DNA from: Ruegeria aquimaris
GTDB taxonomy: Bacteria; Pseudomonadota; Alphaproteobacteria; Rhodobacterales; Rhodobacteraceae
Length of the DNA: 64,000 nucleotides
Direction of reading: 5' to 3'
Assembly (NCBI RefSeq): GCF_025751555.1
Contig: NZ_JAOWLB010000002.1
Location: 372,001 to 436,000 of the forward strand
This document shows positions 1 to 64,000 of the stretch, one piece after another. The translations under genes and the position numbers were made by a program. Within the stretch, counting starts at the first letter, position 1; every line of letters begins with the position of its first letter. The notes beneath the pieces are model-generated. The model was not told the DNA's origin and searched no databases. It saw only the letters and a program-made list of their open reading frames with translations.

Positions 1-209
1 GCGGCATAGTATTTTTCCTGATAGTGAACCGTCAGGGGAAAGAAGTCCTGGCCCGGTTTCTGCTCGCGGGCAAAGGTCACGTTGGCCATCACGCGGGTCT
101 CGCCCAAGGTGGCGATCACCGAACCGTCGGCCTGACGGGCAATCTTGCCCGTTTCCAGTGTAAGCGTTTCCTCGCCCCACTGCATCGATTTCGTCGTTAC
201 ATCAAACAT
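1..209 (-). CDS. pnp: Polyribonucleotide nucleotidyltransferase, N-terminal fragment
   Basis: PNPase degrades RNA 3' to 5' phosphorolytically and works in the degradosome. Only the first 69 codons lie in the window; the gene runs off the left edge. Reading leftward from the ATG at 209 gives [20 protein letters not shown] and then a stretch with ARQADGSV and [11 protein letters not shown], the usual start of the first RNase PH domain. An AGGA seven bases upstream supports the start. The next gene upstream is a glyoxalase-fold protein; rpsO, often next to pnp, is not there. The identification rests on the N-terminus only but is distinctive. Confidence 0.93.
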
Positions 210-345
210 GTGCGTATCCTAGATGGGAGCACTCCCAGGCGTATCCCGGGTCTCCCGTTTCAATGGCGGCCCCATTGCCGCCGACCCCGTTATCATTTCC
301 TTCACGGTGCCGGGGTCGGGGCACCACGTCTCAGATTGTGCGCGC
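210..345 (-). promoter_or_regulatory. Structured leader region upstream of pnp
   Basis: This gene-free stretch holds three short hairpins: TGGGAG/CTCCCA at 224-237, just before the Shine-Dalgarno; GGCGGC/GCCGCC at 265-282, overlapping a competing CAATGG/CCATTG pairing; and GGTGCC/GGCACC at 306-325. In enterobacteria the pnp leader forms a hairpin cut by RNase III and used for autoregulation. A similar role here is inference from position and structure. Confidence 0.35.
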
Positions 346-368
346 ATACAGTGTTTTTCTGCGGATTG

Positions 369-410
369 AAAGAGAAACCGGCGCGGCTGGCGGGAACCAG
401 CGCGCGCCGG
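369..410 (-). terminator. Probable rho-independent terminator after the glyoxalase-fold gene
   Basis: Read on the minus strand, arms CCGGCGCG..GCTGG and CCAGC..CGCGCCGG pair with one bulged base and are followed by TTTCTCTTT. It lies just beyond the stop codon at 423 and would separate that gene from pnp. Confidence 0.6.
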
Positions 411-422
411 GGTCGGAACCGG

Positions 423-857
423 TCAGACCGGGCGAACCACCAGCTGCGGCCGCCCGTCCGATGTGCAGCGGGTTGACCTGCCGTCCCAGCCAATCTCGCT
501 GCTGACGCGTTGCCGGAAGGCCGAGAAACTGTCGAAGGTCACCACGTCGACCGGCTGATCGAAATGCAGCGTGATCCGTCTGTGCGCACCGTCGCCGATC
601 ACCGTCAGCCCCCGGATCTCGCCCGTGAAAGGCTGGCCCAGGTAGTCGCCGCTGACCCGGTCGCCAACCCGCAGGTGCAAGCGGTTGCCCGCTCGTGCCA
701 CAAGCGTGTTCCAGTCGCGCGCACCATGCTGGTGCGCCACCAGTTCCAGCGCCTGTGCGTGGCTCAACCCGGTACCGGCATCACGCAGTTTTTCGCGCAG
801 CCGCTTGGCCTGCGCCTTCAGCTCCCCGATCGGAGCAATCTCTTGATCGTTTTTCAT
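423..857 (-). CDS. Glyoxalase superfamily protein (Glyoxalase_8-type N-terminal domain)
   Basis: A 144-residue cytoplasmic protein of unproven function. Residues 10-50 match the short helical domain described as glyoxalase-related: ELKAQAKRLRE, then SHAQALELVAHQHGARDWNTL. The rest is a small beta-rich region containing LRVGDRVSGDYLGQPFTGEI. The frame stays open far upstream, but homology begins at the double ATG at 855-860. The second ATG is preferred because GAGG lies five bases from it and only two from the first. It has its own terminator downstream and is divergent from the fucosyltransferase. I cannot name a substrate. Confidence 0.75.
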   Translation of the reverse strand: MKNDQEIAPIGELKAQAKRLREKLRDAGTGLSHAQALELVAHQHGARDWNTLVARAGNRLHLRVGDRVSGDYLGQPFTGEIRGLTVIGDGAHRRITLHFDQPVDVVTFDSFSAFRQRVSSEIGWDGRSTRCTSDGRPQLVVRPV

Positions 858-1092
858 CATTGCCTCGTTTTCCCAAACGGGCGCATCAGATCGGACGGGG
901 CTCGCATTGCCATCCATGCGCCGGGAAAGGGGCAAGGATCGTCTGAGACCGGGTTTCACCATAGCCCCAAGGGCCGCGAGCGGCAGGGAACCCGAACCTG
1001 GACCTTGCATAGGTGCGCGCAGGCCTTCTGTCAACGAGGCTGGTACGGGGCGGCATTTGACCCTAAACAGGCCGAAGAAACCCGGGGACCTC

Positions 1093-1938
1093 ATGATCAC
1101 AGCACGCCTGCACGGCCGTCTCGGCAACCAGATGTTCCAATACGCCGCCGCCGCCGGATTGGCGGCGCGGCTCTGTACGCGCGTGGGCATCGACAGCCGC
1201 GAGGCCGAGGCACGCGGCGAAGGTGTGCTGACCCGGGTGTTCAATCTGAATCTGGCCGAACCCGAGCACCTGCCGCCGCTGAAACGGGACGGGGCGTTGC
1301 GTTATGGCCTGTGGCGCGCGTTTGGCGCGCGCCCGAGGTTCCGGCGCGAGCGCGGGCTTGGCTACAACCCCCAGATCGAGACCTGGGGCGATGGCGCCTA
1401 TCTGCACGGGTACTGGCAATCCGAGCGCTATTTCGAACATATCAGCCACCGCATCCGGTCGGATTTCACCTTTCCCCCGTTCAGTGACAGTCGCAACGAG
1501 GACATGGCCGAACGTATCGCCGGAACCGAGGCGATCTCGCTGCATGTCCGGCGCGGTGATTATGTTGCCCTTGCCGCGCATGCGCTGTGCGACCAGCGCT
1601 ACTATGAAGCAGCGCTTGCCGCAGTTATGCGCGATGTCAGGGGCGAGCCGGTGGTCTATGTGTTTTCCGATGACCCGGATTGGGCCAAGGCGAATCTGCC
1701 CTTGCCGGTGGAAAAGGTGGTTGTCGATTTCAACGGACCCGAGACCGATTTCGAGGACATGCGCCTGATGAGCCTGTGCCGACACAACATCATCGGCAAT
1801 TCCTCTTTCTCGTGGTGGGCGGCCTGGCTCAATAGCAACCCGGAAAAACGGGTCGCAGGCCCCACCCGCTGGTTCGGCGACTCCAAGTTGAGCAACCCCG
1901 ACATCCTGCCGCCGGACTGGATGAGGATCACCGTCTGA
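1093..1938 (+). CDS. Alpha-1,2-fucosyltransferase family glycosyltransferase (GT11)
   Basis: 281 residues. GT11 enzymes move fucose from GDP-fucose onto galactose-type acceptors in surface polysaccharides. Seen: GRLGNQMFQYA at residues 8-18, HVRRGDY at 151-157 (the family's nucleotide-sugar motif), VYVFSDDPDW, and near the C-terminus GNSSFSWWAAWL, which is diagnostic of GT11. The upstream open frame (907-1092) lacks homology, so the ATG at 1093 is chosen. No other polysaccharide gene is nearby, so this is an orphan transferase. Base composition resembles its neighbours, giving no clear sign of recent transfer. Confidence 0.88.
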   Translation: MITARLHGRLGNQMFQYAAAAGLAARLCTRVGIDSREAEARGEGVLTRVFNLNLAEPEHLPPLKRDGALRYGLWRAFGARPRFRRERGLGYNPQIETWGDGAYLHGYWQSERYFEHISHRIRSDFTFPPFSDSRNEDMAERIAGTEAISLHVRRGDYVALAAHALCDQRYYEAALAAVMRDVRGEPVVYVFSDDPDWAKANLPLPVEKVVVDFNGPETDFEDMRLMSLCRHNIIGNSSFSWWAAWLNSNPEKRVAGPTRWFGDSKLSNPDILPPDWMRITV

Positions 1939-1958
1939 GCGTTTGTCTTACCGGTCAG

Positions 1959-2019
1959 AGGGGGCGCTGCCTCCGCCGCGCTTTGCGCGACTCCCCCGGA
2001 GTATTTTCGGCAAAGTGAA
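1959..2019 (+). repeat. Intergenic hairpin repeat, copy 1
   Basis: This element shares a block order with 16356-16418 (opposite strand): GGGGGC..CTGCC..CCGCCGC, a variable hairpin, GCGACTCCCCCGGAGTATTT, then GCAAAGTGAA. In this copy the variable hairpin is CGCGC-TTT-GCGCG. It lies between the stop codons of two convergent genes, so it could also end transcription. It is probably a dispersed family in this genome. Confidence 0.6.
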
Positions 2020-2033
2020 TAGGCTTGGCGGGA

Positions 2034-2681
2034 TCAGAACGGCGCCGAGGCGCGGAACTTCATCGACTGGCCGCTTTCGGGGTGTTTCAGGCGCAGTTCC
2101 TCGGAATGCAGCATCAGGCGCGGGAAATCGCGCGCAGGGCCGGTGGCGTAGAACGGGTCACCCAGGATCGGATGCCCGAGCGCCTGGCAATGCACCCGTA
2201 GCTGATGCGACCGGCCGGTTTGCGGCGTCAGCCGAACCCGGGTGGTGTCGCCCTCGTAGCGCAAGACGCGCCAGTCGGTCACCGCAGGGCGCCCCGTTTC
2301 ATGGCAGACCATCTGGCGCGGCCGGTTGGGCCAATCGACAATCAGCGGCAGATCGACGGTACCGGTCTTGGGCTCAAGCCTGCCCCAAAGTCTTGCGACA
2401 TAGGTCTTTTTCGTCTTGCGCTCTTCGAACTGGCGGCCAAGGTTGCGCTGCGCGTGCGGGGTCTGGGCAAAGACCATCACCCCCGATGTGTCCCGGTCGA
2501 GCCGATGCACCAGCAGCGCACCGGGAAACGCCGCCTGAACCCGGCTGAGCAGGCAATCGGCCAGATGCTCGCCACGGCCCGGCACGGACAAAAGGCCCGC
2601 GGGTTTGTTGACCACGATCAGTTCGGCGTCTTCGTGGATCACGTCCAGCGGGTCTTGGGGGGGCGTATAGTCTTGGCTCAT
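2034..2681 (-). CDS. rluA: RluA-family RNA pseudouridine synthase
   Basis: 215 residues, about the length of E. coli RluA (219) and without an S4 domain, fitting a tRNA-32 / 23S rRNA-746 type enzyme. The catalytic loop HRLDRDTSG lies at residues 59-67, with the nucleophilic Asp at 62. VVNKPAGLLSVPG precedes it and RLTPQTGRSHQLRVH follows. The frame extends upstream, but family similarity starts at the ATG at 2681. It is convergent with the fucosyltransferase and divergent from the NTF2-like gene. Target bases are inferred from size and family. Confidence 0.85.
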   Translation of the reverse strand: MSQDYTPPQDPLDVIHEDAELIVVNKPAGLLSVPGRGEHLADCLLSRVQAAFPGALLVHRLDRDTSGVMVFAQTPHAQRNLGRQFEERKTKKTYVARLWGRLEPKTGTVDLPLIVDWPNRPRQMVCHETGRPAVTDWRVLRYEGDTTRVRLTPQTGRSHQLRVHCQALGHPILGDPFYATGPARDFPRLMLHSEELRLKHPESGQSMKFRASAPF

Positions 2682-2784
2682 GGCCGCATGCCCTAGCGCA
2701 GACGGCGGGTTCCCGCAACGTCGCGCTTGCGCTGGCGATGTGGCAGCGCAAGGCTGAGGCCGAACCATCGAGAGGAGAAACCAG

Positions 2785-3195
2785 ATGCACCCCACCATCA
2801 CCCGGATGCAGGAGGTCGTGGCCAAGGGCGACGAAAACCTGATCCACGCGTTGCTGGCCGAGGATGTCCGTTTCCTGCCGCCGACCTATTACAAGACCTG
2901 GACCGGGCGCGACGCCGTGGCAGCGGTTCTGGGTCACGTGGGCCAGGTGTTCTCCGACTTTCGCTATCGCCGGGTCATGGGCGGAGGCAAGGATTGGGCG
3001 TTGGAGTTCCAATGCAAGGTCGGCGATCTGGACGCGGTGGGCGTCGACCTGATCACCCTCAACGACAATGGGCTGATCCAGGACTTCGAAGTGGTCATGC
3101 GCCCCTACAAGACCGTGGGCGCCCTGCGCGATGCGATGAACGCGCGGGTAATGACCGATGCGCGATTCCTCAAGTTTCGCGAGGCACTTAGCTGA
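2785..3195 (+). CDS. NTF2-like / SnoaL-type nuclear transport factor 2 family protein
   Basis: 136 residues with a cone-shaped NTF2-like fold inferred from the pattern: an N-terminal helix ending in LLAEDVRFLPPTYYKTWTGRDAV, then alternating strands with VGVDLITLNDNGLIQDFEVVMRP. Such proteins may be small enzymes or ligand-binding domains; nothing here fixes the function. A GAGAGG Shine-Dalgarno lies upstream of the ATG. The stop is followed almost at once by the SGNH hydrolase reading frame, so the two are probably cotranscribed. Confidence 0.75.
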   Translation: MHPTITRMQEVVAKGDENLIHALLAEDVRFLPPTYYKTWTGRDAVAAVLGHVGQVFSDFRYRRVMGGGKDWALEFQCKVGDLDAVGVDLITLNDNGLIQDFEVVMRPYKTVGALRDAMNARVMTDARFLKFREALS

Positions 3196-3257
3196 TTGGC
3201 ATAGACCAGATCCTGCGTATTCCCCTGCTGCCGGTCCTTGCGGCGCAGGGGCTGGCG

Positions 3258-3905
3258 GTGCGGCGCAAGGCGCAGCTGTTGGCCGAACCAGCGGGGCCGC
3301 GCGCGGGACGGGCGGGGTCAGGCCCAGCGCTGCGCCTGCTGATTGCGGGCGACAGCGCCGCTGCGGGGGTTGGCGTGGACAGTCAGGACTTGGCGCTGAG
3401 CGGGCAACTGGTGTTGCGGCTGGCGCGAAGGTTCTCCGTCGACTGGCGGCTCGAGGCGACCACCGGCCACACCACCCGCGATACGCTGGCGCGGCTGGGC
3501 GCCCTGCCCGGCCCGTTCGACGTGGTGGTGACCTCGTTGGGGGTGAATGACACCACCCGCGCGACCTCGGCCCGGCAATTCGTGGCGCGGCAGGCGGCAC
3601 TGATGGATCTGTTGACCGGGCCACTGGGGGCACGGCTGGTGGTGGTCACGTCCGTGCCGGACATGGCGCTGTTCCCGGCTCTGCCGCAACCGCTGTCATG
3701 GGTATTAGGTCAACAATCTCAAAGGCTTGACCGGAAACTTGCCTTGACTCTGAAACGCTATCCGCAAGCGGTCCACCATCGTCCGCAGATCCCGCCCGAC
3801 CCGGCGATGGCGGCGCGGGACGGCTACCATCCCAGCGCGCTGGCCTATGCGCATTGGGCCGAGGGGCTGGCGCGGGTGATCGCGGCTCAGGCGCGGCGCA
3901 TCTGA
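3258..3905 (+). CDS. SGNH/GDSL-family hydrolase
   Basis: A small serine esterase/lipase-like hydrolase. Counting from the GTG at 3258: GDS at residues 31-33 (catalytic Ser), GVND at 95-98 (block III), and DGYHPS at 188-193 (catalytic Asp and His). Substrate unknown. The in-frame sequence upstream (3192-3257) encodes a plausible continuation, IGIDQILRIPLLPVLAAQGL, but has no ATG, GTG or TTG. The true start may therefore be a rare CTG/ATT codon touching the previous stop. The 3' end overlaps the convergent rarD gene by 19 bases. Confidence 0.78.
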   Translation: MRRKAQLLAEPAGPRAGRAGSGPALRLLIAGDSAAAGVGVDSQDLALSGQLVLRLARRFSVDWRLEATTGHTTRDTLARLGALPGPFDVVVTSLGVNDTTRATSARQFVARQAALMDLLTGPLGARLVVVTSVPDMALFPALPQPLSWVLGQQSQRLDRKLALTLKRYPQAVHHRPQIPPDPAMAARDGYHPSALAYAHWAEGLARVIAAQARRI

Positions 3906-4777
3906 CGCAGCATCGGCACGGAATAGATCACCAGCGCGGCCCAGATCATCGGGAAGGCAATCATGCGGCCACGGTCGATCTCTTCTCCGAACAGGGTGAT
4001 GGCGGTGATAAAGATCATCGTGGGCGCGATGTATTGCAGGATACCCATGGTCGACAGTCGCACCAGTTTCGCGCCATTGGCATAGACCAGCAGCGGCACT
4101 GCCGTCACCACACCCGCCCCGGCCAGAAGCACCGTATCTTGTGTCGTGACACCAAACGACCCCAACCCCTGCGCCGATTGCCACAGGAGAAAGGCCAGTG
4201 CAAAGGGTGTCAGGATCAGCACTTCAAGCAGGAAACCCTGGTTCGGACCGATGGGCAGAGACCGTTTGAACAAAGCGTAAAAGCCCCAGCTGACCGTCAG
4301 GCTGAGCGCTGCCCAAGGCAGCTTACCGGCCTCGAAGACCAGCACGGCAACCCCTGCGGCGGCCAGAATGATCGCAAGACCTTGTATGCGGGTCAGCCTC
4401 TCCCCCAAGATAAGGGCTGCGAGGGCGATGCTGAAAAGCGGGTTTATGTAGTAGCCCAACGCTGCATCTAGCGCGTGGCCGGTGGTGATGGCCCAGACAT
4501 AGATGGCCCAATTGACCGAGATCAGCGCCGCCGTCACACAGGCCATGCCGAGCATGCGCGGGTTACGCAGCGCGGCGCGCAAATCGCGTGTCCGGCCCAG
4601 AGCGATCAGCAGGATACCCGCCACGGGCACCGACCAGACGATGCGGTGGGCCACCACCTCGACCGGGGAAATGTGGGATAACGCCTTCATATACAAGGGT
4701 AAAAACCCCCAGAGGAGATAGGCCGTGATGGCCAGTGCCAAGCCGCGCGGGGTATCCACGTTCTGGGTCTGGGTCAT
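3887..4777 (-). CDS. rarD: EamA-family transporter RarD
   Basis: 296 residues with ten hydrophobic segments in two EamA repeats, typical of the RarD branch of the drug/metabolite transporter superfamily in the inner membrane. Markers include LLWGFLPLYMKAL near the N-terminus, EVVAHRIVWSVP, and YYINPLFSIALAALILGERL at the end of the first repeat. The name comes from a chloramphenicol-sensitivity link; the natural substrate is unknown. The ATG at 4777 has AAGGAG seven bases upstream. Its 3' end overlaps the convergent hydrolase gene. Confidence 0.88.
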   Translation of the reverse strand: MTQTQNVDTPRGLALAITAYLLWGFLPLYMKALSHISPVEVVAHRIVWSVPVAGILLIALGRTRDLRAALRNPRMLGMACVTAALISVNWAIYVWAITTGHALDAALGYYINPLFSIALAALILGERLTRIQGLAIILAAAGVAVLVFEAGKLPWAALSLTVSWGFYALFKRSLPIGPNQGFLLEVLILTPFALAFLLWQSAQGLGSFGVTTQDTVLLAGAGVVTAVPLLVYANGAKLVRLSTMGILQYIAPTMIFITAITLFGEEIDRGRMIAFPMIWAALVIYSVPMLRQMRRA

Positions 4778-5147
4778 CCGCAATCTCCTTCACTTGTGCA
4801 GGTGTTGTGCAGGCGAAGGCGGGAAAAGGAAAGCGACAAAACCACGTGCGCACTATCAAGACCCGTGATGGGTCGCAGATCGGGGCGCAGCATCCGAACC
4901 GGATTTGTACCGCGAATTGACCGTTTTGTACGCGGTCGAGACCCCTGATTGACCGTTTTGTACAGGGTTGCACAGGGCCGAACGCGCATGCGATCCGGGT
5001 CTTGCCCGGCCCCTGTTCCGGCAAATCGAGATGATGTTACCTTGCCGCATTATTGTCTTTGATATCGCCACTCGAACAGGTTTGAATGAAGCGGGTTTAC
5101 GGCTTCTTCAAATCAACTTCGCTTCACTTGTTTTCAGAGGTAACGAC
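4778..5147. other. Gene-free region between divergent rarD and the M20 peptidase gene
   Basis: About 370 bases with no credible protein gene. It must hold both divergent promoters. The only clear structure is the set of phased TTTGTAC repeats at 4904-4963, listed separately. A weak GAAGC/GCTTC inverted pair lies at 5088-5106. Confidence 0.6.
4904..4963 (+). repeat. Helically phased TTTGTAC repeats, possible operator
   Basis: TTTGTAC occurs at 4904-4910, 4925-4931 and 4957-4963. Spacing is 21 and 32 bases, close to two and three helical turns. The last two copies are part of a perfect 16-base direct repeat, ATTGACCGTTTTGTAC, at 4916-4931 and 4948-4963. The array sits upstream of the M20 peptidase gene. 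No matching regulator gene is adjacent. Binding-site function is inference. Confidence 0.45.
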
Positions 5148-6668
5148 ATGAGCCCCAGAATTTTTGCATCAGCTCTCTCAGGTCTTATCATCGCATCCAT
5201 GTCTGGACCGGGCATCGCGCAAGATAGCGGGTTTTCCTCGCTCCAGATGCAAGGGGTCGAGCAGATCACCATTGAGGTCGATCTGGATGGCGCGGTGGAT
5301 CGGCTGTCGAAAGGAGTGCAGTTTCCGACAATCTCGAACCAGGACCGCGATGATTTCGACACCAAGGCGTTCGATGATTATCACGCCTTCCTGGTCGAGG
5401 CTTACCCGAATGTTCACAAGGTGCTGAAGCGAGAGATCCTGGGCGATCCGCGCCCCTATAGCCTGCTTTACACCTGGGAAGGTACGGACCCGGACCTGCC
5501 GCCTGCGCTGTTTTATGCGCATCAGGATGTTGTTCCGGTTCCAGAAGAATCGCGCGACCAATGGAATCAGGAACCGTTTTCCGGTGCGGTGGCGGATGGC
5601 TATATCTGGGGCCGGGGTGTGCTGGACGACAAGAACCAGATCCATGGCATGCTGGAAGCCGCCGAAATGCGGATCGCCGAAGGCTGGCAGCCGAAACGCA
5701 CGATCTATTTCGTCTTTGGTCAGGATGAGGAAGTCGGTGGACCGGAAGGAGCAAAATATGTCGCCGATGTTCTGGAAGAGCGCGGCATCGAGCGGTTCGC
5801 CTTTGTGCTGGACGAATCCGCACCGCTGATCCCCGGGGTGTTTCCGGGTATCCCCGACAACACGGCCCTGATCGGTATCGCCCAAAAAGGGTATCTAAGC
5901 CTTGAACTGGCCATGCACGGCATTGGCGGGCATTCGTCGCAGCCACCCGAAGAGTCGAACATCGGCATTCTGGCCAAAGCGATCACCAAGCTGGAAGCGG
6001 CGCAGTTTCCATATCGAATACACGAGGCGGTGCGCCATCAGTATCGCTATATGGGCCCCGAGCTGGACGAGGCCAAACAGCCGATGTATGCGGCGGTCGC
6101 CTTTGGCAAGGACGGCGAGATGACCGATCTGGAAAAGGAATTCATCGCCGAGATGGCGGGGAACCAGGTCACGCGGGCGATGCTGCATACCACCATCGCG
6201 GTGAGCATGTTCAACGCCGGGATCAAGGATAACGTTCTGCCACCTTCGGCGACGGCGGTTGTCAATTTCCGGCCGATGCCCGGCGATACGCCCGAGGTGA
6301 TCATCGAACATGTCCGCAAGGCAATCGACGACGACCGGATCACCATCCGCGATATCTCGGCCTCGACCCCGGCGACAAATGTCGCCAATCCCGACAGCGA
6401 CGCCTACAGGGCGCTGGAAAAGACCATTCGTCAGCTTTGGGGTAAAGATCTGATCGTGGCGCCGTTCTTTGTGATCGGCGGATCGGATTCAAAACACTTC
6501 CAGGCACGGGATTTTGCACCGGATGTGTTCACCATCACCGGTATTCAGTTGGAATCGATGAAGGAATTCGCCGGGTTCCATGGCGTCAACGAACGGATTC
6601 TGGTGGACGAATACGGCAAGACGATCGGATTCTTCTATCAGTTGATGGACAATCTGAACGATCTTTGA
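5148..6668 (+). CDS. Exported M20 family metallopeptidase (carboxypeptidase-S-like)
   Basis: 506 residues. A signal peptide is visible at the N-terminus (hydrophobic core LSGLIIASM, likely cleavage after GIAQ near residue 25), so the enzyme is probably periplasmic or secreted. Zinc ligands of M20 peptidases are recognisable: HQD (His125, Asp127), RGVLDDK (Asp160), DEE (Glu194/195), and a late GGSDSKHF with the final His. Length and order match the CPS1-type branch. The ATG at 5148 follows an AGAGG; upstream in-frame sequence lacks similarity. It likely releases amino acids from peptides or N-acyl amino acids; substrate not determinable. Confidence 0.85.
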   Translation: MSPRIFASALSGLIIASMSGPGIAQDSGFSSLQMQGVEQITIEVDLDGAVDRLSKGVQFPTISNQDRDDFDTKAFDDYHAFLVEAYPNVHKVLKREILGDPRPYSLLYTWEGTDPDLPPALFYAHQDVVPVPEESRDQWNQEPFSGAVADGYIWGRGVLDDKNQIHGMLEAAEMRIAEGWQPKRTIYFVFGQDEEVGGPEGAKYVADVLEERGIERFAFVLDESAPLIPGVFPGIPDNTALIGIAQKGYLSLELAMHGIGGHSSQPPEESNIGILAKAITKLEAAQFPYRIHEAVRHQYRYMGPELDEAKQPMYAAVAFGKDGEMTDLEKEFIAEMAGNQVTRAMLHTTIAVSMFNAGIKDNVLPPSATAVVNFRPMPGDTPEVIIEHVRKAIDDDRITIRDISASTPATNVANPDSDAYRALEKTIRQLWGKDLIVAPFFVIGGSDSKHFQARDFAPDVFTITGIQLESMKEFAGFHGVNERILVDEYGKTIGFFYQLMDNLNDL

Positions 6669-6679
6669 TCCTGGCACTT

Positions 6680-6714
6680 AGGCAGCGGATCCCCTTGCGG
6701 GTGGCCCGCTGCCT
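6680..6714. terminator. Hairpin between convergent genes, likely bidirectional terminator
   Basis: Nine-base perfect arms AGGCAGCGG (6680-6688) and CCGCTGCCT (6706-6714), extended by an outer CACT/AGTG pair, lie between the M20 peptidase stop and the stop of the minus-strand oxidoreductase. There is no strong T tract. Confidence 0.5.
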
Positions 6715-6727
6715 CTGAGTGCTGGTT

Positions 6728-9178
6728 TTAGACCTTTACCCGCTCGGATTTGGGATCATACATCGGGGCGAGCGAGGCCTCGGCGCGGATGCGGGTACCC
6801 ATCACGTCGATCTCGTAGGTCGAGGCCAAAACATCCGCCGCGCTTTCGCCTTCGCAGGGGACATAGCCCATGCCGATGGCGCCGCCCAGATGGTGGCCGT
6901 AGGCGCCGGAACTCAGGTAGCCGACGATCTGGCCGTCCCTGATCAACGGCTCGTTGTGGTAGAGCAGCGGTTCGGGGTCGGTCAGGCGGAACTGGACCAT
7001 ACGGGTCTTGAGCCCCTCGTCTTTCTTTCGCAGCACCGCGTCTCGGCCGATGAAATCGGGCTTGTCGGTCTTGACGGCAAAGCCAAGTCCCGCCTCCAGC
7101 ACGTGATCCTCGGGCGTGATGTCATGGCCGAAATGGCGGAACGCCTTTTCGATCCGGCAGCAATCCATCACATGCATGCCGCAGAGTTTCAGGCCCAGGT
7201 CCTGGCCCGCCTCGAACAGGGTCTCGAACGCATGGCCCGCCATGTCGGAGGACACGTAGATCTCCCACCCGAGTTCACCCACATAGGTCACGCGGTGGAC
7301 GCGGGCGAGGCCCATGCCCAGTTCGATCTCCTGCGCGGTGCCAAAGGGATTCACGTCGTTGGAGAAGTCGTTAGGGCTGACCCGCGCCATCAAGTCGCGC
7401 GCCTTGGGGCCCATCACCGCCAGCACGCCCTCGCCCGCCGTCACGTCGGTGATCACCACGCGGAAATCGCCCACGAGGCGCATCATCCGGGTCTGATCGG
7501 CATAGCGGGTGGCGGCGGGGGTGACCACCAGATAGGCGGTCTCGCTCAGGCGGGTGACGGTAACGTCGGCCTCGATCCCGCCGCGTGCGTTCAGGAACTG
7601 GGTATAGACGATGCGGCCCACGGGCACGTCGAACTGACCGCCCGCGATATGGTTCAGATAGGCGGTGGCGTCCGGCCCTTCGACCCGGATCTTGCCGAAG
7701 GAGGACATGTCATACATGCCCAGCCCGGTGCGGATCGCCTTGTGTTCCTCGGCCACGTTGTCAAAGAAGTTCTGCCGCCGCCAGCTGTAGCGGTATTCGC
7801 GTTCCTGATCCGGGCGCGCGTACCAGTTGGCGCGTTCCCAGCCCGCCAGTTCGCCGAACACGGCGCCTTGTGCCTTGAGATGTTCGTGGAATGGGGTGCG
7901 GCGCACCCCGCGCGAGGTGGCTTTCTGCCGGTAGGGGTAGTGATCGGCATAGAGCAGGCCCAGCGTCTCGGTCGAGCGTTCGACCAGATAGCGCTTGTTG
8001 CCCTGGAAGGGCTGCATGCGGGCGATGTCGACATCGCCCAGGTCAAAGGGCTTCTCGCCGCTGTCCATCCACTGGCTGAGCGCATGGCCCGCGCCGCCCG
8101 CCGACTGAATCCCGATCGAGTTGAACCCGGCGGCGACCCAGACATTGTCCATCTCGGGCGCAAGGCCAAGGTGATAGGCGTCGTCGGGGGTAAAGCTTTC
8201 GGGTCCGTTGAAGAAGGTGTGGATACCCGCGCTACCCAGCATCGGCATGCGGTTCACGGCGGCCTCGAGGATGGGTTCGAAATGGTCGAAATCCTCGGGC
8301 AGCTGGTCGAATTCGAATGTGTCGGGAATGCCGTCCATGCCCCAGGGTTTCGATTTCGGCTCGAACGCGCCCAGCATCATCTTGCCGGCGTCTTCCTTGT
8401 AATAGGCGCATTCGTCGGGGACGCGCAGAACCGGCATCTGGGTCAGGCCCTGGATGGGTTCCGAGACGATGTAGAAATGTTCGCAGGCCTGGAGCGGCAC
8501 ATTGATGCCCGCCATGCGGCCCACCTGGTGGCCCCACATACCGGCGCAGTTCACGATCATGTCGCAAGTGATATGGCCCTGTTCGGAGCCATCGTCGCTG
8601 ATCCAGTCGACGCCGGTGACCCGGCGGCCCTGTTTGGCGATGCCGGTGACGCGGGTCCGCTCCTTGACCACGGCGCCGCGCTGGCGGGCGCCCTTGGCAA
8701 GGGCCAGCGCGATATTGGCCGGGTCGGCCTGACCATCGGTCGGCAGCCAGACCCCGCCGGTGACGCCATCGAGGTTGATATGCTGGTAGCGCTCCTTGAC
8801 CTCGGCAGGCGACAGTTCCTCGACCGGGACGCCAAAGGCGCGGGCCATGGCGGCGTTGCGATAGAGCTCTTCCAGCCGTTCACCCGTGAGCGCGACCGAG
8901 ACCGAACCCACCTGCCGCATGCCGGTGGCAACGCCGGTTTCGGCCTCGAGCCCCATATAAAGCTCGGCCGAATAGCGGGCGAGCTTGGTCATGTTGGAGC
9001 TGGCACGGAGCTGGCCGATCAGGCCCGCGGCATGCCAGGTGGTGCCCGAGGTCAGTTGCTTGCGTTCGAGCAGAACGACGTCTTTCCAGCCGAGCTTGGT
9101 CAGGTGATAGGCGACCGAGCAGCCGACGACACCGCCGCCGATGATGACCACGCGGGCCTGGGTGGGAAGATCAGCCAT
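6728..9178 (-). CDS. FAD-dependent oxidoreductase with GcvT domain, dimethylglycine/sarcosine dehydrogenase-like (paralogue 1)
   Basis: 816 residues. This family oxidatively removes N-methyl groups; the GcvT part can pass formaldehyde to tetrahydrofolate. The N-terminal dinucleotide fold VVIIGGGVVG is at residues 10-19. WHAAG at 48-52 contains His49, matching the histidine that carries covalent FAD in dimethylglycine dehydrogenase. The DAO domain runs to about 370, then an FAO_M linker, then GcvT N- and C-terminal domains (ending near PMYDPKSERVKV). It is the last gene of the operon, 87 bases after the GlxA-type regulator. Dimethylglycine versus sarcosine versus another N-methyl amine cannot be decided. 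Confidence 0.87.
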   Translation of the reverse strand: MADLPTQARVVIIGGGVVGCSVAYHLTKLGWKDVVLLERKQLTSGTTWHAAGLIGQLRASSNMTKLARYSAELYMGLEAETGVATGMRQVGSVSVALTGERLEELYRNAAMARAFGVPVEELSPAEVKERYQHINLDGVTGGVWLPTDGQADPANIALALAKGARQRGAVVKERTRVTGIAKQGRRVTGVDWISDDGSEQGHITCDMIVNCAGMWGHQVGRMAGINVPLQACEHFYIVSEPIQGLTQMPVLRVPDECAYYKEDAGKMMLGAFEPKSKPWGMDGIPDTFEFDQLPEDFDHFEPILEAAVNRMPMLGSAGIHTFFNGPESFTPDDAYHLGLAPEMDNVWVAAGFNSIGIQSAGGAGHALSQWMDSGEKPFDLGDVDIARMQPFQGNKRYLVERSTETLGLLYADHYPYRQKATSRGVRRTPFHEHLKAQGAVFGELAGWERANWYARPDQEREYRYSWRRQNFFDNVAEEHKAIRTGLGMYDMSSFGKIRVEGPDATAYLNHIAGGQFDVPVGRIVYTQFLNARGGIEADVTVTRLSETAYLVVTPAATRYADQTRMMRLVGDFRVVITDVTAGEGVLAVMGPKARDLMARVSPNDFSNDVNPFGTAQEIELGMGLARVHRVTYVGELGWEIYVSSDMAGHAFETLFEAGQDLGLKLCGMHVMDCCRIEKAFRHFGHDITPEDHVLEAGLGFAVKTDKPDFIGRDAVLRKKDEGLKTRMVQFRLTDPEPLLYHNEPLIRDGQIVGYLSSGAYGHHLGGAIGMGYVPCEGESAADVLASTYEIDVMGTRIRAEASLAPMYDPKSERVKV

Positions 9179-9265
9179 GTTTGTCTCCGGATCTTGGGAT
9201 TTGCCCGAGAATGGCACGGGTGGGCGACAGGAAATCCATCAAAAACGTCACGCGACTTGCAGAAA

Positions 9266-10249
9266 TCACCGCTGCGCGGCGGTTCGCTTCTGTCGTCTGA
9301 GGGCAAAGGGGGTGATGCCGTAGAAGCTCTTGTAAACCGCCGAGAAGCCGTTGGGGAAACCGCAGGCCAGCCCGATCTCGCGAACGCTGAGCGTGGTGTT
9401 CAAGAGCAGGGTATTGGCCTTGGCCAGCCGCATCTCGCGGTAGAAGTTGTTGGGCGTGGTGCCGAGATAGGTCTTGAACTTGCGCTCCAGCGAGCGGTTC
9501 GACAGATCCAGGGCGGCGACGATCTCGTTGATCGGCAGGGGGTCTTCGATATTGGCCTGCATGATCTTGACGCACTGGTCGAGCGCATCGTCGCCGGTGG
9601 CGCTGGTCTTGAGGCCGGACATCGGCTGCATCGCGCCAAAATCGCGGATATGTTCATGCAGCATGATGTCGGCCACGGTCATCTTGGCCGGTCCCGAGAT
9701 ATGCCGTCCGATGACCGAAAGCGCCACGTCGACGGTGGCGCCCATTCCGGCGCAGGTGATCACCGGCCCCTGCTGGGTGGCGATGGAAAAGCGCGCGTCG
9801 AAGCGCGCGCCGCGTTCGCGCAGAAAGGCCGCGTTTTCCCAATGGGTGGCCAGATCGGCGCTGCCGCGTTCGTTGATATAGCGGCTGGCGGCCTCGGCCA
9901 ACAGAAACACCTGTGCGCCGCGAAAGGTATAGTCCTGCACCACCCGGCCCAGCGACAGGTCGGGCTGGTCGGGGTCGGTATTGCCGATGACAAAGAGGTA
10001 ATCGGCCTGCGGCTGGCTTGGCACCCGCTCGGTCGCGACCACGGCGCCGCTGCTGCTTTCGATCAGGCCGCCGCGCAGGGAGCGGTAGGTGAAGGCAAAC
10101 GGCGGGTTGGGACAGACCCGGTTGGCGATGCGCAGCACATCGACAAGGCCCGCCAGTTCGGTCAGCACGAAGCCGGGGGCGACGAGCACATCGAATTGCC
10201 AGGTCTTCTTGTCCGGGTTCACCAGACGCAGGTTGCGTTTGGCCGTCAT
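9266..10249 (-). CDS. GlxA-family AraC-type transcriptional regulator (GbdR-like)
   Basis: 327 residues. The first ~190 form a DJ-1/PfpI-like sensor domain (FDVLVAPGFVLTELAGLVDV near the start). The last ~100 are an AraC-type double helix-turn-helix, with LSNRSLERKFKTYLGTTP and IGLACGFPNGFSAVYKSFYG. The same architecture is found in GbdR, the activator of glycine betaine and dimethylglycine catabolism in Pseudomonas, which fits the neighbours. It starts 11 bases after the methyltransferase stop and precedes oxidoreductase 1. Role as operon activator is inferred. Confidence 0.85.
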   Translation of the reverse strand: MTAKRNLRLVNPDKKTWQFDVLVAPGFVLTELAGLVDVLRIANRVCPNPPFAFTYRSLRGGLIESSSGAVVATERVPSQPQADYLFVIGNTDPDQPDLSLGRVVQDYTFRGAQVFLLAEAASRYINERGSADLATHWENAAFLRERGARFDARFSIATQQGPVITCAGMGATVDVALSVIGRHISGPAKMTVADIMLHEHIRDFGAMQPMSGLKTSATGDDALDQCVKIMQANIEDPLPINEIVAALDLSNRSLERKFKTYLGTTPNNFYREMRLAKANTLLLNTTLSVREIGLACGFPNGFSAVYKSFYGITPFALRRQKRTAAQR

Positions 10250-10260
10250 GGCGGGGGTCC

Positions 10261-11157
10261 TCAGACGATGCTGTGCCCGGCGGCGCGGAGCCGCTGGGCC
10301 AGATGCGCGATATGGGCGGGGCCGACCTCGCAACAGCCGCCGACGATGGTGGCGCCCTGATCGACCCAGCCCATGGCGAAATCGGCATAGGCCTCGGGCG
10401 TGAGGTCGACGCGGGCGGTGAGCGCCTCGACCGTGGGGCGGTCCTTGAGGAACCCTTCGGTGATGCGGGTGAAGCCGTTGGCATAGGCGCCGAAGGGCAG
10501 GCCGAAGCCCGCGATGATGTCGAGGGCGGCGGCCATGGCCTCGGGCCGGGAGCAGTTCACCAGCACCGCTTGCGGTTGGTACTGGGCGACGATGGCGGCA
10601 AGTTCGCCCACCCCCTCGCCCGAGCGCAGGCGGCTGCCATCGTCATCCATCACGGTGACCGAAAGCCAGACGGGTTTGGTGCCGAGGGACGCGCCCCGGA
10701 GCGCGCCTTCGGCCTGAGCGACCGAGGCGGCTGTTTCGATCAGGAACAGGTCGACCCGGTCGTTCATCGCGCGCACGCTGTCGGCATAATACGCCTCGGC
10801 TTCCGCGGGCGGCGGGCAGATGTCGGGGCGGTAGGAGGCGCCGAGCGGCCCCAGCGCGCCCGCGATGCGGCCCGAACCATGCGCGGCGCGGGCGGTTTCG
10901 GCCTGGGCCAGCGCGGTGTCGATCAGCGCCGCGAACCGGTCGCCGATCCCGGCCGGTTCCAGCCGGTCGCGCAGCACCGCATAGGTGTTGGCGGTGGCGA
11001 TGGTGGCGCCCGCGTCGAAATAGTCACGATGCACGGCGCCGACATGGTCGGGCGTCTCGAGCATGACAGAGGTGGACCAGAGCGGCGTCGGGCGCTTGCC
11101 CGCGCGTTTGACCAGTTCCTGGCCGATGGAGCCATCAAGCAGGGTAATGTCGGTCAT
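10261..11157 (-). CDS. Homocysteine S-methyltransferase family protein (BHMT/MmuM-like)
   Basis: 298 residues, a TIM-barrel zinc methyltransferase. It would move a methyl group from a betaine or sulfonium donor to homocysteine, giving methionine. Seen: LLDGSIGQEL at the N-terminus, a first zinc Cys in VNCSRPEAM, and the paired zinc cysteines in GGCCEVGPAH near residue 275. The start codon overlaps the previous gene's stop as ATGA (11154-11157), so translation is probably coupled. The context of demethylating oxidoreductases favours glycine betaine or a related compound as donor; this is inference. Confidence 0.87.
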   Translation of the reverse strand: MTDITLLDGSIGQELVKRAGKRPTPLWSTSVMLETPDHVGAVHRDYFDAGATIATANTYAVLRDRLEPAGIGDRFAALIDTALAQAETARAAHGSGRIAGALGPLGASYRPDICPPPAEAEAYYADSVRAMNDRVDLFLIETAASVAQAEGALRGASLGTKPVWLSVTVMDDDGSRLRSGEGVGELAAIVAQYQPQAVLVNCSRPEAMAAALDIIAGFGLPFGAYANGFTRITEGFLKDRPTVEALTARVDLTPEAYADFAMGWVDQGATIVGGCCEVGPAHIAHLAQRLRAAGHSIV

Positions 11158-12221
11158 GGGTGCTCCTGTGGCGGAATGAGGACGATCTTGCCGGGCAGGC
11201 GTTTGGTCATGAACTCGGCCTGTGCCTCGGCGATCCGGTCGAGCGGATAGGTGGCCGAGACCAGCGGGCGAATGGCGCCTGTATTGATCAATGCGATCAG
11301 GTCAGCAAAGACCGCGCGCGGCTGGTAGGTGGCGCCGTGGAGGGTGATGTCGGGCAGGTAGATCTGGCGCAGGTCGGCGGTGACCATCGGCCCGGCGATG
11401 GCGCCCGAGACAGCATAGTGCCCGCCGGGTTTCAGGGCGCGGATCAGGTCGGGCCAGAGCGGGCCGCCGACCACGTCAATCACCCGGTCGAAATGGCCGA
11501 GCGGGGGCGTGTCGTCGCGGCCCAGGATGGCTTTTGCCCCGGCGGCACTGACGGCCTCGGCCTTGGTCGGCGCGGTCATCGCGGTGACCGTGGCGCCCAG
11601 ATACGCGGCCAGTTGCACGGCAGCGAGCCCCACGCCGCCCGAGGCGCCGGTGATCAGCACCGCCTCGCCCTGCCCCACGCCGCAGCGCGCCAGCAGGTTC
11701 CAGGCGGTGCCATAGGCACAGGGCATGGCGGCGATTTCGATGTCCGAGAGCGACGAGGTAGTGACGTCGAAGAGGTCAGCCGCCTGAAGCAAACAGTATT
11801 CGGCAAAGGCGCCATCCAGTTCCGATCCGAGCGCCACGAAGCCGAAGGGGTTGTCGGGTGTCGGACGCGGCAGGTTGATCTGGCAAGTGACGCGCTGGCC
11901 TATGGTCCAATCGGTCACGCCAGCGCCCAGAGCGACGATGCGGCCGCAGAGGTCGCCGCCCTGGATGCGGGGGAAGTTGAGCGCCCCGGCCCAGCCGCCC
12001 GCCTCGCCCGTCTCGCCACTGTCGGTGGCGCCGGTTACATCCGAGGAATACCAGCCGATCCGCGTGTTGATGTCGGTATTGTTGACCCCGGCGGCCAGCA
12101 CCCGGACCAGAATCTGCCCCGGCCCGGGGGCCGGGACAGGGATGTCATCGCACCACGCCAGCGCCTCTGGCCCGCCGTGGCGGGTCAGTTGGACGCCGGA
12201 CATGGTTGCGGGGATGGTCAT
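11154..12221 (-). CDS. MDR-family NAD(P)-dependent oxidoreductase, quinone-oxidoreductase-like
   Basis: 355 residues with a GroES-like N-terminal domain (PGQILVRVLAAGVNNTDINTR) and a Rossmann domain with GASGGVGLAAVQLA. The catalytic-zinc cysteine expected in alcohol dehydrogenases is replaced by Asn (GVNNTD), so it belongs with the zinc-free quinone reductase/crotonyl-type reductases. It overlaps both neighbours by ATGA junctions (12218-12221 and 11154-11157), placing it firmly in the operon. The substrate, perhaps an unsaturated or carbonyl intermediate of the pathway, is unknown. Confidence 0.85.
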   Translation of the reverse strand: MTIPATMSGVQLTRHGGPEALAWCDDIPVPAPGPGQILVRVLAAGVNNTDINTRIGWYSSDVTGATDSGETGEAGGWAGALNFPRIQGGDLCGRIVALGAGVTDWTIGQRVTCQINLPRPTPDNPFGFVALGSELDGAFAEYCLLQAADLFDVTTSSLSDIEIAAMPCAYGTAWNLLARCGVGQGEAVLITGASGGVGLAAVQLAAYLGATVTAMTAPTKAEAVSAAGAKAILGRDDTPPLGHFDRVIDVVGGPLWPDLIRALKPGGHYAVSGAIAGPMVTADLRQIYLPDITLHGATYQPRAVFADLIALINTGAIRPLVSATYPLDRIAEAQAEFMTKRLPGKIVLIPPQEHP

Positions 12222-14665
12222 GCGCGCAGCCGCTCGTTTTCGGGATCCCAGAGCGGTTGATCGGGCTGCACCACGGCGCGGCATTTCTGCCCGTAGATTT
12301 CGACCTCCAACTCGGTGCCCGGCACCGCCAGATCGGCGCGCACCATGCCTAGCGCAACGCTGGCGTTGATCCGGTAACCCCAGGCGCCCGAGGTGGTCTC
12401 GCCCACGATCTGCCCGTCATGCCAGAGGCAGGACATATAGGGCGCGTCGCAATCTCCGGCCTCGACCAGCAGGGTGACGAAGCTTTTCTTCACCCCGCGC
12501 TGTTTCTCGGCCAGGATCGCGGCCTTACCGGGGAAATCCTGTGGCTTGTCGAACTTGACGAAGCGTTCCAACCCGCCTTCGAGCATCGAGTAATCGGTCG
12601 ACAGGTCGCCCTTCCACGCGCGATAGCCTTTTTCGAGGCGCAGCGAGTTCAGCGCCCACATGCCAAAGGGTTTGGCCCCGGCACCAAGGATCGCATCATA
12701 GATCGCGGGCATGTGTTCGTTGAGCGCGTGCACCTCCCATCCCAGTTCCCCGGCAAAGGAGACCCGGATCAGGAAGGCGGGCTGGCCCGCGACGGTGGCG
12801 GCCTGATGCGTCAGCCAGCCTTGCGACAGGTCAGCGTCCGACAGGCTGGCGAGGATCTCGCGCGATTTCGGGCCGGTGACGATCAGCGTGTCGCGGGTGG
12901 TGGTGACATCCTCGACCGTGACACCGGCGGGCATGGCACCCAAGAGGATATCGCGGTCGTGCCATTGCGCGGTGGCCGCGGTGATCATCACAAACTCGTC
13001 CTCGCCCAGCCGGATGCAGGACATCTCGGTCAGGATGCGGCCACGGCTTTCGGAGATGTAGACCAGGTTCATTCGCCCCACCTTGGGCAGGCCGCCGGTG
13101 ATCAGGCCGCGCAGCGCCTCGGCGGCACCTGCGCCCTTGACCAGAAAGCGCGAGAAGCCGGGCAGGTCGAGCACGCCGCAATGGTCGCGCACGGCCTGAC
13201 ATTCCTCCTTGATCCGCTGCTCCCACGGGCCCGAGCGGCCCCAGGTGTGGGTGCTTTCCTCGGACGTGTCATCGCCCGGCTGCGCGAACCAGTTGGCGCG
13301 TTCCCAGCCGTTATAGACGCCCATGACTCCGCCCTGCGCCTTGACCCGGTCATGCACCGGCGAGAGTTTCTTGTCGGGCGCGGCAGGCCAGCGGTGCCAG
13401 GGGAAGTGCATGGCATATTCGTTGCCATAGACCTCCATGCCCTTTTTCACGCAGTAGTCGTGATCGGTGTAGTCGGTATAGCGGCGCGGATCGCAGGACC
13501 ACATGTCCCATTCGGTCTGGCCATCGACGATCCATTCCGCCAGCACCTTGCCCGCACCGCCGCCCTGAGCGATGCCGAAGGTGAACACGCAAGCCTCGAA
13601 GGCGTTCTTCACACCGGGCATCGGGCCGATCAGCGGCAATCCGTCGGGGGCATAGGGAATCGGGCCGTTGATGATGCGACTGACACCGGCGGTGGCAGTG
13701 ACGGGCACGCGTTCCATCGCGTCGGCGACGATATCCTCGATCCGGTCCAGATCGTCCGACCAGAGCTGGAAGCTGAAATCGTCCGGCATCGGGTCGCTGT
13801 CCACGTCCCAATGGGCACGGCAGTTGGGCTCGTACGGGCCGATGTTGATGCCGTTCTTTTCCTGCCGCAGGTAATAGGACACGTCCACATCGCGCAGCAG
13901 AGGCAGCTTGCGGCCGTTCTCCTTGGACCAGGCCTCAAGCTCGGGGATCTGTTCGGTCAGCAGGTACTGGTGGCTCATCACCATCATCGGCACGGTGCGC
14001 CCGCCATGGGGCTTGAACCATTCGCCGACCCTCTGGGCATAATATCCCGCCGCGTTCACCACGTATTCGCAAGCGATGTCGCCCTTGTCGGTATGCACGA
14101 TCCAGCTGCCATCATCCTGCTGGGTGACGCCGGTTGCGGGACAGAAGCGGATGATCTTTTGCCCCATGTCACGGGCGCCCTTGGCCAGCGCCTGGGTCAC
14201 CTGCGCCGGGTCGATATCGCCGTCGTGCGGGTCGTAGAGCGCGCCGACGATGTCGTGGGTCTCGATGAACGGATAATAATCCTTGATCTGGTCGGGGGTG
14301 AGGATTCGGATATCCATCCCCTGATAACGGCCCATGGCGGCGGCGCGTTCGAACTCCTGCATCCGCTCGCGTGTATGCGCCAGCCGGATCGAGCCGGTCT
14401 GGTGGTAGTTCATCGGATAATCGACCTCGGCCCCCAGACGGCTGTAAAGCTCGGTCGAGTAACGCTGCATGTTCATGATCGACCACGAGGTCGAAAAGGT
14501 CGGCACGTTGCCCGCCGCATGCCAGGTGGAACCCGCCGTCAGTTCGTTCTTTTCCAGCAGAACGCAATCGGTCCAGCCCTTCTTGGCCAGGTGATAGAGC
14601 GAGGACACCCCCACCACACCGCCACCGATGATGACCACGCGGGCCTTGTTGGGAAAATCGGACAT
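12218..14665 (-). CDS. FAD-dependent oxidoreductase with GcvT domain, dimethylglycine/sarcosine dehydrogenase-like (paralogue 2)
   Basis: 815 residues with the same layout as the gene at 6728-9178: VVIIGGGVVG at residues 10-19, WHAAG with His49 for FAD attachment, a DAO domain, an FAO_M linker, and GcvT domains in the C-terminal half. The two paralogues begin almost alike but differ widely inside, so they probably act on different substrates or successive demethylation steps. The ATG at 14665 is preferred over the GTG two codons upstream because GGGAG is five bases from the ATG. It begins nine bases after the GFA gene. Confidence 0.87.
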   Translation of the reverse strand: MSDFPNKARVVIIGGGVVGVSSLYHLAKKGWTDCVLLEKNELTAGSTWHAAGNVPTFSTSWSIMNMQRYSTELYSRLGAEVDYPMNYHQTGSIRLAHTRERMQEFERAAAMGRYQGMDIRILTPDQIKDYYPFIETHDIVGALYDPHDGDIDPAQVTQALAKGARDMGQKIIRFCPATGVTQQDDGSWIVHTDKGDIACEYVVNAAGYYAQRVGEWFKPHGGRTVPMMVMSHQYLLTEQIPELEAWSKENGRKLPLLRDVDVSYYLRQEKNGINIGPYEPNCRAHWDVDSDPMPDDFSFQLWSDDLDRIEDIVADAMERVPVTATAGVSRIINGPIPYAPDGLPLIGPMPGVKNAFEACVFTFGIAQGGGAGKVLAEWIVDGQTEWDMWSCDPRRYTDYTDHDYCVKKGMEVYGNEYAMHFPWHRWPAAPDKKLSPVHDRVKAQGGVMGVYNGWERANWFAQPGDDTSEESTHTWGRSGPWEQRIKEECQAVRDHCGVLDLPGFSRFLVKGAGAAEALRGLITGGLPKVGRMNLVYISESRGRILTEMSCIRLGEDEFVMITAATAQWHDRDILLGAMPAGVTVEDVTTTRDTLIVTGPKSREILASLSDADLSQGWLTHQAATVAGQPAFLIRVSFAGELGWEVHALNEHMPAIYDAILGAGAKPFGMWALNSLRLEKGYRAWKGDLSTDYSMLEGGLERFVKFDKPQDFPGKAAILAEKQRGVKKSFVTLLVEAGDCDAPYMSCLWHDGQIVGETTSGAWGYRINASVALGMVRADLAVPGTELEVEIYGQKCRAVVQPDQPLWDPENERLRA

Positions 14666-14674
14666 GTTCACTCC

Positions 14675-15046
14675 CTAGTCCTTGTGCGGCGCATCGTCCG
14701 CGATGTCGTAATAGTCGCCCTTGTCGGCGACAAAGATGTGCTTGGTCAGGCGCAGACCTGTGGGGCCATCGACAGAGCCCAGCGAAAAGCTGATCGTGTC
14801 CTCGTCATTGGCCTTCCAGAACAGGAACGCGCCGCAGCGGGCGCAAAAGCCGCGTTTGGCGCTGTCGCTGGCGGCAAACCAGCTGACCGGGCCGGTGATG
14901 GTCAGGTCCGTCTCGGGCACAAAGGCCGAGGACCAGACGCCACCCGATTGCCGTCGGCACTGGCCGCAATGGCACATCGAGGCGCCCTGCGGCGCGGCTT
15001 CGGTCGCGTAGCGGATATCGCCGCACAGGCAGGAACCTTTGATCAT
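14675..15046 (-). CDS. GFA (glutathione-dependent formaldehyde-activating / CENP-V type) family protein
   Basis: 123 residues. Zinc-binding cysteines are visible in GSCLCG (Cys6, Cys8), MCHCGQCRRQSG and GFCARCGAFLF, the standard pattern of the GFA fold. Some members speed the reaction of formaldehyde with glutathione. Placement just before a demethylating oxidoreductase, which releases formaldehyde, fits a detoxifying role. GFA activity has not been confirmed for many family members, so this is inference. Gap to the LysE gene is three bases. Confidence 0.83.
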   Translation of the reverse strand: MIKGSCLCGDIRYATEAAPQGASMCHCGQCRRQSGGVWSSAFVPETDLTITGPVSWFAASDSAKRGFCARCGAFLFWKANDEDTISFSLGSVDGPTGLRLTKHIFVADKGDYYDIADDAPHKD

Positions 15047-15049
15047 GCT

Positions 15050-15673
15050 CTAACCCCTTGTTGCGGGTGCGCTGCTGGTGCCCAGCAACACGCCATAGAT
15101 GATGAAACAGAGCGCCATGGCCCGGCGCAGCCAGGTGCTGAACACCGCGCCCAGCGCCGCGCGGCCCATGAGGGCGCCCAAGAGCGTGAAAGTGGTGTAG
15201 CAAAGCGCGGTGATGATCAGGGCGGTGGGCATGATCACACTCATCTGCTGCCAGATCGGCACATCTGGCTGCACGAATTGCGAGAATGCGGCGAGATAGC
15301 CCGCCACGCTTTTGGGGTTGATCGTGGCAACGGCCAGCGCGTGCAGATAGACATGGCGCGCCGGGCGCACCGCCGTGGGCACGGGTTTCGCCGCATTGCG
15401 CCAGCCCCGGATGCCCAGCCAGATCAGGAACCCGGCGCCTGCGAGCTTGGCCACCAGAAACAGGCTGGGCGAGGCGGTGATCAGCGCCGTCACCCCCAGG
15501 GCCGAGAGCAGCAGAAAGGCACTCGCCTGGGTCAGGATCGCCAGCACCCCCAAGAGCGCCTTGCCAAAGGGCAGGCTCATCCCGTTCGAAATGCAGTTGA
15601 CCGCGTTCGGCCCCGGCGTGGCGGTGAACAGGATCCAGAACAGCGCGAAGATGGTCCAGGCTTCGAAACTCAT
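15050..15673 (-). CDS. LysE-family amino acid/metabolite exporter
   Basis: 207 residues, about six membrane helices, inner membrane. The N-terminal LFTATPGPNAVNCISNGM carries the LysE family's PGPN signature, and IWLGIRGWRNA lies at the end of the third helix. LysE/RhtB proteins export amino acids or related small molecules. In this operon it may relieve build-up of sarcosine, glycine or a similar intermediate, but the substrate is unknown. It starts ten bases after the regulator's stop. Confidence 0.85.
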   Translation of the reverse strand: MSFEAWTIFALFWILFTATPGPNAVNCISNGMSLPFGKALLGVLAILTQASAFLLLSALGVTALITASPSLFLVAKLAGAGFLIWLGIRGWRNAAKPVPTAVRPARHVYLHALAVATINPKSVAGYLAAFSQFVQPDVPIWQQMSVIMPTALIITALCYTTFTLLGALMGRAALGAVFSTWLRRAMALCFIIYGVLLGTSSAPATRG

Positions 15674-15683
15674 GACCGCGCCC

Positions 15684-16253
15684 TCAATAGACCGGTGGCG
15701 CGATCACCCAGACGGCCACGGCGGGCTCGTCATGGGGGTTGGCCCATTGATAGGGTTCGTGGCGGATGCGGAAACTGTCACCCGGCCCGACCGAGAACTG
15801 ACGGCCGCCGATGGTCAGCTCCAGCCGCCCCGACAGCATGTAGCCCACCTCTTGCGTCGGGCGGTTGGCCGGGGTCTGCATCCGCGAATGCGGGGCAAAG
15901 GTGGAATGCACCATCTCGAAATCGTCGGTCAGGTCCGGCGACAAGAGTTCTTCGATCAGTCCCTCCTCGCCCGAGCCCATCGGGCGCCGCGCGCCTGCCC
16001 GCACCACATAACCCTGTTCCTCGGCCGGGGCGGCGGCATGGGCAAAGAGCATCGACATCGGCACGCCCAGGCAACCCGCGATCTGGCGCAGATCGGAAAT
16101 CGAGGGTTCGGACATGTCGCGCTCCACCTGGCTGAGCCAGCCGACCGAGCGCCCCAGCCGCGTCGCGATCTCGCTGAGCGTCAGCCCGCGCGCCTTGCGC
16201 AGGGCGCGCAGATCGGCGCCAAGCGTCGCGCTGGACGGGGCTTGCGTATTCAC
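15684..16253 (-). CDS. XRE-family regulator with C-terminal cupin domain (operon-head regulator)
   Basis: 189 residues. A helix-turn-helix at about 14-65 (LRALRKARGLTLSEIATRLG, then GWLSQVERDMSEPSISDLRQIA) is followed by a cupin sensor domain at about 115-185 with PTQEVGYMLSGRLEL and VGPGDSFRI. Start: a GTG at 16253 with GGGAGG five bases upstream; another in-frame GTG at 16283 has no such site. It heads the eight-gene operon and lies 17 bases from a tandem inverted-repeat operator, so autoregulation is likely. Regulators of this build often respond to small-molecule substrates. Confidence 0.88.
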   Translation of the reverse strand: MNTQAPSSATLGADLRALRKARGLTLSEIATRLGRSVGWLSQVERDMSEPSISDLRQIAGCLGVPMSMLFAHAAAPAEEQGYVVRAGARRPMGSGEEGLIEELLSPDLTDDFEMVHSTFAPHSRMQTPANRPTQEVGYMLSGRLELTIGGRQFSVGPGDSFRIRHEPYQWANPHDEPAVAVWVIAPPVY

Positions 16254-16269
16254 CGGCGCCTCCCAAGCT

Positions 16270-16338
16270 TCGTGAAAAATCACTGTAGAATTTCATGATG
16301 ACGTGATTCTCGTGAAAAACTCAACATAAATTTCACGA
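16270..16338 (-). promoter_or_regulatory. Tandem 29-bp inverted-repeat operators upstream of the XRE-cupin gene
   Basis: Two copies of TCGTGAAA-N13-TTTCAYGA are seen: 16270-16298 (second arm TTTCATGA) and 16310-16338 (second arm TTTCACGA). Half-site centres are spaced 21, 19 and 21 bases, close to two helical turns, so all four face the same side of the helix. The array sits just upstream of the operon-head regulator. It most likely binds that regulator; this is inference from symmetry and position. Confidence 0.7.
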
Positions 16339-16355
16339 AACCCAGAAAAGGCCCT

Positions 16356-16418
16356 TTCACTTTGCAGCAAATACTCCGGGGGAGTCGCCGCTTGCGGCGG
16401 CGGGGGCAGAGCCCCCTT
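16356..16418 (-). repeat. Intergenic hairpin repeat, copy 2
   Basis: On the minus strand this matches the element at 1959-2019: GGGGGC..CTGCC..CCGCCGC, a variable hairpin, GCGACTCCCCCGGAGTATTT, GCAAAGTGAA. The variable hairpin here is CGCCG-CAAG-CGGCG, a different sequence with pairing kept. Its outer part also gives GGGGGC-AGA-GCCCCC followed by TTTT on the plus strand, which could act as a terminator. Confidence 0.6.
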
Positions 16419-16467
16419 TTGCCCCGGGTCCTTGCATCTCCAACCGGGCAAACGCTAAGACCCGTCC

Positions 16468-16740
16468 ATGTGGAACGCGATCCTCTATCTCTGGGTCCTC
16501 AACGGGCTGACGGTGGCGCTGTTTGCCTGGGACAAGCTCTGTGCGCGCTGGAACCGGGGCCGGGTGCCGGAGCATCTGCTGCTCTGGCTGTCAGCACTGG
16601 GGGGCAGCCCGGCGGCGTTGTTGTCGCGCTGGCTGTTCCAGCACAAGACCCGCAAGCAGCCCTTTGGCCGCTGGCTGTGGTCGATCGTGCTGTTTCAGAT
16701 TACCGCCTTGGTGATCCTACTGGGCAAAGACCTGCTTTAG
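16468..16740 (+). CDS. DUF1294 family small membrane protein
   Basis: 90 residues with three hydrophobic stretches (residues ~3-20, ~35-50, ~68-88). The pattern WVLNGLTVALFAWDKLCA, GGSPAALLSRWLFQHKTRK and the final hydrophobic helix fits the DUF1294 family, whose function is unknown. Likely inner membrane. It lies alone on the plus strand, and its 3' end overlaps the convergent reductase gene by 24 bases. Confidence 0.82.
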   Translation: MWNAILYLWVLNGLTVALFAWDKLCARWNRGRVPEHLLLWLSALGGSPAALLSRWLFQHKTRKQPFGRWLWSIVLFQITALVILLGKDLL

Positions 16741-17169
16741 GATCGCGCCCAGCGCGGTGGCGTCTTCTTCGGTGAAGGCATCCGGCAGGTCGCTGTCGAT
16801 GTCGAACACCGCAATCAGCGCGCCGGTCCGATCAAAAACCGGCAGCACCAGTTCCGACCGGGTCGAGGAGGCGCAGGCGATATGGCCGGGAAAGGCATCG
16901 ACATCCGGCACCAGTTGCACCTGACCGGTCCGCGCCGCGGCCCCGCAGACGCCCTTTTCAAACGGGATGCGCAAACAGCCGTGGCCGCCCTGATAGGGGC
17001 CGATCTTGAGCACACCGGGCTCGGTCACCCGGTAGAAACCGGTCCAGTTGAACCGGTTATCCGCATGATGCACCTCGCAGGTGATCGTGGCCATCAGCGC
17101 CACCGGATCGGTCTCGCCCTCGGTCAGGGCGGCGATGGTCTTGGCGAGGGTATTGTAGTCAACGGTCAT
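16717..17169 (-). CDS. msrC: GAF-domain free methionine-(R)-sulfoxide reductase
   Basis: 150 residues, a single GAF domain. The three cysteines typical of fRMsr are present: Cys65 (GHGCLRIPF), Cys75 (GVCGAA) and Cys99 (GHIACASSTRSELVLPV), with the active-site context conserved. The enzyme reduces free L-methionine-(R)-sulfoxide, using thioredoxin. The start at 17169 fits the family N-terminus. It overlaps the convergent DUF1294 gene at its end and is upstream of nothing on its strand but a short gap to the TetR gene. Confidence 0.88.
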   Translation of the reverse strand: MTVDYNTLAKTIAALTEGETDPVALMATITCEVHHADNRFNWTGFYRVTEPGVLKIGPYQGGHGCLRIPFEKGVCGAAARTGQVQLVPDVDAFPGHIACASSTRSELVLPVFDRTGALIAVFDIDSDLPDAFTEEDATALGAILKQVFAQ

Positions 17170-17239
17170 GGCGAGGCTCCGCTGGGTCTGGCGTGAAACA
17201 AGCCTATCGCGTGGCGCGCGGGCAAAGGCAAGAGGCGCG

Positions 17240-17836
17240 CTAGCCCAGCAGGCGGCACAGATGCGTGACTGCCGCCACGCCGCGCGACTGGCACGCGGCC
17301 TCGGACGGGGCGGGCAGGCGCCCGATCACCCGGCGGATCTGCTGGTCGCCCACCAGCAGATCGAGGTAAAGGCCCGCCGCCGCACCGGCATCGTCGAAAC
17401 GCAACAGGCCCTCGTCCCGCGCCGCCTTTAGCACCTGCACGATCAGCGGCATCACGCTGTCACGCCCCGATTGCGCGATCAGCGTGCCCAGCTCGCCACT
17501 TGGGTCGGCGGCGGCGGCCCGGTTCAGCGCCACCGCCCGGTCACCCAGCAACAGAGACAGCAGGCGCGGCCCCAGCGCGGCCAGGGTATCACGGGGCGGG
17601 CGCGCGGCGGCCAGATCGGCCTCGAGCTGCGCGCGCACCTCGGCGGCGTTGCGGATCACCAGTGCCCGGAACAGGCCCTGCTTGTCGCCATACCAGCTGT
17701 AGAGCGTCTCGTTCGAGGCGCGTGCAAGCCGCGCGATCCCCTGCATCGAGGTGCCCGCATAGCCCTTTTGTTCGAGCAGGGCATAGGCCGCTTCCTCGAT
17801 CTGCTGCTGGCGGTCGGCGCGGCTGTTGTCCTTCAT
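17240..17836 (-). CDS. TetR/AcrR-family transcriptional regulator
   Basis: 198 residues. The helix-turn-helix lies within the first ~60 residues: IEEAAYALLEQKGYAGTSMQ, then IARLARASNETLYSWYGDK. The rest is a helical ligand-binding domain. The frame extends upstream, but the family start is the ATG at 17836. It is divergent from a membrane protein/LysE exporter pair, with two palindromes between, so it most likely represses those genes and itself. The ligand is unknown but may be the exported compound. Confidence 0.87.
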   Translation of the reverse strand: MKDNSRADRQQQIEEAAYALLEQKGYAGTSMQGIARLARASNETLYSWYGDKQGLFRALVIRNAAEVRAQLEADLAAARPPRDTLAALGPRLLSLLLGDRAVALNRAAAADPSGELGTLIAQSGRDSVMPLIVQVLKAARDEGLLRFDDAGAAAGLYLDLLVGDQQIRRVIGRLPAPSEAACQSRGVAAVTHLCRLLG

Positions 17837-17861
17837 TGCGTATCCTTTCGCTTGACCTGAA

Positions 17862-17907
17862 CCGTAATTCAAATTACGGATACCAGCAACCGTAATCACA
17901 ATTACGC
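17862..17907. promoter_or_regulatory. Two tandem palindromic operators, probable TetR-family binding sites
   Basis: Site 1, 17862-17879: CCGTAATT-CA-AATTACGG, with perfect eight-base arms. Site 2, 17890-17907: CCGTAATC-AC-AATTACGC, a degenerate copy. They are 28 bases apart and fill the gap between tetR (start 17836) and the divergent gene (start 17938), the usual place for a TetR repressor controlling both directions. Confidence 0.72.
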
Positions 17908-17937
17908 ATTTCAATGACACCGATTCAGGAGAATGAC

Positions 17938-18303
17938 ATGACCCAGACCGACCGCCCCAGCCTTGCCGCCCTTGTGGTGCTGATCCTGTTGCAGCTGATC
18001 ATGCTGTCCGCGCTCTATGCCGGGGTGCCACCGCACCCGCCCATCGCAACGCCGCTCTTTGGCATCGGGCCGTTTATCGGCGCCTCGGTCTCGGCAGCGG
18101 TTGCAGCGATTGTGCTGGGCGATAGCCGCGCCGGGCGGGTGATGGCCCTGCTCGTCGTTTTGGGTGCGCTGGTTTCGTTCGGGCCGCAGAAATACCTCGA
18201 CCCGCAGTTCCCGCTGATCTGGCCCGCCGTGATCGCGGCACAACTGGCCGCAATCACCGTGCTGGTGCGCCTGTTCCCTGCACTGTCGCGGCAAGGGGCC
18301 TGA
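17938..18303 (+). CDS. Small integral membrane protein of unknown function
   Basis: 121 residues with four hydrophobic segments (starting at LAALVVLILLQLIMLSALYAG, then ISASVSAAV-like, a third around VMALLVVLGALVSF and a fourth IWPAVIAAQLAAITVLVRLF). I do not recognise the family. An AGGAG lies eight bases before the ATG. It is divergent from tetR across two operators and followed after four bases by a LysE-type exporter, so it is probably cotranscribed with it and may act in the same transport or tolerance function. Confidence 0.7.
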   Translation: MTQTDRPSLAALVVLILLQLIMLSALYAGVPPHPPIATPLFGIGPFIGASVSAAVAAIVLGDSRAGRVMALLVVLGALVSFGPQKYLDPQFPLIWPAVIAAQLAAITVLVRLFPALSRQGA

Positions 18304-18307
18304 TCCG

Positions 18308-18928
18308 ATGGACCTGATGCTTGCCGGTTTCCTGCTGACCGCCCTTGCCGCCATCACCACCCCCGGGCCGACCGTCTTGCTGGCGCTGGGCAACGGGGCG
18401 CGGGGCGGCATGCGCGGCGCGGTGCCGGGGATCATGGGCGCCGCCCTGTCGGATGTCCTGCTGATCACGGCGGCGGCGCTGGGGCTGGGGGCGGTGCTGA
18501 GTGCCTCGGCCCTGCTGTTCGGGTTGGTGAAATTGGCGGGCGTGGCCTATCTCGCCTATCTCGGGTTCCGGCTGATACGAGGGGCGGCCCGGCCCGGCGC
18601 GATGGAGAGCGCCCCGCAGGAGCGCGCCACGACGGTCTTTCGCCGCAGCTTTCTGGTCGCAGTCACCAACCCCAAGGGTTATCTGTTCTTTGCCGCCCTG
18701 TTGCCGCAGTTCATCGACCCCACCCAGCCTGCGGCGCGGCAGTATCTGGTGCTGGCGGCGCTCTTCGTGGCGACGGATCTGCTGGTGATGAGCCTTTATG
18801 CCGCTGTTGGCGCCTGTTCGCGGCACCAGGGCAGGCGCGTGGTGGGGCAGTGGTTGGGCCGGTTCTGTGGGTTGGCGATGATCGGGGTTGCCGGGTCGCT
18901 GGCCCTGATGCGCCGCGCCGAGGTCTGA
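18308..18928 (+). CDS. LysE-family translocator
   Basis: 206 residues, about six membrane helices. The PGP signature is in AAITTPGPTVLLALGNGARG, and the conserved TNPKGYLFFAALLPQF segment sits in the middle. It is likely an amino acid or small-metabolite exporter of the inner membrane. It is in a probable two-gene operon under the divergent TetR regulator. It is a different subfamily from the LysE gene at 15050-15673. Substrate unknown. Confidence 0.87.
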   Translation: MDLMLAGFLLTALAAITTPGPTVLLALGNGARGGMRGAVPGIMGAALSDVLLITAAALGLGAVLSASALLFGLVKLAGVAYLAYLGFRLIRGAARPGAMESAPQERATTVFRRSFLVAVTNPKGYLFFAALLPQFIDPTQPAARQYLVLAALFVATDLLVMSLYAAVGACSRHQGRRVVGQWLGRFCGLAMIGVAGSLALMRRAEV

Positions 18929-18931
18929 GGA

Positions 18932-18955
18932 ACGCGCCGGATCGCTCCGGCGCGT
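18932..18955. terminator. Perfect hairpin between convergent genes
   Basis: ACGCGCCGGA-TCGC-TCCGGCGCGT, a perfect ten-base stem with a four-base loop, lies between the LysE stop and the thiolase stop. It is symmetrical, so it could serve both strands. A T tract is lacking. Confidence 0.55.
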
Positions 18956-18970
18956 GTCCTGTCGAACGGA

Positions 18971-20143
18971 TCAGACCCGCTCGATGGCGATGGCGGTGCC
19001 TTCGCCGCCGCCGATGCAGATCGCGGCCACGCCGCGTTTCAGCCCGCGCTTTTCCAGCGCATTGAGCAGCGTCACCATGATCCGCGCGCCCGAAGCGCCG
19101 ATCGGGTGGCCCAGCGCGCAAGCGCCGCCGTTGACGTTCACCTTGTCGCGGGACAGGCCCAGTTCATGCATGAAGGCCATCGGCACCACGGCAAAGGCCT
19201 CGTTCACCTCCCACAGGTCCACATCCTCGACGCTCCAGCCGATATTGGCGAGCAGCTTCCTGGCGGCCGGAACCGGGGCGGTGGTGAACCATCCCGGCGC
19301 CTGTGCATGGCTGGCATGGCCGAGGATACGGGCGCGCACGGTCAGGCCCTGGGCGGCGGCGGCCTCGGCCGAGGCCAGCACCAGGGCTGCGGCACCGTCC
19401 GAGATCGACGAGGCATTGGCCGCGGTCACGGTGCCATCCTTGCGGAAGGCGGGTTTCAGCGTCGGGATCTTGTCGGGCCGGGCGCTTTTGGGTTGTTCGT
19501 CGGCATCGGTCACCACCTCGCCCTTGCGGGTCTTGACGGTGACGGCGGCGATCTCGCCGTCAAAGGCGCCGGACGCCTGCGCATCCAGCGCGTTTTGCAG
19601 CGAGCGCAGCGCATATTCGTCCTGCGCCTCGCGGGTGAACTGGTAATGCTCGGCGCAATCCTCGGCAAAGGTGCCCATCAGGCGGCCCTTGTCATAGGCA
19701 TCCTCGAGCCCGTCGAGGAACATGTGGTCGATCACCTGGCCATGGCCGATGCGGGCGCCGCCGCGCATCTTGGGCAAGAGGTAGGGGGCATTGGTCATGC
19801 TCTCCATCCCGCCGGCGATCATGGTGTCGGTGTGGCCCAGCGCGATCTGGTCAAAGGCGATCATCGCCGCCTTCATGCCCGAGCCGCACATCTTGTTGAG
19901 CGTGGTGGCGGGCACCTCTTCGCCGAGGCCACCGGCAAAGCCTGCCTGGCGCGCGGGGGCCTGGCCCTGACCGGCGGGCAGGACGCAGCCCATCAGCACC
20001 TCGTCCACGCTGGCGGCCCCTGCCCCGGCCAGCGCGGCACGAATCGCGGCGCCGCCCAGTTCGGCGGCGCTGACGCCGTCATACATGCCCTGAAACCCGC
20101 CCATCGGTGTGCGCGCGGCACCGGCGATGACAACTTCTTTCAT
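18971..20143 (-). CDS. Acetyl-CoA C-acetyltransferase (thiolase)
   Basis: 390 residues, the size of biosynthetic-type thiolases (PhaA/AtoB). Active-site Cys86 is in LNKMCGSGMKA, His346 in GGACALGHPIGASGAR and Cys376 in CIGGGEGTA, the full catalytic set. It condenses two acetyl-CoA to acetoacetyl-CoA or runs the reverse. The ATG at 20143 begins the family sequence. It stands alone, divergent from the STAS gene; no phaB or phaC neighbour is present to tie it to polyhydroxybutyrate synthesis. Confidence 0.9.
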   Translation of the reverse strand: MKEVVIAGAARTPMGGFQGMYDGVSAAELGGAAIRAALAGAGAASVDEVLMGCVLPAGQGQAPARQAGFAGGLGEEVPATTLNKMCGSGMKAAMIAFDQIALGHTDTMIAGGMESMTNAPYLLPKMRGGARIGHGQVIDHMFLDGLEDAYDKGRLMGTFAEDCAEHYQFTREAQDEYALRSLQNALDAQASGAFDGEIAAVTVKTRKGEVVTDADEQPKSARPDKIPTLKPAFRKDGTVTAANASSISDGAAALVLASAEAAAAQGLTVRARILGHASHAQAPGWFTTAPVPAARKLLANIGWSVEDVDLWEVNEAFAVVPMAFMHELGLSRDKVNVNGGACALGHPIGASGARIMVTLLNALEKRGLKRGVAAICIGGGEGTAIAIERV

Positions 20144-20241
20144 CCTGTCCTCCTGAGGAAAGCTCTGCGCCTGAATACCGAATGGTAAGAATTGCCGTCT
20201 ACCCTCGTGCGGCGAAAAGTAGCCACCCGAGGAGGGGGAGT

Positions 20242-20580
20242 ATGAGTCTGACCAGCACCGTATCCGGTGACACACGGATCATTGCCGTCAATGTCGAGCG
20301 GATCGACGCGGCGATGGCGATCCAGTTCAAGGAGGACATGCGCAGCGAGACCGAGGCCGGGCCAGAGCGGGTCGTGCTGGACCTGTCGCAGGTGAAATTC
20401 ATCGATTCCAGCGGATTGGGTGCCATTGTCGCGGCGATGAAGCAGATGGGTGGCGAACGCCGTCTGGAACTGGCGGGCCTGACGCCGGTGGTCGACAAGG
20501 TGTTCCGGCTGACCCGCATGGATACCGTCTTTAACCTTTTCGCCACGCTCGACGAGGCGTTGACCGCGCGGCAGAAGTAA
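20242..20580 (+). CDS. STAS-domain anti-sigma factor antagonist
   Basis: 112 residues, one STAS domain. FIDSSGLGA at residues 53-61 holds the phosphorylatable serine expected in SpoIIAA/RsbV-type proteins (Ser56). GGAGGGGGAG precedes the ATG at 20242. It is followed 20 bases later by its likely partner kinase. In partner-switching systems the unphosphorylated antagonist binds the anti-sigma factor. No sigma factor or PP2C phosphatase gene is adjacent, so the target is unknown. Confidence 0.86.
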   Translation: MSLTSTVSGDTRIIAVNVERIDAAMAIQFKEDMRSETEAGPERVVLDLSQVKFIDSSGLGAIVAAMKQMGGERRLELAGLTPVVDKVFRLTRMDTVFNLFATLDEALTARQK

Positions 20581-20600
20581 TCTGTTGGGAGAATGACAGC

Positions 20601-21044
20601 GTGACTTTGGACACGGATCGGGCAGGGTTCCTCGTGACTTTCAGCGCCAACGATCTGGAAGCCCGAGACGGACTCTGCGCCATCGCCGGGCAATTGCGCC
20701 AGCAGGGCATTTCGGAAGAGCGGACAGGCGATGTCGAGATCGCGCTGGCCGAGGCGATCAACAACGTGGTCGAGCATGCCTATGCCGGTGTCGAGGCGGG
20801 GCAGATCCATGTCACCTGCCATCTGCGCGCCGACAGGCTGGAGATTCGCATTCACGACCGCGGCCGCCCGATGCCGGGCGGAGATCTGCCAAGCGGCGAA
20901 CCAGTCGAACCCGAGGATCTGCCCGAGGGCGGTTTCGGCTGGTTTCTGATCCGGCAACTGGCCAGCGAGATCAAATACGAACGCCGCGGCGACAAGAACC
21001 TGCTGTGGCTCCGGTTCGACCTGCCGGAAAAGCCGGAGACCTGA
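20601..21044 (+). CDS. RsbW/SpoIIAB-like ATP-binding serine kinase, anti-sigma factor
   Basis: 147 residues with a HATPase_c_2 domain. The N box is EIALAEAINNVVEHAYAG, the G1 region is IRIHDRGRPMP, and GGFGWFLIRQL follows. It starts at a GTG. The order antagonist then kinase matches Gram-positive and proteobacterial partner-switching pairs. It would phosphorylate the STAS protein and hold a sigma factor or other output protein; in some proteobacteria such pairs control two-component outputs instead. Output here is not identifiable. Confidence 0.84.
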   Translation: MTLDTDRAGFLVTFSANDLEARDGLCAIAGQLRQQGISEERTGDVEIALAEAINNVVEHAYAGVEAGQIHVTCHLRADRLEIRIHDRGRPMPGGDLPSGEPVEPEDLPEGGFGWFLIRQLASEIKYERRGDKNLLWLRFDLPEKPET

Positions 21045-21125
21045 CGAAAATTTGTAAATGCCCAAGTTTGGCCGCAATTGATCCGAATTCATGCCGCAAT
21101 GCGGGGGCATACAGATCCTGTAGCT

Positions 21126-21205
21126 GCATATGGCTTCCCTCGACGTTGCGCGTTACAGCCCCCACCCAGTGCGCAACGTCGAGGACTATATGCAAGGGGC
21201 GCACG
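21126..21205. other. Long gene-free hairpin region between the anti-sigma gene and the GGT-fold gene
   Basis: A perfect 14-base inverted repeat, CCTCGACGTTGCGC at 21138-21151 and GCGCAACGTCGAGG at 21171-21184, is enclosed by an outer GCATAT/ATATGC pair (21126-21193). The 19-base loop is C-rich. A second small hairpin, GGGCGC-AC-GCGCCC, follows near 21197. There is no T tract. Flanking sequence to 21331 holds no credible gene, only the promoter of the next gene. Confidence 0.55.
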
Positions 21206-21331
21206 CGCCCTGACGCATTCTCCTCCTCCGGACATCCTGCCCCGCACCGGTCCCGACCGCTGTCTGCTCTTCGGATTGGACTTTGCCCGCGCTCAGACTA
21301 GTGTCGGCGGGACCTGAAGGAGATCAAACAG

Positions 21332-22909
21332 ATGCGCGACTTTCATCTGCCGGGCAGATCGCCGGTTTTTGCCACCAATGGCATGTGCGCCACCTCGCAC
21401 CCGCTGGCAGCCCAGACCGCGATCGAAATCCTGAAACGCGGCGGCAACGCCATGGATGCGGCAATTGCGGGCGCGGTGCTGCTGGGCATTTGCGAGCCGC
21501 AGATGACCGGAATCGGTGGCGACTGTTTTGTGCTTTACAACCGGCCGGGCGAAACCAAGGTCCGCGCGATGAACGGGTCGGGCCGGGCGCCTGCGGCGGC
21601 CAGCGCCGCCGCGCTGCGGGCGCGGGGACTGGCAGCAGTGCCGCTGACCGGGCCCGAGGCGGTCACCGTCCCCGGTGCCATCGACGCCTTCTGTCATCTC
21701 TGCGCGACCGAGGGGCGCATCGGCCTCGATGCGGTGCTGGAACCCTCGATCCGCTATGCCGAGGCGGGCGTACCGGTGGCCCCGCGTGTGGCGGCGGATT
21801 GGGTCAGCGATGCCGAGGTGTTGCAGGGCGCGGCCCGGAGCTGGTTCCTGCCCGGTGGCACGATCCCGAAACCGGGGCAGATGTTTGCAGCGCCCGGGCA
21901 GGCAGAGGTGTTGCGCCGCATCGCGCGCGACGGCCGCGATGCGTTTTACACCGGCGAAGTGGCCGAAGACATGGTCGCCGCGCTGAACGCGCTGGGCGGA
22001 GTGCACACGGTCGAGGATTTCGCCGCCACCGCCTGCACCCCGACAGACCCGGTGGCAGGGTCCTATGCCGGGGTCGATCTGGTCGAGCATCCGCCCAACG
22101 GCCAGGGCGCGACCGCGATCCTGTTGCTGAACATCCTGTCGCATTTCGACATCGCCGGGATGGACCCGCTGGGGGCCGAACGTGTCCATATCGAGGCCGA
22201 GGCCGCCAAGCTGGCCTATGACGCCCGTAACCGGTTCATTGCCGATGCCGATCACACCACGCGGCTGGACCATATGCTGGCGCCGGAAACGGCGGCGCGG
22301 CTGGCGGCGCTGATCGACCCGAAACGCGCCATGGCGGCGGCGCCGCCGCTGACCGAGGCGGTGCACAAGGACACGATCTATATCACCGTGGTCGATCGCG
22401 ACCGGATGGCGGTGTCGCTGATCTATTCGATCTACCACGGCTTCGGCTCGGGTATCGCGTCGGAGAAATTCGGTATCCTGATGCAGAACCGGGGCGCGGG
22501 GTTCACGCTGAAAGAGGGGCACCCGAACGAGATAGCGGGCGGCAAGCGGCCGATGCACACGATCATTCCGGGGATGCTGTGCCGCGACGGTCGTGTCGAG
22601 ATGCCCTTTGGCGTGATGGGCGGTGCTTATCAGCCGACCGGGCACGCGCGCTTCACCTCGAACCTGGTGGATTTCGGGATGGATCCGCAGGCCGCCATCG
22701 ACATGCCGCGCGCCTTTGCCGATGCGGATGTGTTGAAGGTTGAACGCGGCTACTCCAATGCGGTGCGGCAGGCGCTGGCCGAGATGGGCCACAAGGTGAT
22801 CATCCCCGACGAACCGCTGGGCGGCGCGCAGGCGATTCGAATCGGGGCAGATGGCGTGCTGACAGCGGGCAGCGATCCGCGCAAGGACGGGTGCGCACTG
22901 GGGTACTGA
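21332..22909 (+). CDS. Gamma-glutamyltransferase-fold Ntn hydrolase, cytoplasmic
   Basis: 525 residues, self-cleaving Ntn hydrolase. The nucleophile is Thr348 in HKDTIYITVVD, where autocleavage would release the small subunit; GNAMDAAIAGAVLLGICEP and TGIGGDCF are family marks. No signal peptide is present, unlike periplasmic glutathione hydrolases, so it probably acts in the cytoplasm, perhaps on an oxamate-, amide- or gamma-glutamyl-type substrate as in HpxW relatives. The substrate is not certain. It is convergent with hspQ. Confidence 0.85.
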   Translation: MRDFHLPGRSPVFATNGMCATSHPLAAQTAIEILKRGGNAMDAAIAGAVLLGICEPQMTGIGGDCFVLYNRPGETKVRAMNGSGRAPAAASAAALRARGLAAVPLTGPEAVTVPGAIDAFCHLCATEGRIGLDAVLEPSIRYAEAGVPVAPRVAADWVSDAEVLQGAARSWFLPGGTIPKPGQMFAAPGQAEVLRRIARDGRDAFYTGEVAEDMVAALNALGGVHTVEDFAATACTPTDPVAGSYAGVDLVEHPPNGQGATAILLLNILSHFDIAGMDPLGAERVHIEAEAAKLAYDARNRFIADADHTTRLDHMLAPETAARLAALIDPKRAMAAAPPLTEAVHKDTIYITVVDRDRMAVSLIYSIYHGFGSGIASEKFGILMQNRGAGFTLKEGHPNEIAGGKRPMHTIIPGMLCRDGRVEMPFGVMGGAYQPTGHARFTSNLVDFGMDPQAAIDMPRAFADADVLKVERGYSNAVRQALAEMGHKVIIPDEPLGGAQAIRIGADGVLTAGSDPRKDGCALGY

Positions 22910-22914
22910 TAAGG

Positions 22915-22937
22915 TCCTGCCCGGCAGAGGGGCAGGA
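22915..22937. terminator. Hairpin between convergent genes
   Basis: TCCTGCCC (22915-22922) pairs with GGGCAGGA (22930-22937) across a short loop, between the GGT-fold gene stop and the hspQ stop. It is probably a shared terminator. No strong T tract is seen. Confidence 0.5.
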
Positions 22938-23264
22938 TCAGTTCAGCTGGAAATGCAAGGGATAGGATCCATCCTGGAACGGGCCGAACATGTCGGGAAT
23001 GTCAGGGTGGTCCACCGGCTCGCCGGAATAGTCCACAACGAGGTTCTGTTCGGAAACATAAGCCACGTAATAGCTTTGATCGTTCTCGGCCAGAAGATGA
23101 TAGAACGGCTGATTCTTCAGCGGTCGACTTTCCTCGGGAATGGCCTGATACCATTCCTCGGTGTTGGAGAATTCCGGGTCGACATCGAAGATCACACCGC
23201 GGAACGGGTGTTTGCGATGGCGCACCACTTGCCCCAAATGATATTTGGCGTGTGTTTTCAACAT
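22938..23264 (-). CDS. hspQ: Heat shock protein HspQ
   Basis: 108 residues, a YccV-like beta-barrel domain. YHLGQVVRHRKHPFRGVIFDVD at the N-terminus and NQPFYHLL..YYVAYVSEQNL in the middle match HspQ. In E. coli it is a heat-shock protein that modulates Lon protease specificity. It is cytoplasmic. It is divergent from the AEC transporter gene, with about 85 bases between, and convergent with the GGT-fold gene. Confidence 0.9.
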   Translation of the reverse strand: MLKTHAKYHLGQVVRHRKHPFRGVIFDVDPEFSNTEEWYQAIPEESRPLKNQPFYHLLAENDQSYYVAYVSEQNLVVDYSGEPVDHPDIPDMFGPFQDGSYPLHFQLN

Positions 23265-23348
23265 TGTCTTTCAGCCCCTGAGCATTGCTTTTACCGCCAA
23301 TCACCGGTCCATGTCCAACAATTGATCGAAAATTAAGGGAAACAGTCT

Positions 23349-24230
23349 GTGAACCTTGCCTTGACAGTGCTTGAGATCGTGGCGCCCGTGTTTCTGCTGG
23401 CCGCCGTCGGGTTCGGCTGGGTCCGGATGGGGTTCGAGTATCGCACCCAGTTCGTCACCCGGCTGGCCACCACGCTTGCCGTACCCTGTCTGATCTTTAC
23501 CGCCCTGATGAAGACCGAGATTCCCGGCGGCGATCTTGTGCGGTTTACGGTGGCGGTGATCGGGGCCGTTCTGTTGTTGTCGGTGACGGTCGAGCTGGGC
23601 CTGCGCGCATTTCGCCTGGACCGCCGCACCTACCTGCCGCCGCTGGTGTTCGGCAATACCGGCAACCTCGGCCTGCCGCTGTGCATCTTTGCCTTTGGCG
23701 AGACCGGGCTGGGCTATGCCATCGTGTTCTTCTCGGTCTCGGCGCTCTGGTCGTTTTCCTACGGCATTCACGTGGTCGCCGGGCGCGGATCGCTGGCCAA
23801 GGTGGTGCGCGAGCCGATGGTCTGGTCAACGCTGCTGGGGGCGCTGTTCCTGTGGCAGGGCTGGCAGACGCCGCGATTCCTGACCAATGCGATGGAGCTG
23901 ATCGGCCAGATGGCGGTGCCGCTGATGCTGATCACGCTGGGCGTGGCGATCGCGCGCATGACCACACAAAACGTCTCGCGGGCGGTTATCCTGTCGCTGG
24001 TCAAGCTGGCGCTGTGTTTCGCGCTCGGTTGGGCGGTGGCGGTGGGCATGGGCCTCGAGGGCATAGCCTTTGGCGTACTGGTGGTGCAGATCTGCGCCCC
24101 GGTCGCCGTCACCTCCTATGTGTTGGCCGAACGGTTCGAGGCCGATGCCGATACGGTGGCTGGCATGGTCATGGTCTCGACCCTGATCTCGGTTGCCGCC
24201 TTGCCGCTGGTTCTGGCCCTGGTGCTCTAG
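23349..24230 (+). CDS. AEC-family transporter
   Basis: 293 residues with about ten membrane helices, of the auxin efflux carrier family. The N-terminal LAAVGFGWVRMGFEYRTQFV and TLAVPCLIFTALMKTEI, then LVFGNTGNLGLPLCIFAFGE, are characteristic. It starts at a GTG. Substrates in bacteria are dicarboxylates or other organic anions for the characterised members; here unknown. It is followed 61 bases later by a lipoprotein gene on the same strand. Confidence 0.86.
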   Translation: MNLALTVLEIVAPVFLLAAVGFGWVRMGFEYRTQFVTRLATTLAVPCLIFTALMKTEIPGGDLVRFTVAVIGAVLLLSVTVELGLRAFRLDRRTYLPPLVFGNTGNLGLPLCIFAFGETGLGYAIVFFSVSALWSFSYGIHVVAGRGSLAKVVREPMVWSTLLGALFLWQGWQTPRFLTNAMELIGQMAVPLMLITLGVAIARMTTQNVSRAVILSLVKLALCFALGWAVAVGMGLEGIAFGVLVVQICAPVAVTSYVLAERFEADADTVAGMVMVSTLISVAALPLVLALVL

Positions 24231-24291
24231 CGAATGTGATTCCATCGCGCCTCGGGATGCGTTAGAATGCAAGAAAAAAGGCAAGAGGCAG

Positions 24292-24882
24292 ATGAGCAGA
24301 TCTCTGTTTACACTGGCGGCAGTGCTGGTGCTTGGCTCGTGTGGCGGCGGGGCCAAAGCGCCGCCGAGCAATCTGGACGATGCGTGCAGCATTGCGGCGC
24401 AGCGGCCGGAATATATCAAGGCATTCAAGCAGACCGAGCGCAAATGGGGCGTTCCGGTGCATGTTCAGATGTCCACTATCTATTACGAAAGCCGCTATCG
24501 CGGCGATGCCCGCACGCCGCATCAGTTCGTGCTGGGGGTGATTCCGGTCGGGCGGCAGAGCAGTGCGTTCGGTTACAGCCAGGCGCTGGACGGCACCTGG
24601 GATCAGTACCGCAAGGAAACCGGGCGGCGCAGCGCCAAGCGCGACCGGATCAAGGATGCCTCGGATTTCATCGGCTGGTACATGAACAAGACGCGCGAGA
24701 AAAATGGCATCGCGCTCACCGACGCGCGCAACCAGTACCTGGCCTATCACGAGGGCCATGCCGGGTATGCACGCGGCTCGCACAAGGCGAAGTCGTGGCT
24801 GCTGCGGGTCTCGGATCAGGTGGCCGCGCGCGCCGACATGTATGGCTCTCAGCTGGCGAGTTGTCGCCGGTTCCGGAACTGA
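24292..24882 (+). CDS. Lytic transglycosylase-like lipoprotein
   Basis: 196 residues. The N-terminus is a lipoprotein signal peptide with lipobox LGSC (Cys17). The SLT-like domain has TIYYESRYRG with the likely catalytic Glu66, then SAFGYSQALDGTWDQY and DARNQYLAYHEGHAGYARG. It would be anchored in the envelope and cleave peptidoglycan glycan strands. The frame is open upstream, but homology and the lipobox fix the start at 24292. It is convergent with lolA, nine bases apart. Confidence 0.84.
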   Translation: MSRSLFTLAAVLVLGSCGGGAKAPPSNLDDACSIAAQRPEYIKAFKQTERKWGVPVHVQMSTIYYESRYRGDARTPHQFVLGVIPVGRQSSAFGYSQALDGTWDQYRKETGRRSAKRDRIKDASDFIGWYMNKTREKNGIALTDARNQYLAYHEGHAGYARGSHKAKSWLLRVSDQVAARADMYGSQLASCRRFRN

Positions 24883-24891
24883 GCGCGGCGG

Positions 24892-25488
24892 TCAGCGGCT
24901 GGCGGAGACGCCGGGCTGGCCGTCGATGAACAGGTTCTGGTTCAGGCTGTTGCCCTTGGTCAGCAGGCCGAGGATCACCGTGGTGCGCGATCCGGCGCCA
25001 TCATGGATCACCCATTTGCGCAGTTCCACCGGATCACCAGTAAAGCTGAGGTCGATACGCCCGTAATCGGGGTTCTCGGGGTCCTGTGCGGTGACCACGG
25101 TGGCGGTACCGTCAAAGGCATGGCCCACCACCATATTGGCGCGGTCCAGATCCACCGTCCGCGCCAGCACGATGGACAGCGGCGTACGGTTCAACGGGTA
25201 TTGCTCGGGCGGCTGATTCGACTTGGGGTCGTGGATGATCACGGTGCCGCCCTTGGCCAGCACCACCGACTGGTCGGGCGGGTCGTATTCGAACCGCATC
25301 CGGCCGGGCCGTTGCAGCCACAGCTTGCCGGTGCTGAGCGAGCCGTCGTCGTTGATCTGGGTAAAGGTGGTCTGAACGGTTTTCAGGCCGTTCAGGTAAT
25401 CCGATATCTCGGCCAGGGGCAGCTTGTCCGCCGCCCAGGCCGCCGGCGCGACCAGGGTCAGCGCAAGTGCGATTGCAATCCGTTTCAT
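24892..25488 (-). CDS. lolA: Outer membrane lipoprotein carrier protein
   Basis: 198 residues with a signal peptide (cleavage near AAWA, residue 19), so periplasmic. LolA ferries lipoproteins from LolCDE to the outer membrane. The pattern LNGLKTVQTTFTQINDDGSL and GKLWLQRPGRMRFEYDPPDQ is typical. It follows ftsK by 38 bases on the same strand, a common alphaproteobacterial arrangement. The ATG at 25488 is fixed by the signal peptide. Confidence 0.92.
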   Translation of the reverse strand: MKRIAIALALTLVAPAAWAADKLPLAEISDYLNGLKTVQTTFTQINDDGSLSTGKLWLQRPGRMRFEYDPPDQSVVLAKGGTVIIHDPKSNQPPEQYPLNRTPLSIVLARTVDLDRANMVVGHAFDGTATVVTAQDPENPDYGRIDLSFTGDPVELRKWVIHDGAGSRTTVILGLLTKGNSLNQNLFIDGQPGVSASR

Positions 25489-25526
25489 GTCACCCCAGAT
25501 AAGCATTCGCCGGGCGCGGCGAAAGA

Positions 25527-28500
25527 TCATCCCTGTTCCGGTACCAGGATTTCGCGTTTGCCCACATGATTGGCCTGTGAAACAACGCCTTCGTCCTCCA
25601 TCTGTTCGACCAGCCGAGCGGCCTTGTTATAGCCGATGGCAAGTTTCCGCTGAATGTAGGAGGTCGAGCATTTGCGGTCCTTGATCACGATGGCCACGGC
25701 GGCGTCATAAAGCGCGTCCTCGCCATCGGTGTTGCCGCCGGTGTTCAGCCCCAGCACGGCGTCGATATTGTCGGCCTTGTCCTCGTCCGGGCCTTCGACC
25801 ACGCCGCCGATATAGTCGGGCGGGCCGAACTGTTTCAGGTGGTTGACGATTTCCTCGACCTCTTCGTCGCTGACAAAGGGGCCGTGGCAGCGGGTGATCT
25901 TGGCCCCGCCCGCCATGTAGAGCATGTCGCCCTGCCCCAGCAGCTGTTCGGCGCCCATCTCGCCCAGGATGGTGCGGCTGTCGATCTTTGACGTCACCTG
26001 GAAGGAGATCCGGGTGGGGAAGTTGGCCTTGATCGTGCCGGTGATCACGTCGACCGAGGGGCGCTGGGTGGCCATGATCAGGTGAATGCCCGAGGCGCGC
26101 GCCATCTGGGCCAGACGCTGGATACAAGCCTCGATCTCCTTGCCCGCGACCATCATCAGGTCGGCCATCTCGTCGACGATGACGACGATATAGGGCAGCG
26201 GGATGGGCTGGAATTCCTCGGTCTCGAACACGGGTTCGCCGGTCTCGTCGTCAAAGCCGGTCTGCACCGTGCGGCTGAACATCTCGCCCTTGGCCAGTGC
26301 CTCGCGGACGCGGCCGTTGAAGCCCTCGATGTTGCGGACGCCCATCTTGGACATCTTGCGATAGCGGTCCTCCATCTCGCCCACCACCCATTTCAGGGCG
26401 ACGACGGCCTTTTTCGGGTCGGTCACCACGGGGGAGAGGAGATGAGGGATACCGTCATAGACAGAAAGTTCCAGCATCTTGGGGTCGATCATGATCAGCC
26501 GGCATTCGGCGGGCGTCAGCTTGTAAAGCAGTGACAGGATCATGGTGTTGATCGCCACCGACTTACCCGAACCTGTGGTGCCGGCGATCAGCAGGTGGGG
26601 CATCTTGGCAAGGTTCGCCACGACCGAGTCGCCACCGATATCCTTGCCCAGCGCCAAGGGCAGGCTCATGTTGCTGTCGCCGAAATCGCGGGAGGCGAGG
26701 ATTTCGCGCAGCACCACCTTTTCGCGGTGCTCGTTGGGCAGTTCGATACCGATGACCGAGCGGCCCGGCACGGTCGAGACCCGTGCCGAAAGTGCCGACA
26801 TCGACCGCGCGATATCGTCGGCCAGACCGATCACCCGGCTGGCCTTGAGGCCCGGCGCCGGTTCCAGCTCGTACATGGTGACAACGGGGCCGGGACGGAC
26901 CGAGACGATCTCGCCCTTAACCCCATAATCGTCCAGCACGTTTTCCAGCATGCGCGCGTTTTCTTCGAGCGCCTCGTCGCTGAGGTGGTGGCGCTGGATG
27001 CTGGTCGGGCTGGTCAGCAGGCTGAGCGGCGGCAGTTCAAAGGCCGTGGCACGGTCGTCAAAGGCCAGCGCAGGTTGCGCCTCGGCCTGGGCGCGGCGCG
27101 AGGGCGCGAAATTGCGGCGCAGCGGCTGTTCCACCACCGCCTTGCGCGGCTGCGCGGCGGGGATATTGGCCATCGGCTGCGGCGCGGGTTGGCGCGGCTG
27201 GGGCTGTGCCTGTGGCAAGGGTTCCGAGGGGACGTGATCGGCCGGTTCGAAGGCGTCGAAGGGGTCGGTCACCTCGTCCTCGACCCATTCGGGCATCAGG
27301 ACCGGTTCGACATGTCGGGGGGGATGGATCGGCGTGGGCGCGACGTGCGCCTGCGGTGCAGCTGGTGCAGTGCGCGCCTGCGGTGCGACAGGTTCAGTGC
27401 GAACCTGCGGTGCAACTGGTGCGGCGCGAACCTGTGGTTCGACGGGCGCGGCGCGCGGCTGCGGCACCGCCGGTCCAAGCGACGGGGACCGCGCCGCCGC
27501 CTGTGTCGCGGGTTGCGGCTCGGGTTGCGGCGCGCGCGCGGTGATCGGCGGTTCGGCTGGAAGGCTGCCGTGGCGGTTGGTGTTGAGGACGAGCGGGTCC
27601 GGGCCGCGCCCCCGCCCCTTGGTCAGCGGGCGGGCCGGATCGGGCGCGGGCGCAACGACGCCGGTCGCCTCCTTGCGGCTGCGCACGGCGGCGGCAATCT
27701 TGGACTGGATACGGTCGGCGCCGGGCATGGTGTCGTATCCCTTGACCGGCACGGGTTCGACCAGCTCGGGTTGCGGCATCGGTTCCGGCCGACGGATCAG
27801 CGTCGGCATGCGGGCCAGCAGCGAGGGTTTCTGAACCGCGGCCGGGGGTGGCGGCAGGTCTTCGACCAGCTCTTCCTCCTCGGGGTAGTCCTGTACGGCG
27901 AGCGCGGCGGCTTCCTGAGCGGCCAGCCGCGCGGTTGCGCGGCGCTCCGAGCGGGTTTCCTTGTAGCTTCGCGCGGCGCTGAGCGAGGCGGTCGCGCTGC
28001 GGCCCAGCAGGGTCATCAGCCCGCCATACATCAGGATAAGCCCCACCAGGACGCGACGGGCGCCCTGCTTGACCTCGGGCCAGGTGAAGCCCAGCACGAA
28101 GACGCCAAGCGTCAGCATTACCGCCGCCATGGCCAGCGAGGTCAGCTTGACCATGAGATGTGATCCGACCGGTACCAGCGTAAGCATCGCGCCCATCACC
28201 GTGTCACCGAACAGGCCGCCCAAGCCAAAGCTGTGGGTGGCGCGCCATTCCGGGCCAGGAACCAGGGTGGCAGCATAAATCGACACGACAGCGATCCAGA
28301 TCGGCATGAAGATCAGGCGGGCAACGGCGCGATCCTCGCCCCGGTGCACGGCAAAGCGCATGCCCCACGCGATCAGCACCAGCGGCAGGCCCCAGCTACC
28401 CCAGCCGACGATCATGAAGAGAGGCGCGGCAATCGACGCGCCGAAACGGCCGGTCCAGTTTTGCACCGGCGCCTCGGTTGAGACCATCCAGTTCGGATCA

Positions 28501-28649
28501 TCCGGCGTGTAGGAGCCGACCATCGCGGCCGCGGCCAGACCCAGAACGATCAGCGCGATGCCCAGCAACTCTTTCCCGCGCCGCTCGATCGCGGCTTGCA
28601 GGTTGCTGTCCAGAAGCGGATCCCGACTGCGTGCGTTGTATGATGCCAT
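25527..28649 (-). CDS. ftsK: DNA translocase FtsK
   Basis: 1040 residues. The N-terminal ~210 residues hold membrane helices that join the divisome. A long Pro/Ala/Gln-rich linker follows (~270-560). The C-terminal RecA-type motor has Walker [11 protein letters not shown] near residue 690 and [12 protein letters not shown] as Walker B. The final gamma winged-helix domain ([20 protein letters not shown]) binds KOPS-like sequences. FtsK pumps DNA and activates XerCD at dif. The linker contains four tandem nine-residue PQxRxxPVA-type repeats. It is 14 bases after the aminotransferase stop, so probably cotranscribed. Confidence 0.95.
27331..27465 (-). repeat. Tandem 27-bp repeats inside the ftsK linker
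   Basis: The DNA codes for about four nine-residue units of the type [10 protein letters not shown], with varying third positions. It is a repeat internal to the coding sequence of the flexible linker, expected to vary in copy number between strains. Confidence 0.6.
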
Positions 28650-28663
28650 GCTACCCTCGAACC

Positions 28664-29845
28664 TCAGCCATAGATGCAGTCGCGCAGCTTGATCAGCCCG
28701 CGCTGCAATTCTTCTTTTGGGGCCACCATTGCGACCCTTATGTAATTCTCGCCCGGGTTCTGCCCCGGTTTACCCTGTGCCAGATAGGCGCCGGGCAGAA
28801 CCCGGACGCCGGTTTCGCGCCAGACCTTGAGCGCCGCCGCCTCGCCATCGTCGACCGGCAGCCAGAGGAAGAACCCCGCCTCGGGCGGCATGTAGCCCTG
28901 CACCCCGGCAAAGACCTGATCTGCGACTGTGTATTTGGCCTGGTAGAGCGCGCGGTTCTCCTCGACATGCGCCTCGTCGGCCCAGACTCGCGCGGCGGCG
29001 GCCTGGAGCGGGCCAGGCAGCGGGGCGCCGGAATAGTTGCGCAACTGCTTGACATGTTTCAGCGTTTCCGGCCCGCCCGCGATCACGCCCGAGCGCAGAC
29101 CGGCAAGGTTCGAGCGTTTCGACAGCGAGTTGAACAGCACCACGCGTTCGGGATGCGCGCCCATGTCGCGCGCCACACTCAGCGCTCCGACCGGCGCGGC
29201 ATCGCGGTAGATCTCGGAATAGCATTCATCGGCGAAGATGCGGAAATCGTATTGTTCGGCCAGACCGATCAGCTCGGCCCAGTAATCGCGGCTGGCCACC
29301 GCGCCCTGCGGATTGGCGGGCGAGCAGATATAGGCGACGGCGGTGCGGTTCAGCACCTCGGCGGGCAGGCTGGCGTAATCGGGCAGATGGCCGGTGGCGG
29401 CGGTTGCGGGCACGAAATGCGGCTCGGCGCCCACCGAAATCGCGGCGACCATATAGACCTGATAGAACGGGTTCGGACACAGCACGATGGGCCGCTGGCC
29501 GTTCTTCTGCTCGGGGCAGAGCGCCATGGCGGCGTTATAGAGCCCCTCGCGGGTGCCATTCAGGGCCATCACGTTCTGTTCGGGGTCGAGCGTCACGCCA
29601 TAGCGGCGCGCGATCCAGTCGCAGATTGCCACGCGCAGGGCGGGCGAGCCTTCGTTGGGCGGGTAGCTTTGGAACAGATGGGCGTTTTCGACGATGACGT
29701 CCGTCACCCAGGCCGGGAAATCGTGCTTGGGCTCGCCGATGGTCATATGCACGACCTCGCCGCCCGGCGCATGATGGTCGAGCAACGCGCGCAGGCGCGG
29801 GAATGCATAGGCCGGTAGGTTCGAAAACCGCTCGGGGAAATTCAT
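28664..29845 (-). CDS. Class I/II PLP-dependent aminotransferase
   Basis: 393 residues, fold-type I. The PLP lysine is in [53 protein letters not shown] and [11 protein letters not shown] match the succinyldiaminopimelate/glutamate-pyruvate group. Enzymes of this branch near ftsK are often called DapC-like, but I would not fix the substrate from sequence. It is preceded on the same strand by the amidase gene (~106-base gap) and closely followed by ftsK. Confidence 0.84.
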
Positions 29846-29951
29846 CTGGTCTGCCTCGTCTCGGGATCATCGCGCCCCGTTTGAGACCAAATTACAGACG
29901 AACCCCGCTTGCGTCCAGACAAAGCGTTGCCATGGCAGGGAATTGTGACAT

Positions 29952-31280
29952 TCAGGCCAAGGCGCGCTCGGCGGCGGCCCCGGTGCGCAGCAGCGCCTCT
30001 TCACAGTCCGGGCGCCCCATCATCATCAGGCCGCAACCCGGTGTTCCGGTGGGCAGGCTGAGCGCGCAGAGCCCCATGAGGTTACCTATGCGGGTGTTGC
30101 GCAGAGCCAGCAGGTTCTCGCTCACGTAATAGTCATGATCCTGCATCAACCGGTCACGGTCCGGCGGCATGATCGGCGCGGTGGGCGCCAGAACCGCGTC
30201 GAACCCGGCGGTGGCCACGTCCCACGCCGCGCGGGCGGCGTCGAGCCGGGCCCAGGCGGCGACATAATCCGGGGCAGAGAAATTGCGCCCGGCGCGGAAG
30301 CGTTCGAGGATCTCGGCATACATGGCGCCGGGATTGGCCTCGATCACGTCGCGCCAGAGGCCATAAGCCTCGCCGGTATAGAGCACGGGCGACAGGGTCA
30401 TCGCGTCGGCCAGTTCGGGGATATGCAGCGGCACGATCTCGGCCCCGGCCTCGGACAGTTTGCGCACGGCAGTGTCAAAAGCCGTTCCGGGCGGGTCGCG
30501 CAGATTGTCAAGCGCCACGGTCTGAAGCACCGCCAGCCGCTTGCCCGACAGCGAGGCGCCGCGCAGATCGGCGGGTTTGCCGCCTTCGAGCAGGGCCAGA
30601 ACCTCGGCCGCATCCTCGACCGATCGGGCCAGCGGGCCGATGGTGTCGAACTTGAGGCAGAGCGGCACCACACCTTCGAGGCTGATCCGGCCCGATGTGG
30701 TCTTGAGACCAACAAGGTCGTTCCAGGCCGACGGGATGCGCACCGAACCGCCGGTGTCCGAGCCGATGCTGGACGCAGCCAGGTCGAAGGCGACCGAGGC
30801 GGCAGCACCCGAGGAGGAGCCGCCCGGCACCCATTTCGGATCATGCACATTGGGCGGGGTCGCGGTAATCGGGTTGAGACCGAGCCCCGAGAAGGCCAGC
30901 TCGCTCATATGCGTCTTACCCAGGCAGACCGAACCTGCGGCGGTGGCGTTGCGCAGAACCAGCGCGTCGGTGTCGGGCACCCGGCCCTTGAGCAGGGCCG
31001 AGCCTGCCTCGGTTCCGGTTCCGGCGGTGTCGAACAGGTCTTTCCAGCTGATCGGCACGCCGTCCAGCAGCGACCGGCGCTGGCCCTGTTTGGCGCGTTT
31101 GGCGGCGGCCTGCGCTTCGGCCTGGGCGCGGGTATGTGTGACGCGGGCATAGATCGCGTCACGCTGCGGATGCGCGTCGATGGCATCGAGATAACACTCG
31201 GTCAGTTCAACCGGGTCGATCCGCCCCGCGCCAATGCCGCGCCCCAGACCGCTTGCCGTCATCTTCAGCCAGTCGCCCAT
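29952..31280 (-). CDS. Amidase signature family enzyme
   Basis: 442 residues. The Ser-cisSer-Lys triad is visible: Lys in GVPISWKDLFDTAG, cis-Ser in PGGSSSGAAASVAF and the nucleophile Ser in SIGSDTGGSVRIPSAWN. It hydrolyses amide bonds; GatA-like enzymes share the fold, but no gatB or gatC is adjacent, so it is a free amidase of unknown substrate. The open frame continues far upstream, overlapping the divergent hydroxylase gene, but similarity starts at the ATG at 31280. It is divergent from the UbiH-type gene. Confidence 0.87.
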   Translation of the reverse strand: MGDWLKMTASGLGRGIGAGRIDPVELTECYLDAIDAHPQRDAIYARVTHTRAQAEAQAAAKRAKQGQRRSLLDGVPISWKDLFDTAGTGTEAGSALLKGRVPDTDALVLRNATAAGSVCLGKTHMSELAFSGLGLNPITATPPNVHDPKWVPGGSSSGAAASVAFDLAASSIGSDTGGSVRIPSAWNDLVGLKTTSGRISLEGVVPLCLKFDTIGPLARSVEDAAEVLALLEGGKPADLRGASLSGKRLAVLQTVALDNLRDPPGTAFDTAVRKLSEAGAEIVPLHIPELADAMTLSPVLYTGEAYGLWRDVIEANPGAMYAEILERFRAGRNFSAPDYVAAWARLDAARAAWDVATAGFDAVLAPTAPIMPPDRDRLMQDHDYYVSENLLALRNTRIGNLMGLCALSLPTGTPGCGLMMMGRPDCEEALLRTGAAAERALA

Positions 31281-31328
31281 GTCATCCTCCCGCTGCGAGT
31301 CGTGGCGACGGTAGCGACAGGACTGCAC

Positions 31329-32591
31329 ATGGACAATCCCGTAGCGAGGCGCATATTGCGCGGCATGGAACAGAGAACCGATATTCTGATCGTGGGCGGC
31401 GGGCTGAACGGCCCGGCGTTGGCGCTGGCGCTGGCCGGAAACGGCCATTCGGTAACCATCGTCGATGCCCTGCCCGAGCCGGTGCGTGCCGATGCGGGGT
31501 TCGACGGGCGCGGCTATGCGCTGGCGCTGGCCTCGCAACGGCTGCTGGCCGCCATCGGCGTGTGGGCGCGTGTCGCGGACAATGCCCAGCCGATGCTGGA
31601 GATCAAGGTGACCGACGGTCATGCGGGCGAAGGACCGTCGCCGTTCTTCCTGCATTTCGACCATGCCGAGATCGAGGAAGGCCCGATGGGGTACATGGTC
31701 GAGGACCGGTATCTGCGGCGCGCGCTCTTGGAGGCGATGGACGCCGCACCGAGCATCACCCAGTTGAACGGCGTGTCGGTGGTGGCGCAAGAGGTCGACG
31801 CCACCGGCGTCTTGGTGACGCTGAGCGACGGGTCGACCCGGCGGGCGGCGCTGCTGGTGGGCTGCGACGGGCGCAAGAGCGGCACCGCCGCGCGCGCGGG
31901 CATCAAACGCACCGGCTGGGATTATGGCCAGACGGCGCTGGTCTGCGCCATTGCTCATGAGCTGCCGCATCACGGCATCGCGCATCAGTTCTTTATGCCG
32001 CCGGGACCGCTGGCGATCCTGCCGCTGCCGGGCAATCGCAGTTCCATCGTCTGGAGCGAACGGAGCGAGGCGGCGGCGCGTATCAACGCGCTGCCCGAGT
32101 CGGAATATCTGGAGATCCTGCGCCCGCGCTTTGGTGATTTTCTGGGCGAGATCCGGCTGGAAGGGGCGCGGTTCACCTATCCGCTGAACCTGACTGTCGC
32201 CAATGCCTTTGTCGCCGAACGGCTGGCGCTGGTGGGCGATGCGGCGCACGGGATGCACCCGATTGCCGGTCAAGGGCTGAACGCGGGCCTGCGGGATGTG
32301 GGCGCACTGGCCGAGGTGCTGACACTGGCGCGGCGGCGGGGCGAGGATATCGGCTCGCTCCTGGTGCTGGAGCGGTATCAGCAGTGGCGGCGGTTCGATA
32401 CCGCCACGCTGGCGCTGGCGACCGATGTGTTCAACCGGCTGTTTTCCAACGACAATCCGATTCTGAGGGCGGGTCGCGACCTCGGCATGGGGCTGATGGG
32501 CAAACTGCCTGGCCTGCGGCGCGGGTTCGTGCGCGAGGCGGCGGGGCTGACCGGCGACTTGCCCAAGCTGATGCAGGGCCGCCCGATCTGA
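31329..32591 (+). CDS. UbiH/UbiF/COQ6-family FAD-dependent hydroxylase
   Basis: About 420 residues. The N-terminal FAD fold is DILIVGGGLNGPALALALAG, then DGR(G/K) regions: VGCDGRKSGTAARAG and LALVGDAAHGMHPIAGQGLN, the second FAD motif of aromatic hydroxylases. The family hydroxylates the ubiquinone ring at C5, C6 or C1 positions; which one cannot be told. Two starts are possible. ATG 31329 has AGGA six bases upstream and is used here; ATG 31365 is 12 codons later and nearer the usual family start. It is convergent with the sulfotransferase. Confidence 0.83.
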   Translation: MDNPVARRILRGMEQRTDILIVGGGLNGPALALALAGNGHSVTIVDALPEPVRADAGFDGRGYALALASQRLLAAIGVWARVADNAQPMLEIKVTDGHAGEGPSPFFLHFDHAEIEEGPMGYMVEDRYLRRALLEAMDAAPSITQLNGVSVVAQEVDATGVLVTLSDGSTRRAALLVGCDGRKSGTAARAGIKRTGWDYGQTALVCAIAHELPHHGIAHQFFMPPGPLAILPLPGNRSSIVWSERSEAAARINALPESEYLEILRPRFGDFLGEIRLEGARFTYPLNLTVANAFVAERLALVGDAAHGMHPIAGQGLNAGLRDVGALAEVLTLARRRGEDIGSLLVLERYQQWRRFDTATLALATDVFNRLFSNDNPILRAGRDLGMGLMGKLPGLRRGFVREAAGLTGDLPKLMQGRPI

Positions 32592-32598
32592 AACCCGG

Positions 32599-33357
32599 TC
32601 AGCGGGCCTGCGCGCGATAGCGCGCGGCCCATTCGGCGCTGAGCGCGTCCGAGAGGCGCGCAACCGTGGGTTTCAGACCGCGTGCCTTGGCCGGTTCCTG
32701 TCCGATATGGACCAGAATGGCGGGCAGGACCCGTTCAGGTGCCTCCGCCAGATCCTCGTAATCGAGGCGAAGCGGCACGATGCCTTGCGCGGAGAACCAG
32801 TCGGCCCAGCCCTGTTCATAGGTCTCCAGCGCCTTTACCTCGCGGTCTATCGCGTCGAAATCGTAGACCGGATCGCGATGGGGCGCGAGGCGTTCGACCT
32901 CGGTCCCGTCGGGGGCAACGTGCCAGAGCCCCGATTGCTCGGCCCGGACGCGCGAAATCGCCTGCGCCAGCTTGTCCCGGCGGCGCAGGTGCAGATAGCG
33001 CGTCGGTCCGAAGGCGGCGTCGATGCGGGCGGCGTCGGTCGGCAGACCCGGAAACAGGCGGTCGAGCGCGGCGGACATATCGCCCAGGTTCTCGCGCATC
33101 AGGCGCAGGCCGAAAACGGAGGTATCGCCACGCCCCTCGGCAATCGTGGCGGCCAGATAGGCGCTGAGGAACGCATCGGTCCCCGGGCGCAATTCTGACG
33201 GCAGGCCCCAATGTTCCGCCCACCAGTCGATGGATTGGGTGCGAAAGAAGGAATCGGGCTGACCCGCCACGCCTGTGTCGGTGAGATAGCCGCACAAAAG
33301 GGTGCTGCCGCTGCGCGGCGTGCCGCAGAGGATGTAAGCCGCGGCCGTTTCAGTCAT
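32599..33357 (-). CDS. Stf0-family sulfotransferase
   Basis: 252 residues. The 5'-phosphosulfate-binding loop is [15 protein letters not shown] near residues 11-25. [10 protein letters not shown] and the [19 protein letters not shown] segment match the Stf0 branch (trehalose-type sulfotransferases), which uses PAPS. The acceptor is unknown; a lipid or carbohydrate is possible. The start overlaps the stop of the Trm112-like gene by eight bases, so translation is coupled. It is the last gene of a four-gene operon and an unexpected companion for the quality-control genes before it. Confidence 0.85.
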
Positions 33358-33538
33358 CCAGGCGGCGGGCCTCGTCCACCAGCATCACCGGGATACCGTT
33401 GCGGATCGGAAAGGCGAGATGGGCGGACCTTGACAGCAGTTCCTGCGCCCCGGCGTCGTATTCCAGCGTGCCATGGGTCACCGGGCAGACCAGCGCTTCG
33501 AGCATGCGGCGGTCAAAGGCAGTATTTGGGTCGGTCAC
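33350..33538 (-). CDS. Trm112 family protein
   Basis: 62 residues, the length usual for bacterial Trm112-like proteins. ML(E/A)[14 protein letters not shown], then [23 protein letters not shown], is the family signature; the zinc-ribbon cysteines are reduced to one, as in many bacterial members. In eukaryotes and archaea Trm112 activates methyltransferases; the bacterial role is less clear. It overlaps the LON-domain gene by ATGA (33535-33538) and the sulfotransferase gene by eight bases. Confidence 0.88.
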
Positions 33539-34179
33539 TGCAATTTATCCTCGTCCGGGCCGCCACGCAGGGCGAATTCGATCAGGGTCACCAGCGTTTC
33601 GCGCCGGGTCTTGAGGCAGGGCGCCTCAAGCAGGGCCTGTTTGTCCTCGGGCGTGAAGTCAAGCAGCATCGACAGCGAGTTTACCAAAAGCTCGTCATCG
33701 GCCTGACACAGGGTTTCCCAGTCGGTCGCCAGATCGCGGGCCGAGAAATAGCGCTTGAGCAGGCGCAGGAATGGATCGCGGGCAAAGCGCGCGTCGGCCT
33801 CGCATTCGCGTTCCAGATCGCGGTCGAACCCTTTCCAGCAGACGTTGCAGCGGCGGTAGGGCGTAAAACCCTCGACCTCGGACTTGACCCGGAACCGGGA
33901 GATGCCGGTGAGCGTGATCATATAGCGCCCGTCCTCGGTTTCCGAGAACTGGGTCACCCGTCCGGCACAGCCGATCTGGTGCAGCTTGCCGCCGTCGCTG
34001 CGGCAGGGGTTCGGCTGAACCATCCCAATCAGGCGCTGCGGTGTCTTCAGCGCATCGCTGAGCATCTGGAGATAGCGCGGTTCGAAAACATGCAACGGCA
34101 GCCGGGACCGGGGCAGCAACAGCGCCCCGGGCAGCGGAAAGACGGCCAATGTTTCGGGCAGGTCAGCGGATTGCATCAT
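33535..34179 (-). CDS. LON N-terminal substrate-binding domain protein
   Basis: 214 residues made of a LON-SB domain with no ATPase or protease part: [34 protein letters not shown] and [18 protein letters not shown]. Such standalone proteins are probably adaptors or RNA/protein-quality factors; function is not established. ATGA overlap with the Trm112 gene below and 27 bases from the thioredoxin above place it in the operon. Confidence 0.87.
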
Positions 34180-34206
34180 GCATCCGAGTGTAGTCCGGTT
34201 CAGCGA

Positions 34207-35124
34207 TTAGGCAAATATCATAGAGCTGAGTTTCCGCCGCCCGTTCAGCACGATCGGGTCATTGGGCTTGAGCGCGTCGAAGATGGTGAACAGCTGGGTC
34301 TTGGCCGCGCCGTCATTCCATTCGCGATCACGGCGGAACAGGTCCAGCAGCTCGGCCACCGCCTGTTCGGTCTGACCGGCGGCATGCAGCGCCTTGGCCA
34401 GATCGAACCGGGCCTGATGGTTGGCCGGGTCGGCCTCGACCGCGGCGGCAAGCTCTGCGACCGGTCCGGCATTGGCGGCCTGACGGGCCAGTTCCAGCTG
34501 GGCATGGGCGGCCTCAAGCTCGGGCTTGGTCGAAATCTCGGCAGGCGCCCCGTTCAGGATCGCCTCGGCCTGATCGAGATCGCCCATCGCGATATGGGCA
34601 CGCACGAGACCGCCATAGGCGCCGGCATGGTCGGGTTCCTCGCCCAGGATCGCGGCAAAGGTCTCGGCCGCGTCAGCAGCGGCGCCCTGTTCCAGCATCT
34701 CCTCGGCGGCGGTGACCGCCTCGTCCAGCGCGGCGCCGGGCGCCTCGCCACCAGCGGCAGCGACCACCCGGTCGATAAAGCCCTTGATCTCGGAGGCAGG
34801 CAGCGCGCCCTGGAACCCGTCGACCGGCTGCCCCTTGTGGAAGGCATAGACCGTCGGGATCGACTGGATCCGCATCTGGCCCGCGATCATCTGGTTTTCA
34901 TCGACGTTGATCTTGACCATCTTCACCGCGCCCTTGGCGGCGGTCACGGCGGCCTCGAGCGCGGGGCCCAGTGTCTTGCACGGGCCGCACCACGGCGCCC
35001 AGAAATCGACGATCACCGGAACCGTCTGGCTGGCCTCGACCACATCGGCCATGAAGCTGGCTTCGTTCGTGTCCTTGATCAGATCGGCGGCGGGGGCGGC
35101 GCCCGCTCCATTCAGCAGTTCCAT
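34207..35124 (-). CDS. Thioredoxin-TPR fusion (CnoX/YbbN-like)
   Basis: 305 residues. An N-terminal thioredoxin domain has WCGPC (Cys46, Cys49), and the C-terminal half is a series of TPR-like helical repeats (AETFAAILGEEPDHAGAYGG, HQARFDLAKALHAAGQTEQA). CnoX proteins hand oxidised clients to GroEL; E. coli CnoX lacks the active cysteine pair, whereas this one keeps CGPC and could also reduce disulfides. It is the first gene of the four-gene operon with the LON-domain, Trm112 and sulfotransferase genes. Confidence 0.87.
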   Translation of the reverse strand: MELLNGAGAAPAADLIKDTNEASFMADVVEASQTVPVIVDFWAPWCGPCKTLGPALEAAVTAAKGAVKMVKINVDENQMIAGQMRIQSIPTVYAFHKGQPVDGFQGALPASEIKGFIDRVVAAAGGEAPGAALDEAVTAAEEMLEQGAAADAAETFAAILGEEPDHAGAYGGLVRAHIAMGDLDQAEAILNGAPAEISTKPELEAAHAQLELARQAANAGPVAELAAAVEADPANHQARFDLAKALHAAGQTEQAVAELLDLFRRDREWNDGAAKTQLFTIFDALKPNDPIVLNGRRKLSSMIFA

Positions 35125-35200
35125 CGTATATCTTCTCCGGTTCGGATTTGGCCCCTATATGCGCCTGACGCGCGGGGAAACCAAGACCTCAGTTCTTTCA

Positions 35201-35220
35201 CAGGGTCAGATTTGACCCTG
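35201..35220 (-). terminator. Hairpin immediately after the exonuclease III stop
   Basis: CAGGGTCA-GATT-TGACCCTG, perfect eight-base arms, directly follows the xthA stop codon on the minus strand. It could end xthA transcription or serve as an operator for the thioredoxin operon, whose start is at 35124. No T tract. Confidence 0.45.
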
Positions 35221-36009
35221 CTACAGGTCGAAACTGGCGAAGACCGGGGCGTGGTCGCTGGGTTGCTCCCAGCTGCGGGCGTCGCGCAGGATGCGGCTGG
35301 AATGGCCCGCGTTCGAGATATCGGGCGTGGCCCAGACGTGGTCGAGCCTGCGGCCCTTGTCGGCGGCGCTCCAATCCTTGGCGCGGTAGGACCACCAGGA
35401 ATACAAGAGCCCCTCGGGGATGTCCTGGCGGGTGATGTCGACCCATTTGCCCGCCTCCATCACCTGGCCCAGATGATCGACCTCGATGGGCGTGTGCGAC
35501 ACGATCTTGAGCAGTTGCTTGTGGCTCCAGACGTCATCCTCGCGCGGGGCGATGTTGAGGTCACCGACCAGAATGGACTTCTCGGGGCTGTTTGCGTGGA
35601 ACCAGTCGCGCATCTCGGTCAGATAGTCGAGCTTCTGGCCGAATTTCTCGTTCACCTCGCGGTCGGGCACATCGCCACCGGCGGGGACATAGAAATTGTG
35701 GATGGTCACCCCGTTTTCCAGCCTTGCTGCCACGTGGCGGGCATGGCCCAGCGTCGCGAAGTCCTCGCGCCCCACTTCCTCGATCGGCAGGCGCGACAGG
35801 ATGGCAACGCCGTTATAGCCCTTTTGCCCATGCGCCACGATGTGCCGGTATCCAAGTTCGGCAAAGCTTTCGACCGGCATCTTGTCGACGGGCGACTTGA
35901 TCTCTTGCAGGCAGAGGATGTCGGGCCCTTCCTCGGCCAGGAGCTTGCACACGATGGGCTCGCGCAGGCGGACCGAGTTGATGTTCCAGGTGGCAAGGGT
36001 AAAGGGCAT
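35221..36009 (-). CDS. xthA: Exodeoxyribonuclease III
   Basis: 262 residues, endonuclease/exonuclease/phosphatase fold. FTLATWNINSVRLR (Asn metal site), LCLQEIKSP (catalytic Glu), VPAGGDVPD, VGDLNIAPREDDV and the final SDHAPVFASFDL are the family motifs. It cuts at abasic sites and removes 3' blocks in base excision repair. The ATG at 36009 is taken as the start; a second in-frame ATG lies six codons upstream. It is single-gene, followed by a hairpin and then the thioredoxin operon. Confidence 0.92.
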   Translation of the reverse strand: MPFTLATWNINSVRLREPIVCKLLAEEGPDILCLQEIKSPVDKMPVESFAELGYRHIVAHGQKGYNGVAILSRLPIEEVGREDFATLGHARHVAARLENGVTIHNFYVPAGGDVPDREVNEKFGQKLDYLTEMRDWFHANSPEKSILVGDLNIAPREDDVWSHKQLLKIVSHTPIEVDHLGQVMEAGKWVDITRQDIPEGLLYSWWSYRAKDWSAADKGRRLDHVWATPDISNAGHSSRILRDARSWEQPSDHAPVFASFDL

Positions 36010-36077
36010 GGCGCGTCTCGCTTTCATCGGGTCTGGCAGAACCTATCGCCTGACCCGCCGATGTCCATGGCCCGCGC

Positions 36078-36105
36078 AAAAAAAGGCCGGGCACGAGGCC
36101 CGGCC
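36078..36105 (-). terminator. Rho-independent terminator after the response regulator gene
   Basis: On the minus strand GGCCGGGC-CTCGT-GCCCGGCC, an eight-base perfect stem, is followed by seven T. It lies about 100 bases past the stop of the response regulator, the nearest upstream gene on that strand. Confidence 0.75.
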
Positions 36106-36123
36106 AGTCCAACAGGGAGGTAC

Positions 36124-36189
36124 ATGTCTTTGCCCGGACATGAACGGGTTAAGTATCAGGCTAAAGATAACATCCAGGTGTTTCTTTGA
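36124..36189 (+). CDS. Possible 21-residue small ORF
   Basis: An ATG at 36124 follows GGGAGG by three bases and opens a 21-codon frame beginning MSLPGHERVKYQAKDNIQ. It sits in the gap between the terminator and the response regulator stop, antisense to any readthrough. Nothing is recognised in it. Whether it is expressed is unknown; the good ribosome site is the only support. Confidence 0.25.
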   Translation: MSLPGHERVKYQAKDNIQVFL

Positions 36190-36207
36190 CCTGAATCAAT
36201 AAATATC

Positions 36208-36894
36208 TCAGGCGACCAGCCTGTAACCGCCTGATTCCGTCACTAATAGGCGCGCATTCGACGGATCGGGCTCGATTTTCTGCCGCAACCTGTAGATGTG
36301 GGTTTCAAGCGTGTGGGTTGTAACACCGGCGTTATAGCCCCAGACCTCGTGCAGCAGCACGTCGCGGGGCACCACGCCGTCGTTGGAGCGATAGAGGAAC
36401 TTGAGGATATTGGTTTCCTTCTCGGTCAGGCGGATCTTGCGCTCGTCCTCGGTGATCAGCATCTTCATCGCCGGTTTGAACGTATACGGCCCAAGCTGGA
36501 ACACCGCGTCCTCGGATTGCTCGTGCTGGCGCAGCTGGGCACGGATACGGGCGAGCAAGACCGGGAACTTGAACGGCTTGGTGACGTAGTCATTGGCCCC
36601 GGCATCCAGGCCAAGGATGGTGTCGGCGTCGCCATCATGACCGGTGAGCATGAGGATCGGGCTTTTGACGCCTTGCTTGCGCATCCGGCGGCACAGCTCG
36701 CGCCCGTCGGTGTCGGGTAGGCCTACATCCAGGATGATGAGGTCATAGATCGCCTCTTTTACGCGTTCAGTCGCGGAATGACCGGTTTCGGCTTCGAACA
36801 CGTCAAAGTCCTCGGTCATCACCAGCTGCTCGCTCAGCGCCTCGCGCAGGTCGTCGTCATCATCCACCAGCAGGATCTTCTTGAGCTGCGCCAT
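36208..36894 (-). CDS. OmpR/PhoB-family response regulator, CenR-like
   Basis: 228 residues. The receiver domain has acidic residues Asp11-13, the phosphoacceptor Asp56 (ILDVGLPD), a conserved Thr (MLTG) and Lys (YVTKPF). The C-terminal winged helix has GYNAGVTTHTLETHIYRLRQ. This C-terminal wording resembles the envelope regulator CenR of alphaproteobacteria; I suggest it but do not assert it. No histidine kinase is adjacent. A perfect palindrome lies upstream, between it and ribA, and a terminator lies downstream. Confidence 0.9.
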   Translation of the reverse strand: MAQLKKILLVDDDDDLREALSEQLVMTEDFDVFEAETGHSATERVKEAIYDLIILDVGLPDTDGRELCRRMRKQGVKSPILMLTGHDGDADTILGLDAGANDYVTKPFKFPVLLARIRAQLRQHEQSEDAVFQLGPYTFKPAMKMLITEDERKIRLTEKETNILKFLYRSNDGVVPRDVLLHEVWGYNAGVTTHTLETHIYRLRQKIEPDPSNARLLVTESGGYRLVA

Positions 36895-36950
36895 CGCGGC
36901 TTCCTCCTAATCTCGTTTCCAACCAGTTGAGCACGCCACACGCAAACGGC

Positions 36951-36969
36951 AAGAATTGCTGCAATTCTT
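36951..36969. promoter_or_regulatory. Perfect palindrome between the response regulator and ribA
   Basis: AAGAATTGC-T-GCAATTCTT, nine-base perfect arms around one base, lies 57 bases upstream of the response regulator start and about 90 upstream of ribA. It is a likely operator in the divergent promoter region; the protein that binds it is unknown. Confidence 0.5.
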
Positions 36970-37059
36970 TCACGCCCTCGTGTTTTTGGTCAGCATTATG
37001 TTTCACATTTCTGCCATCACACACTAGGTACGTTCTGTAGATGCTACCGGACAAGACCC

Positions 37060-38151
37060 ATGAGCCTGATCCCCGACATTACCGAATTGCTGGCGCGGGC
37101 GCGCGCCGACCTGCGGATGGGGGTGCCCGTCGTTCTGACCGGCGAAGGTGGAGAGAGCGTTCTGGCGGTCGCGGCGGAAACCCTGTCACCCGCGCGGCTG
37201 GCCGATCTGCGCGATCTGGGCGCGCCGGTGATCGCGGTCACCGGACGGCGGGCCGAGACGCTGAAGGCGCGGGCCTATGACGGTGACCTGGCGCGGGTTC
37301 TGATCCCCGGTTTCGCCGATCTGGCCTGGGTCCAGGCAGTGGCAGATCCGTCTGACGATCTGGCGCAGCCGATGAAAGGGCCGCTGACGACCGAGCGGCA
37401 GGGCAGCGCGGCGCTGCACCGGCTGGCGATCGGGCTGACGAAATCGGCCCGGCTGTTGCCCGCGGCGGTGGTTGTTGCGGTCGCGGACGGACGGGGCTTT
37501 GCCGCCGCGCATGGGCTGACCTGCCTCGATCACGCCCGCGCTGCGCCGCATCTGGGCGAGCGCAGCCCGCTGCACGAGGTGGCCGCCGCGCGCCTGCCGA
37601 TGGAGGTGTCCGAGGCCGGGCGGCTGCATGTGTTCCGCCCCGAGGATGGGGGCGAAGAGCATTACGCGGTGGAAATCGGCCGCCCCGATCGGGACAAGCC
37701 GGTGCTGGCCCGGCTGCATTCGGCCTGTTTTACCGGTGACCTGATGGGCAGCCTGAAATGCGATTGCGGCCCGCAGCTGCGCGGGGCGCTGGCGCAGATG
37801 GGCGAGGAAGGCGCGGGCGTGCTGCTCTACCTCAACCAAGAGGGGCGCGGCATTGGGCTGGCCAACAAGATGCGCGCCTATTTCCTGCAAGATCAGGGGT
37901 TTGACACGGTCGAGGCCAATCACCGGCTGGGGTTCGAGGATGACGAGCGCGACTTTCGACTGGGCTCGGACATTCTGAAATCGCTGGGGTTCAAGGCGGT
38001 GCGCCTGCTCACCAACAACCCCGCCAAGATCGCGATGATGGAGCGGACAGGCATCGCGGTCACCGAGCGGGTGCCGCTGAAGGTGGGCGAGACCGCGCAT
38101 AACCGCGGCTATCTGGCGACCAAGGCGGCCAAATCGGGTCATATGCTGTGA
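37060..38151 (+). CDS. ribA: GTP cyclohydrolase II
   Basis: 363 residues. The catalytic domain is C-terminal (~185-355): zinc cysteines Cys223, Cys234 and Cys236 in HSACFTGDLMGSLKCDCG, and LNQEGRGIGLANK for substrate binding. It opens the GTP ring to start riboflavin synthesis. The first ~180 residues form an extra domain without the clear active-site motifs of RibB; it resembles a decayed RibB-like half seen in related bacteria, though this is inference. Its stop overlaps the next gene's GTG start. Confidence 0.9.
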   Translation: MSLIPDITELLARARADLRMGVPVVLTGEGGESVLAVAAETLSPARLADLRDLGAPVIAVTGRRAETLKARAYDGDLARVLIPGFADLAWVQAVADPSDDLAQPMKGPLTTERQGSAALHRLAIGLTKSARLLPAAVVVAVADGRGFAAAHGLTCLDHARAAPHLGERSPLHEVAAARLPMEVSEAGRLHVFRPEDGGEEHYAVEIGRPDRDKPVLARLHSACFTGDLMGSLKCDCGPQLRGALAQMGEEGAGVLLYLNQEGRGIGLANKMRAYFLQDQGFDTVEANHRLGFEDDERDFRLGSDILKSLGFKAVRLLTNNPAKIAMMERTGIAVTERVPLKVGETAHNRGYLATKAAKSGHML

Positions 38152-38648
38152 ACCCGCGCGATCTGGTGCTGACGCCACGCGGGGTGCGGTTTCTGGGCCG
38201 GTATTTCCCCTGCTCGATCGGCAAGGGCGGCGTCCGGACCGACAAGCGCGAGGGCGACGGAGCGACACCGGTGGGCGTGCATCTGATCGTCGGAATGCTC
38301 TACCGCGCCGACCGGATGACATCGCCTGCGCCTTGGGCGCAACCCATCGGGCCGGGCGATCTGTGGTCAGACGACATGGGCGATGCCGCCTATAACCATC
38401 TGGTCCGGGCGCCCTATGGGCACAGCCACGAACGGCTGTGCCGGGCCGATCCGCTTTACGATCTGGTGCTGGTGACCGACTGGAACTGGCCCGATGCGGA
38501 ACCGGGGCGTGGCTCGGCGATTTTTGTCCACCAGTGGCGACGGCCGGGTTATCCGACCGAGGGTTGCGTCGCCTTTTCCCACCGCAACCTGCATTGGATT
38601 GCGGCCAGGATCGGCCCCGGCAGCCGGTTGATCATCCCGCCGCGGTAG
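38148..38648 (+). CDS. L,D-transpeptidase (YkuD) family protein
   Basis: 166 residues with a YkuD catalytic core: SAIFVHQWRRPGYPTEGCVAF contains the conserved His and the catalytic Cys. GDGATPVGVHLI marks the N-terminal part. No signal peptide is visible, so its location is unclear although these enzymes normally act on periplasmic peptidoglycan. GTG start overlaps the ribA stop (GTGA), indicating coupling. Its end overlaps the convergent yggS gene by 17 bases. Confidence 0.83.
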   Translation: MNPRDLVLTPRGVRFLGRYFPCSIGKGGVRTDKREGDGATPVGVHLIVGMLYRADRMTSPAPWAQPIGPGDLWSDDMGDAAYNHLVRAPYGHSHERLCRADPLYDLVLVTDWNWPDAEPGRGSAIFVHQWRRPGYPTEGCVAFSHRNLHWIAARIGPGSRLIIPPR

Positions 38649-39291
38649 TTCTTTCACCAAAGATGGCGGAGCCGACCCGGACATGGGTCGCGCCCAGCGC
38701 AATGGCGGTTTCGAAATCGCCGCTCATCCCCATGCTGAGACCGTCAAGGCCGTTGCGTGCAGCGATCTTGGCCAGAAGGGCAAAATGCAGGGCGGGTTCT
38801 TCCTCGACCGGGGGAATGCACATCAGCCCGCGCACCGGCAGATCCAGTGCACGGCATTCGGCGATAAAACCATCCGCCTCGGCTGGCATGATACCCGCCT
38901 TTTGTTCTTCTTCCCCGGTGTTGACCTGAATGAACAGATCCGGGCAATGGCCCAGTTCCTGTGCCAGCCGGGCCAGGGAATTGGCGAGTTTCGGGCGGTC
39001 GACGGAATGGATGGCATCGACCAGTTCCATGGCCTGACGTGCCTTGTTGGTCTGCAAGGGGCCGATCAGGTGAAGCTCGACGCCGCTGAACCGTTCCTTG
39101 AACGCGGGCCATTTCCCGGCCGCTTCCTGCACCCGGTTTTCACCAAAGACGCGGTGGCCCTGTTCCAGCACCGCCTTGATCCGGTCGTTTGGCTGTACCT
39201 TGGACACGGCGATCAGCGTGACCGCGCCCTCTGGTCGGCCAGCGGCCTGTTCGGCCCGCGCGATGCGGTTCTTGATCTCTTGCAGCGACAT
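38632..39291 (-). CDS. YggS family PLP homeostasis protein
   Basis: 219 residues, a PLP-binding TIM-barrel without known enzyme activity. The PLP lysine is in TLIAVSKVQPND (near residue 31); FGENRVQEA, HLIGPLQTNKA, FIQVNTGEEEQKAG, LSMGMSGDFETAIALG and VRVGSAIFGER complete the signature. Loss of YggS disturbs vitamin B6 and amino acid pools in E. coli. The start at 39291 is the family start; the frame is open farther upstream. Confidence 0.92.
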   Translation of the reverse strand: MSLQEIKNRIARAEQAAGRPEGAVTLIAVSKVQPNDRIKAVLEQGHRVFGENRVQEAAGKWPAFKERFSGVELHLIGPLQTNKARQAMELVDAIHSVDRPKLANSLARLAQELGHCPDLFIQVNTGEEEQKAGIMPAEADGFIAECRALDLPVRGLMCIPPVEEEPALHFALLAKIAARNGLDGLSMGMSGDFETAIALGATHVRVGSAIFGERTTAAG

Positions 39292-39337
39292 GGCATCCCC
39301 CGATCTGGTTTGCGGAAGGAAAACACCATGTCGGCGC

Positions 39338-39368
39338 AAAAGAAAAGGGCAGGTCCGAAGACCTGCCC
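39338..39368 (-). terminator. Strong rho-independent terminator of the porin gene
   Basis: On the minus strand GGGCAGGTC-TTCG-GACCTGCCC, a nine-base perfect stem with a stable UUCG loop, is followed by TTTTCTTTT. It lies about 30 bases past the porin stop. Confidence 0.92.
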
Positions 39369-39397
39369 CCATTCGATACCGTCAAGCGGTGTACAGC

Positions 39398-40390
39398 TTA
39401 GAAGCTGAAGTACACACCGGCCTGGAAGGTGTCGTTGTCGTTCGACGCACGACGGTAGCCTGCTTCCAGCGAAGCGCCGCCGCCCAGGTCGTACGAGTAG
39501 TGGATACCGTAGGAACCACCTTCGTTGTTGTTCGAACCGGCAACGTTGTCGCGGTTGTCGCCACGGCCGGCGAGAACGTCGGCTGCGTCAACTGCGTCTT
39601 CGTCGGTGTAGAACACCAGCAGGTTCGACGCCGAACCGATGTCCATGTTGCCGTAGATGCCCCACTTCGAGATGCCGTCGTTGTCGGCATATGCGACGCG
39701 GACGCCGAACTGGCCCAGGTCACCGGCGACCGACACCAGGGTCTTGTCTTCCCACATGGCGTCCGACGACTGGTGAGCAGCTGCGATGGTCCAGTCACCG
39801 AAGGTGTAGGCACCCATCACGCCGATACGGTCCGAAGCAACGGCGCCGTTACGGGTCGAGTACGAAACGTGGCCGGTGAAGCCGCCGGTCGAATAGATGA
39901 ATTCGACGCCGTTCACACCGGTACCTGCCGACGAGTATGCATCCCAGTTGAAGAACTCGTTGTTCACGTTACCAACGTGCGAGTAGAAGCTGGCGCCGTC
40001 GATACCGATACCTGCGGTACGGGTTTCGAGGTAGGTGCCGGGCATGTTTTCAACTGCGCCGATGATGTTGCCGACGTTCACGCGGAAGCCCTGGTACGAC
40101 ACACCAAAGCGAGCGCCGTTGAAGGCTGCGCCACCCGGGGTGTTGTCACGGCTTTCAGCCTGTGCACGGAAGCGAGCGTCGAACGCAACACCGGCGTCGG
40201 TTTCTGCCGACATGTCGAACTGCAGACGCAGACGGCTGGTGATGGTGGTCTTCGAGACACCGTTCACGGCGCGGTCGTTGGCGTCGTTGTAGTCCAGACC
40301 GAAACGGCCGTAGCCGCTGATACGAACGTCTGCTGCTGCGACGCTTGCGGTAGCGATCAGCGCAGTCGTTGCGAAGAGAACTTTTTTCAT
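39398..40390 (-). CDS. Outer membrane porin (Porin_4 type)
   Basis: 330 residues with a signal peptide (KKVLFATTALIATASVAAA, cleavage near residue 20). The mature part is a 16-strand barrel by pattern (alternating residues, DVRISGYGRFGLDYND at its start), and it ends in GVYFSF, the C-terminal Phe sorting signal. Codon use is strongly biased (mostly GTC/ACC/GGT-type codons), typical of a very abundant protein. It is a general diffusion porin by family. It has a long leader and a strong terminator. Confidence 0.93.
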   Translation of the reverse strand: MKKVLFATTALIATASVAAADVRISGYGRFGLDYNDANDRAVNGVSKTTITSRLRLQFDMSAETDAGVAFDARFRAQAESRDNTPGGAAFNGARFGVSYQGFRVNVGNIIGAVENMPGTYLETRTAGIGIDGASFYSHVGNVNNEFFNWDAYSSAGTGVNGVEFIYSTGGFTGHVSYSTRNGAVASDRIGVMGAYTFGDWTIAAAHQSSDAMWEDKTLVSVAGDLGQFGVRVAYADNDGISKWGIYGNMDIGSASNLLVFYTDEDAVDAADVLAGRGDNRDNVAGSNNNEGGSYGIHYSYDLGGGASLEAGYRRASNDNDTFQAGVYFSF

Positions 40391-40687
40391 CGTGTTTCCC
40401 TCGGTTTTCATTCATACGCCCAAACCAGTGAATCCGGCGTGGGTATGGACAGGGGTTTCGCTCTTTCACCCCCATTTTGGCAAGCCTTGCCGGACGATGA
40501 GAGACAAAGTCGTCACGGATGGTGCAGCTTTGCCACAGTCCCTTGCCACGGCGCACCGATTTCACCCTCGCTTTGAGGGTTTCAGCCTGATTTCCGCACA
40601 TGCGCGTGTGCTCATGTTTATAGAGGCTTGCCCCTAAGAGGCGGCTTGGGTAGGACATTCAGCACGAGAAAGCTGTGGGATTGTCCG
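40391..40687. other. Divergent promoter region, porin and DUF3576 lipoprotein genes
   Basis: About 300 bases without a gene. It must hold the strong porin promoter and leader on the minus strand and the weaker plus-strand promoter. I see no convincing operator or protein-coding frame. A near-symmetric CATGCGCGTGTGCTCATG stretch lies near 40600. Confidence 0.5.
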
Positions 40688-41194
40688 ATGACGTTGCAAA
40701 ATGCGCTCAAAGCCGCCCTTGTACTATCCTTGTGCCTGGGTGTGGCCGCCTGCGGCAGCCGCAGGGGAGGCATTCGCATCGCCGATGCGGCGCCGGCGGA
40801 TGATTCCTATATCTCCAACAACCGTGAAAGTGCCCCCACGAATTACGACAAGTCGTCGATCTGGGATGTGTTCGGTCCGTCCAAGGCCGAACAGACGGTG
40901 CAGGTGAACCGCTATCTCTGGGCCGCCTCGCTGGATGTGCTGAGTTTTCTGCCGGTGCAGTCGGTGGACCCGTTCACCGGCATCATCGTGACCGGATACG
41001 GCACGCCGCCGGGCGGCGGCCGGTCCTACCGGGCCACCGTCCATATCAAGGATCCGGCGCTGGAGGCGCGGTCGCTGAAGGTGTCGTTGCAGACCAGCGG
41101 CGGCGGCGCGGTCAGCGCCTCGACCGCGCGTGCGGTCGAAGATGCGATTCTGTCGCGGGCGCGGCAACTGCGGATCGCCGACAACAAACTCTAG
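40688..41194 (+). CDS. DUF3576 family lipoprotein
   Basis: 168 residues, with a lipoprotein signal peptide and lipobox GVAAC (Cys22). The body, with [20 protein letters not shown] and [19 protein letters not shown], matches DUF3576, found widely in alphaproteobacteria and of unknown function. It is predicted to be an outer-membrane-anchored protein. A short hairpin with a weak T stretch separates it from leuS, so leuS may have some separate control. Confidence 0.85.
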
Positions 41195-41222
41195 AACCTC
41201 GCCGCAATTCGATCTATCACCA

Positions 41223-41245
41223 CGCCGGGTTCACGCCCGGCGTTT
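41223..41245 (+). terminator. Probable terminator/attenuator between DUF3576 and leuS
   Basis: CGCCGGG-TTCACG-CCCGGCG followed by TTT lies in the 77-base gap before leuS. The T tract is short, so termination may be partial. Confidence 0.5.
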
Positions 41246-41271
41246 GCATTCATTCAAGGACCAGACCCGCC

Positions 41272-43830
41272 ATGTCGCGCTATTCCGCCACCGAAATCGA
41301 AGCCAGATGGCAAGAGGCCTGGGACAAGGCCGGTATCTTCAGGGCCGCGCGTACGGCGGACAAGCCGAAGTACTACGTGCTCGAGATGTTCCCCTATCCG
41401 TCGGGGCGCATCCATATCGGCCATGTGCGCAACTACACCATGGGCGACGTGATCGCGCGCTATAAACTGTCGAACGGGTTCAACGTGCTGCACCCGATGG
41501 GGTTCGATGCCTTTGGCATGCCGGCCGAAAACGCGGCCATGGCCAGCGGCGGCCACCCCAAGGACTGGACCTACAAGAACATCGAGACCATGGTCGCGCA
41601 GATGAAGCCGCTGGGCTTTGGCCTCGACTGGTCGCGCATGTTCGCCACCTGCGACCCGGAATATTACGGTCAGCAACAGGCGCTGTTCCTCGATTTCCTT
41701 GAAAAGGGGCTGGTTTACCGCAAGAACGCGGTGGTGAACTGGGACCCGGTCGACATGACCGTTCTGGCCAATGAACAGGTCGAGGACGGGCGCGGTTGGC
41801 GCTCGGGCGCGTTGGTGGAACGGCGCGAACTGACGCAGTGGTTCTTCAAGATCTCCGATTTCTCGGGCGAGCTTCTGGATGCGCTCGACACGCTGGATGA
41901 CTGGCCCGCCAAGGTGCGACTGATGCAGGAAAACTGGATCGGCAAGTCGCGCGGGCTGCAATTCTCCTGGGCGCTGACCGAGCCTGCGCATGGCATCGAC
42001 GCGCTCGAGGTCTATACCACGCGGCCCGACACGCTGATGGGGGCCTCCTTCCTCGGCATCTCGCCCGATCATCCGTTGACCAAGGCGTTGGAGACCGAAA
42101 ACCCCGACCTCGCCGCCAAGGTGGCCGAGATGCGCAAGGGCGGCACCACGGAAGAAGCCATTGAAAAGGCCGAGAAGCTGGGGGCCGATACCGGGTTGCG
42201 CGTGCGCCATCCGCTGAACCCCGACTGGGAACTGCCGGTCTGGGTCGCCAACTTCATCCTGATGGATTACGGCACCGGCGCGATCTTTGCCTGCCCGGCG
42301 CATGACCAGCGCGATCTCGATTTCTGCCGCAAGTATGACCTGCCGGTGATCGACACCTTTGTGGCGCTTGATGATCCAAAGCCGGTCGAGACCGAGGCCT
42401 TTGTGCCGCTGAAAACCGAAAAGGTGAAATGGATCGACCATTTCGCCGGGCTGGACGAGGCCACCGGACAAGAGGCGATCGACGCCACCATCGACTGGAT
42501 GGAGGCCAAGGGGCTGGGCACTGGCGTCACCAAGTTCCGCCTGCGCGACTGGGGCCTGTCGCGCCAGCGCTATTGGGGCTGCCCGATTCCCGTGGTCCAC
42601 TGCGATGCTTGCGGCGTGGTGCCCGAGAAAAAGGAAAACCTGCCCATCCGGCTGCCCGACGACGTGACCTTTGACGTGCCCGGCAACCCGCTGGACCGGC
42701 ACCCGACCTGGCGCAACTGCACCTGCCCGTCCTGTGGCAAACCCGCCCGGCGCGAGACCGACACGATGGACACGTTTGTTGACAGCTCGTGGTATTTCGC
42801 CCGCTTCACCGCGCCGCGCGCCGAAACGCCCACCGTCATGGCCGAGGCCGAGTACTGGATGAATGTCGACCAGTATATCGGCGGTATCGAGCATGCGATC
42901 CTGCACCTGCTCTATTCACGGTTCTTCGCCCGCGCGATGCATATCTGTGGCCACTTGCCCGAGAAATCGAAAGAGCCGTTCAACGCGCTGTTTACCCAGG
43001 GCATGGTGACTCACGCGATTTACAAGACCACCGGCGCAGATGGCCGCCCGGTCTATCACTACCCCGACGCGGTGCGCCTCGACGGCGGCAAGGGCTATCT
43101 GGAGGACGGCACCGAGGTCGAGATCATCCCGTCCGCCAAGATGTCCAAATCCAAGAACAACGTGGTCGATCCGGTCGCCATCATCGACCGGTACGGCGCC
43201 GATACCGCGCGTTGGTTTGTGCTGTCCGACAGCCCGCCGGAACGCGACGTGGAATGGACCGATGCCGGCGCCGAGGCCGCGCACAAGCACCTGAACCGGG
43301 TGTGGAACCTGTGCGACCGGATCGGCGCGATGGACCCGGGCGCGCCGGGCGAAGGTGATGAGGACCTGCTGCGCGAAATGCACAAATGCATCCGCGACGT
43401 GACCAATGGCGTTGAAAGCTTTGGCTTCAACGCGGCGATTGCGAAACTCTATGCCTTTACCAATACGCTGGCGAAATCCAATGCCGGGGCGGCGGCACAG
43501 AAACAGGCGATCATGACGCTGGCGCAGCTGATGTCGCCGATGACGCCGCACCTGGCCGAGGATATCTGGGCGCATCAGGGCGGCGAAGGGCTGATTGCGA
43601 CAGCACCCTGGCCAAAAGCCGATCCGGCGATGCTGGTCGATACCGCCGTGACGCTGCCGATCCAGATCAACGGCAAGCGGCGTGCGGAAATCAGCGTTCC
43701 GGTCGATATGGACAAGGCCGAGGTTGAAAAACTGGCGCTGGCGACCGATGCTGTGCAAAAGGCGCTGAATGGCGCCGCGCCGAAGAAGGTGATCGTCGTG
43801 CCGGGCCGGATCATAAATGTGGTCGTTTAA
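41272..43830 (+). CDS. leuS: Leucyl-tRNA synthetase
   Basis: 852 residues, class Ia. The HIGH-type motif is in [14 protein letters not shown] and the KMSKS loop in [10 protein letters not shown] near residue 625. A CP1 editing domain is present ([14 protein letters not shown]). Zinc-ribbon cysteines occur in [11 protein letters not shown] and [13 protein letters not shown]. It charges tRNA-Leu in the cytoplasm. It is the first gene of a tight leuS-lptE-holA operon; its stop overlaps the lptE start by 14 bases. Confidence 0.97.
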
Positions 43831-44308
43831 CCGTAGAGCGCTGTTGATGCTGCCGCTGGCGCTGGCCGCCTGCGGCTTTCAGCCGGTCTATGGGCCCGGC
43901 GGCGCGGGCAGTGCGCTCTATGGCAAGGTCGAGGTGTCCGCCCCCGACGATGTCGAAAGCTATTGGCTGGTGCAGAACCTGGAACAGACGCTGGGGCGCA
44001 GCGCGGCGGCCGGGACCGATTACAAGCTAGACGTCAAGGTGACGACCACCTCGCAGGGTCAGGCGATCACCGCGTCGAACGAGACCACGCGCTATGCGAT
44101 CGTGGGCACCGCGACCTACAAGCTGAGCGACAAGGACAGCGGTGCGGTTCTGGCCTCGGGCGAGGTCGAGAGCTTTACCGGCTATTCCGCGACCGGGTCG
44201 ACGGTGGACACGCTGGCGGGTGAACGTGACGCGCGACAGCGGCTGATGACGATTCTGTCCGATATGCTGACGACCAAGCTTTATTCCACCCTGGATCTGC
44301 CGGCATGA
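43817..44308 (+). CDS. lptE: LPS assembly lipoprotein LptE
   Basis: 163 residues with a short signal peptide and lipobox ALAAC (Cys19). It is the plug of the outer-membrane LptD/E translocon. The region [20 protein letters not shown] and a [10 protein letters not shown] strand follow the family pattern. Sequence conservation is low, and the leuS-lptE-holA order is the strongest support. Start and stop overlap both neighbours (ATGA with holA), so translation is coupled. Confidence 0.9.
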
Positions 44309-45333
44309 AGCTGAGCCCGCGCGAGGCCGAAGGCTATTTCGCCAAACCCGACGCAGGCCGGACCGGATTGCTGATCTATGGTGGCGACGCGATGCGGGTG
44401 GCGCTGAAACGCCAGCAAGTGATCGCGGCGCTGCTGGGCCCCAATGGCGAGGAAGAGATGCGCCTGACCCGGATGGCGGGCGGCGATTTGCGCAAGGACC
44501 CGGCGCAACTGGTCGATGCGATCAAGGCGGTGGGGTTCTTTCCCGGCCCGCGCGTGGCCTTTGTCGAGGATTGCCCCGAGCTGTCGGCGCCTGCTGTTCT
44601 GGCCGCGCTGGAGGACTGGGAGCCGGGCGACGCGCAGATCGTGGTGACCGCCGGACAGCTCAAGGCCACGTCCAAGCTGCGCAAGGGGTTCGAGAGCCAT
44701 CCCAACGCCTATGCCGTGGGCATCTATGACGAACCACCGTCGCGGGCAGAGATCGAACGGATGCTGGCGCAGGCGGGGATTCGCGACGTGCCACCCGAGC
44801 CGATGTCGGTGCTGGCCAACCTTGCCCGCGAACTGGGTCCGGGCGATTTTGCGCAGACGCTGGAAAAGCTGGCGCTTTACAAGCTGAATGACGCGGCACC
44901 ACTCAGCCATGAGGATATTGCCGATTGCGCGCCGCGCTCGACCGAGGCCGGGCTGGACGATTTGCTGAACGTCGTGGCCGAGGGCAAGATGGAGGCCGTG
45001 GGGCCGCTGATGCGCCGATTGCAGGCGCAAGGCACCAACCCGACCGGCCTGTGCATCGCCGCCACCCGCCATTTTCGCACGCTTTACGCCTGTGCCTCGG
45101 ACCCGGGCGGGCCGGGACAGGGGATCAACCGGTTGCGCCCTCCGGTCTATGGCCCGCGTCGCGACCGCATTCTGGGGCAGGCACAGACCTGGGGCGCGCG
45201 GCGGCTGGAGACGGCCCTGACGGTACTGACCGACACCGACCTTGCCCTGCGTTCGGCCGGGCAATCGGCGCCACAGATGCCGCTGGTGGAGCGGGCCATG
45301 ATCCGGCTGGCGATGCTGTCCCGCTCGCGCTGA
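44305..45333 (+). CDS. holA: DNA polymerase III delta subunit
   Basis: 342 residues. HolA opens the sliding clamp within the clamp loader. Family features seen are GLLIYGGDAMRVALKRQQVI near the N-terminus, FFPGPRVAFVEDCPELSA, and a C-terminal three-helix region with RFR-type LCIAATRHFRTLYACA. Position right after lptE is the usual one. It ends about 80 bases before the GST gene. Confidence 0.93.
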   Translation: MKLSPREAEGYFAKPDAGRTGLLIYGGDAMRVALKRQQVIAALLGPNGEEEMRLTRMAGGDLRKDPAQLVDAIKAVGFFPGPRVAFVEDCPELSAPAVLAALEDWEPGDAQIVVTAGQLKATSKLRKGFESHPNAYAVGIYDEPPSRAEIERMLAQAGIRDVPPEPMSVLANLARELGPGDFAQTLEKLALYKLNDAAPLSHEDIADCAPRSTEAGLDDLLNVVAEGKMEAVGPLMRRLQAQGTNPTGLCIAATRHFRTLYACASDPGGPGQGINRLRPPVYGPRRDRILGQAQTWGARRLETALTVLTDTDLALRSAGQSAPQMPLVERAMIRLAMLSRSR

Positions 45334-45412
45334 TGTGAGATCGGAGCGCGCTGCCCTTGACGCGCGCAGCCTGAAGGCCATTCTGCTGCACAATTGAAAA
45401 CGGAGGTACCGA

Positions 45413-46006
45413 ATGTACAAGGTCTATGGCCGGGTCCGCAGCCGCGCGGCACGGGTGTTGTGGTTGCTCGAAGAGCTGGGCGTGCCCTACGAGCATATCG
45501 ACGTCGGCCCGCATGACCCGCAGGTCTTGGCGCTGAACGGCAGCGGCAAGGTGCCGGTTCTGGTCGATGGCGATCACATGATCACCGACAGTTCGGCAAT
45601 CATGACCTATCTCGCCGACAAGCACGGCGATTTCACCTATCCCGCCGGTACCATCGAGCGCGCCAAACAGGATGCGCTGTTCCACACCGTGCTGGACGAG
45701 ATCGACGCGGTGCTCTGGGTCGCGGCCCGGCATGGGTTCATCCTGCCCGAGGACAAGCGGGTTCCGGCCATCATGGACAGCACCAAATGGGAGTTCGAGC
45801 GCAACCTCTCCCATCTGGAGGCACGGCTGGAAGGCCCCTTCCTGCAAGGGGAAAAGATGACCATCGCCGATATCCTGCTGACCCATTGCCTGAACTGGGC
45901 GCATGGCGCGGGCTTCCCCGTCACCTCGCGCAAGATCAAGGATTACGCCAAGGAGATGCGCGCACGCCCCGCGTTTCAGCGCATGGGCGCGCTGACCCCG
46001 GCCTGA
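45413..46006 (+). CDS. Glutathione S-transferase family protein
   Basis: 197 residues. The thioredoxin-like N-terminal domain has RSRAARVLWLLEELGVPYEH and ITDSSAIMTYLADKHG (glutathione site, Ser-rich); the helical C-terminal domain has GEKMTIADILLTHCL. It would conjugate or reduce small molecules with glutathione. A GGAGG precedes the ATG. It is convergent with the flavoprotein gene, with a 31-base overlap of the ends. Substrate unknown. Confidence 0.87.
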   Translation: MYKVYGRVRSRAARVLWLLEELGVPYEHIDVGPHDPQVLALNGSGKVPVLVDGDHMITDSSAIMTYLADKHGDFTYPAGTIERAKQDALFHTVLDEIDAVLWVAARHGFILPEDKRVPAIMDSTKWEFERNLSHLEARLEGPFLQGEKMTIADILLTHCLNWAHGAGFPVTSRKIKDYAKEMRARPAFQRMGALTPA

Positions 46007-47208
46007 GCCCATCTTGCCGCCGCGCGGCCGGCCCAGCGGCCGGTCGCGAAACAGCCCGTCAGCAGGTAGCCGCCGGTGGGCGCCTCCCAATCCAGCATTT
46101 CACCGGCGCAAAAGACGCCGGGCAGCGCTTGGATCATGAGCGTTTCGTCCAGGGCGGTTCTGACCACGCCGCCTGCGGTCGAGATCGCCTCGTCCATCGG
46201 GCGCGGCCCGGCATGGCGGACTGGCAGCGCCTTGAGCATCGTCGCCAGCGCCGGAGGGTCTTGGGGCAAGGGGCGGCCAAATTCCATCAGCAGCGCCGCG
46301 CGCGCTCCCGACAGGTTCAGCGACTTGCGCAGATGGGCCGACAGGCTGGCCTTGCCGCGTGGTTTCGCCAGCCTGCGCGACAGGTCGGTTTCGGACAGAT
46401 CCGGAAACAGGTCCACGGTCAGCGCCGCGCCCTCGCGCACGGCTGAGGACACCGCGTAGATGCCGCCGCCCTCGAGTCCGCGCGCGGAGATCACCGCCTC
46501 GCCCCGGCTGGACAGTGCACCGGCCTGCCAGGCGATATTCTTGACCGGTTGGCCGACATGCTGGGTCATGTGATCGGACCAATGGACCAGCAATCCGGCA
46601 TTGGCAGGCGCAAACGGGGAGAGCTCCACCCCTCGCGCTGCCAACAACCCGGCCCATTGCCCGTCCGAGCCAAGCCGCGCCCAGCTTGCCCCACCCAGCG
46701 CCAGAACGGTGACAACCGGTTTGATCCTCTGCGCGCCGATGGGCGTTTCGAACAGAAACGCGTCCCCGTCCCAGCCTGCCCAGCGCCAGCGGGTCCGAAT
46801 CTCGACCCCCTGGCCGGTCAGCTCGGCCAGCCAGGCACGCAACAGCGGCGAGGCTTTCATCACCTTGGGAAACACCCGCCCGGTGGAGCCGGTGAACAGC
46901 TCCTGCCCCAGACCCTGCGCCCAGTCCTGCACTGCCTGGGCGTCAAACGCGGTCAGCATCGGGCATAGCCAACCGGCAGCATCGCCATAAGCGGAAAGAA
47001 GCTGTTCGAACGGCTCGTTCTTCGTCAGGTTCAGCCCGGATTTTCCCGCCATCAGGAACTTGCGCGCGACCGAGGGTTTCGCCTCGGCCACGATCACCGG
47101 CAGACCGGCACGGGCCAGTTCGCCCGCCGCCATCAGCCCGGCAGGGCCCGCGCCGATGACCAGAGCCGGTTTCACGACCTGTCGTTCCGTTTCGGCCGAT
47201 ACTGCCAT
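45976..47208 (-). CDS. BaiN/HI0933-type NAD(P)/FAD-dependent flavoprotein
   Basis: 410 residues. It carries LVIGAGPAGLMAAGELARAG (FAD fold), AGKSGLNLTKNEPF and, near the end, GVFCAGEMLDWEAPTGGYLL with CFATGRWAG. This is the TIGR03862-like branch of the HI0933 family, with unknown reaction. The start is fixed at 47208 by AAGG four bases upstream and by the fold. It is divergent from a small HNH gene with 58 bases between. Confidence 0.87.
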   Translation of the reverse strand: MAVSAETERQVVKPALVIGAGPAGLMAAGELARAGLPVIVAEAKPSVARKFLMAGKSGLNLTKNEPFEQLLSAYGDAAGWLCPMLTAFDAQAVQDWAQGLGQELFTGSTGRVFPKVMKASPLLRAWLAELTGQGVEIRTRWRWAGWDGDAFLFETPIGAQRIKPVVTVLALGGASWARLGSDGQWAGLLAARGVELSPFAPANAGLLVHWSDHMTQHVGQPVKNIAWQAGALSSRGEAVISARGLEGGGIYAVSSAVREGAALTVDLFPDLSETDLSRRLAKPRGKASLSAHLRKSLNLSGARAALLMEFGRPLPQDPPALATMLKALPVRHAGPRPMDEAISTAGGVVRTALDETLMIQALPGVFCAGEMLDWEAPTGGYLLTGCFATGRWAGRAAARWAQAGVSAPMR

Positions 47209-47266
47209 GTCGCCTTTCCTGCCGTCCCTATTTGCACCGGTCGCGTGCTGGTGCATCCTCTTGCCC

Positions 47267-47575
47267 ATGACGGACACCGAAGACAAGAGCGCGCCGCTCT
47301 GCCCGCTATGTGATCGCCCGATCCCGGATGGAGGTGGCAGCCTGCATCACCTGATCCCCCGACTCAAGGGCGGCAAGGGGGGGCCGACGGTGCTGTTGCA
47401 CCAGATCTGCCACAAGGAAGTGCATGCGACCCTGACCGAGGCGGAACTGGCGCGCAGGTTTCACACGGTCGAGGCGTTGCGCGCGCATCCCCGGCTGGAA
47501 CGGTTCCTGGAGTGGGTCAGCAAGCGCCCGCCAGGATTCCGGTCAAAGGTTCCGGGCAAGCGCAGGGGGCGCTGA
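47267..47575 (+). CDS. Small HNH endonuclease domain protein
   Basis: 102 residues. A zinc-binding CPLC (Cys12, Cys15), the HNH His pair in SLHHLIPRLKGGKGG (His27, His28), and a second CH pair in HQICHKEVHATL (Cys48, His49) form a full HNH core. A basic tail (SKVPGKRRGR) may bind DNA. It stands alone, without restriction-modification or phage genes nearby. Its stop abuts the convergent VOC gene. Confidence 0.82.
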   Translation: MTDTEDKSAPLCPLCDRPIPDGGGSLHHLIPRLKGGKGGPTVLLHQICHKEVHATLTEAELARRFHTVEALRAHPRLERFLEWVSKRPPGFRSKVPGKRRGR

Positions 47576-48313
47576 TCACCATGGCAACAGCGGCGTGCCG
47601 CGCAGCTCAAGGTCGGTGGCTGTCAACCCCTCGACGCCGATACCCGCCAGCGACGGGACCGGCGTGAATTCCGCCCCTGCGACATGCTGAAACTCGATCA
47701 GCGTATAGGGGCGTTTCCACAGCCATTCGCGATTCGCCACCGACCAGAGGTCGGGGTCCGGCGGGGTTTCGGTGCTGAACCCGTAAAAGAACAGATCGAA
47801 CCCATGATCTGCCACCTCCTGCACCGACAGAAGGGTCATCCCCAACCCTCGGCAGATCGCCTCGTCGCGGTCGATATCGCCGCTGCGCAAGGTGATATGG
47901 GCCAGTGTCGCCCCTGCAAACGGTGCCGAAGGATTGGCGGCCCCGGTCGGCCGGTTGCCCTCGAAATCCTGTTGCAGCAGTTCGATGACGAAGCCTTCGG
48001 GGTCGGTCAGGTGGCACATGTATCCGATATCGCCGAACTGGCGCGGATCGCTGACGGCGACGCCCTGCGCCCGCAGCGCCTGTACGGCAAGATCCACATC
48101 CGGCAGGGTTATGCCGATCTTCCAATAGCGCTGGCCGTGATCATGCCGGTAGCCGCCGCCACCGGCCATCAGGATCAGATCGGCATCGGGCCCGTCGTAG
48201 CCGACGCGCCATGCCTCGCCCTGTTTCCGGGCGGTCATGCCGAGAGCGTCGCGGTAGAATCCCGACAACGCCACCGGATCAGCGGCGCGCAGATGGAGCG
48301 CCGCCAGTCTCAT
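47576..48313 (-). CDS. VOC-family protein with two glyoxalase-fold domains
   Basis: 245 residues. Two vicinal-oxygen-chelate modules are visible, residues ~2-120 (LHLRAADPVALSGFYRDALG and HLTDPEGFVIELLQ) and ~135-225 (LAHITLRSGDIDRDEAICRG). Metal ligands His and Glu are present in both halves. Function could be a ring-cleaving dioxygenase, lyase or isomerase; not determinable. ATGA overlap with the crotonase gene shows a three-gene unit with it and the SDR. Confidence 0.82.
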   Translation of the reverse strand: MRLAALHLRAADPVALSGFYRDALGMTARKQGEAWRVGYDGPDADLILMAGGGGYRHDHGQRYWKIGITLPDVDLAVQALRAQGVAVSDPRQFGDIGYMCHLTDPEGFVIELLQQDFEGNRPTGAANPSAPFAGATLAHITLRSGDIDRDEAICRGLGMTLLSVQEVADHGFDLFFYGFSTETPPDPDLWSVANREWLWKRPYTLIEFQHVAGAEFTPVPSLAGIGVEGLTATDLELRGTPLLPW

Positions 48314-48918
48314 GGACAGAGCTTGGCGATTCCAGCCGCGATCACCGGATCGGCGGCAACCGAATCGGCCACCAGCGCGCGGGCGGTTTCCATCAACTGG
48401 TCGGTGGGTACGATCCGGTCCACGAGACCAAAATCATAGGCCTCCTGCGCGGTGATCTTTTGCCCTGCCATCAGGATCAGCCGGGTTCGGGCCGGGCCGA
48501 TCAGAGCGGCCATTCGCGCCGGGTCCGACGGCTGCGGCAGAAAACCGAGCTTCATCACCGGGTAGAAGAACTTGGCCTCGGGCACCGCGATGCGCAGGTC
48601 GCAGGCGAGCGCCATGCCGTTGGCGCCACCCGCCAGGGTCCCGTTCAGGGCCGCGACGGTCAGGCAGGGCAGAGCGGCTATGGCGCCCGACAGCCTCTCC
48701 CACAGGTCCGAAGTGGCGAGACCGGCGCGCGCGGCCTCCAGATCGGCACCGGCGCTGAACACCTTGCCGCGACCGGTCAGGATCAGCGCCCGCGCCTCGC
48801 CCGCCGCCTCGGCGATCTCGACCAGCCGTTCCAGCATGGCCACGGTCAGCGAGTTGGCCTTGTCGGGGCGGTTCAGCGTGACGGTCCACAGGCCGTCTTC
48901 CTGTTCCAGCTCGATCAT
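48310..48918 (-). CDS. Crotonase-family protein without catalytic glutamates
   Basis: 202 residues, short for the ~260-residue family. The oxyanion loops are present (SAGADLEAAR and ALNGTLAGGANGMALACD), but the position of the first catalytic Glu of enoyl-CoA hydratase reads FYPVMKLG (Val for Glu), and the second reads TRLILMAG with no Glu. A plain hydratase is therefore unlikely. It may be an isomerase, hydrolase or a structural relative. ATGA junctions join it to both neighbours. Confidence 0.78.
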   Translation of the reverse strand: MIELEQEDGLWTVTLNRPDKANSLTVAMLERLVEIAEAAGEARALILTGRGKVFSAGADLEAARAGLATSDLWERLSGAIAALPCLTVAALNGTLAGGANGMALACDLRIAVPEAKFFYPVMKLGFLPQPSDPARMAALIGPARTRLILMAGQKITAQEAYDFGLVDRIVPTDQLMETARALVADSVAADPVIAAGIAKLCP

Positions 48919-49667
48919 ATCAGGCCGACCCGGCGACGGATCGTCTCGTCGCGCAGGGAGATCTCGGTGCCCAGGAATTCATCCGCGTCCGCGCCGCACA
49001 TCCACAGCAGCGTGCGCGCGGGCCAGTCGGCAGGGACATGCGCCGACCAGTCCAGCTGGCTGACCGGGTTGATGCCCGAGCTTTTGATCTCGCGCTGCAT
49101 CTGGGTGGCAACGGTGCCCGGGGAAAGGCCCATGGCGCGGATGCCGTGATGCTTTTCTTCAAGGTGCAGGCAAGAGGTCAGCATCGCCGCCCCGGCCTTG
49201 GAGGCGCAATAATGGCTCCAGGCCTCGACCGGGTTGTGGGCCGCGCCCGAACTGACCGTCAGGATGGTTCCGCCGCCGGCCTTGCGCATCACCGGCAATG
49301 CCGCGCGCATGCCATAGTAGACGCCCTTGAGGTTGATATCGATCGCATGGCTCCACCCGGCCGGGTCGGAACTGGCCAGATGCGAGATCGGTTCGACGAC
49401 ACCGGCGTTGTTGATCAGGACATCCAGACCACCGAAACGTGCCACCGTGGCATTCACAGCCCCGGCCACCTGTCCGGCATCGGCCACGTCGCAGGCCAGC
49501 GGCATCGCCCTGTCGCCCAGTTCGGCAGCCAGCGTGGCCACGGCGTCGGCGCTGCGTGCCAGTAGCACCACATTGGCGCCAGCATTGGCAAAGATTCGCC
49601 CGGCCTCGGCCCCGATTCCACGGCTGGCACCGGTGATCAGAACGGTTTTTCCCTGCATGTCGGTCAT
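48915..49667 (-). CDS. SDR-family NAD(P)-dependent oxidoreductase
   Basis: 250 residues, classical short-chain dehydrogenase. TGASRGIGAEAGRIFA is the cofactor loop, INNAGVV the NNAG motif, then SSGAAHNPVEAWSHYCASKAG for the Ser-Tyr-Lys triad. Substrate unknown. GGAG lies six bases upstream of the ATG at 49667. It is the first gene of the SDR-crotonase-VOC unit. Confidence 0.88.
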   Translation of the reverse strand: MTDMQGKTVLITGASRGIGAEAGRIFANAGANVVLLARSADAVATLAAELGDRAMPLACDVADAGQVAGAVNATVARFGGLDVLINNAGVVEPISHLASSDPAGWSHAIDINLKGVYYGMRAALPVMRKAGGGTILTVSSGAAHNPVEAWSHYCASKAGAAMLTSCLHLEEKHHGIRAMGLSPGTVATQMQREIKSSGINPVSQLDWSAHVPADWPARTLLWMCGADADEFLGTEISLRDETIRRRVGLI

Positions 49668-49793
49668 TCAAATCTCCCTCAATTCCAGTCGAGTTCTAAT
49701 CTGACGCGGGGAAAGGGTCCAGCGGTTGCCCCTTGACGCCCGCCGCGCCACACCCGACGATAGCCGCGAAATTTATCCAGAGAGGTTCTTGGA

Positions 49794-51320
49794 ATGTCCG
49801 TTTTCCTTCGCCGCACGTCAGGCGCCGTGATCGCTTTTGCCATAGCCAGCCAGAGCGCCTGGGCCGATCTGAGCGCTGATCAGGTCTGGGCCGACTGGAA
49901 GACCTATCTGGGCGGCATGGGGTACGAGGTTTCCGGGACCGAAAGCCGGTCGGGCAACACGCTGACAATCTCGGGCATGTCAATGAACATGCAGATCCCC
50001 GACGCCGAAGGCGCGCTTTCCGTGACTCTGCCCGAAATGAGCCTGACGGATCAGGGCGACGGCACCGTACGTATCGTCCTGCCAGAGGAGTTCCCGATCA
50101 ACTTCGTGGTAACCCCCGAGGGTGAGGAGCAAGTCAAAGGCACGGTGAACTATCTGAACCGCAACATGTCGATGGTGGTTTCTGGTGCCCCCGAGGACAT
50201 GACCTATACCTATTCAGCGGACCAGGTGACGGTCAGCCTGGCAGGGCTGGAAGCTGATGGCGAGGCGATGCCCGAAGGCGCGATTGCCGCGTCGATGGAC
50301 ATGACCGGTGTCGCCGGAACCTCGCAAATGAAGATCGGCGCGATGCGCGACATGGTGCAAAGCTTCACCGCCGACGGGCTGAGCTATGCGCTGTCCTTCA
50401 ACGACCCCGAATCCGACGACGCCGGCACGTTCAACGGCGCCATGAGCGGCATTACCTATGCCGGGACCGGAACCATCCCGACCGATTTCGATGCGGCTGA
50501 TTTCTCGAACATGCTGAAGTCGGGTTTCGCCTTTGACGGCACGCTCAGTTATTCGGCCGGCAACGGGACGATGAACGGCACCGGCGACGGCGAGACCTTT
50601 GCTTTCAGTTCGAAATCGCAGGGCGGCGATTTCCGGATCGCGATGGATTCCTCGCATGTGGTCTATGACCTGACCGGCAATGGCGCCGAAATTTCGGTCA
50701 CGACACAAGAGCTACCGTTCCCGGTCGATCTGGCGATGGCGAAGTCGGGGTTCAAGCTGGATATCCCAGTGCAGGCAAGCGATGCGCCGCAACCCTTTGG
50801 CCTGGGGATGAACCTGACCGATTTCACCATGTCCGACATGATCTGGGGCATGTTCGACCCCGCCGGGGCGCTGCCGCGTGATCCGGCAACCATTGCGATC
50901 GACCTGACGGGAACTGCCAAGGTACTGGTGGACTTCCTGGATCCCGCCGTTGCCGAGACGCTGGAAGCAACCGGCGCCGCGCCGGGCGAGCTGAACACGT
51001 TGAAAATCAACCAGCTGCTGGTGTCGATGGTCGGCGCCAAGCTGACCGGCACCGGTGATTTCGAGTTCGACAACAGCGATCTGGAAAGCTTTGACGGGAT
51101 GCCCGCCCCCTCGGGTGTCGCCAATCTGACGCTGGTCGGGGCAAACGCGCTGATCGACAAGCTGGTCGCGATGGGCTTCGTTGCGGATCAGGACGCGATG
51201 GGCGCGCGGATGATGATGGGCATGCTGGCGGTACCGGGCGACGCGCCCGACACGCTGAACTCGACCATCGAGATCAACAAGCAGGGCCATATCCTGGCCA
51301 ACGGCCAGCGGATCAAGTGA
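49794..51320 (+). CDS. DUF2125 family exported protein
   Basis: 508 residues. A signal peptide (SGAVIAFAIASQSAWA, cleavage near residue 25) is followed by a long repetitive beta-rich domain with many short strands, matching DUF2125. Members are common in Rhodobacteraceae; no function is established. It stands alone on the plus strand, upstream of the pmbA gene by about 110 bases. Confidence 0.85.
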   Translation: MSVFLRRTSGAVIAFAIASQSAWADLSADQVWADWKTYLGGMGYEVSGTESRSGNTLTISGMSMNMQIPDAEGALSVTLPEMSLTDQGDGTVRIVLPEEFPINFVVTPEGEEQVKGTVNYLNRNMSMVVSGAPEDMTYTYSADQVTVSLAGLEADGEAMPEGAIAASMDMTGVAGTSQMKIGAMRDMVQSFTADGLSYALSFNDPESDDAGTFNGAMSGITYAGTGTIPTDFDAADFSNMLKSGFAFDGTLSYSAGNGTMNGTGDGETFAFSSKSQGGDFRIAMDSSHVVYDLTGNGAEISVTTQELPFPVDLAMAKSGFKLDIPVQASDAPQPFGLGMNLTDFTMSDMIWGMFDPAGALPRDPATIAIDLTGTAKVLVDFLDPAVAETLEATGAAPGELNTLKINQLLVSMVGAKLTGTGDFEFDNSDLESFDGMPAPSGVANLTLVGANALIDKLVAMGFVADQDAMGARMMMGMLAVPGDAPDTLNSTIEINKQGHILANGQRIK

Positions 51321-51432
51321 TCTGAACGACATGTCGACCGGGCGCCGCGCGCCCGGTTCGCCAATTCGCGGCGCGGGGCTTGCAGCGGGCCCGGTCGGCG
51401 GCTACCTCGGTGACAGGATGACAGGAGGGGCC

Positions 51433-52779
51433 ATGCCGCGCACCGTAGAGGATATCAGCCACGCACTTCTGGATGCGGCCCGCAGGGCGGGGGCCGAGGC
51501 CGCCGACGCGATGGTCACCCAAGGCACATCGGTCTCGGTCGAGGTGCGTGGCGGCGCGCTGGAGCACGCCGAACGCTCTGAGGGCACCGATCTGGGGTTG
51601 CGGGTGTTCATCGGCAAGCGGCAGGCCATCGTGTCGAGTTCCGACAGTCGGCCAGAGACCCTGGCCGCGATGGCCGAACGGGCGGTGGCCATGGCGCGCG
51701 AGGCGCCCGAGGACCCCTATGCCGGGCTGGCTGACCCGTCGGAGATTTGCCGAAACCTTGATGCAGACGCTCTGGATCTGTGTGATCCGACCCCCGAACC
51801 CACCGCCGAGGCCCTGATGCAGGATGCGCTGGCGGCCGAGGCCGCAGCGCTGGCGGTCGAAGGCGTGACGCAGGTTTCTGACGCGGGCGGCGGATACGGG
51901 GCAAATGCCATCCATATCGCAGCGACAAACGGGTTTTCCGGCGGCTACCGCCGTACATCCCGCTCGATCTCCTGCGTGGCGATTTCCGGGTCCGGAACGG
52001 GCATGGAGCGCGAATATGACGGCGACAGCCGAAGCTGGCAGTCGGACCTGCGCGACCCCGCCGAGATCGGTCGCATCGCAGGTGAGCGGGCGGTCGCGGC
52101 ACAAGGCGCACGCAAGCCCGTGACCGGAAGCTATCCGGTGCTGTTCGACGAACGCATTTCGTCCTCGCTGATCGGTCATCTGCTGGGCGCGGCCAATGGC
52201 GCGGCGATTGCGCGCGGGTCATCCTGGCTCAAGGATGCGCTGGGCGAACAGGTGCTGCCTGCGCATCTGTCGGTGATCGAAGACCCACATCGCCCGCGTG
52301 TCTCGGGCTCGCGACCCTTCGATGCCGAGGGGCTGGCGACCCGGCGTCGCGCCATCGTGGAAAACGGGGTGCTGACCGGCTGGACGCTGGATCTGGCCAG
52401 TGCGCGCAAGCTGGGGATGGGATCGACCTCAAACGCGGCGCGCGGTGTTTCCGGCCCGCCTTCGCCCAGCAACTGGAACATCGCGATGACACAGGGAACG
52501 GCCAGCCGGGCCGACCTGTTGCGCGACATGGGAACCGGTCTGTTGGTGACATCCATGATCGGTTCGACCATCAACCCCAATACCGGCGACTATTCGCGCG
52601 GAGCCTCGGGGTTCTGGGTGGAGAATGGCGAGGTCGCCTATCCGGTGAACGAATGCACCATCGCGGGCAATCTGCGCGACATGCTGCTGCGGATGGTACC
52701 CGCGAACGACGCCCGGGATTGGCTGTCGCGGGTGGTGCCTTCGATCCTGATCGAGGGGATGACGCTTGCCGGAAACTGA
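51433..52779 (+). CDS. pmbA: TldD/PmbA-family metalloprotease subunit
   Basis: 448 residues. PmbA (TldE) works with TldD to cleave peptides; TldD provides the metal site. SVSVEVRGGALEHAERSEGT, LGLRVFIGKRQAIVSSSD near the N-terminus and GVSGPPSPSNWNIAMTQGT then DYSRGASGFWVENGEVAYPV at the end match PmbA-like proteins, which lack the zinc HExxxH. AGGAGG precedes the ATG at 51433. The end overlaps the next gene by 14 bases. Confidence 0.86.
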   Translation: MPRTVEDISHALLDAARRAGAEAADAMVTQGTSVSVEVRGGALEHAERSEGTDLGLRVFIGKRQAIVSSSDSRPETLAAMAERAVAMAREAPEDPYAGLADPSEICRNLDADALDLCDPTPEPTAEALMQDALAAEAAALAVEGVTQVSDAGGGYGANAIHIAATNGFSGGYRRTSRSISCVAISGSGTGMEREYDGDSRSWQSDLRDPAEIGRIAGERAVAAQGARKPVTGSYPVLFDERISSSLIGHLLGAANGAAIARGSSWLKDALGEQVLPAHLSVIEDPHRPRVSGSRPFDAEGLATRRRAIVENGVLTGWTLDLASARKLGMGSTSNAARGVSGPPSPSNWNIAMTQGTASRADLLRDMGTGLLVTSMIGSTINPNTGDYSRGASGFWVENGEVAYPVNECTIAGNLRDMLLRMVPANDARDWLSRVVPSILIEGMTLAGN

Positions 52780-53569
52780 CCTCGACCTGCTGATCCGTGC
52801 CGCACATGAGGCCGGACGCATCGCCACCCGTTACTCGGGTCGCGAGGCGCAGCGTTGGGACAAGCCCGATGGCGCGGGCCCGGTGACCGAGGCGGATCTG
52901 GCGGTGAACGCGATGCTGGAGCAGATGCTGCCCAGCGCCCGGCCCGGATACGGCTGGCTGAGCGAGGAAACCGAGGACAGTGGCGCCCGGCTGGATCGTG
53001 ACCGGGTGTTCATTGTCGACCCGATCGACGGCACCCGCAGCTTTGCCGACGGCTCGCGCACCTGGGCACATGCCCTGGCGGTGGCTGAACGCGGCGTGGT
53101 GACAGCGGCGGTGATCTATCTGCCGATGCGCGGCCTGCTGTTCTCGGCCGCGGCGGGCGGTGGCGCGTTTCTGAATGGTGACCCGATCCAGGTCTCGGCC
53201 CCAGCCGATCTGGCGCAGGCGCATATTCTTGCCGCACGGCCCAATCTGCTGCCGGAACACTGGATCGGGCGAACTCCGCCTGTGTTCCAACGCGATTATC
53301 GGCCATCGCTGGCCTACCGGCTGGCGCTGGTGGCGCAAGGCCGGTTCGACGGCATGCTCACGCTGCGGCCCAGTTGGGAATGGGACATCGCCGCCGGTGA
53401 CCTGATCCTGCGCGAGGCGGGCGGTCTTTGCACCGACCGGTTTGGCGCCCCGCTCAGGTTCAACAATGCCCGGCCTCGCCTGGCCGGTGTGATCGCGGGC
53501 GGCAACACCGTGCATGGCGGGCTGGCGGCGGCACTTGACCCGGCCAGCCTGGGGATTGCAAGCCATTGA
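52766..53569 (+). CDS. Inositol monophosphatase-family phosphatase, CysQ-like
   Basis: 267 residues. The metal motifs are SEETED (Glu), FIVDPIDGTRSFADG and WEWDIAAGDLILREAGG. CysQ-type members remove the 3' phosphate from PAP, a product of PAPS-using sulfotransferases such as the one at 32599-33357, though other substrates are possible. It starts at TTG, overlapping the pmbA stop by 14 bases, with no better start nearby. Followed by a gap of about 160 bases before the waaA-like gene. Confidence 0.83.
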   Translation: MPETDLDLLIRAAHEAGRIATRYSGREAQRWDKPDGAGPVTEADLAVNAMLEQMLPSARPGYGWLSEETEDSGARLDRDRVFIVDPIDGTRSFADGSRTWAHALAVAERGVVTAAVIYLPMRGLLFSAAAGGGAFLNGDPIQVSAPADLAQAHILAARPNLLPEHWIGRTPPVFQRDYRPSLAYRLALVAQGRFDGMLTLRPSWEWDIAAGDLILREAGGLCTDRFGAPLRFNNARPRLAGVIAGGNTVHGGLAAALDPASLGIASH

Positions 53570-53595
53570 CCGCGCCTTGCCAAGATCGGCGCAAG

Positions 53596-53623
53596 CTTGA
53601 CCTGCATCACAAATGCCATAGGT
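53596..53623 (+). promoter_or_regulatory. Sigma-70-like promoter before the WaaA-like gene
   Basis: TTGACC at 53596-53601 and TAGGTT at 53618-53623, with a 16-base spacer, lie in the only gap between cysQ and the WaaA-like gene. It is a sequence match only. Confidence 0.4.
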
Positions 53624-53727
53624 TGCCGCCGATTTTGCCCAGAACCCGCCGGAGCGACAAAATGGCCTGTGCCCTCTTCCCGGTTTCCCGTTTCACGGCC
53701 TGCCCCGGGCCGGTTGGACGTTAGACC

Positions 53728-54957
53728 ATGGCGCGCTCCCTCAGTCTAGCGGCCTATCGCGTGCTCAGCTGGCGCGGCGCGCATCCCCCCGGCGACGACA
53801 TGCCATCACGCCCCGAGGGTGAGCTGCTGTGGATTCACGTGGCCGACCGGAGCCGTTTCGCGGCCCTGTGTGACCTCGCCCAGCGCCTTGTCACCTTGCG
53901 GCCTGACCTGTCGACCTTGTTCACCATTCCCGGCGACACCCGGACCGACGATTGGCAGGCGCCCACGGGGCTGGTCTCGGTCCTGCCCGACGATCACCCG
54001 ACCGCGGCGCGGCGTTTTCTGAGCCATTGGACACCAGATATGTGCCTGTGGTCCGGTGGCGGGCTGAAACCCAACCTGATCGACGAAGCGGCCCAGACTG
54101 GTCTGCCGATGATACTTATCGACGTCGCCGAACGCGATCTGACCGCGCGCAAGCATCGGTGGCTGCCCGACCTCACACGCACGGTTCTGGATTGCTTCGA
54201 CATGATCCTGACCAATGGAGAGGCTGCCGCACGTCAGGTACGCCGCGCGGGCGTCGCTCCTGCCAAGGTGCGCGCCTCGCCTCCTTTGCAGGTCAGCGCG
54301 AATCCGGCCCCCTGGCCGGAAGACGAGCTGGCGGTCGTCAATGCGGCCCTGGGTGGGCGACCGGTCTGGCTGTCGGCCTGGACCCAGGCCAAGGAGTTCA
54401 TCTCGGTCCTGACCGCGCATCGCTACGCGCTGCGATTGCTGCACCGGGCGCTGTTGGTCGTGCATGTGGCCGACCCGGACGAAGCCGGGCCTCTACGCGA
54501 GCGGCTGGAACACATGGATCTGCGGTGTATCAATTGGGATGCCGGCGACATGATCGACGACCATACTCAGGTGGTGATCAGCGCGGAGCCCGAAAACCTC
54601 GGGCTGTGGTACCGGGTGTCACCGCTGACCTTCGTCGGCAGCTCACTGGAGCCCGGCGCTGGCGGGCGGGATCCGCTGACGGCGGTGGCTCTCGGCTCGG
54701 CGCTGCTCTATGGTCCGAACGTGCGCAACCATATCGACACATATGTCCGCCTTGCCTCGGCCGGAGCCGCGCGATCGGTTCGCGATGCCGAGGCGCTGGG
54801 CTCAGAGGTCGTGCACCTGCTGGCGCCCGATGCCGCCGCCACGATGGCGCTGGCCGGATGGGAGGTCGTGACCGAATCCGCCCATCTCACCGATGAACTG
54901 CTCGAGCTGGTACAGGACCGGTTGGACCGGCGGAGGGCAGAGCATGCGGACACCTGA
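53728..54957 (+). CDS. WaaA (KDO transferase)-like protein, probable inactive paralogue
   Basis: 409 residues with the WaaA/KdtA fold: a GT-B N-terminal domain ([10 protein letters not shown] at 33-42, [13 protein letters not shown] at 106-118) and a C-terminal domain ([19 protein letters not shown] at 302-320). In WaaA the N-terminal SVGE carries the catalytic Glu; here it is ADRS. The next conserved Glu (ETELWPN) is replaced by SGGGLKPN, and the CMP-site NPLE is DPLT. So it is probably not an active KDO transferase. It overlaps lpxK by 14 bases, so a lipid A-linked role is still likely. Confidence 0.78.
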
Positions 54958-55942
54958 GTTCTGGCACACCGACCCGGTGCGACCCGGCTTGCGTGCGAAC
55001 GCGCTGCGCCCGCTGGGCACGCTCTATGCGGCGGCGACCGCGCGGCGGATACGCCAGGGGCAACCGATCCGCGCCGCCGTGCCGGTGATCTGTATCGGCA
55101 ACCTGAACGCGGGCGGAACCGGCAAGACCCCGACCGCGATCTGGGTGGTCGAGCGGCTGCGCGACGCGGGGCACGAACCGCATGTCGTCACCCGCGGCTA
55201 CGGCGGCGCGTTGCAGGGACCGGTGCAGGTGGATCCCGGTCGCCACAAGTCGGAACAAGTGGGCGACGAACCCTTGCTGCTGGCGGCCTTTGCCGAGGTC
55301 TGGGTCGCCAAGGACCGCGCCGCTGGCGTGCGGGCGGCGGAGGCGGCGGGCGCCACCGTGATCGTGCTGGACGATGGATTCCAGAACCCGGCGGTGGAGA
55401 AGGATTTCTCGGTCATCGTGGTCGATGCCGCACAGGGGTTCGGCAACGGGCTGTGCATTCCGGCCGGACCGCTGCGCGAACCGGTCGATGTGGGACTGCG
55501 GCGCGCCGATCTGGTGCTGTCGCTGGGCGATGCCGCCGCGCAGGCGGATTTCGCCGCCCGCTGGGGGGCCGCGATCAGCCTGCCGCATGCAACGGCGGAA
55601 CTCAAACCTCTGAAGACCGGGATGGACTGGGCCGCCACCCCGGTTCTGGCCTTTGCCGGTATCGGCAACCCGGCCAAGTTCTTTCGCACGTTGCGCAAGG
55701 AGGGGGCCGATCTGTTGCGGGCCGAGGCGCTGGACGATCATCAGCCGCTGACGCCCGCGCTGATGTCCCGCCTGGAAACCGAGGCGCGGGCGCTTGGCGC
55801 GCAGATGGTGACCACCGAAAAGGACGCCGTTCGGCTGCCGCCTGCATTCCGGTCCAAGGTCATCACCCTGCCCGTGCGGCTCGACGTTGCGGACTCCGAC
55901 CGGGTGCGCGACATGCTGCTGGCGGTTGCGCCCGCGCCCTGA
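54944..55942 (+). CDS. lpxK: Tetraacyldisaccharide 4'-kinase
   Basis: 332 residues. LpxK phosphorylates the lipid A precursor at the 4' position, at the inner membrane. The P-loop is [18 protein letters not shown] and the DDGFQN motif is in [29 protein letters not shown]-type and [13 protein letters not shown] segments follow. Start overlaps the WaaA-like gene by 14 bases. It is convergent with the CoA-transferase gene. Confidence 0.93.
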
Positions 55943-55945
55943 GTC

Positions 55946-57064
55946 TCAGCCGTCCTCGCCCAGTTTCGGCGCGGGCCGGTGCAGCGCCAGATCGGCGTCC
56001 GAGAACCGGAACGGTGCGCGGATGCCCGGCACGCCCTGAAGTGCGATCCGCATGCCGCGTGCGATCACCTGAGGATCGGCCATGACCTCGGCCATGTCGT
56101 TGATCGGGCCGGCAGGGATGCCCTGTTCCTCGCAGGCGGCCAGCAACTCGGCCTTGGCGCGGGTCGCGGTGGCGCCGTTCAGCCGCGCGATCATCACCCG
56201 GCGGTTGGCGAGACGGTCGCGATTCTTCTGGAACTCGGGCGCCTCGGCCATGTCATCAAGCCCAAGCACCCGGCAGAGCCTTTGGTACTGCCGGTCATTG
56301 CCGGTGGCGATGATGATATGGCCGTCGGCGCAATCAAACACCTGGTAGGGCGCAAGGTTGACATGGGCATTGCCCATGCGGGGGGGCACCTCGCCTGTAG
56401 TGAGATAGTTCAACGCCTGGTTGGCGGTGACGGCAACCGCCACGTCGAGCAGTGCCATATCCACATGCTGCCCGTGACCGGTCCGGTCGCGCTGGTGCAG
56501 CGCGGCCAGAATGCCGGTGACCGCATATATGCCGGTAAAGATATCGGTGATCGCCACACCCGATTTCTGTGGCTGGCCCTCGGGCTCGCCCGTGATCGAC
56601 ATCAGACCTGACATGCCCTGGATGATGAAATCGTATCCCGCACGATGGGCATAGGGGCCGTCCTGCCCAAATCCGGTGATCGAGCAATAGATCAGCCGAG
56701 GATTGATCTCTGAAAGCGAGGCGTAATCCAGCCCGTATTTGGCCAGCCCGCCAACCTTGAAATTCTCGATCAGGATATCGGCGTCGCGCACCAATGCGCG
56801 TACCTTGTCCTGCCCCTCAAGGGTTGAGAAATCCGCGACGACCGAGGCCTTTCCCCTGTTCGTCGAGTGGAAATAGGCCGCCGACACATCATCATCGCGC
56901 GTCACGAAGGGTGGCCCCCAGGCGCGGGTATCGTCACCTGCGGGGCTTTCGACCTTGATCACTTCGGCGCCCAGGTCCGACAGGGTCTGGCCCGCCCAGG
57001 GGCCGGCCAGCACGCGCGCCAGTTCGACGACCTTCAGACCCGAGAGCGGCGCGGCCCGTGTCAT
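55946..57064 (-). CDS. CaiB/BaiF family (class III) CoA-transferase
   Basis: 372 residues. KVVELARVLAGPWAGQTLSD, GADVIKVE-like AEVIKVESPAGDDTRAWGPP, and YCSITGFGQDGPYAHRAGYD with the catalytic Asp are the family marks. It transfers CoA between carboxylic acids; donor and acceptor are unknown. Its start overlaps the DsbA-like gene stop (ATGA at 57064). It follows as the last gene of that minus-strand unit. Confidence 0.88.
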   Translation of the reverse strand: MTRAAPLSGLKVVELARVLAGPWAGQTLSDLGAEVIKVESPAGDDTRAWGPPFVTRDDDVSAAYFHSTNRGKASVVADFSTLEGQDKVRALVRDADILIENFKVGGLAKYGLDYASLSEINPRLIYCSITGFGQDGPYAHRAGYDFIIQGMSGLMSITGEPEGQPQKSGVAITDIFTGIYAVTGILAALHQRDRTGHGQHVDMALLDVAVAVTANQALNYLTTGEVPPRMGNAHVNLAPYQVFDCADGHIIIATGNDRQYQRLCRVLGLDDMAEAPEFQKNRDRLANRRVMIARLNGATATRAKAELLAACEEQGIPAGPINDMAEVMADPQVIARGMRIALQGVPGIRAPFRFSDADLALHRPAPKLGEDG

Positions 57065-57735
57065 CAGTTCGCCAGTTCAGCCTCGATCAGTGCCTTGAAA
57101 TCGGCATAGGGCTGGTTTTCAACCTTCTTGCCGTTGATCATGAAACTCGGCGTCGAGTTGATCTCGTCACGGGTGGCGTGTTCCTGGTACCAGGCGACCA
57201 GAGTCTGCGCCATCGTCGCATCCCCCAGACAGGCGTCGAGCTTGTCATTGTCGATGCCTGCCACGCGACCAATTTTGCGCAACTCGTCGGCAATCTCGGC
57301 CGGACCACCGGCACGGGCCCATTCCGACTGGCTCTTGAACATCAGGTCGGTGATGCCAAAGAATTTCTCGGGTCCGGCGCAACGCGCCACCATCGAGGCC
57401 CAGAGGCCGTAGCGGTCGAAATAGACCTCGCGATAGATGAACCGCACCTTGCCGGTGTCGATGAAATCGGCCTTGAGCTGCTTGTACCCCTCCTCGTGGA
57501 ACCGCGCGCAATGCGGACAGGTGTAAGAGGCATATTCGATGACCTCGACCGGCGCGTCCTCGGCCCCTTGCACCATCTCTACAATGGTGGAGGTATCGAC
57601 CTCGGCCTGCTGCGCGTCGGCGCTGCCGATCAGCGGCGAGGCGGGCAGGCTGCCGGTCGATGACGGCAGGCTCAGCCAGTAAGCGCCAGCGGCAATCGCC
57701 ACGGCAGCACAGATCACGGTTCCCATACGGCTCAT
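57064..57735 (-). CDS. DsbA-family thiol:disulfide oxidoreductase
   Basis: 223 residues. An N-terminal signal/anchor segment (TVICAAVAIAAGAYWLSL) and a thioredoxin-fold body with CPHC (Cys73, Cys76) within IEYASYTCPHCARFHEE. A cis-Pro is in STPSFMINGKKV. It acts in the periplasm, forming or isomerising disulfides. Its start at 57735 is fixed by the anchor. Its neighbours, DUF721 and mutY, are the usual alphaproteobacterial context. Confidence 0.9.
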   Translation of the reverse strand: MSRMGTVICAAVAIAAGAYWLSLPSSTGSLPASPLIGSADAQQAEVDTSTIVEMVQGAEDAPVEVIEYASYTCPHCARFHEEGYKQLKADFIDTGKVRFIYREVYFDRYGLWASMVARCAGPEKFFGITDLMFKSQSEWARAGGPAEIADELRKIGRVAGIDNDKLDACLGDATMAQTLVAWYQEHATRDEINSTPSFMINGKKVENQPYADFKALIEAELAN

Positions 57736-57748
57736 TTCAGGCCCTTTC

Positions 57749-58255
57749 TTATGATTTCTGCTTCGATAAAACGCTCTGGGCCAGTCTTTCAAGGGCAGCG
57801 CGCAAATCTTCATCTTTCGCCCCTTGTGCGACGCGAGAAGCTTCGGCGGCGACTTCCGGCGCGGGGCCGGACGAGGTGGCTTTGGGGCGGTGTTCGAATG
57901 TGGCCTGCCCTTCGGCAAAACCGGTCGGCGCGGTCTGAGTGATCCGGACACGGCTGATCGCGTTATAGCCATAGGCGGCGTTGACCCGTTCGCGCAGCTG
58001 TTCCTTCTGCATTTCCAGCATCGGCGCCTGCGCGCCGGTGGTCAGGACCGTCAGCGTGGCGCCAAAGCCACCCTTGCCATAACTGATATTGACCGGGCGG
58101 GCGATGGCGGCGAGGTCCTGGCCCACGATCTCGGGCCAGTGGGTCACTACCCGGCTGACCGCAAAACCCCGGCTTTCGCCGGCACGGCGGATCTGGTCGC
58201 CCAGCAGGATTGCCGTACGCTTGAAGCCGCGGGTCGAGGAACGTCTCTGTGCCAT
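57749..58255 (-). CDS. DUF721 family protein (DciA-like)
   Basis: 168 residues. The N-terminal ~110 residues match DUF721 (GDQIRRAGESRGFAVSRVVT, HWPEIVGQDLAAIARPV). DUF721 proteins include DciA, a loader of the replicative helicase in many bacteria lacking DnaC, so a replication role is possible. The C-terminal part is variable and ends in a helical tail. It is divergent from mutY and immediately precedes the DsbA-like gene. Confidence 0.82.
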   Translation of the reverse strand: MAQRRSSTRGFKRTAILLGDQIRRAGESRGFAVSRVVTHWPEIVGQDLAAIARPVNISYGKGGFGATLTVLTTGAQAPMLEMQKEQLRERVNAAYGYNAISRVRITQTAPTGFAEGQATFEHRPKATSSGPAPEVAAEASRVAQGAKDEDLRAALERLAQSVLSKQKS

Positions 58256-58337
58256 CTGGTCTCCGACTCTCATGGCGCTATTCTAAGTCCCGGGCGCGGC
58301 GGCGCCAGCGAAACCGGACAGTCAGGGAGAATTTTCC

Positions 58338-59393
58338 GTGCGCGATCAGCAACACAATGGCGTGAGCGCGGACTTGCTGGCGTGGTACGATACCCATGCC
58401 CGCGAGATGCCCTGGCGCGTCGGCCCGGCGGCGCGTGCCGATGGCATACGCCCCGATCCCTATCGGGTTTGGCTGTCCGAAGTCATGCTGCAACAGACCA
58501 CGGTTGCTGCGGTGCGCGACTACTTCCATCGGTTTACGGCGCGGTGGCCCACGGTTCAGGCGCTTGCCGCCGCCCCGGACGAGGCGGTAATGGGCGAATG
58601 GGCAGGGCTGGGATATTACGCCCGCGCCCGCAACCTGCTGAAATGCGCCCGCGTGGTGGTGCAGGAGCATGCTGGCCGGTTCCCCGATACATATGATGGC
58701 CTGATCGCACTGCCCGGTATCGGCCCCTATACCGCCGCTGCGATTGCCGCCATTGCCTTCGACCGCGCGGAGACCGTGCTCGACGGCAATGTCGAACGGG
58801 TGATGGCGCGGCTCTATGACATTCACGAACCGCTACCGGGCGTAAAACCCGAATTGAAGGCGCGGGCCGCCGACCTGACCCCCATCGAGAGACCCGGCGA
58901 TCATGCCCAGGCGGTGATGGATCTGGGTGCCACGATCTGCACCCCGAAGTCGCCCGCCTGCGGCATCTGCCCGCTGCGCGACCCCTGCCTGGCGCGCGCG
59001 CGTGGGACCGCGCCCGACCTGCCGCGCAAGGCGTCGAAAAAGGAGAAACCGGTGCGCCTTGGCCATGTCTATCTGGCGCAGCGCTCCGATGGCGGCTGGC
59101 TGATGCAGCGGCGGCCCGATCGCGGTCTCTTGGGCGGGATGCTGGGCTGGCCCGGCTCGGACTGGTCCGAAGCCCCTGACCCCGCCCCCCCTTTCAAGGC
59201 AGAGTGGCGCGAACTGGCGGGCGAGGTACGCCATACCTTTACCCATTTCCACCTGATCCTGCGCATCCACTGCGCCGAACTGCCCAAGGGACCGCCGCCC
59301 GAGGGGTTGCATATCGTCGACAAGCACGCCTTCCGCCCCTCGGACCTGCCCACTGTGATGCGCAAGGCATACGATCTGTGGCGCGGCCAATAG
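58338..59393 (+). CDS. mutY: Adenine DNA glycosylase
   Basis: 351 residues. The catalytic Glu is in SEVMLQQTT, the helix-hairpin-helix in LPGIGPYTAAAIAAIAF, and catalytic Asp in VLDGNVERV. The 4Fe-4S cluster cysteines form C-x6-C-x2-C-x5-C in CTPKSPACGICPLRDPC. The C-terminal NUDIX-like domain reads the 8-oxoG and ends in FTHFHL. It removes A opposite 8-oxoG. GTG start. It is followed about 60 bases later by alkB on the same strand. Confidence 0.95.
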   Translation: MRDQQHNGVSADLLAWYDTHAREMPWRVGPAARADGIRPDPYRVWLSEVMLQQTTVAAVRDYFHRFTARWPTVQALAAAPDEAVMGEWAGLGYYARARNLLKCARVVVQEHAGRFPDTYDGLIALPGIGPYTAAAIAAIAFDRAETVLDGNVERVMARLYDIHEPLPGVKPELKARAADLTPIERPGDHAQAVMDLGATICTPKSPACGICPLRDPCLARARGTAPDLPRKASKKEKPVRLGHVYLAQRSDGGWLMQRRPDRGLLGGMLGWPGSDWSEAPDPAPPFKAEWRELAGEVRHTFTHFHLILRIHCAELPKGPPPEGLHIVDKHAFRPSDLPTVMRKAYDLWRGQ

Positions 59394-59453
59394 ACCGATG
59401 GGCAGAGACCGGAAAAACGTCTAGGATTCAGGCAGTTTGTTGTGGAGTGTCCG

Positions 59454-60587
59454 ATGATCGCCCCGGAGAAACTCTCGCGCTGGCAAAGCGCCCTGCCCTT
59501 CTGGATATCCTACCTGCTGGCGCCGTTGGTCTGGTTTGCGGCAACCGAGGGCGGTTGGTGGCTGCTGGCGGTGCCGTTGTCGACCTGGTGGGCCTTTGCG
59601 GCCCTTGACCAGGCGGCGGGCGAGAACCTGGAAAACGCTGATCCGGAGACTGGTGAAGAGGCGCTGGGCTGGTACATCCTGCTGACCAAGCTTTGGGTGC
59701 CGGTGCAGTTCGTCACGCTCTACGGCCTGATCTGGTACGCCACCCGCGCCGACCACCTTTCCACCGGCGAACGGATCGCGCTGTTCTTCGGCGTCGGGGT
59801 GATCACCGGGACCATCGGGATCAACTATTCCCACGAGCTGATGCACCAGAAGGACCGGTTCGAGCGCTGGCTGGGCGATATCCTGCTGGCCATGGTGCTC
59901 TACTCACATTTCCGGTCCGAACACCTGCTGGTGCATCACCGCTATGTCGGCACCCCGCGTGACCCGGTGACCGCGCGTTATAACGAAGGGTTTCACCGGT
60001 TCTATCCCCGGGTGCTGGTGCAATGCCTGCGCTCGGCCTTCCGTGCCGAGCGCGAGATGCTGGCGCGCAAGGACAGGAACTGGACCGATCCGGCCAACCC
60101 GTTCTGGCGCTATTGGGCCTTGCAGGGGGGGATGCTGGCGTTTGCGGGGCTGATCGGCGGTTGGGCTGGTCTGGGCCTGTTCCTGGTGCAGGCCGGTACC
60201 GCGATCTGGCAGCTTGAGGTGGTCAACTACGTGGAACATTACGGGCTGACCCGGAAACACCTGGGCGAGGGCAAGTACGAACATGTCAAACCGCGCCATT
60301 CCTGGAACTCGGCAAAACGGGCGTCGAACTGGCTGCTGATCAACCTGCAACGCCATTCCGACCATCACTACAAGCCCGACCGCCGGTTTCCGCTGTTGCA
60401 GAACCATACCGAGGCGGACGCGCCGCAACTGCCCTATGGTTATCCGGTCATGACCGTTGCGGCGATGATCCCGCCGCTGTGGCGGCGGGTGATGAACCCG
60501 CGCGTGCGCGCCTGGCGGCGGCAATACTACCCCGAGATTTCCGACTGGAAACCCTACAACAAGGCGCTGAACCCGGCCCCGCGCTGA
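59454..60587 (+). CDS. alkB: Alkane 1-monooxygenase (AlkB-type di-iron membrane hydroxylase)
   Basis: 377 residues with several membrane helices and the eight-His di-iron set: SHELMH, EHLLVHHRY, then LQRHSDHHYKP, plus NYVEHYGL. It hydroxylates the terminal carbon of alkanes or other fatty chains, with rubredoxin. No rubredoxin or alkane-sensing gene is adjacent, so the electron donor must be elsewhere. GGAG lies six bases before the ATG at 59454. It is convergent with a cyclase gene over a hairpin array. Confidence 0.9.
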   Translation: MIAPEKLSRWQSALPFWISYLLAPLVWFAATEGGWWLLAVPLSTWWAFAALDQAAGENLENADPETGEEALGWYILLTKLWVPVQFVTLYGLIWYATRADHLSTGERIALFFGVGVITGTIGINYSHELMHQKDRFERWLGDILLAMVLYSHFRSEHLLVHHRYVGTPRDPVTARYNEGFHRFYPRVLVQCLRSAFRAEREMLARKDRNWTDPANPFWRYWALQGGMLAFAGLIGGWAGLGLFLVQAGTAIWQLEVVNYVEHYGLTRKHLGEGKYEHVKPRHSWNSAKRASNWLLINLQRHSDHHYKPDRRFPLLQNHTEADAPQLPYGYPVMTVAAMIPPLWRRVMNPRVRAWRRQYYPEISDWKPYNKALNPAPR

Positions 60588-60590
60588 ACC

Positions 60591-60676
60591 GCGGCGCGCA
60601 GCGCGCGCCGCCCGGCCCAACGGGAGGTGGCGCATCTGCGATGCGCCGGCCGACGGGCGGGAGCGGCCCGCCCTTT
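60591..60676. repeat. Array of three hairpins between convergent alkB and cyclase genes
   Basis: Hairpin 1: GCGGCGCGC-AGC-GCGCGCCGC (60591-60611). Hairpin 2: GGCGCATC-TGC-GATGCGCC (60629-60647). Hairpin 3: GGGCGGG-AGCGG-CCCGCCC followed by TTT (60655-60676), a likely alkB terminator. The short tri-hairpin layout with CCCGGCCCAACGGGAGG between the first two looks like a Rhodobacteraceae dispersed repeat; that is inference. Confidence 0.55.
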
Positions 60677-62058
60677 CAGAGCGTCCAGACCGTCATCGGA
60701 TCGCCGATGCCGGGCAGGCATTCATTCTCGTGTTTGCCGAAACCGTCGAGCAACTTGTCGCCGCCCTGGTTCTCCTGCAGTATCCGATCGCGCAGCTCGT
60801 CGCTGATCACGATGCCCGCGCCGCACAGGCGGGTCTGCGCCTCCAGCTTGGCGGCGACGTTGACCGTGTTGCCGATCACCGCAAACTCCAGCCGGTTGGC
60901 ACCGATATCGCCCAGAACCGCGGGTCCGAAGTGCAATCCGATCCCGGCATGAATTTCTGGCTCACCCGCCCGTCGCCGGTCACGATTCCACTTTTCGATC
61001 TCGACCACCATCTCACGGGCGCAGGCCAGCGCATTGGTGGCATCGCGCTCGCCTGCCACCGGCGTGCCAAAGGTCGCCATCAGCCCGTCGCCCAGGTATT
61101 TGTCGAGCGTGCCGTGGTGACGGAACACCTGCGTTTCCATCCGGGCATGAAACCCGCGCAGCACCTCGATCACTTCGTAGGGATCGCGACCGGCGGCAAA
61201 GCGGGTGAAGCCCACGATGTCGATGAACAGGACCGCGATATCCTCTTGCCGCACCTGTTTCAGCGGCTCGTCATTCTGGCTGAGCGCATCGACCACATTG
61301 GGCGAGAAATAGCGCGACAGGTTGGCGCGTTCGCGTTCCAGCCCCGCGTTGTTCATCAATAGCCGGTTAAAGCGCCGGGCCGAGATACCCAACGTGACCG
61401 CAACGATAAGAAAGACCACCACTTCCTGCACCCGAAGTTCCGGCATGAAGCTGTTGGGGTCCATGTGCTCGGCGACGTCCGGGAAATTGGCAAAGGCCGC
61501 TGCGGCGCGCTCGGACAACTCGGGGATGGGCGTGGACAGCCACCAGGCAAGGAGCCAGCCGGTCGTCCACATCACCGTGGTCCATGTCCCGATCGCAATC
61601 ACCGTGCGCCAGGAATAGGCCAGCGTGCCCGCTGCCAGGATCACAAAGAAATACTGGAAATTGTCGAACCAGTACTGCCCGGCCAACGGCCTGATGTCCT
61701 GGGAAAACGGATTGGGCAGGACCATGCCAAGGGTCATGATCAACAGGTCGACAAAGATCAGGAACAGCTCGGTACGCGACTGGCCCACCCGTCCGGCGCG
61801 GCGGATGAACCAGCCGTTCAGCGCGATCAGCCCGAGAATGCCGTGATAATACAGAACCTCCCACTGCGGATTGACGAAGATCAGCAGCACCGCGATAACC
61901 AGCATCGCCACCCAGCGGGCGCGCACGGCCAGTTCCAGCCCCTCGCGCTTGTGCCGTTCCAGCGCGGCCTCGGTGAAGCGGTTGTCCAGATCGAACTCGT
62001 CCGGCTGGGTAAAGAAAAAACGCTCGCGTCGGCGCGCCGGGGCAGTGATATCGGCCAT
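60676..62058 (-). CDS. Adenylate/guanylate cyclase with membrane N-terminal half
   Basis: 460 residues. The N-terminal ~250 residues have several membrane helices. The C-terminal class III cyclase domain has FIDIVGFTRFA and KYLGDGLMATFG (metal-binding Asp). The transition-state position in GNTVNVAAKLEAQ is Lys, where many cyclases have Arg. It probably makes a cyclic nucleotide, though activity with this substitution needs testing. The start at 62058 is family-based. It is followed (in the transcription sense) by a hairpin array. Confidence 0.85.
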   Translation of the reverse strand: MADITAPARRRERFFFTQPDEFDLDNRFTEAALERHKREGLELAVRARWVAMLVIAVLLIFVNPQWEVLYYHGILGLIALNGWFIRRAGRVGQSRTELFLIFVDLLIMTLGMVLPNPFSQDIRPLAGQYWFDNFQYFFVILAAGTLAYSWRTVIAIGTWTTVMWTTGWLLAWWLSTPIPELSERAAAAFANFPDVAEHMDPNSFMPELRVQEVVVFLIVAVTLGISARRFNRLLMNNAGLERERANLSRYFSPNVVDALSQNDEPLKQVRQEDIAVLFIDIVGFTRFAAGRDPYEVIEVLRGFHARMETQVFRHHGTLDKYLGDGLMATFGTPVAGERDATNALACAREMVVEIEKWNRDRRRAGEPEIHAGIGLHFGPAVLGDIGANRLEFAVIGNTVNVAAKLEAQTRLCGAGIVISDELRDRILQENQGGDKLLDGFGKHENECLPGIGDPMTVWTL

Positions 62059-62129
62059 TTCGGTCGGCTCCTCGTTCCTGCGGTCGAGATAGGCATGATA
62101 ACCGCAACCGCAAACCGGGTGCGACACTG

Positions 62130-62157
62130 AAAAAAACCCCGCCGGGATACGGCGGGG
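62130..62157 (-). terminator. Rho-independent terminator after ccrM
   Basis: On the minus strand CCCCGCCG-TATCC-CGGCGGGG, an eight-base perfect stem, is followed by seven T. It lies about 60 bases beyond the ccrM stop and upstream of the cyclase start. Confidence 0.88.
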
Positions 62158-62218
62158 CAAGGTGTAGTGCCATGTGTCAGGCCACAGGCACCGGCGGTAT
62201 GCTTGGGATCTTGCGAGG

Positions 62219-63427
<1,209 letters not shown>

Positions 63428-64000
63428 TTACTCTTGATACAATATCTTGTGCACCGGCTTGAACGAACGCCTATGGTGTGGGGTTGGGCCAAGATGTTGC
63501 AGGGCAGCACGATGCTCGGGCGTCGGATATCCGGCGTTCCGCTCCCAACCGTAGCCGGGATGCTGTTGCGCCAAATCCACCATCAGCTTGTCGCGCCATG
63601 TTTTTGCCACAATTGAGGCCGCCGCAATCGACACCGACCTTGTGTCGCCCTTGACCACCGGCTGCGCCGGAATGTCGACCCCTTGTGGGATCATGTTTCC
63701 ATCAATCAGCAGAAAGTCGGGCGGCGGGCCCAGTGCCTCGACTGCGCGCCGCATCGCCATGTGCGAGGCGCGCAGGATGTTGAACTCTTCGATCTCTTCG
63801 ACGCTTGCTTCTCCAACAGCGACCTCGGCGGCTTGCCTCAGAAGATCGTTCAGCAAGCCCCGCCGCTTGCCTGTCAGCTTCTTGGAATCGTTCAGCCCTT
63901 CGGGAATGGCCTCGGCATTCAGGACCACGGCGGCGGCCACCACCGGACCCGCCAGCGGGCCGCGCCCCACCTCGTCAACCCCCGCGATGCGGAGGAAGCC
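63428..64000 (-). CDS. rnhB: Ribonuclease HII, 5' end outside the window
   Basis: The last ~190 codons are present; the start lies to the right of the window. Read from the edge, FLRIAGVDEVGRGPLAGPVV holds the metal-binding DEVGRG motif; later come LLIDGNMIP, a DTRSVSIAAASIVAKTWRD segment, then HPGYGWERNAGYPTPEHRAA. It cuts RNA in RNA-DNA hybrids, including single ribonucleotides in DNA. It lies upstream of ccrM on the same strand, about 105 bases away. Confidence 0.94.
   Translation of the reverse strand, partial: GFLRIAGVDEVGRGPLAGPVVAAAVVLNAEAIPEGLNDSKKLTGKRRGLLNDLLRQAAEVAVGEASVEEIEEFNILRASHMAMRRAVEALGPPPDFLLIDGNMIPQGVDIPAQPVVKGDTRSVSIAAASIVAKTWRDKLMVDLAQQHPGYGWERNAGYPTPEHRAALQHLGPTPHHRRSFKPVHKILYQE

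Follow-up and report, generated by a model that had tools for sequence, protein, structure and literature searches.

An operon of Ruegeria aquimaris with paired FAD-GcvT enzymes, probably serving the later demethylation steps of a trimethylammonium compound

The analysed window is a stretch of 64,000 nucleotides from Ruegeria aquimaris (contig NZ_JAOWLB010000002.1), and eight of its minus-strand genes form the operon at 6728-16253. Read along that strand, they encode an XRE-cupin regulator (15684..16253, start GTG; Pfam HTH_31/HTH_3 and Cupin_2), a LysE/RhtB-family amino-acid exporter (15050..15673; LysE), a GFA-family protein (14675..15046; GFA), an FAD-GcvT protein termed FG2 (12218..14665, start ATG; DAO, FAO_M, GCV_T, GCV_T_C), a putative quinone-oxidoreductase-like protein of the MDR type (11154..12221; ADH_N, ADH_zinc_N), a protein of the homocysteine S-methyltransferase family (HMT, 10261..11157; S-methyl_trans), a GlxA/AraC-type regulator (9266..10249; HTH_18), and a second FAD-GcvT protein, FG1 (6728..9178, start ATG), with the same four domains as FG2. 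The gaps are 10 bases between the XRE-cupin and LysE genes, 3 between the LysE and GFA genes, and 3 or 9 between the GFA gene and FG2; FG2/MDR and MDR/HMT share ATGA overlaps, HMT and the GlxA-type gene are 11 bases apart, and 87 bases precede FG1. Order, spacing, and families were all as given in the first-pass annotation, and the Pfam search placed each of the eight proteins in the family named there. The FG1 start at 9178 is supported by a stop codon immediately upstream in the related genome G193. An in-frame GTG lies at 14671, upstream of the FG2 start.

Two copies of a palindrome precede the XRE-cupin gene. Copy 1 (16312..16336, GTGAAA-N13-TTTCAC) is the only place in the genome (5.04 Mb) with the exact pattern, and copy 2 (16272..16296, one mismatch) lies 40 bases from it; neither carries a strand assignment. 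Each of the other four Ruegeria genomes compared also has two copies, 40-41 bases apart. More widely, 63 of 67 regions had RTGAA-N15-TTCAY ahead of the XRE-cupin gene, and the 15-base spacing of the motif is kept in relatives. With up to one mismatch, the longer pattern matched 10 places in the genome including both copies here, versus 3 for a reversed control pattern. From this conservation we infer that the palindromes are putative operators bound by the XRE-cupin protein, which is probably an autoregulator of the operon. As the mark of a wider regulon the palindrome was rejected; none of the other 8 places lies at the MttB-type methyltransferase gene designated C4, which is considered below.

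FG2 and FG1 each combine DAO, FAO_M, GCV_T, and GCV_T_C in one chain and pass all four cut-offs, as tested for the family of dimethylglycine dehydrogenase (DMGDH), sarcosine dehydrogenase (SARDH), and dimethylglycine oxidase (DMGO). In the alignment, both keep the histidine of the TWHAAG motif, which we take to be the site of covalent FAD attachment, and counterparts of DMGO His225, Tyr259, and Asp552, presumably the catalytic residues; FG2 and rat DMGDH both have Glu at position 552. The best PDB matches of FG2 were mammalian DMGDH (579-585 bits), and FG2 has SYYLRQE..G...GPYE in common with the rat enzyme; FG1 matched DMGDH with 458 bits and DMGO with 431 bits. FG2 is probably a dimethylglycine dehydrogenase and FG1 probably a sarcosine dehydrogenase. 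The genome encodes nine FAD-GcvT paralogues, and homology alone cannot choose among them because FG2, the C22 protein, and the C60 protein all share 38% identity with rat DMGDH; substrate choice on this ground was ruled out. The nearest own-genome paralogue of FG1 is the C37 protein (46% identity, against only 35% for FG2), the gene of which adjoins an Oxidored_FMN gene. FAD-GcvT genes C44 and C22 lie near MttB genes of other types. Two genes, at C1 and C18, contain the sarcosine oxidase alpha A3 domain, and their products could handle sarcosine in place of FG1.

Relatives were compared at 80 loci, 65 of which had room on both sides and served as the base for gene-presence counts. FG1 followed FG2 in 61/65 and the XRE-cupin gene preceded FG2 in 58/65, an association that exceeds chance. 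The demethylation operon with its pair of FAD-GcvT enzymes, as proposed in the first-pass annotation, is supported and is kept in relatives; the loss of gene order that it had named as contrary evidence was not found, since the order of the genes present deviated in 2 of the 80 loci: in L050 as in L094, a single pair of accessory genes had changed places. The conservation of all eight genes, which it had also put up for comparison, held for their order and failed for their content, which varies widely. The core consists of XRE-cupin, FG2, and FG1, and the remaining five vary from locus to locus: GFA was found in 51/65 loci, HMT in 44/65, the GlxA-type regulator in 31/65, and MDR in 26/65, while some LysE was present in 37/65 and its orthologue in 29/65. 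Among the five genomes of the genus compared, all eight genes occur in the window's genome, G192, and G193, and G190 and G191 are without LysE; FG2 and FG1 are ~5.5 kb apart, start to start, in 5/5. Outside the family, the XRE-cupin gene was present in only 6 of 27 loci.

The accessory genes fit the first-pass annotation less well. The GFA protein contains the domain tested for formaldehyde-activating enzyme (Gfa; 79.7 bits) and had no NCBIfam match. The usual carbon acceptor of enzymes that have a GcvT folate domain is tetrahydrofolate, so that free formaldehyde is not a necessary product; with this usual acceptor, and with GFA missing from 14/65 loci, the proposed release and handling of formaldehyde is not supported. 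The HMT protein stayed below the NCBIfam cut-offs for both the MmuM type (129 bits, cut-off 215) and BHMT (65 bits, cut-off 338), its sequence being nearer to MmuM; the earlier assignment as a BHMT-type enzyme was therefore rejected. Nor was it backed as a duplicate of the MtgE-like C11 protein (27% identity). The GlxA-type regulator scored ~122 bits against the GbdR model, sixth in the genome, and was rejected as GbdR; the best score was 383 bits, and no protein of this genome reached the equivalog cut-off of 480 bits. Two regulators in one operon had been called unusual, yet the recurring genes of Rhodobacteraceae trimethylamine clusters include GlxA- and XRE-family regulators, according to a figure legend in PMC7574528.

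Outside the family, 20 of 27 loci had an MttB gene of the type found at C4 in this genome ≤500 bases from FG2 or FG1; FG1 lay ≤500 bases from FG2 in 20 of 27, and the two features coincided in 15 of 27. By contrast, the loci of weaker FG2-like paralogues gave 0/8 for the C4-type MttB gene, 0/8 for an adjoining FG1, and 0/8 for both. By tblastn, the C4-type gene was present in 8 of the 80 relative loci and was 83% identical in L043 and L047. Within the same family, an MttB gene adjoined the FG2-FG1 pair in 0 of 4 fetched loci, and on the window's own contig no MttB gene was nearer to the operon than >100 kb. The C4 gene lies ~28 kb from a gene for a B12-binding protein, with DUF1638 nearby, which suits SPO2134 relative to SPO2160 and SPO2162 of Ruegeria pomeroyi as given in excerpts of PMC12478193. 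C4 is thus probably MtgB2 (SPO2134), an equation by position only, and a rough gene caller counted 21 genes in the interval for which the SPO numbers would imply 25. The same excerpts report raised levels of SPO2134 in N-osmolyte-grown cells, likewise of proteins of the predicted dimethylglycine and sarcosine steps, which they leave unnamed, and state that later-step demethylation genes are often close to mtgBCD in marine bacteria.

By gene order, the operon corresponds to SPO3396-SPO3403 of R. pomeroyi DSS-3, with FG2 equated to SPO3400 and FG1 to SPO3396; four published locus tags agree. In the part of PMC4744692 (2015) consulted, SPO3400 is named dimethylglycine dehydrogenase and SPO3396 sarcosine dehydrogenase, as names given rather than tests. 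Tables of PMC4809877 list SPO3398 as homocysteine S-methyltransferase and SPO3402 as LysE, both in agreement with the operon order, and SPO3394 as a GDSL-like lipase. In the window, two genes rather than one separate the GDSL gene from FG1, so that the SPO numbering is one off on that side. The enzymes' names are therefore already in print; what is added here is the conserved control site and the connection to the enzyme acting on the first methyl group.

Taken together, we consider it probable (about 60%) that a trimethylammonium compound, with glycine betaine as the likeliest candidate, loses its second and third methyl groups to the enzymes of this operon, and that the first step is encoded elsewhere. 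An MttB-family enzyme, probably MtgB2, would transfer a single methyl group onto a corrinoid protein, leaving dimethylglycine. FG2 would then oxidise one N-methyl group of dimethylglycine on its covalent FAD, with transfer of the carbon to tetrahydrofolate, and FG1 would do likewise with the sarcosine left, yielding glycine. Consecutive steps are suggested by the order and adjacency of FG2 and FG1 within and outside the family. The route from glycine betaine to glycine is favoured because a single MttB step followed by two FAD-GcvT steps fits it, and another betaine may fill the same place. Points that weigh against this reading are the equal identity of FG2, C22, and C60 to rat DMGDH, the pathway genes near other FAD-GcvT genes of the genome (C26, C44, C22), the lack of an adjoining MttB gene within the family, the rarity of XRE-cupin outside it, and the sarcosine oxidase-type genes at C1 and C18. 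By binding the two palindromes before its own gene, the XRE-cupin protein would place the operon under the control of a small ligand, for which dimethylglycine and sarcosine are possible candidates; the direction of this control and the roles of the accessory genes are likewise inferred.

The most serious alternative, which we hold at well below even odds, is that the pair demethylates another betaine after a C4-type MttB step, glycine betaine being handled by different MttB and FAD-GcvT genes of the genome. When three of the eight MttB proteins of the genome were compared with solved structures, the C5 protein was far closer than C4 to the glycine betaine methyltransferase 9yce (398 versus 200 bits), and C4 scored 195 bits against the trimethylamine methyltransferase 7xcl. 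Moreover, the C26 FAD-GcvT gene adjoins a pterin-binding gene, and nine FAD-GcvT paralogues suggest several substrates. The raised level of SPO2134 in N-osmolyte-grown cells argues against this alternative, with the positional equation to C4 as its weak point. A more speculative version, which we regard as unlikely, sees XRE-cupin, palindrome, and FG2-FG1 as a dedicated sensor-demethylase cassette that carries the MttB gene at its end in some alphaproteobacterial families and acts on some betaine different from glycine betaine, one without assigned breakdown genes; the eight-gene roseobacter form would have its MttB at another locus and would have acquired an exporter along with another regulator. 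Homarine catabolism was also considered, and the name hom operon was not found in the literature search.

It is improbable that the two enzymes act on unrelated substrates under one promoter, within a general C1-recovery set rather than one pathway: the closer kinship of FG1 to the C37 protein and the wide variation in accessory genes would suit such a set, but the succession of FG2 and FG1 in most loci, and their adjacency in most loci of other families, speaks against it. The complete path originally proposed, self-contained, with methyl transfer of the BHMT type, handling of formaldehyde, and an export step, contains all the domain families named and is nevertheless very improbable, as no betaine methyltransferase for the first methyl group was found in the operon, an MttB-type gene adjoins the pair in other families, HMT is nearer to MmuM, and for each of LysE, GFA, MDR, HMT, and the GlxA-type gene there are many relatives that lack it.

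Glycine betaine is one of the major osmolytes in the sea. In the parts of the literature consulted, the R. pomeroyi genes for its later demethylation steps are predictions. For the preferred assignment to these steps, linkage to one MttB type provides an independent reason and picks FG2-FG1 from among the nine FAD-GcvT paralogues. The conserved palindrome offers a directly testable candidate control site together with its regulator.

Mammalian DMGDH and Arthrobacter DMGO have the same domain plan and catalytic residues as FG2 and FG1, with the TWHAAG (FAD) motif also in rat DMGDH, but identities are 27-38%, and FG2 and FG1 sit in a bacterial operon with its own regulators. The TmaR/TmoR trimethylamine cluster of R. 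pomeroyi, as described in an excerpt of PMC13390433, likewise has two regulators, one of them AraC-type, in a methylated-amine cluster, whereas its enzymes and substrates differ from those of the operon here. In the MtgBCD system for glycine betaine demethylation, as outlined in the available part of PMC12478193, the FG2-FG1 pair would take over the product of MtgB, with the difference that the MttB-type genes of the Ruegeria genome studied here are located away from the operon.

The operon comprises eight minus-strand genes between 16253 and 6728; the genome that carries it totals 5.04 Mb, split over 61 contigs. Pfam upheld each family named in the first-pass annotation, namely, from 5′ to 3′, XRE-cupin, LysE, GFA, the FAD-GcvT protein FG2 (12218–14665), MDR, HMT (homocysteine S-methyltransferase family), GlxA, and the second FAD-GcvT protein FG1 (6728–9178); the junctions were likewise as described there, including two ATGA overlaps and the 87-base gap ahead of FG1. 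The FG1 start at 9178 is preferred because a stop codon lies immediately 5′ of this ATG in another genome of the genus (G193). Two long antisense open frames opposite the operon (plus strand, 6719–10360 and 12419–16135; 1213 and 1238 codons) are usual in high-GC coding DNA and were not counted as genes. Among the genome-contig matches listed, the nearest named match to FG2 was from Ruegeria pomeroyi SZCCDBG043 (96%).

The order FG1-GlxA-HMT-MDR-FG2-GFA-LysE-XRE agrees with SPO3396 to SPO3403 of R. pomeroyi DSS-3 at four published tags: the available text of PMC4744692 named SPO3400 dimethylglycine dehydrogenase and SPO3396 sarcosine dehydrogenase in 2015, and that of PMC4809877 gives SPO3398 as homocysteine S-methyltransferase and SPO3402 as LysE. 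A fifth tag, SPO3394 (GDSL-like lipase in the same part of PMC4809877), agrees less well, as in the window the GDSL gene is separated from FG1 by two genes, of the EamA and M20 families, where the SPO numbers leave room for one. PMC4809877 also places a 217-nt antisense RNA, cis78, on SPO3398, the operon's HMT gene (10261–11157). The enzyme names are thus already published; the literature listed under tags SPO3395–SPO3404, SPO3408, and SPO3417 consists of these two papers, and nothing on the operon as a unit, on the palindrome, or on the regulators was found in the available portions. The additions made here are the linkage to corrinoid methyltransferases of the MttB family, a conserved palindrome, and a division of the genes into core and accessory.

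FG2 matches at E ≤ 1e-250 were found in 32 of 385 class-level genomes, and all 31 loci besides our own were fetched. None of the four same-family stretches held an MttB gene. Outside the family, an MttB gene of the type at C4:40840–42384 in the own genome (C4 type; 55–66% identity) lay ≤500 bases from FG2 or FG1 in 20 of 27 loci; FG1 lay ≤500 bases from FG2 in 20, both of these arrangements occurred in 15, and XRE-cupin was present in six. Three of the seven loci without the C4 type reach a contig edge (L147, L148, L200), and it was not found in the fetched stretches of L146, L150, L195, and L197; L146 and L197 also showed no FG1, and in L197 an MttB gene of another type adjoins a weaker FAD-GcvT paralogue. 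As a control, 8 of 11 weaker FG2 matches were fetched (43–47% identity; 41–45% by tblastn), and none held FG1 or any MttB type searched. The own genome has eight MttB-family genes, from which we calculate a chance occurrence in ~3% of 20-kb stretches. A genome-contig scan yielded at least 590 FG2 relatives, and among the best 80 loci (76–96% FG2 identity) eight carried the C4-type gene (L023, L040, L041, L043, L047, L061, L089, L093), at 83% protein identity in L043 and L047. The FG2-FG1 pair of L143, L186, and L188 is flanked on its other side by a further MttB gene of a different type (51–52%, closest to the own-genome C44 type), so that some genomes have two MttB types within one cluster.

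A distance of ~28 kb separates the C4 MttB gene from a gene for a B12-binding protein (C4:12297–13058) with DUF1638 nearby. This position agrees with the spacing of cobalamin-binding SPO2160, DUF1638 SPO2162, and MtgB2 (SPO2134) given in the accessible part of PMC12478193, and points to the C4 gene being MtgB2; a rough count gave 21 intervening genes versus 25 implied by the tags. The same text reports SPO2108, SPO2134, and proteins of the predicted dimethylglycine and sarcosine steps as raised in N-osmolyte-grown cells, and later-step genes as often close to mtgBCD in marine bacteria. Action of the pair on a betaine other than glycine betaine is nevertheless a live rival, because 9yce, a solved glycine betaine methyltransferase, matched the C4 protein at 200 bits but the C5 protein at 398 (best C5 match 4yyc, 687 bits, function unassigned) and C14 at 171, and a trimethylamine methyltransferase matched C4 at 195. 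This comparison covered C4, C5, and C14, three of the eight MttB proteins. Against this rival stands the probable equation, by position, of C4 with the N-osmolyte-raised SPO2134.

Homology allows dimethylglycine as the FG2 substrate without singling it out: FG2 is one of nine full-length FAD-GcvT proteins of its kind in the own genome, all of which keep the residues at dimethylglycine oxidase positions 225 and 259 and D/E at 552, presumably catalytic, and rat dimethylglycine dehydrogenase is equally near to FG2 (38% identity) and two other paralogues. FG2 and the rat enzyme share a SYYLRQE..G...GPYE stretch. Elsewhere, the C26 paralogue adjoins a pterin-binding gene and C37 an Oxidored_FMN gene, while MttB genes of other types adjoin C44 and lie near C22. 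At L106 (12166–15853), a pterin-binding gene is followed by another FAD-GcvT gene, a second candidate for this kind of demethylation step. Other candidates for sarcosine are two genes whose products have a sarcosine oxidase alpha A3 domain, and their confirmed presence in the genome slightly lowered our confidence in the chain proposed below.

The combination of one MttB-type enzyme with two FAD-GcvT enzymes fits a substrate whose nitrogen carries three methyl groups, and a part in glycine betaine breakdown best explains the operon (probability roughly 0.6). In the simplest chain, an MttB-type enzyme encoded elsewhere in the genome would convert glycine betaine to dimethylglycine, FG2 dimethylglycine to sarcosine, and FG1 sarcosine to glycine. 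We infer the order of the two oxidative steps from the 2015 naming in the available text of PMC4744692 and from the nearness of FG2 to dimethylglycine dehydrogenase. The expected carbon product of the FAD-GcvT family is methylene-tetrahydrofolate, so the formaldehyde handling earlier ascribed to GFA is not required. HMT might form methionine from cellular methyl donors, and LysE might serve as an outlet for surplus amino acid; both roles are guesses.

Conservation was counted in those 65 of the best 80 loci with room on both sides, with identity and cover thresholds fixed in the script; by title the 80 are nearly all Rhodobacteraceae, with two unplaced alphaproteobacteria and one labelled Nocardioides. 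FG1 was present in 61/65 and XRE-cupin in 58/65, followed by GFA (51), HMT (44), LysE of any kind (37; orthologue 29), GlxA (31), and MDR (26). XRE-cupin, FG2, and FG1 are the core and the other five genes accessory. The expectation that relatives keep the operon held for gene order, which deviates in 2/80 loci (L050, L094), and failed for the full set, found in 11/65 loci and in three of five genomes of the genus, G193 among them (G190 and G191 lack LysE). This split speaks against a single indivisible pathway, and the complete, self-contained route of the first-pass annotation, with BHMT-type transfer, formaldehyde handling, and export, is most improbable given that its five accessory genes come and go. 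Several relatives have a different LysE-family exporter (Pfam LysE) between GFA and FG2 (L020 9366–9989, 31% to the window's LysE; L083 9370–9993), as if export were retained while the gene was exchanged. In some, a small cupin gene of 156–158 codons (Cupin_2, AraC_binding) lies within the operon (L024 12473–12949, L060 14925–15395).

Upstream of XRE-cupin, the window has two copies of the palindrome RTGAA-N15-TTCAY (16312–16336 and 16272–16296). Across 67 regions (the window plus 66 loci with an XRE match of ≥50% identity, 80% cover, and enough upstream sequence), at least one copy was present in 63 and at least two in 37. With a slightly stricter palindrome, a spacing of exactly 15 occurred in 61/67 and spacings of 8–14 and 16–22 in 0 or 1, against a Markov-model expectation of at most 0.15 for any spacing; the coding control gave 0/80. 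The exact form GTGAAA-N13-TTTCAC occurs once in the own genome. Among 15 of the 27 outside-family loci scanned, all six with XRE-cupin (L142, L144, L190, L192, L193, L194) had a site 39–118 bases before the XRE match, the spacing being 15 in four of them and 16 in the other two; L144, L151, and L199 showed three stray sites elsewhere. In all six, an MttB gene forms the operon end. That the palindrome accompanies the XRE gene argues for XRE-cupin binding there, at a putative operator.

Within the own genome, another protein matches GbdR better than the GlxA-type protein does. The gene of the best match (L113 8361–9365, 383 bits) lies near a Peripla_BP_6 periplasmic binding protein gene and near genes that by eye form an ABC transporter. 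The pairing of two such regulators, earlier called unusual, has precedent in trimethylamine clusters: for these, the available text of PMC7574528 names genes of the GlxA and XRE kinds, the same regulator kinds as in this operon, and that of PMC13390433 describes a cluster with two regulators, one of them an activator of AraC type.
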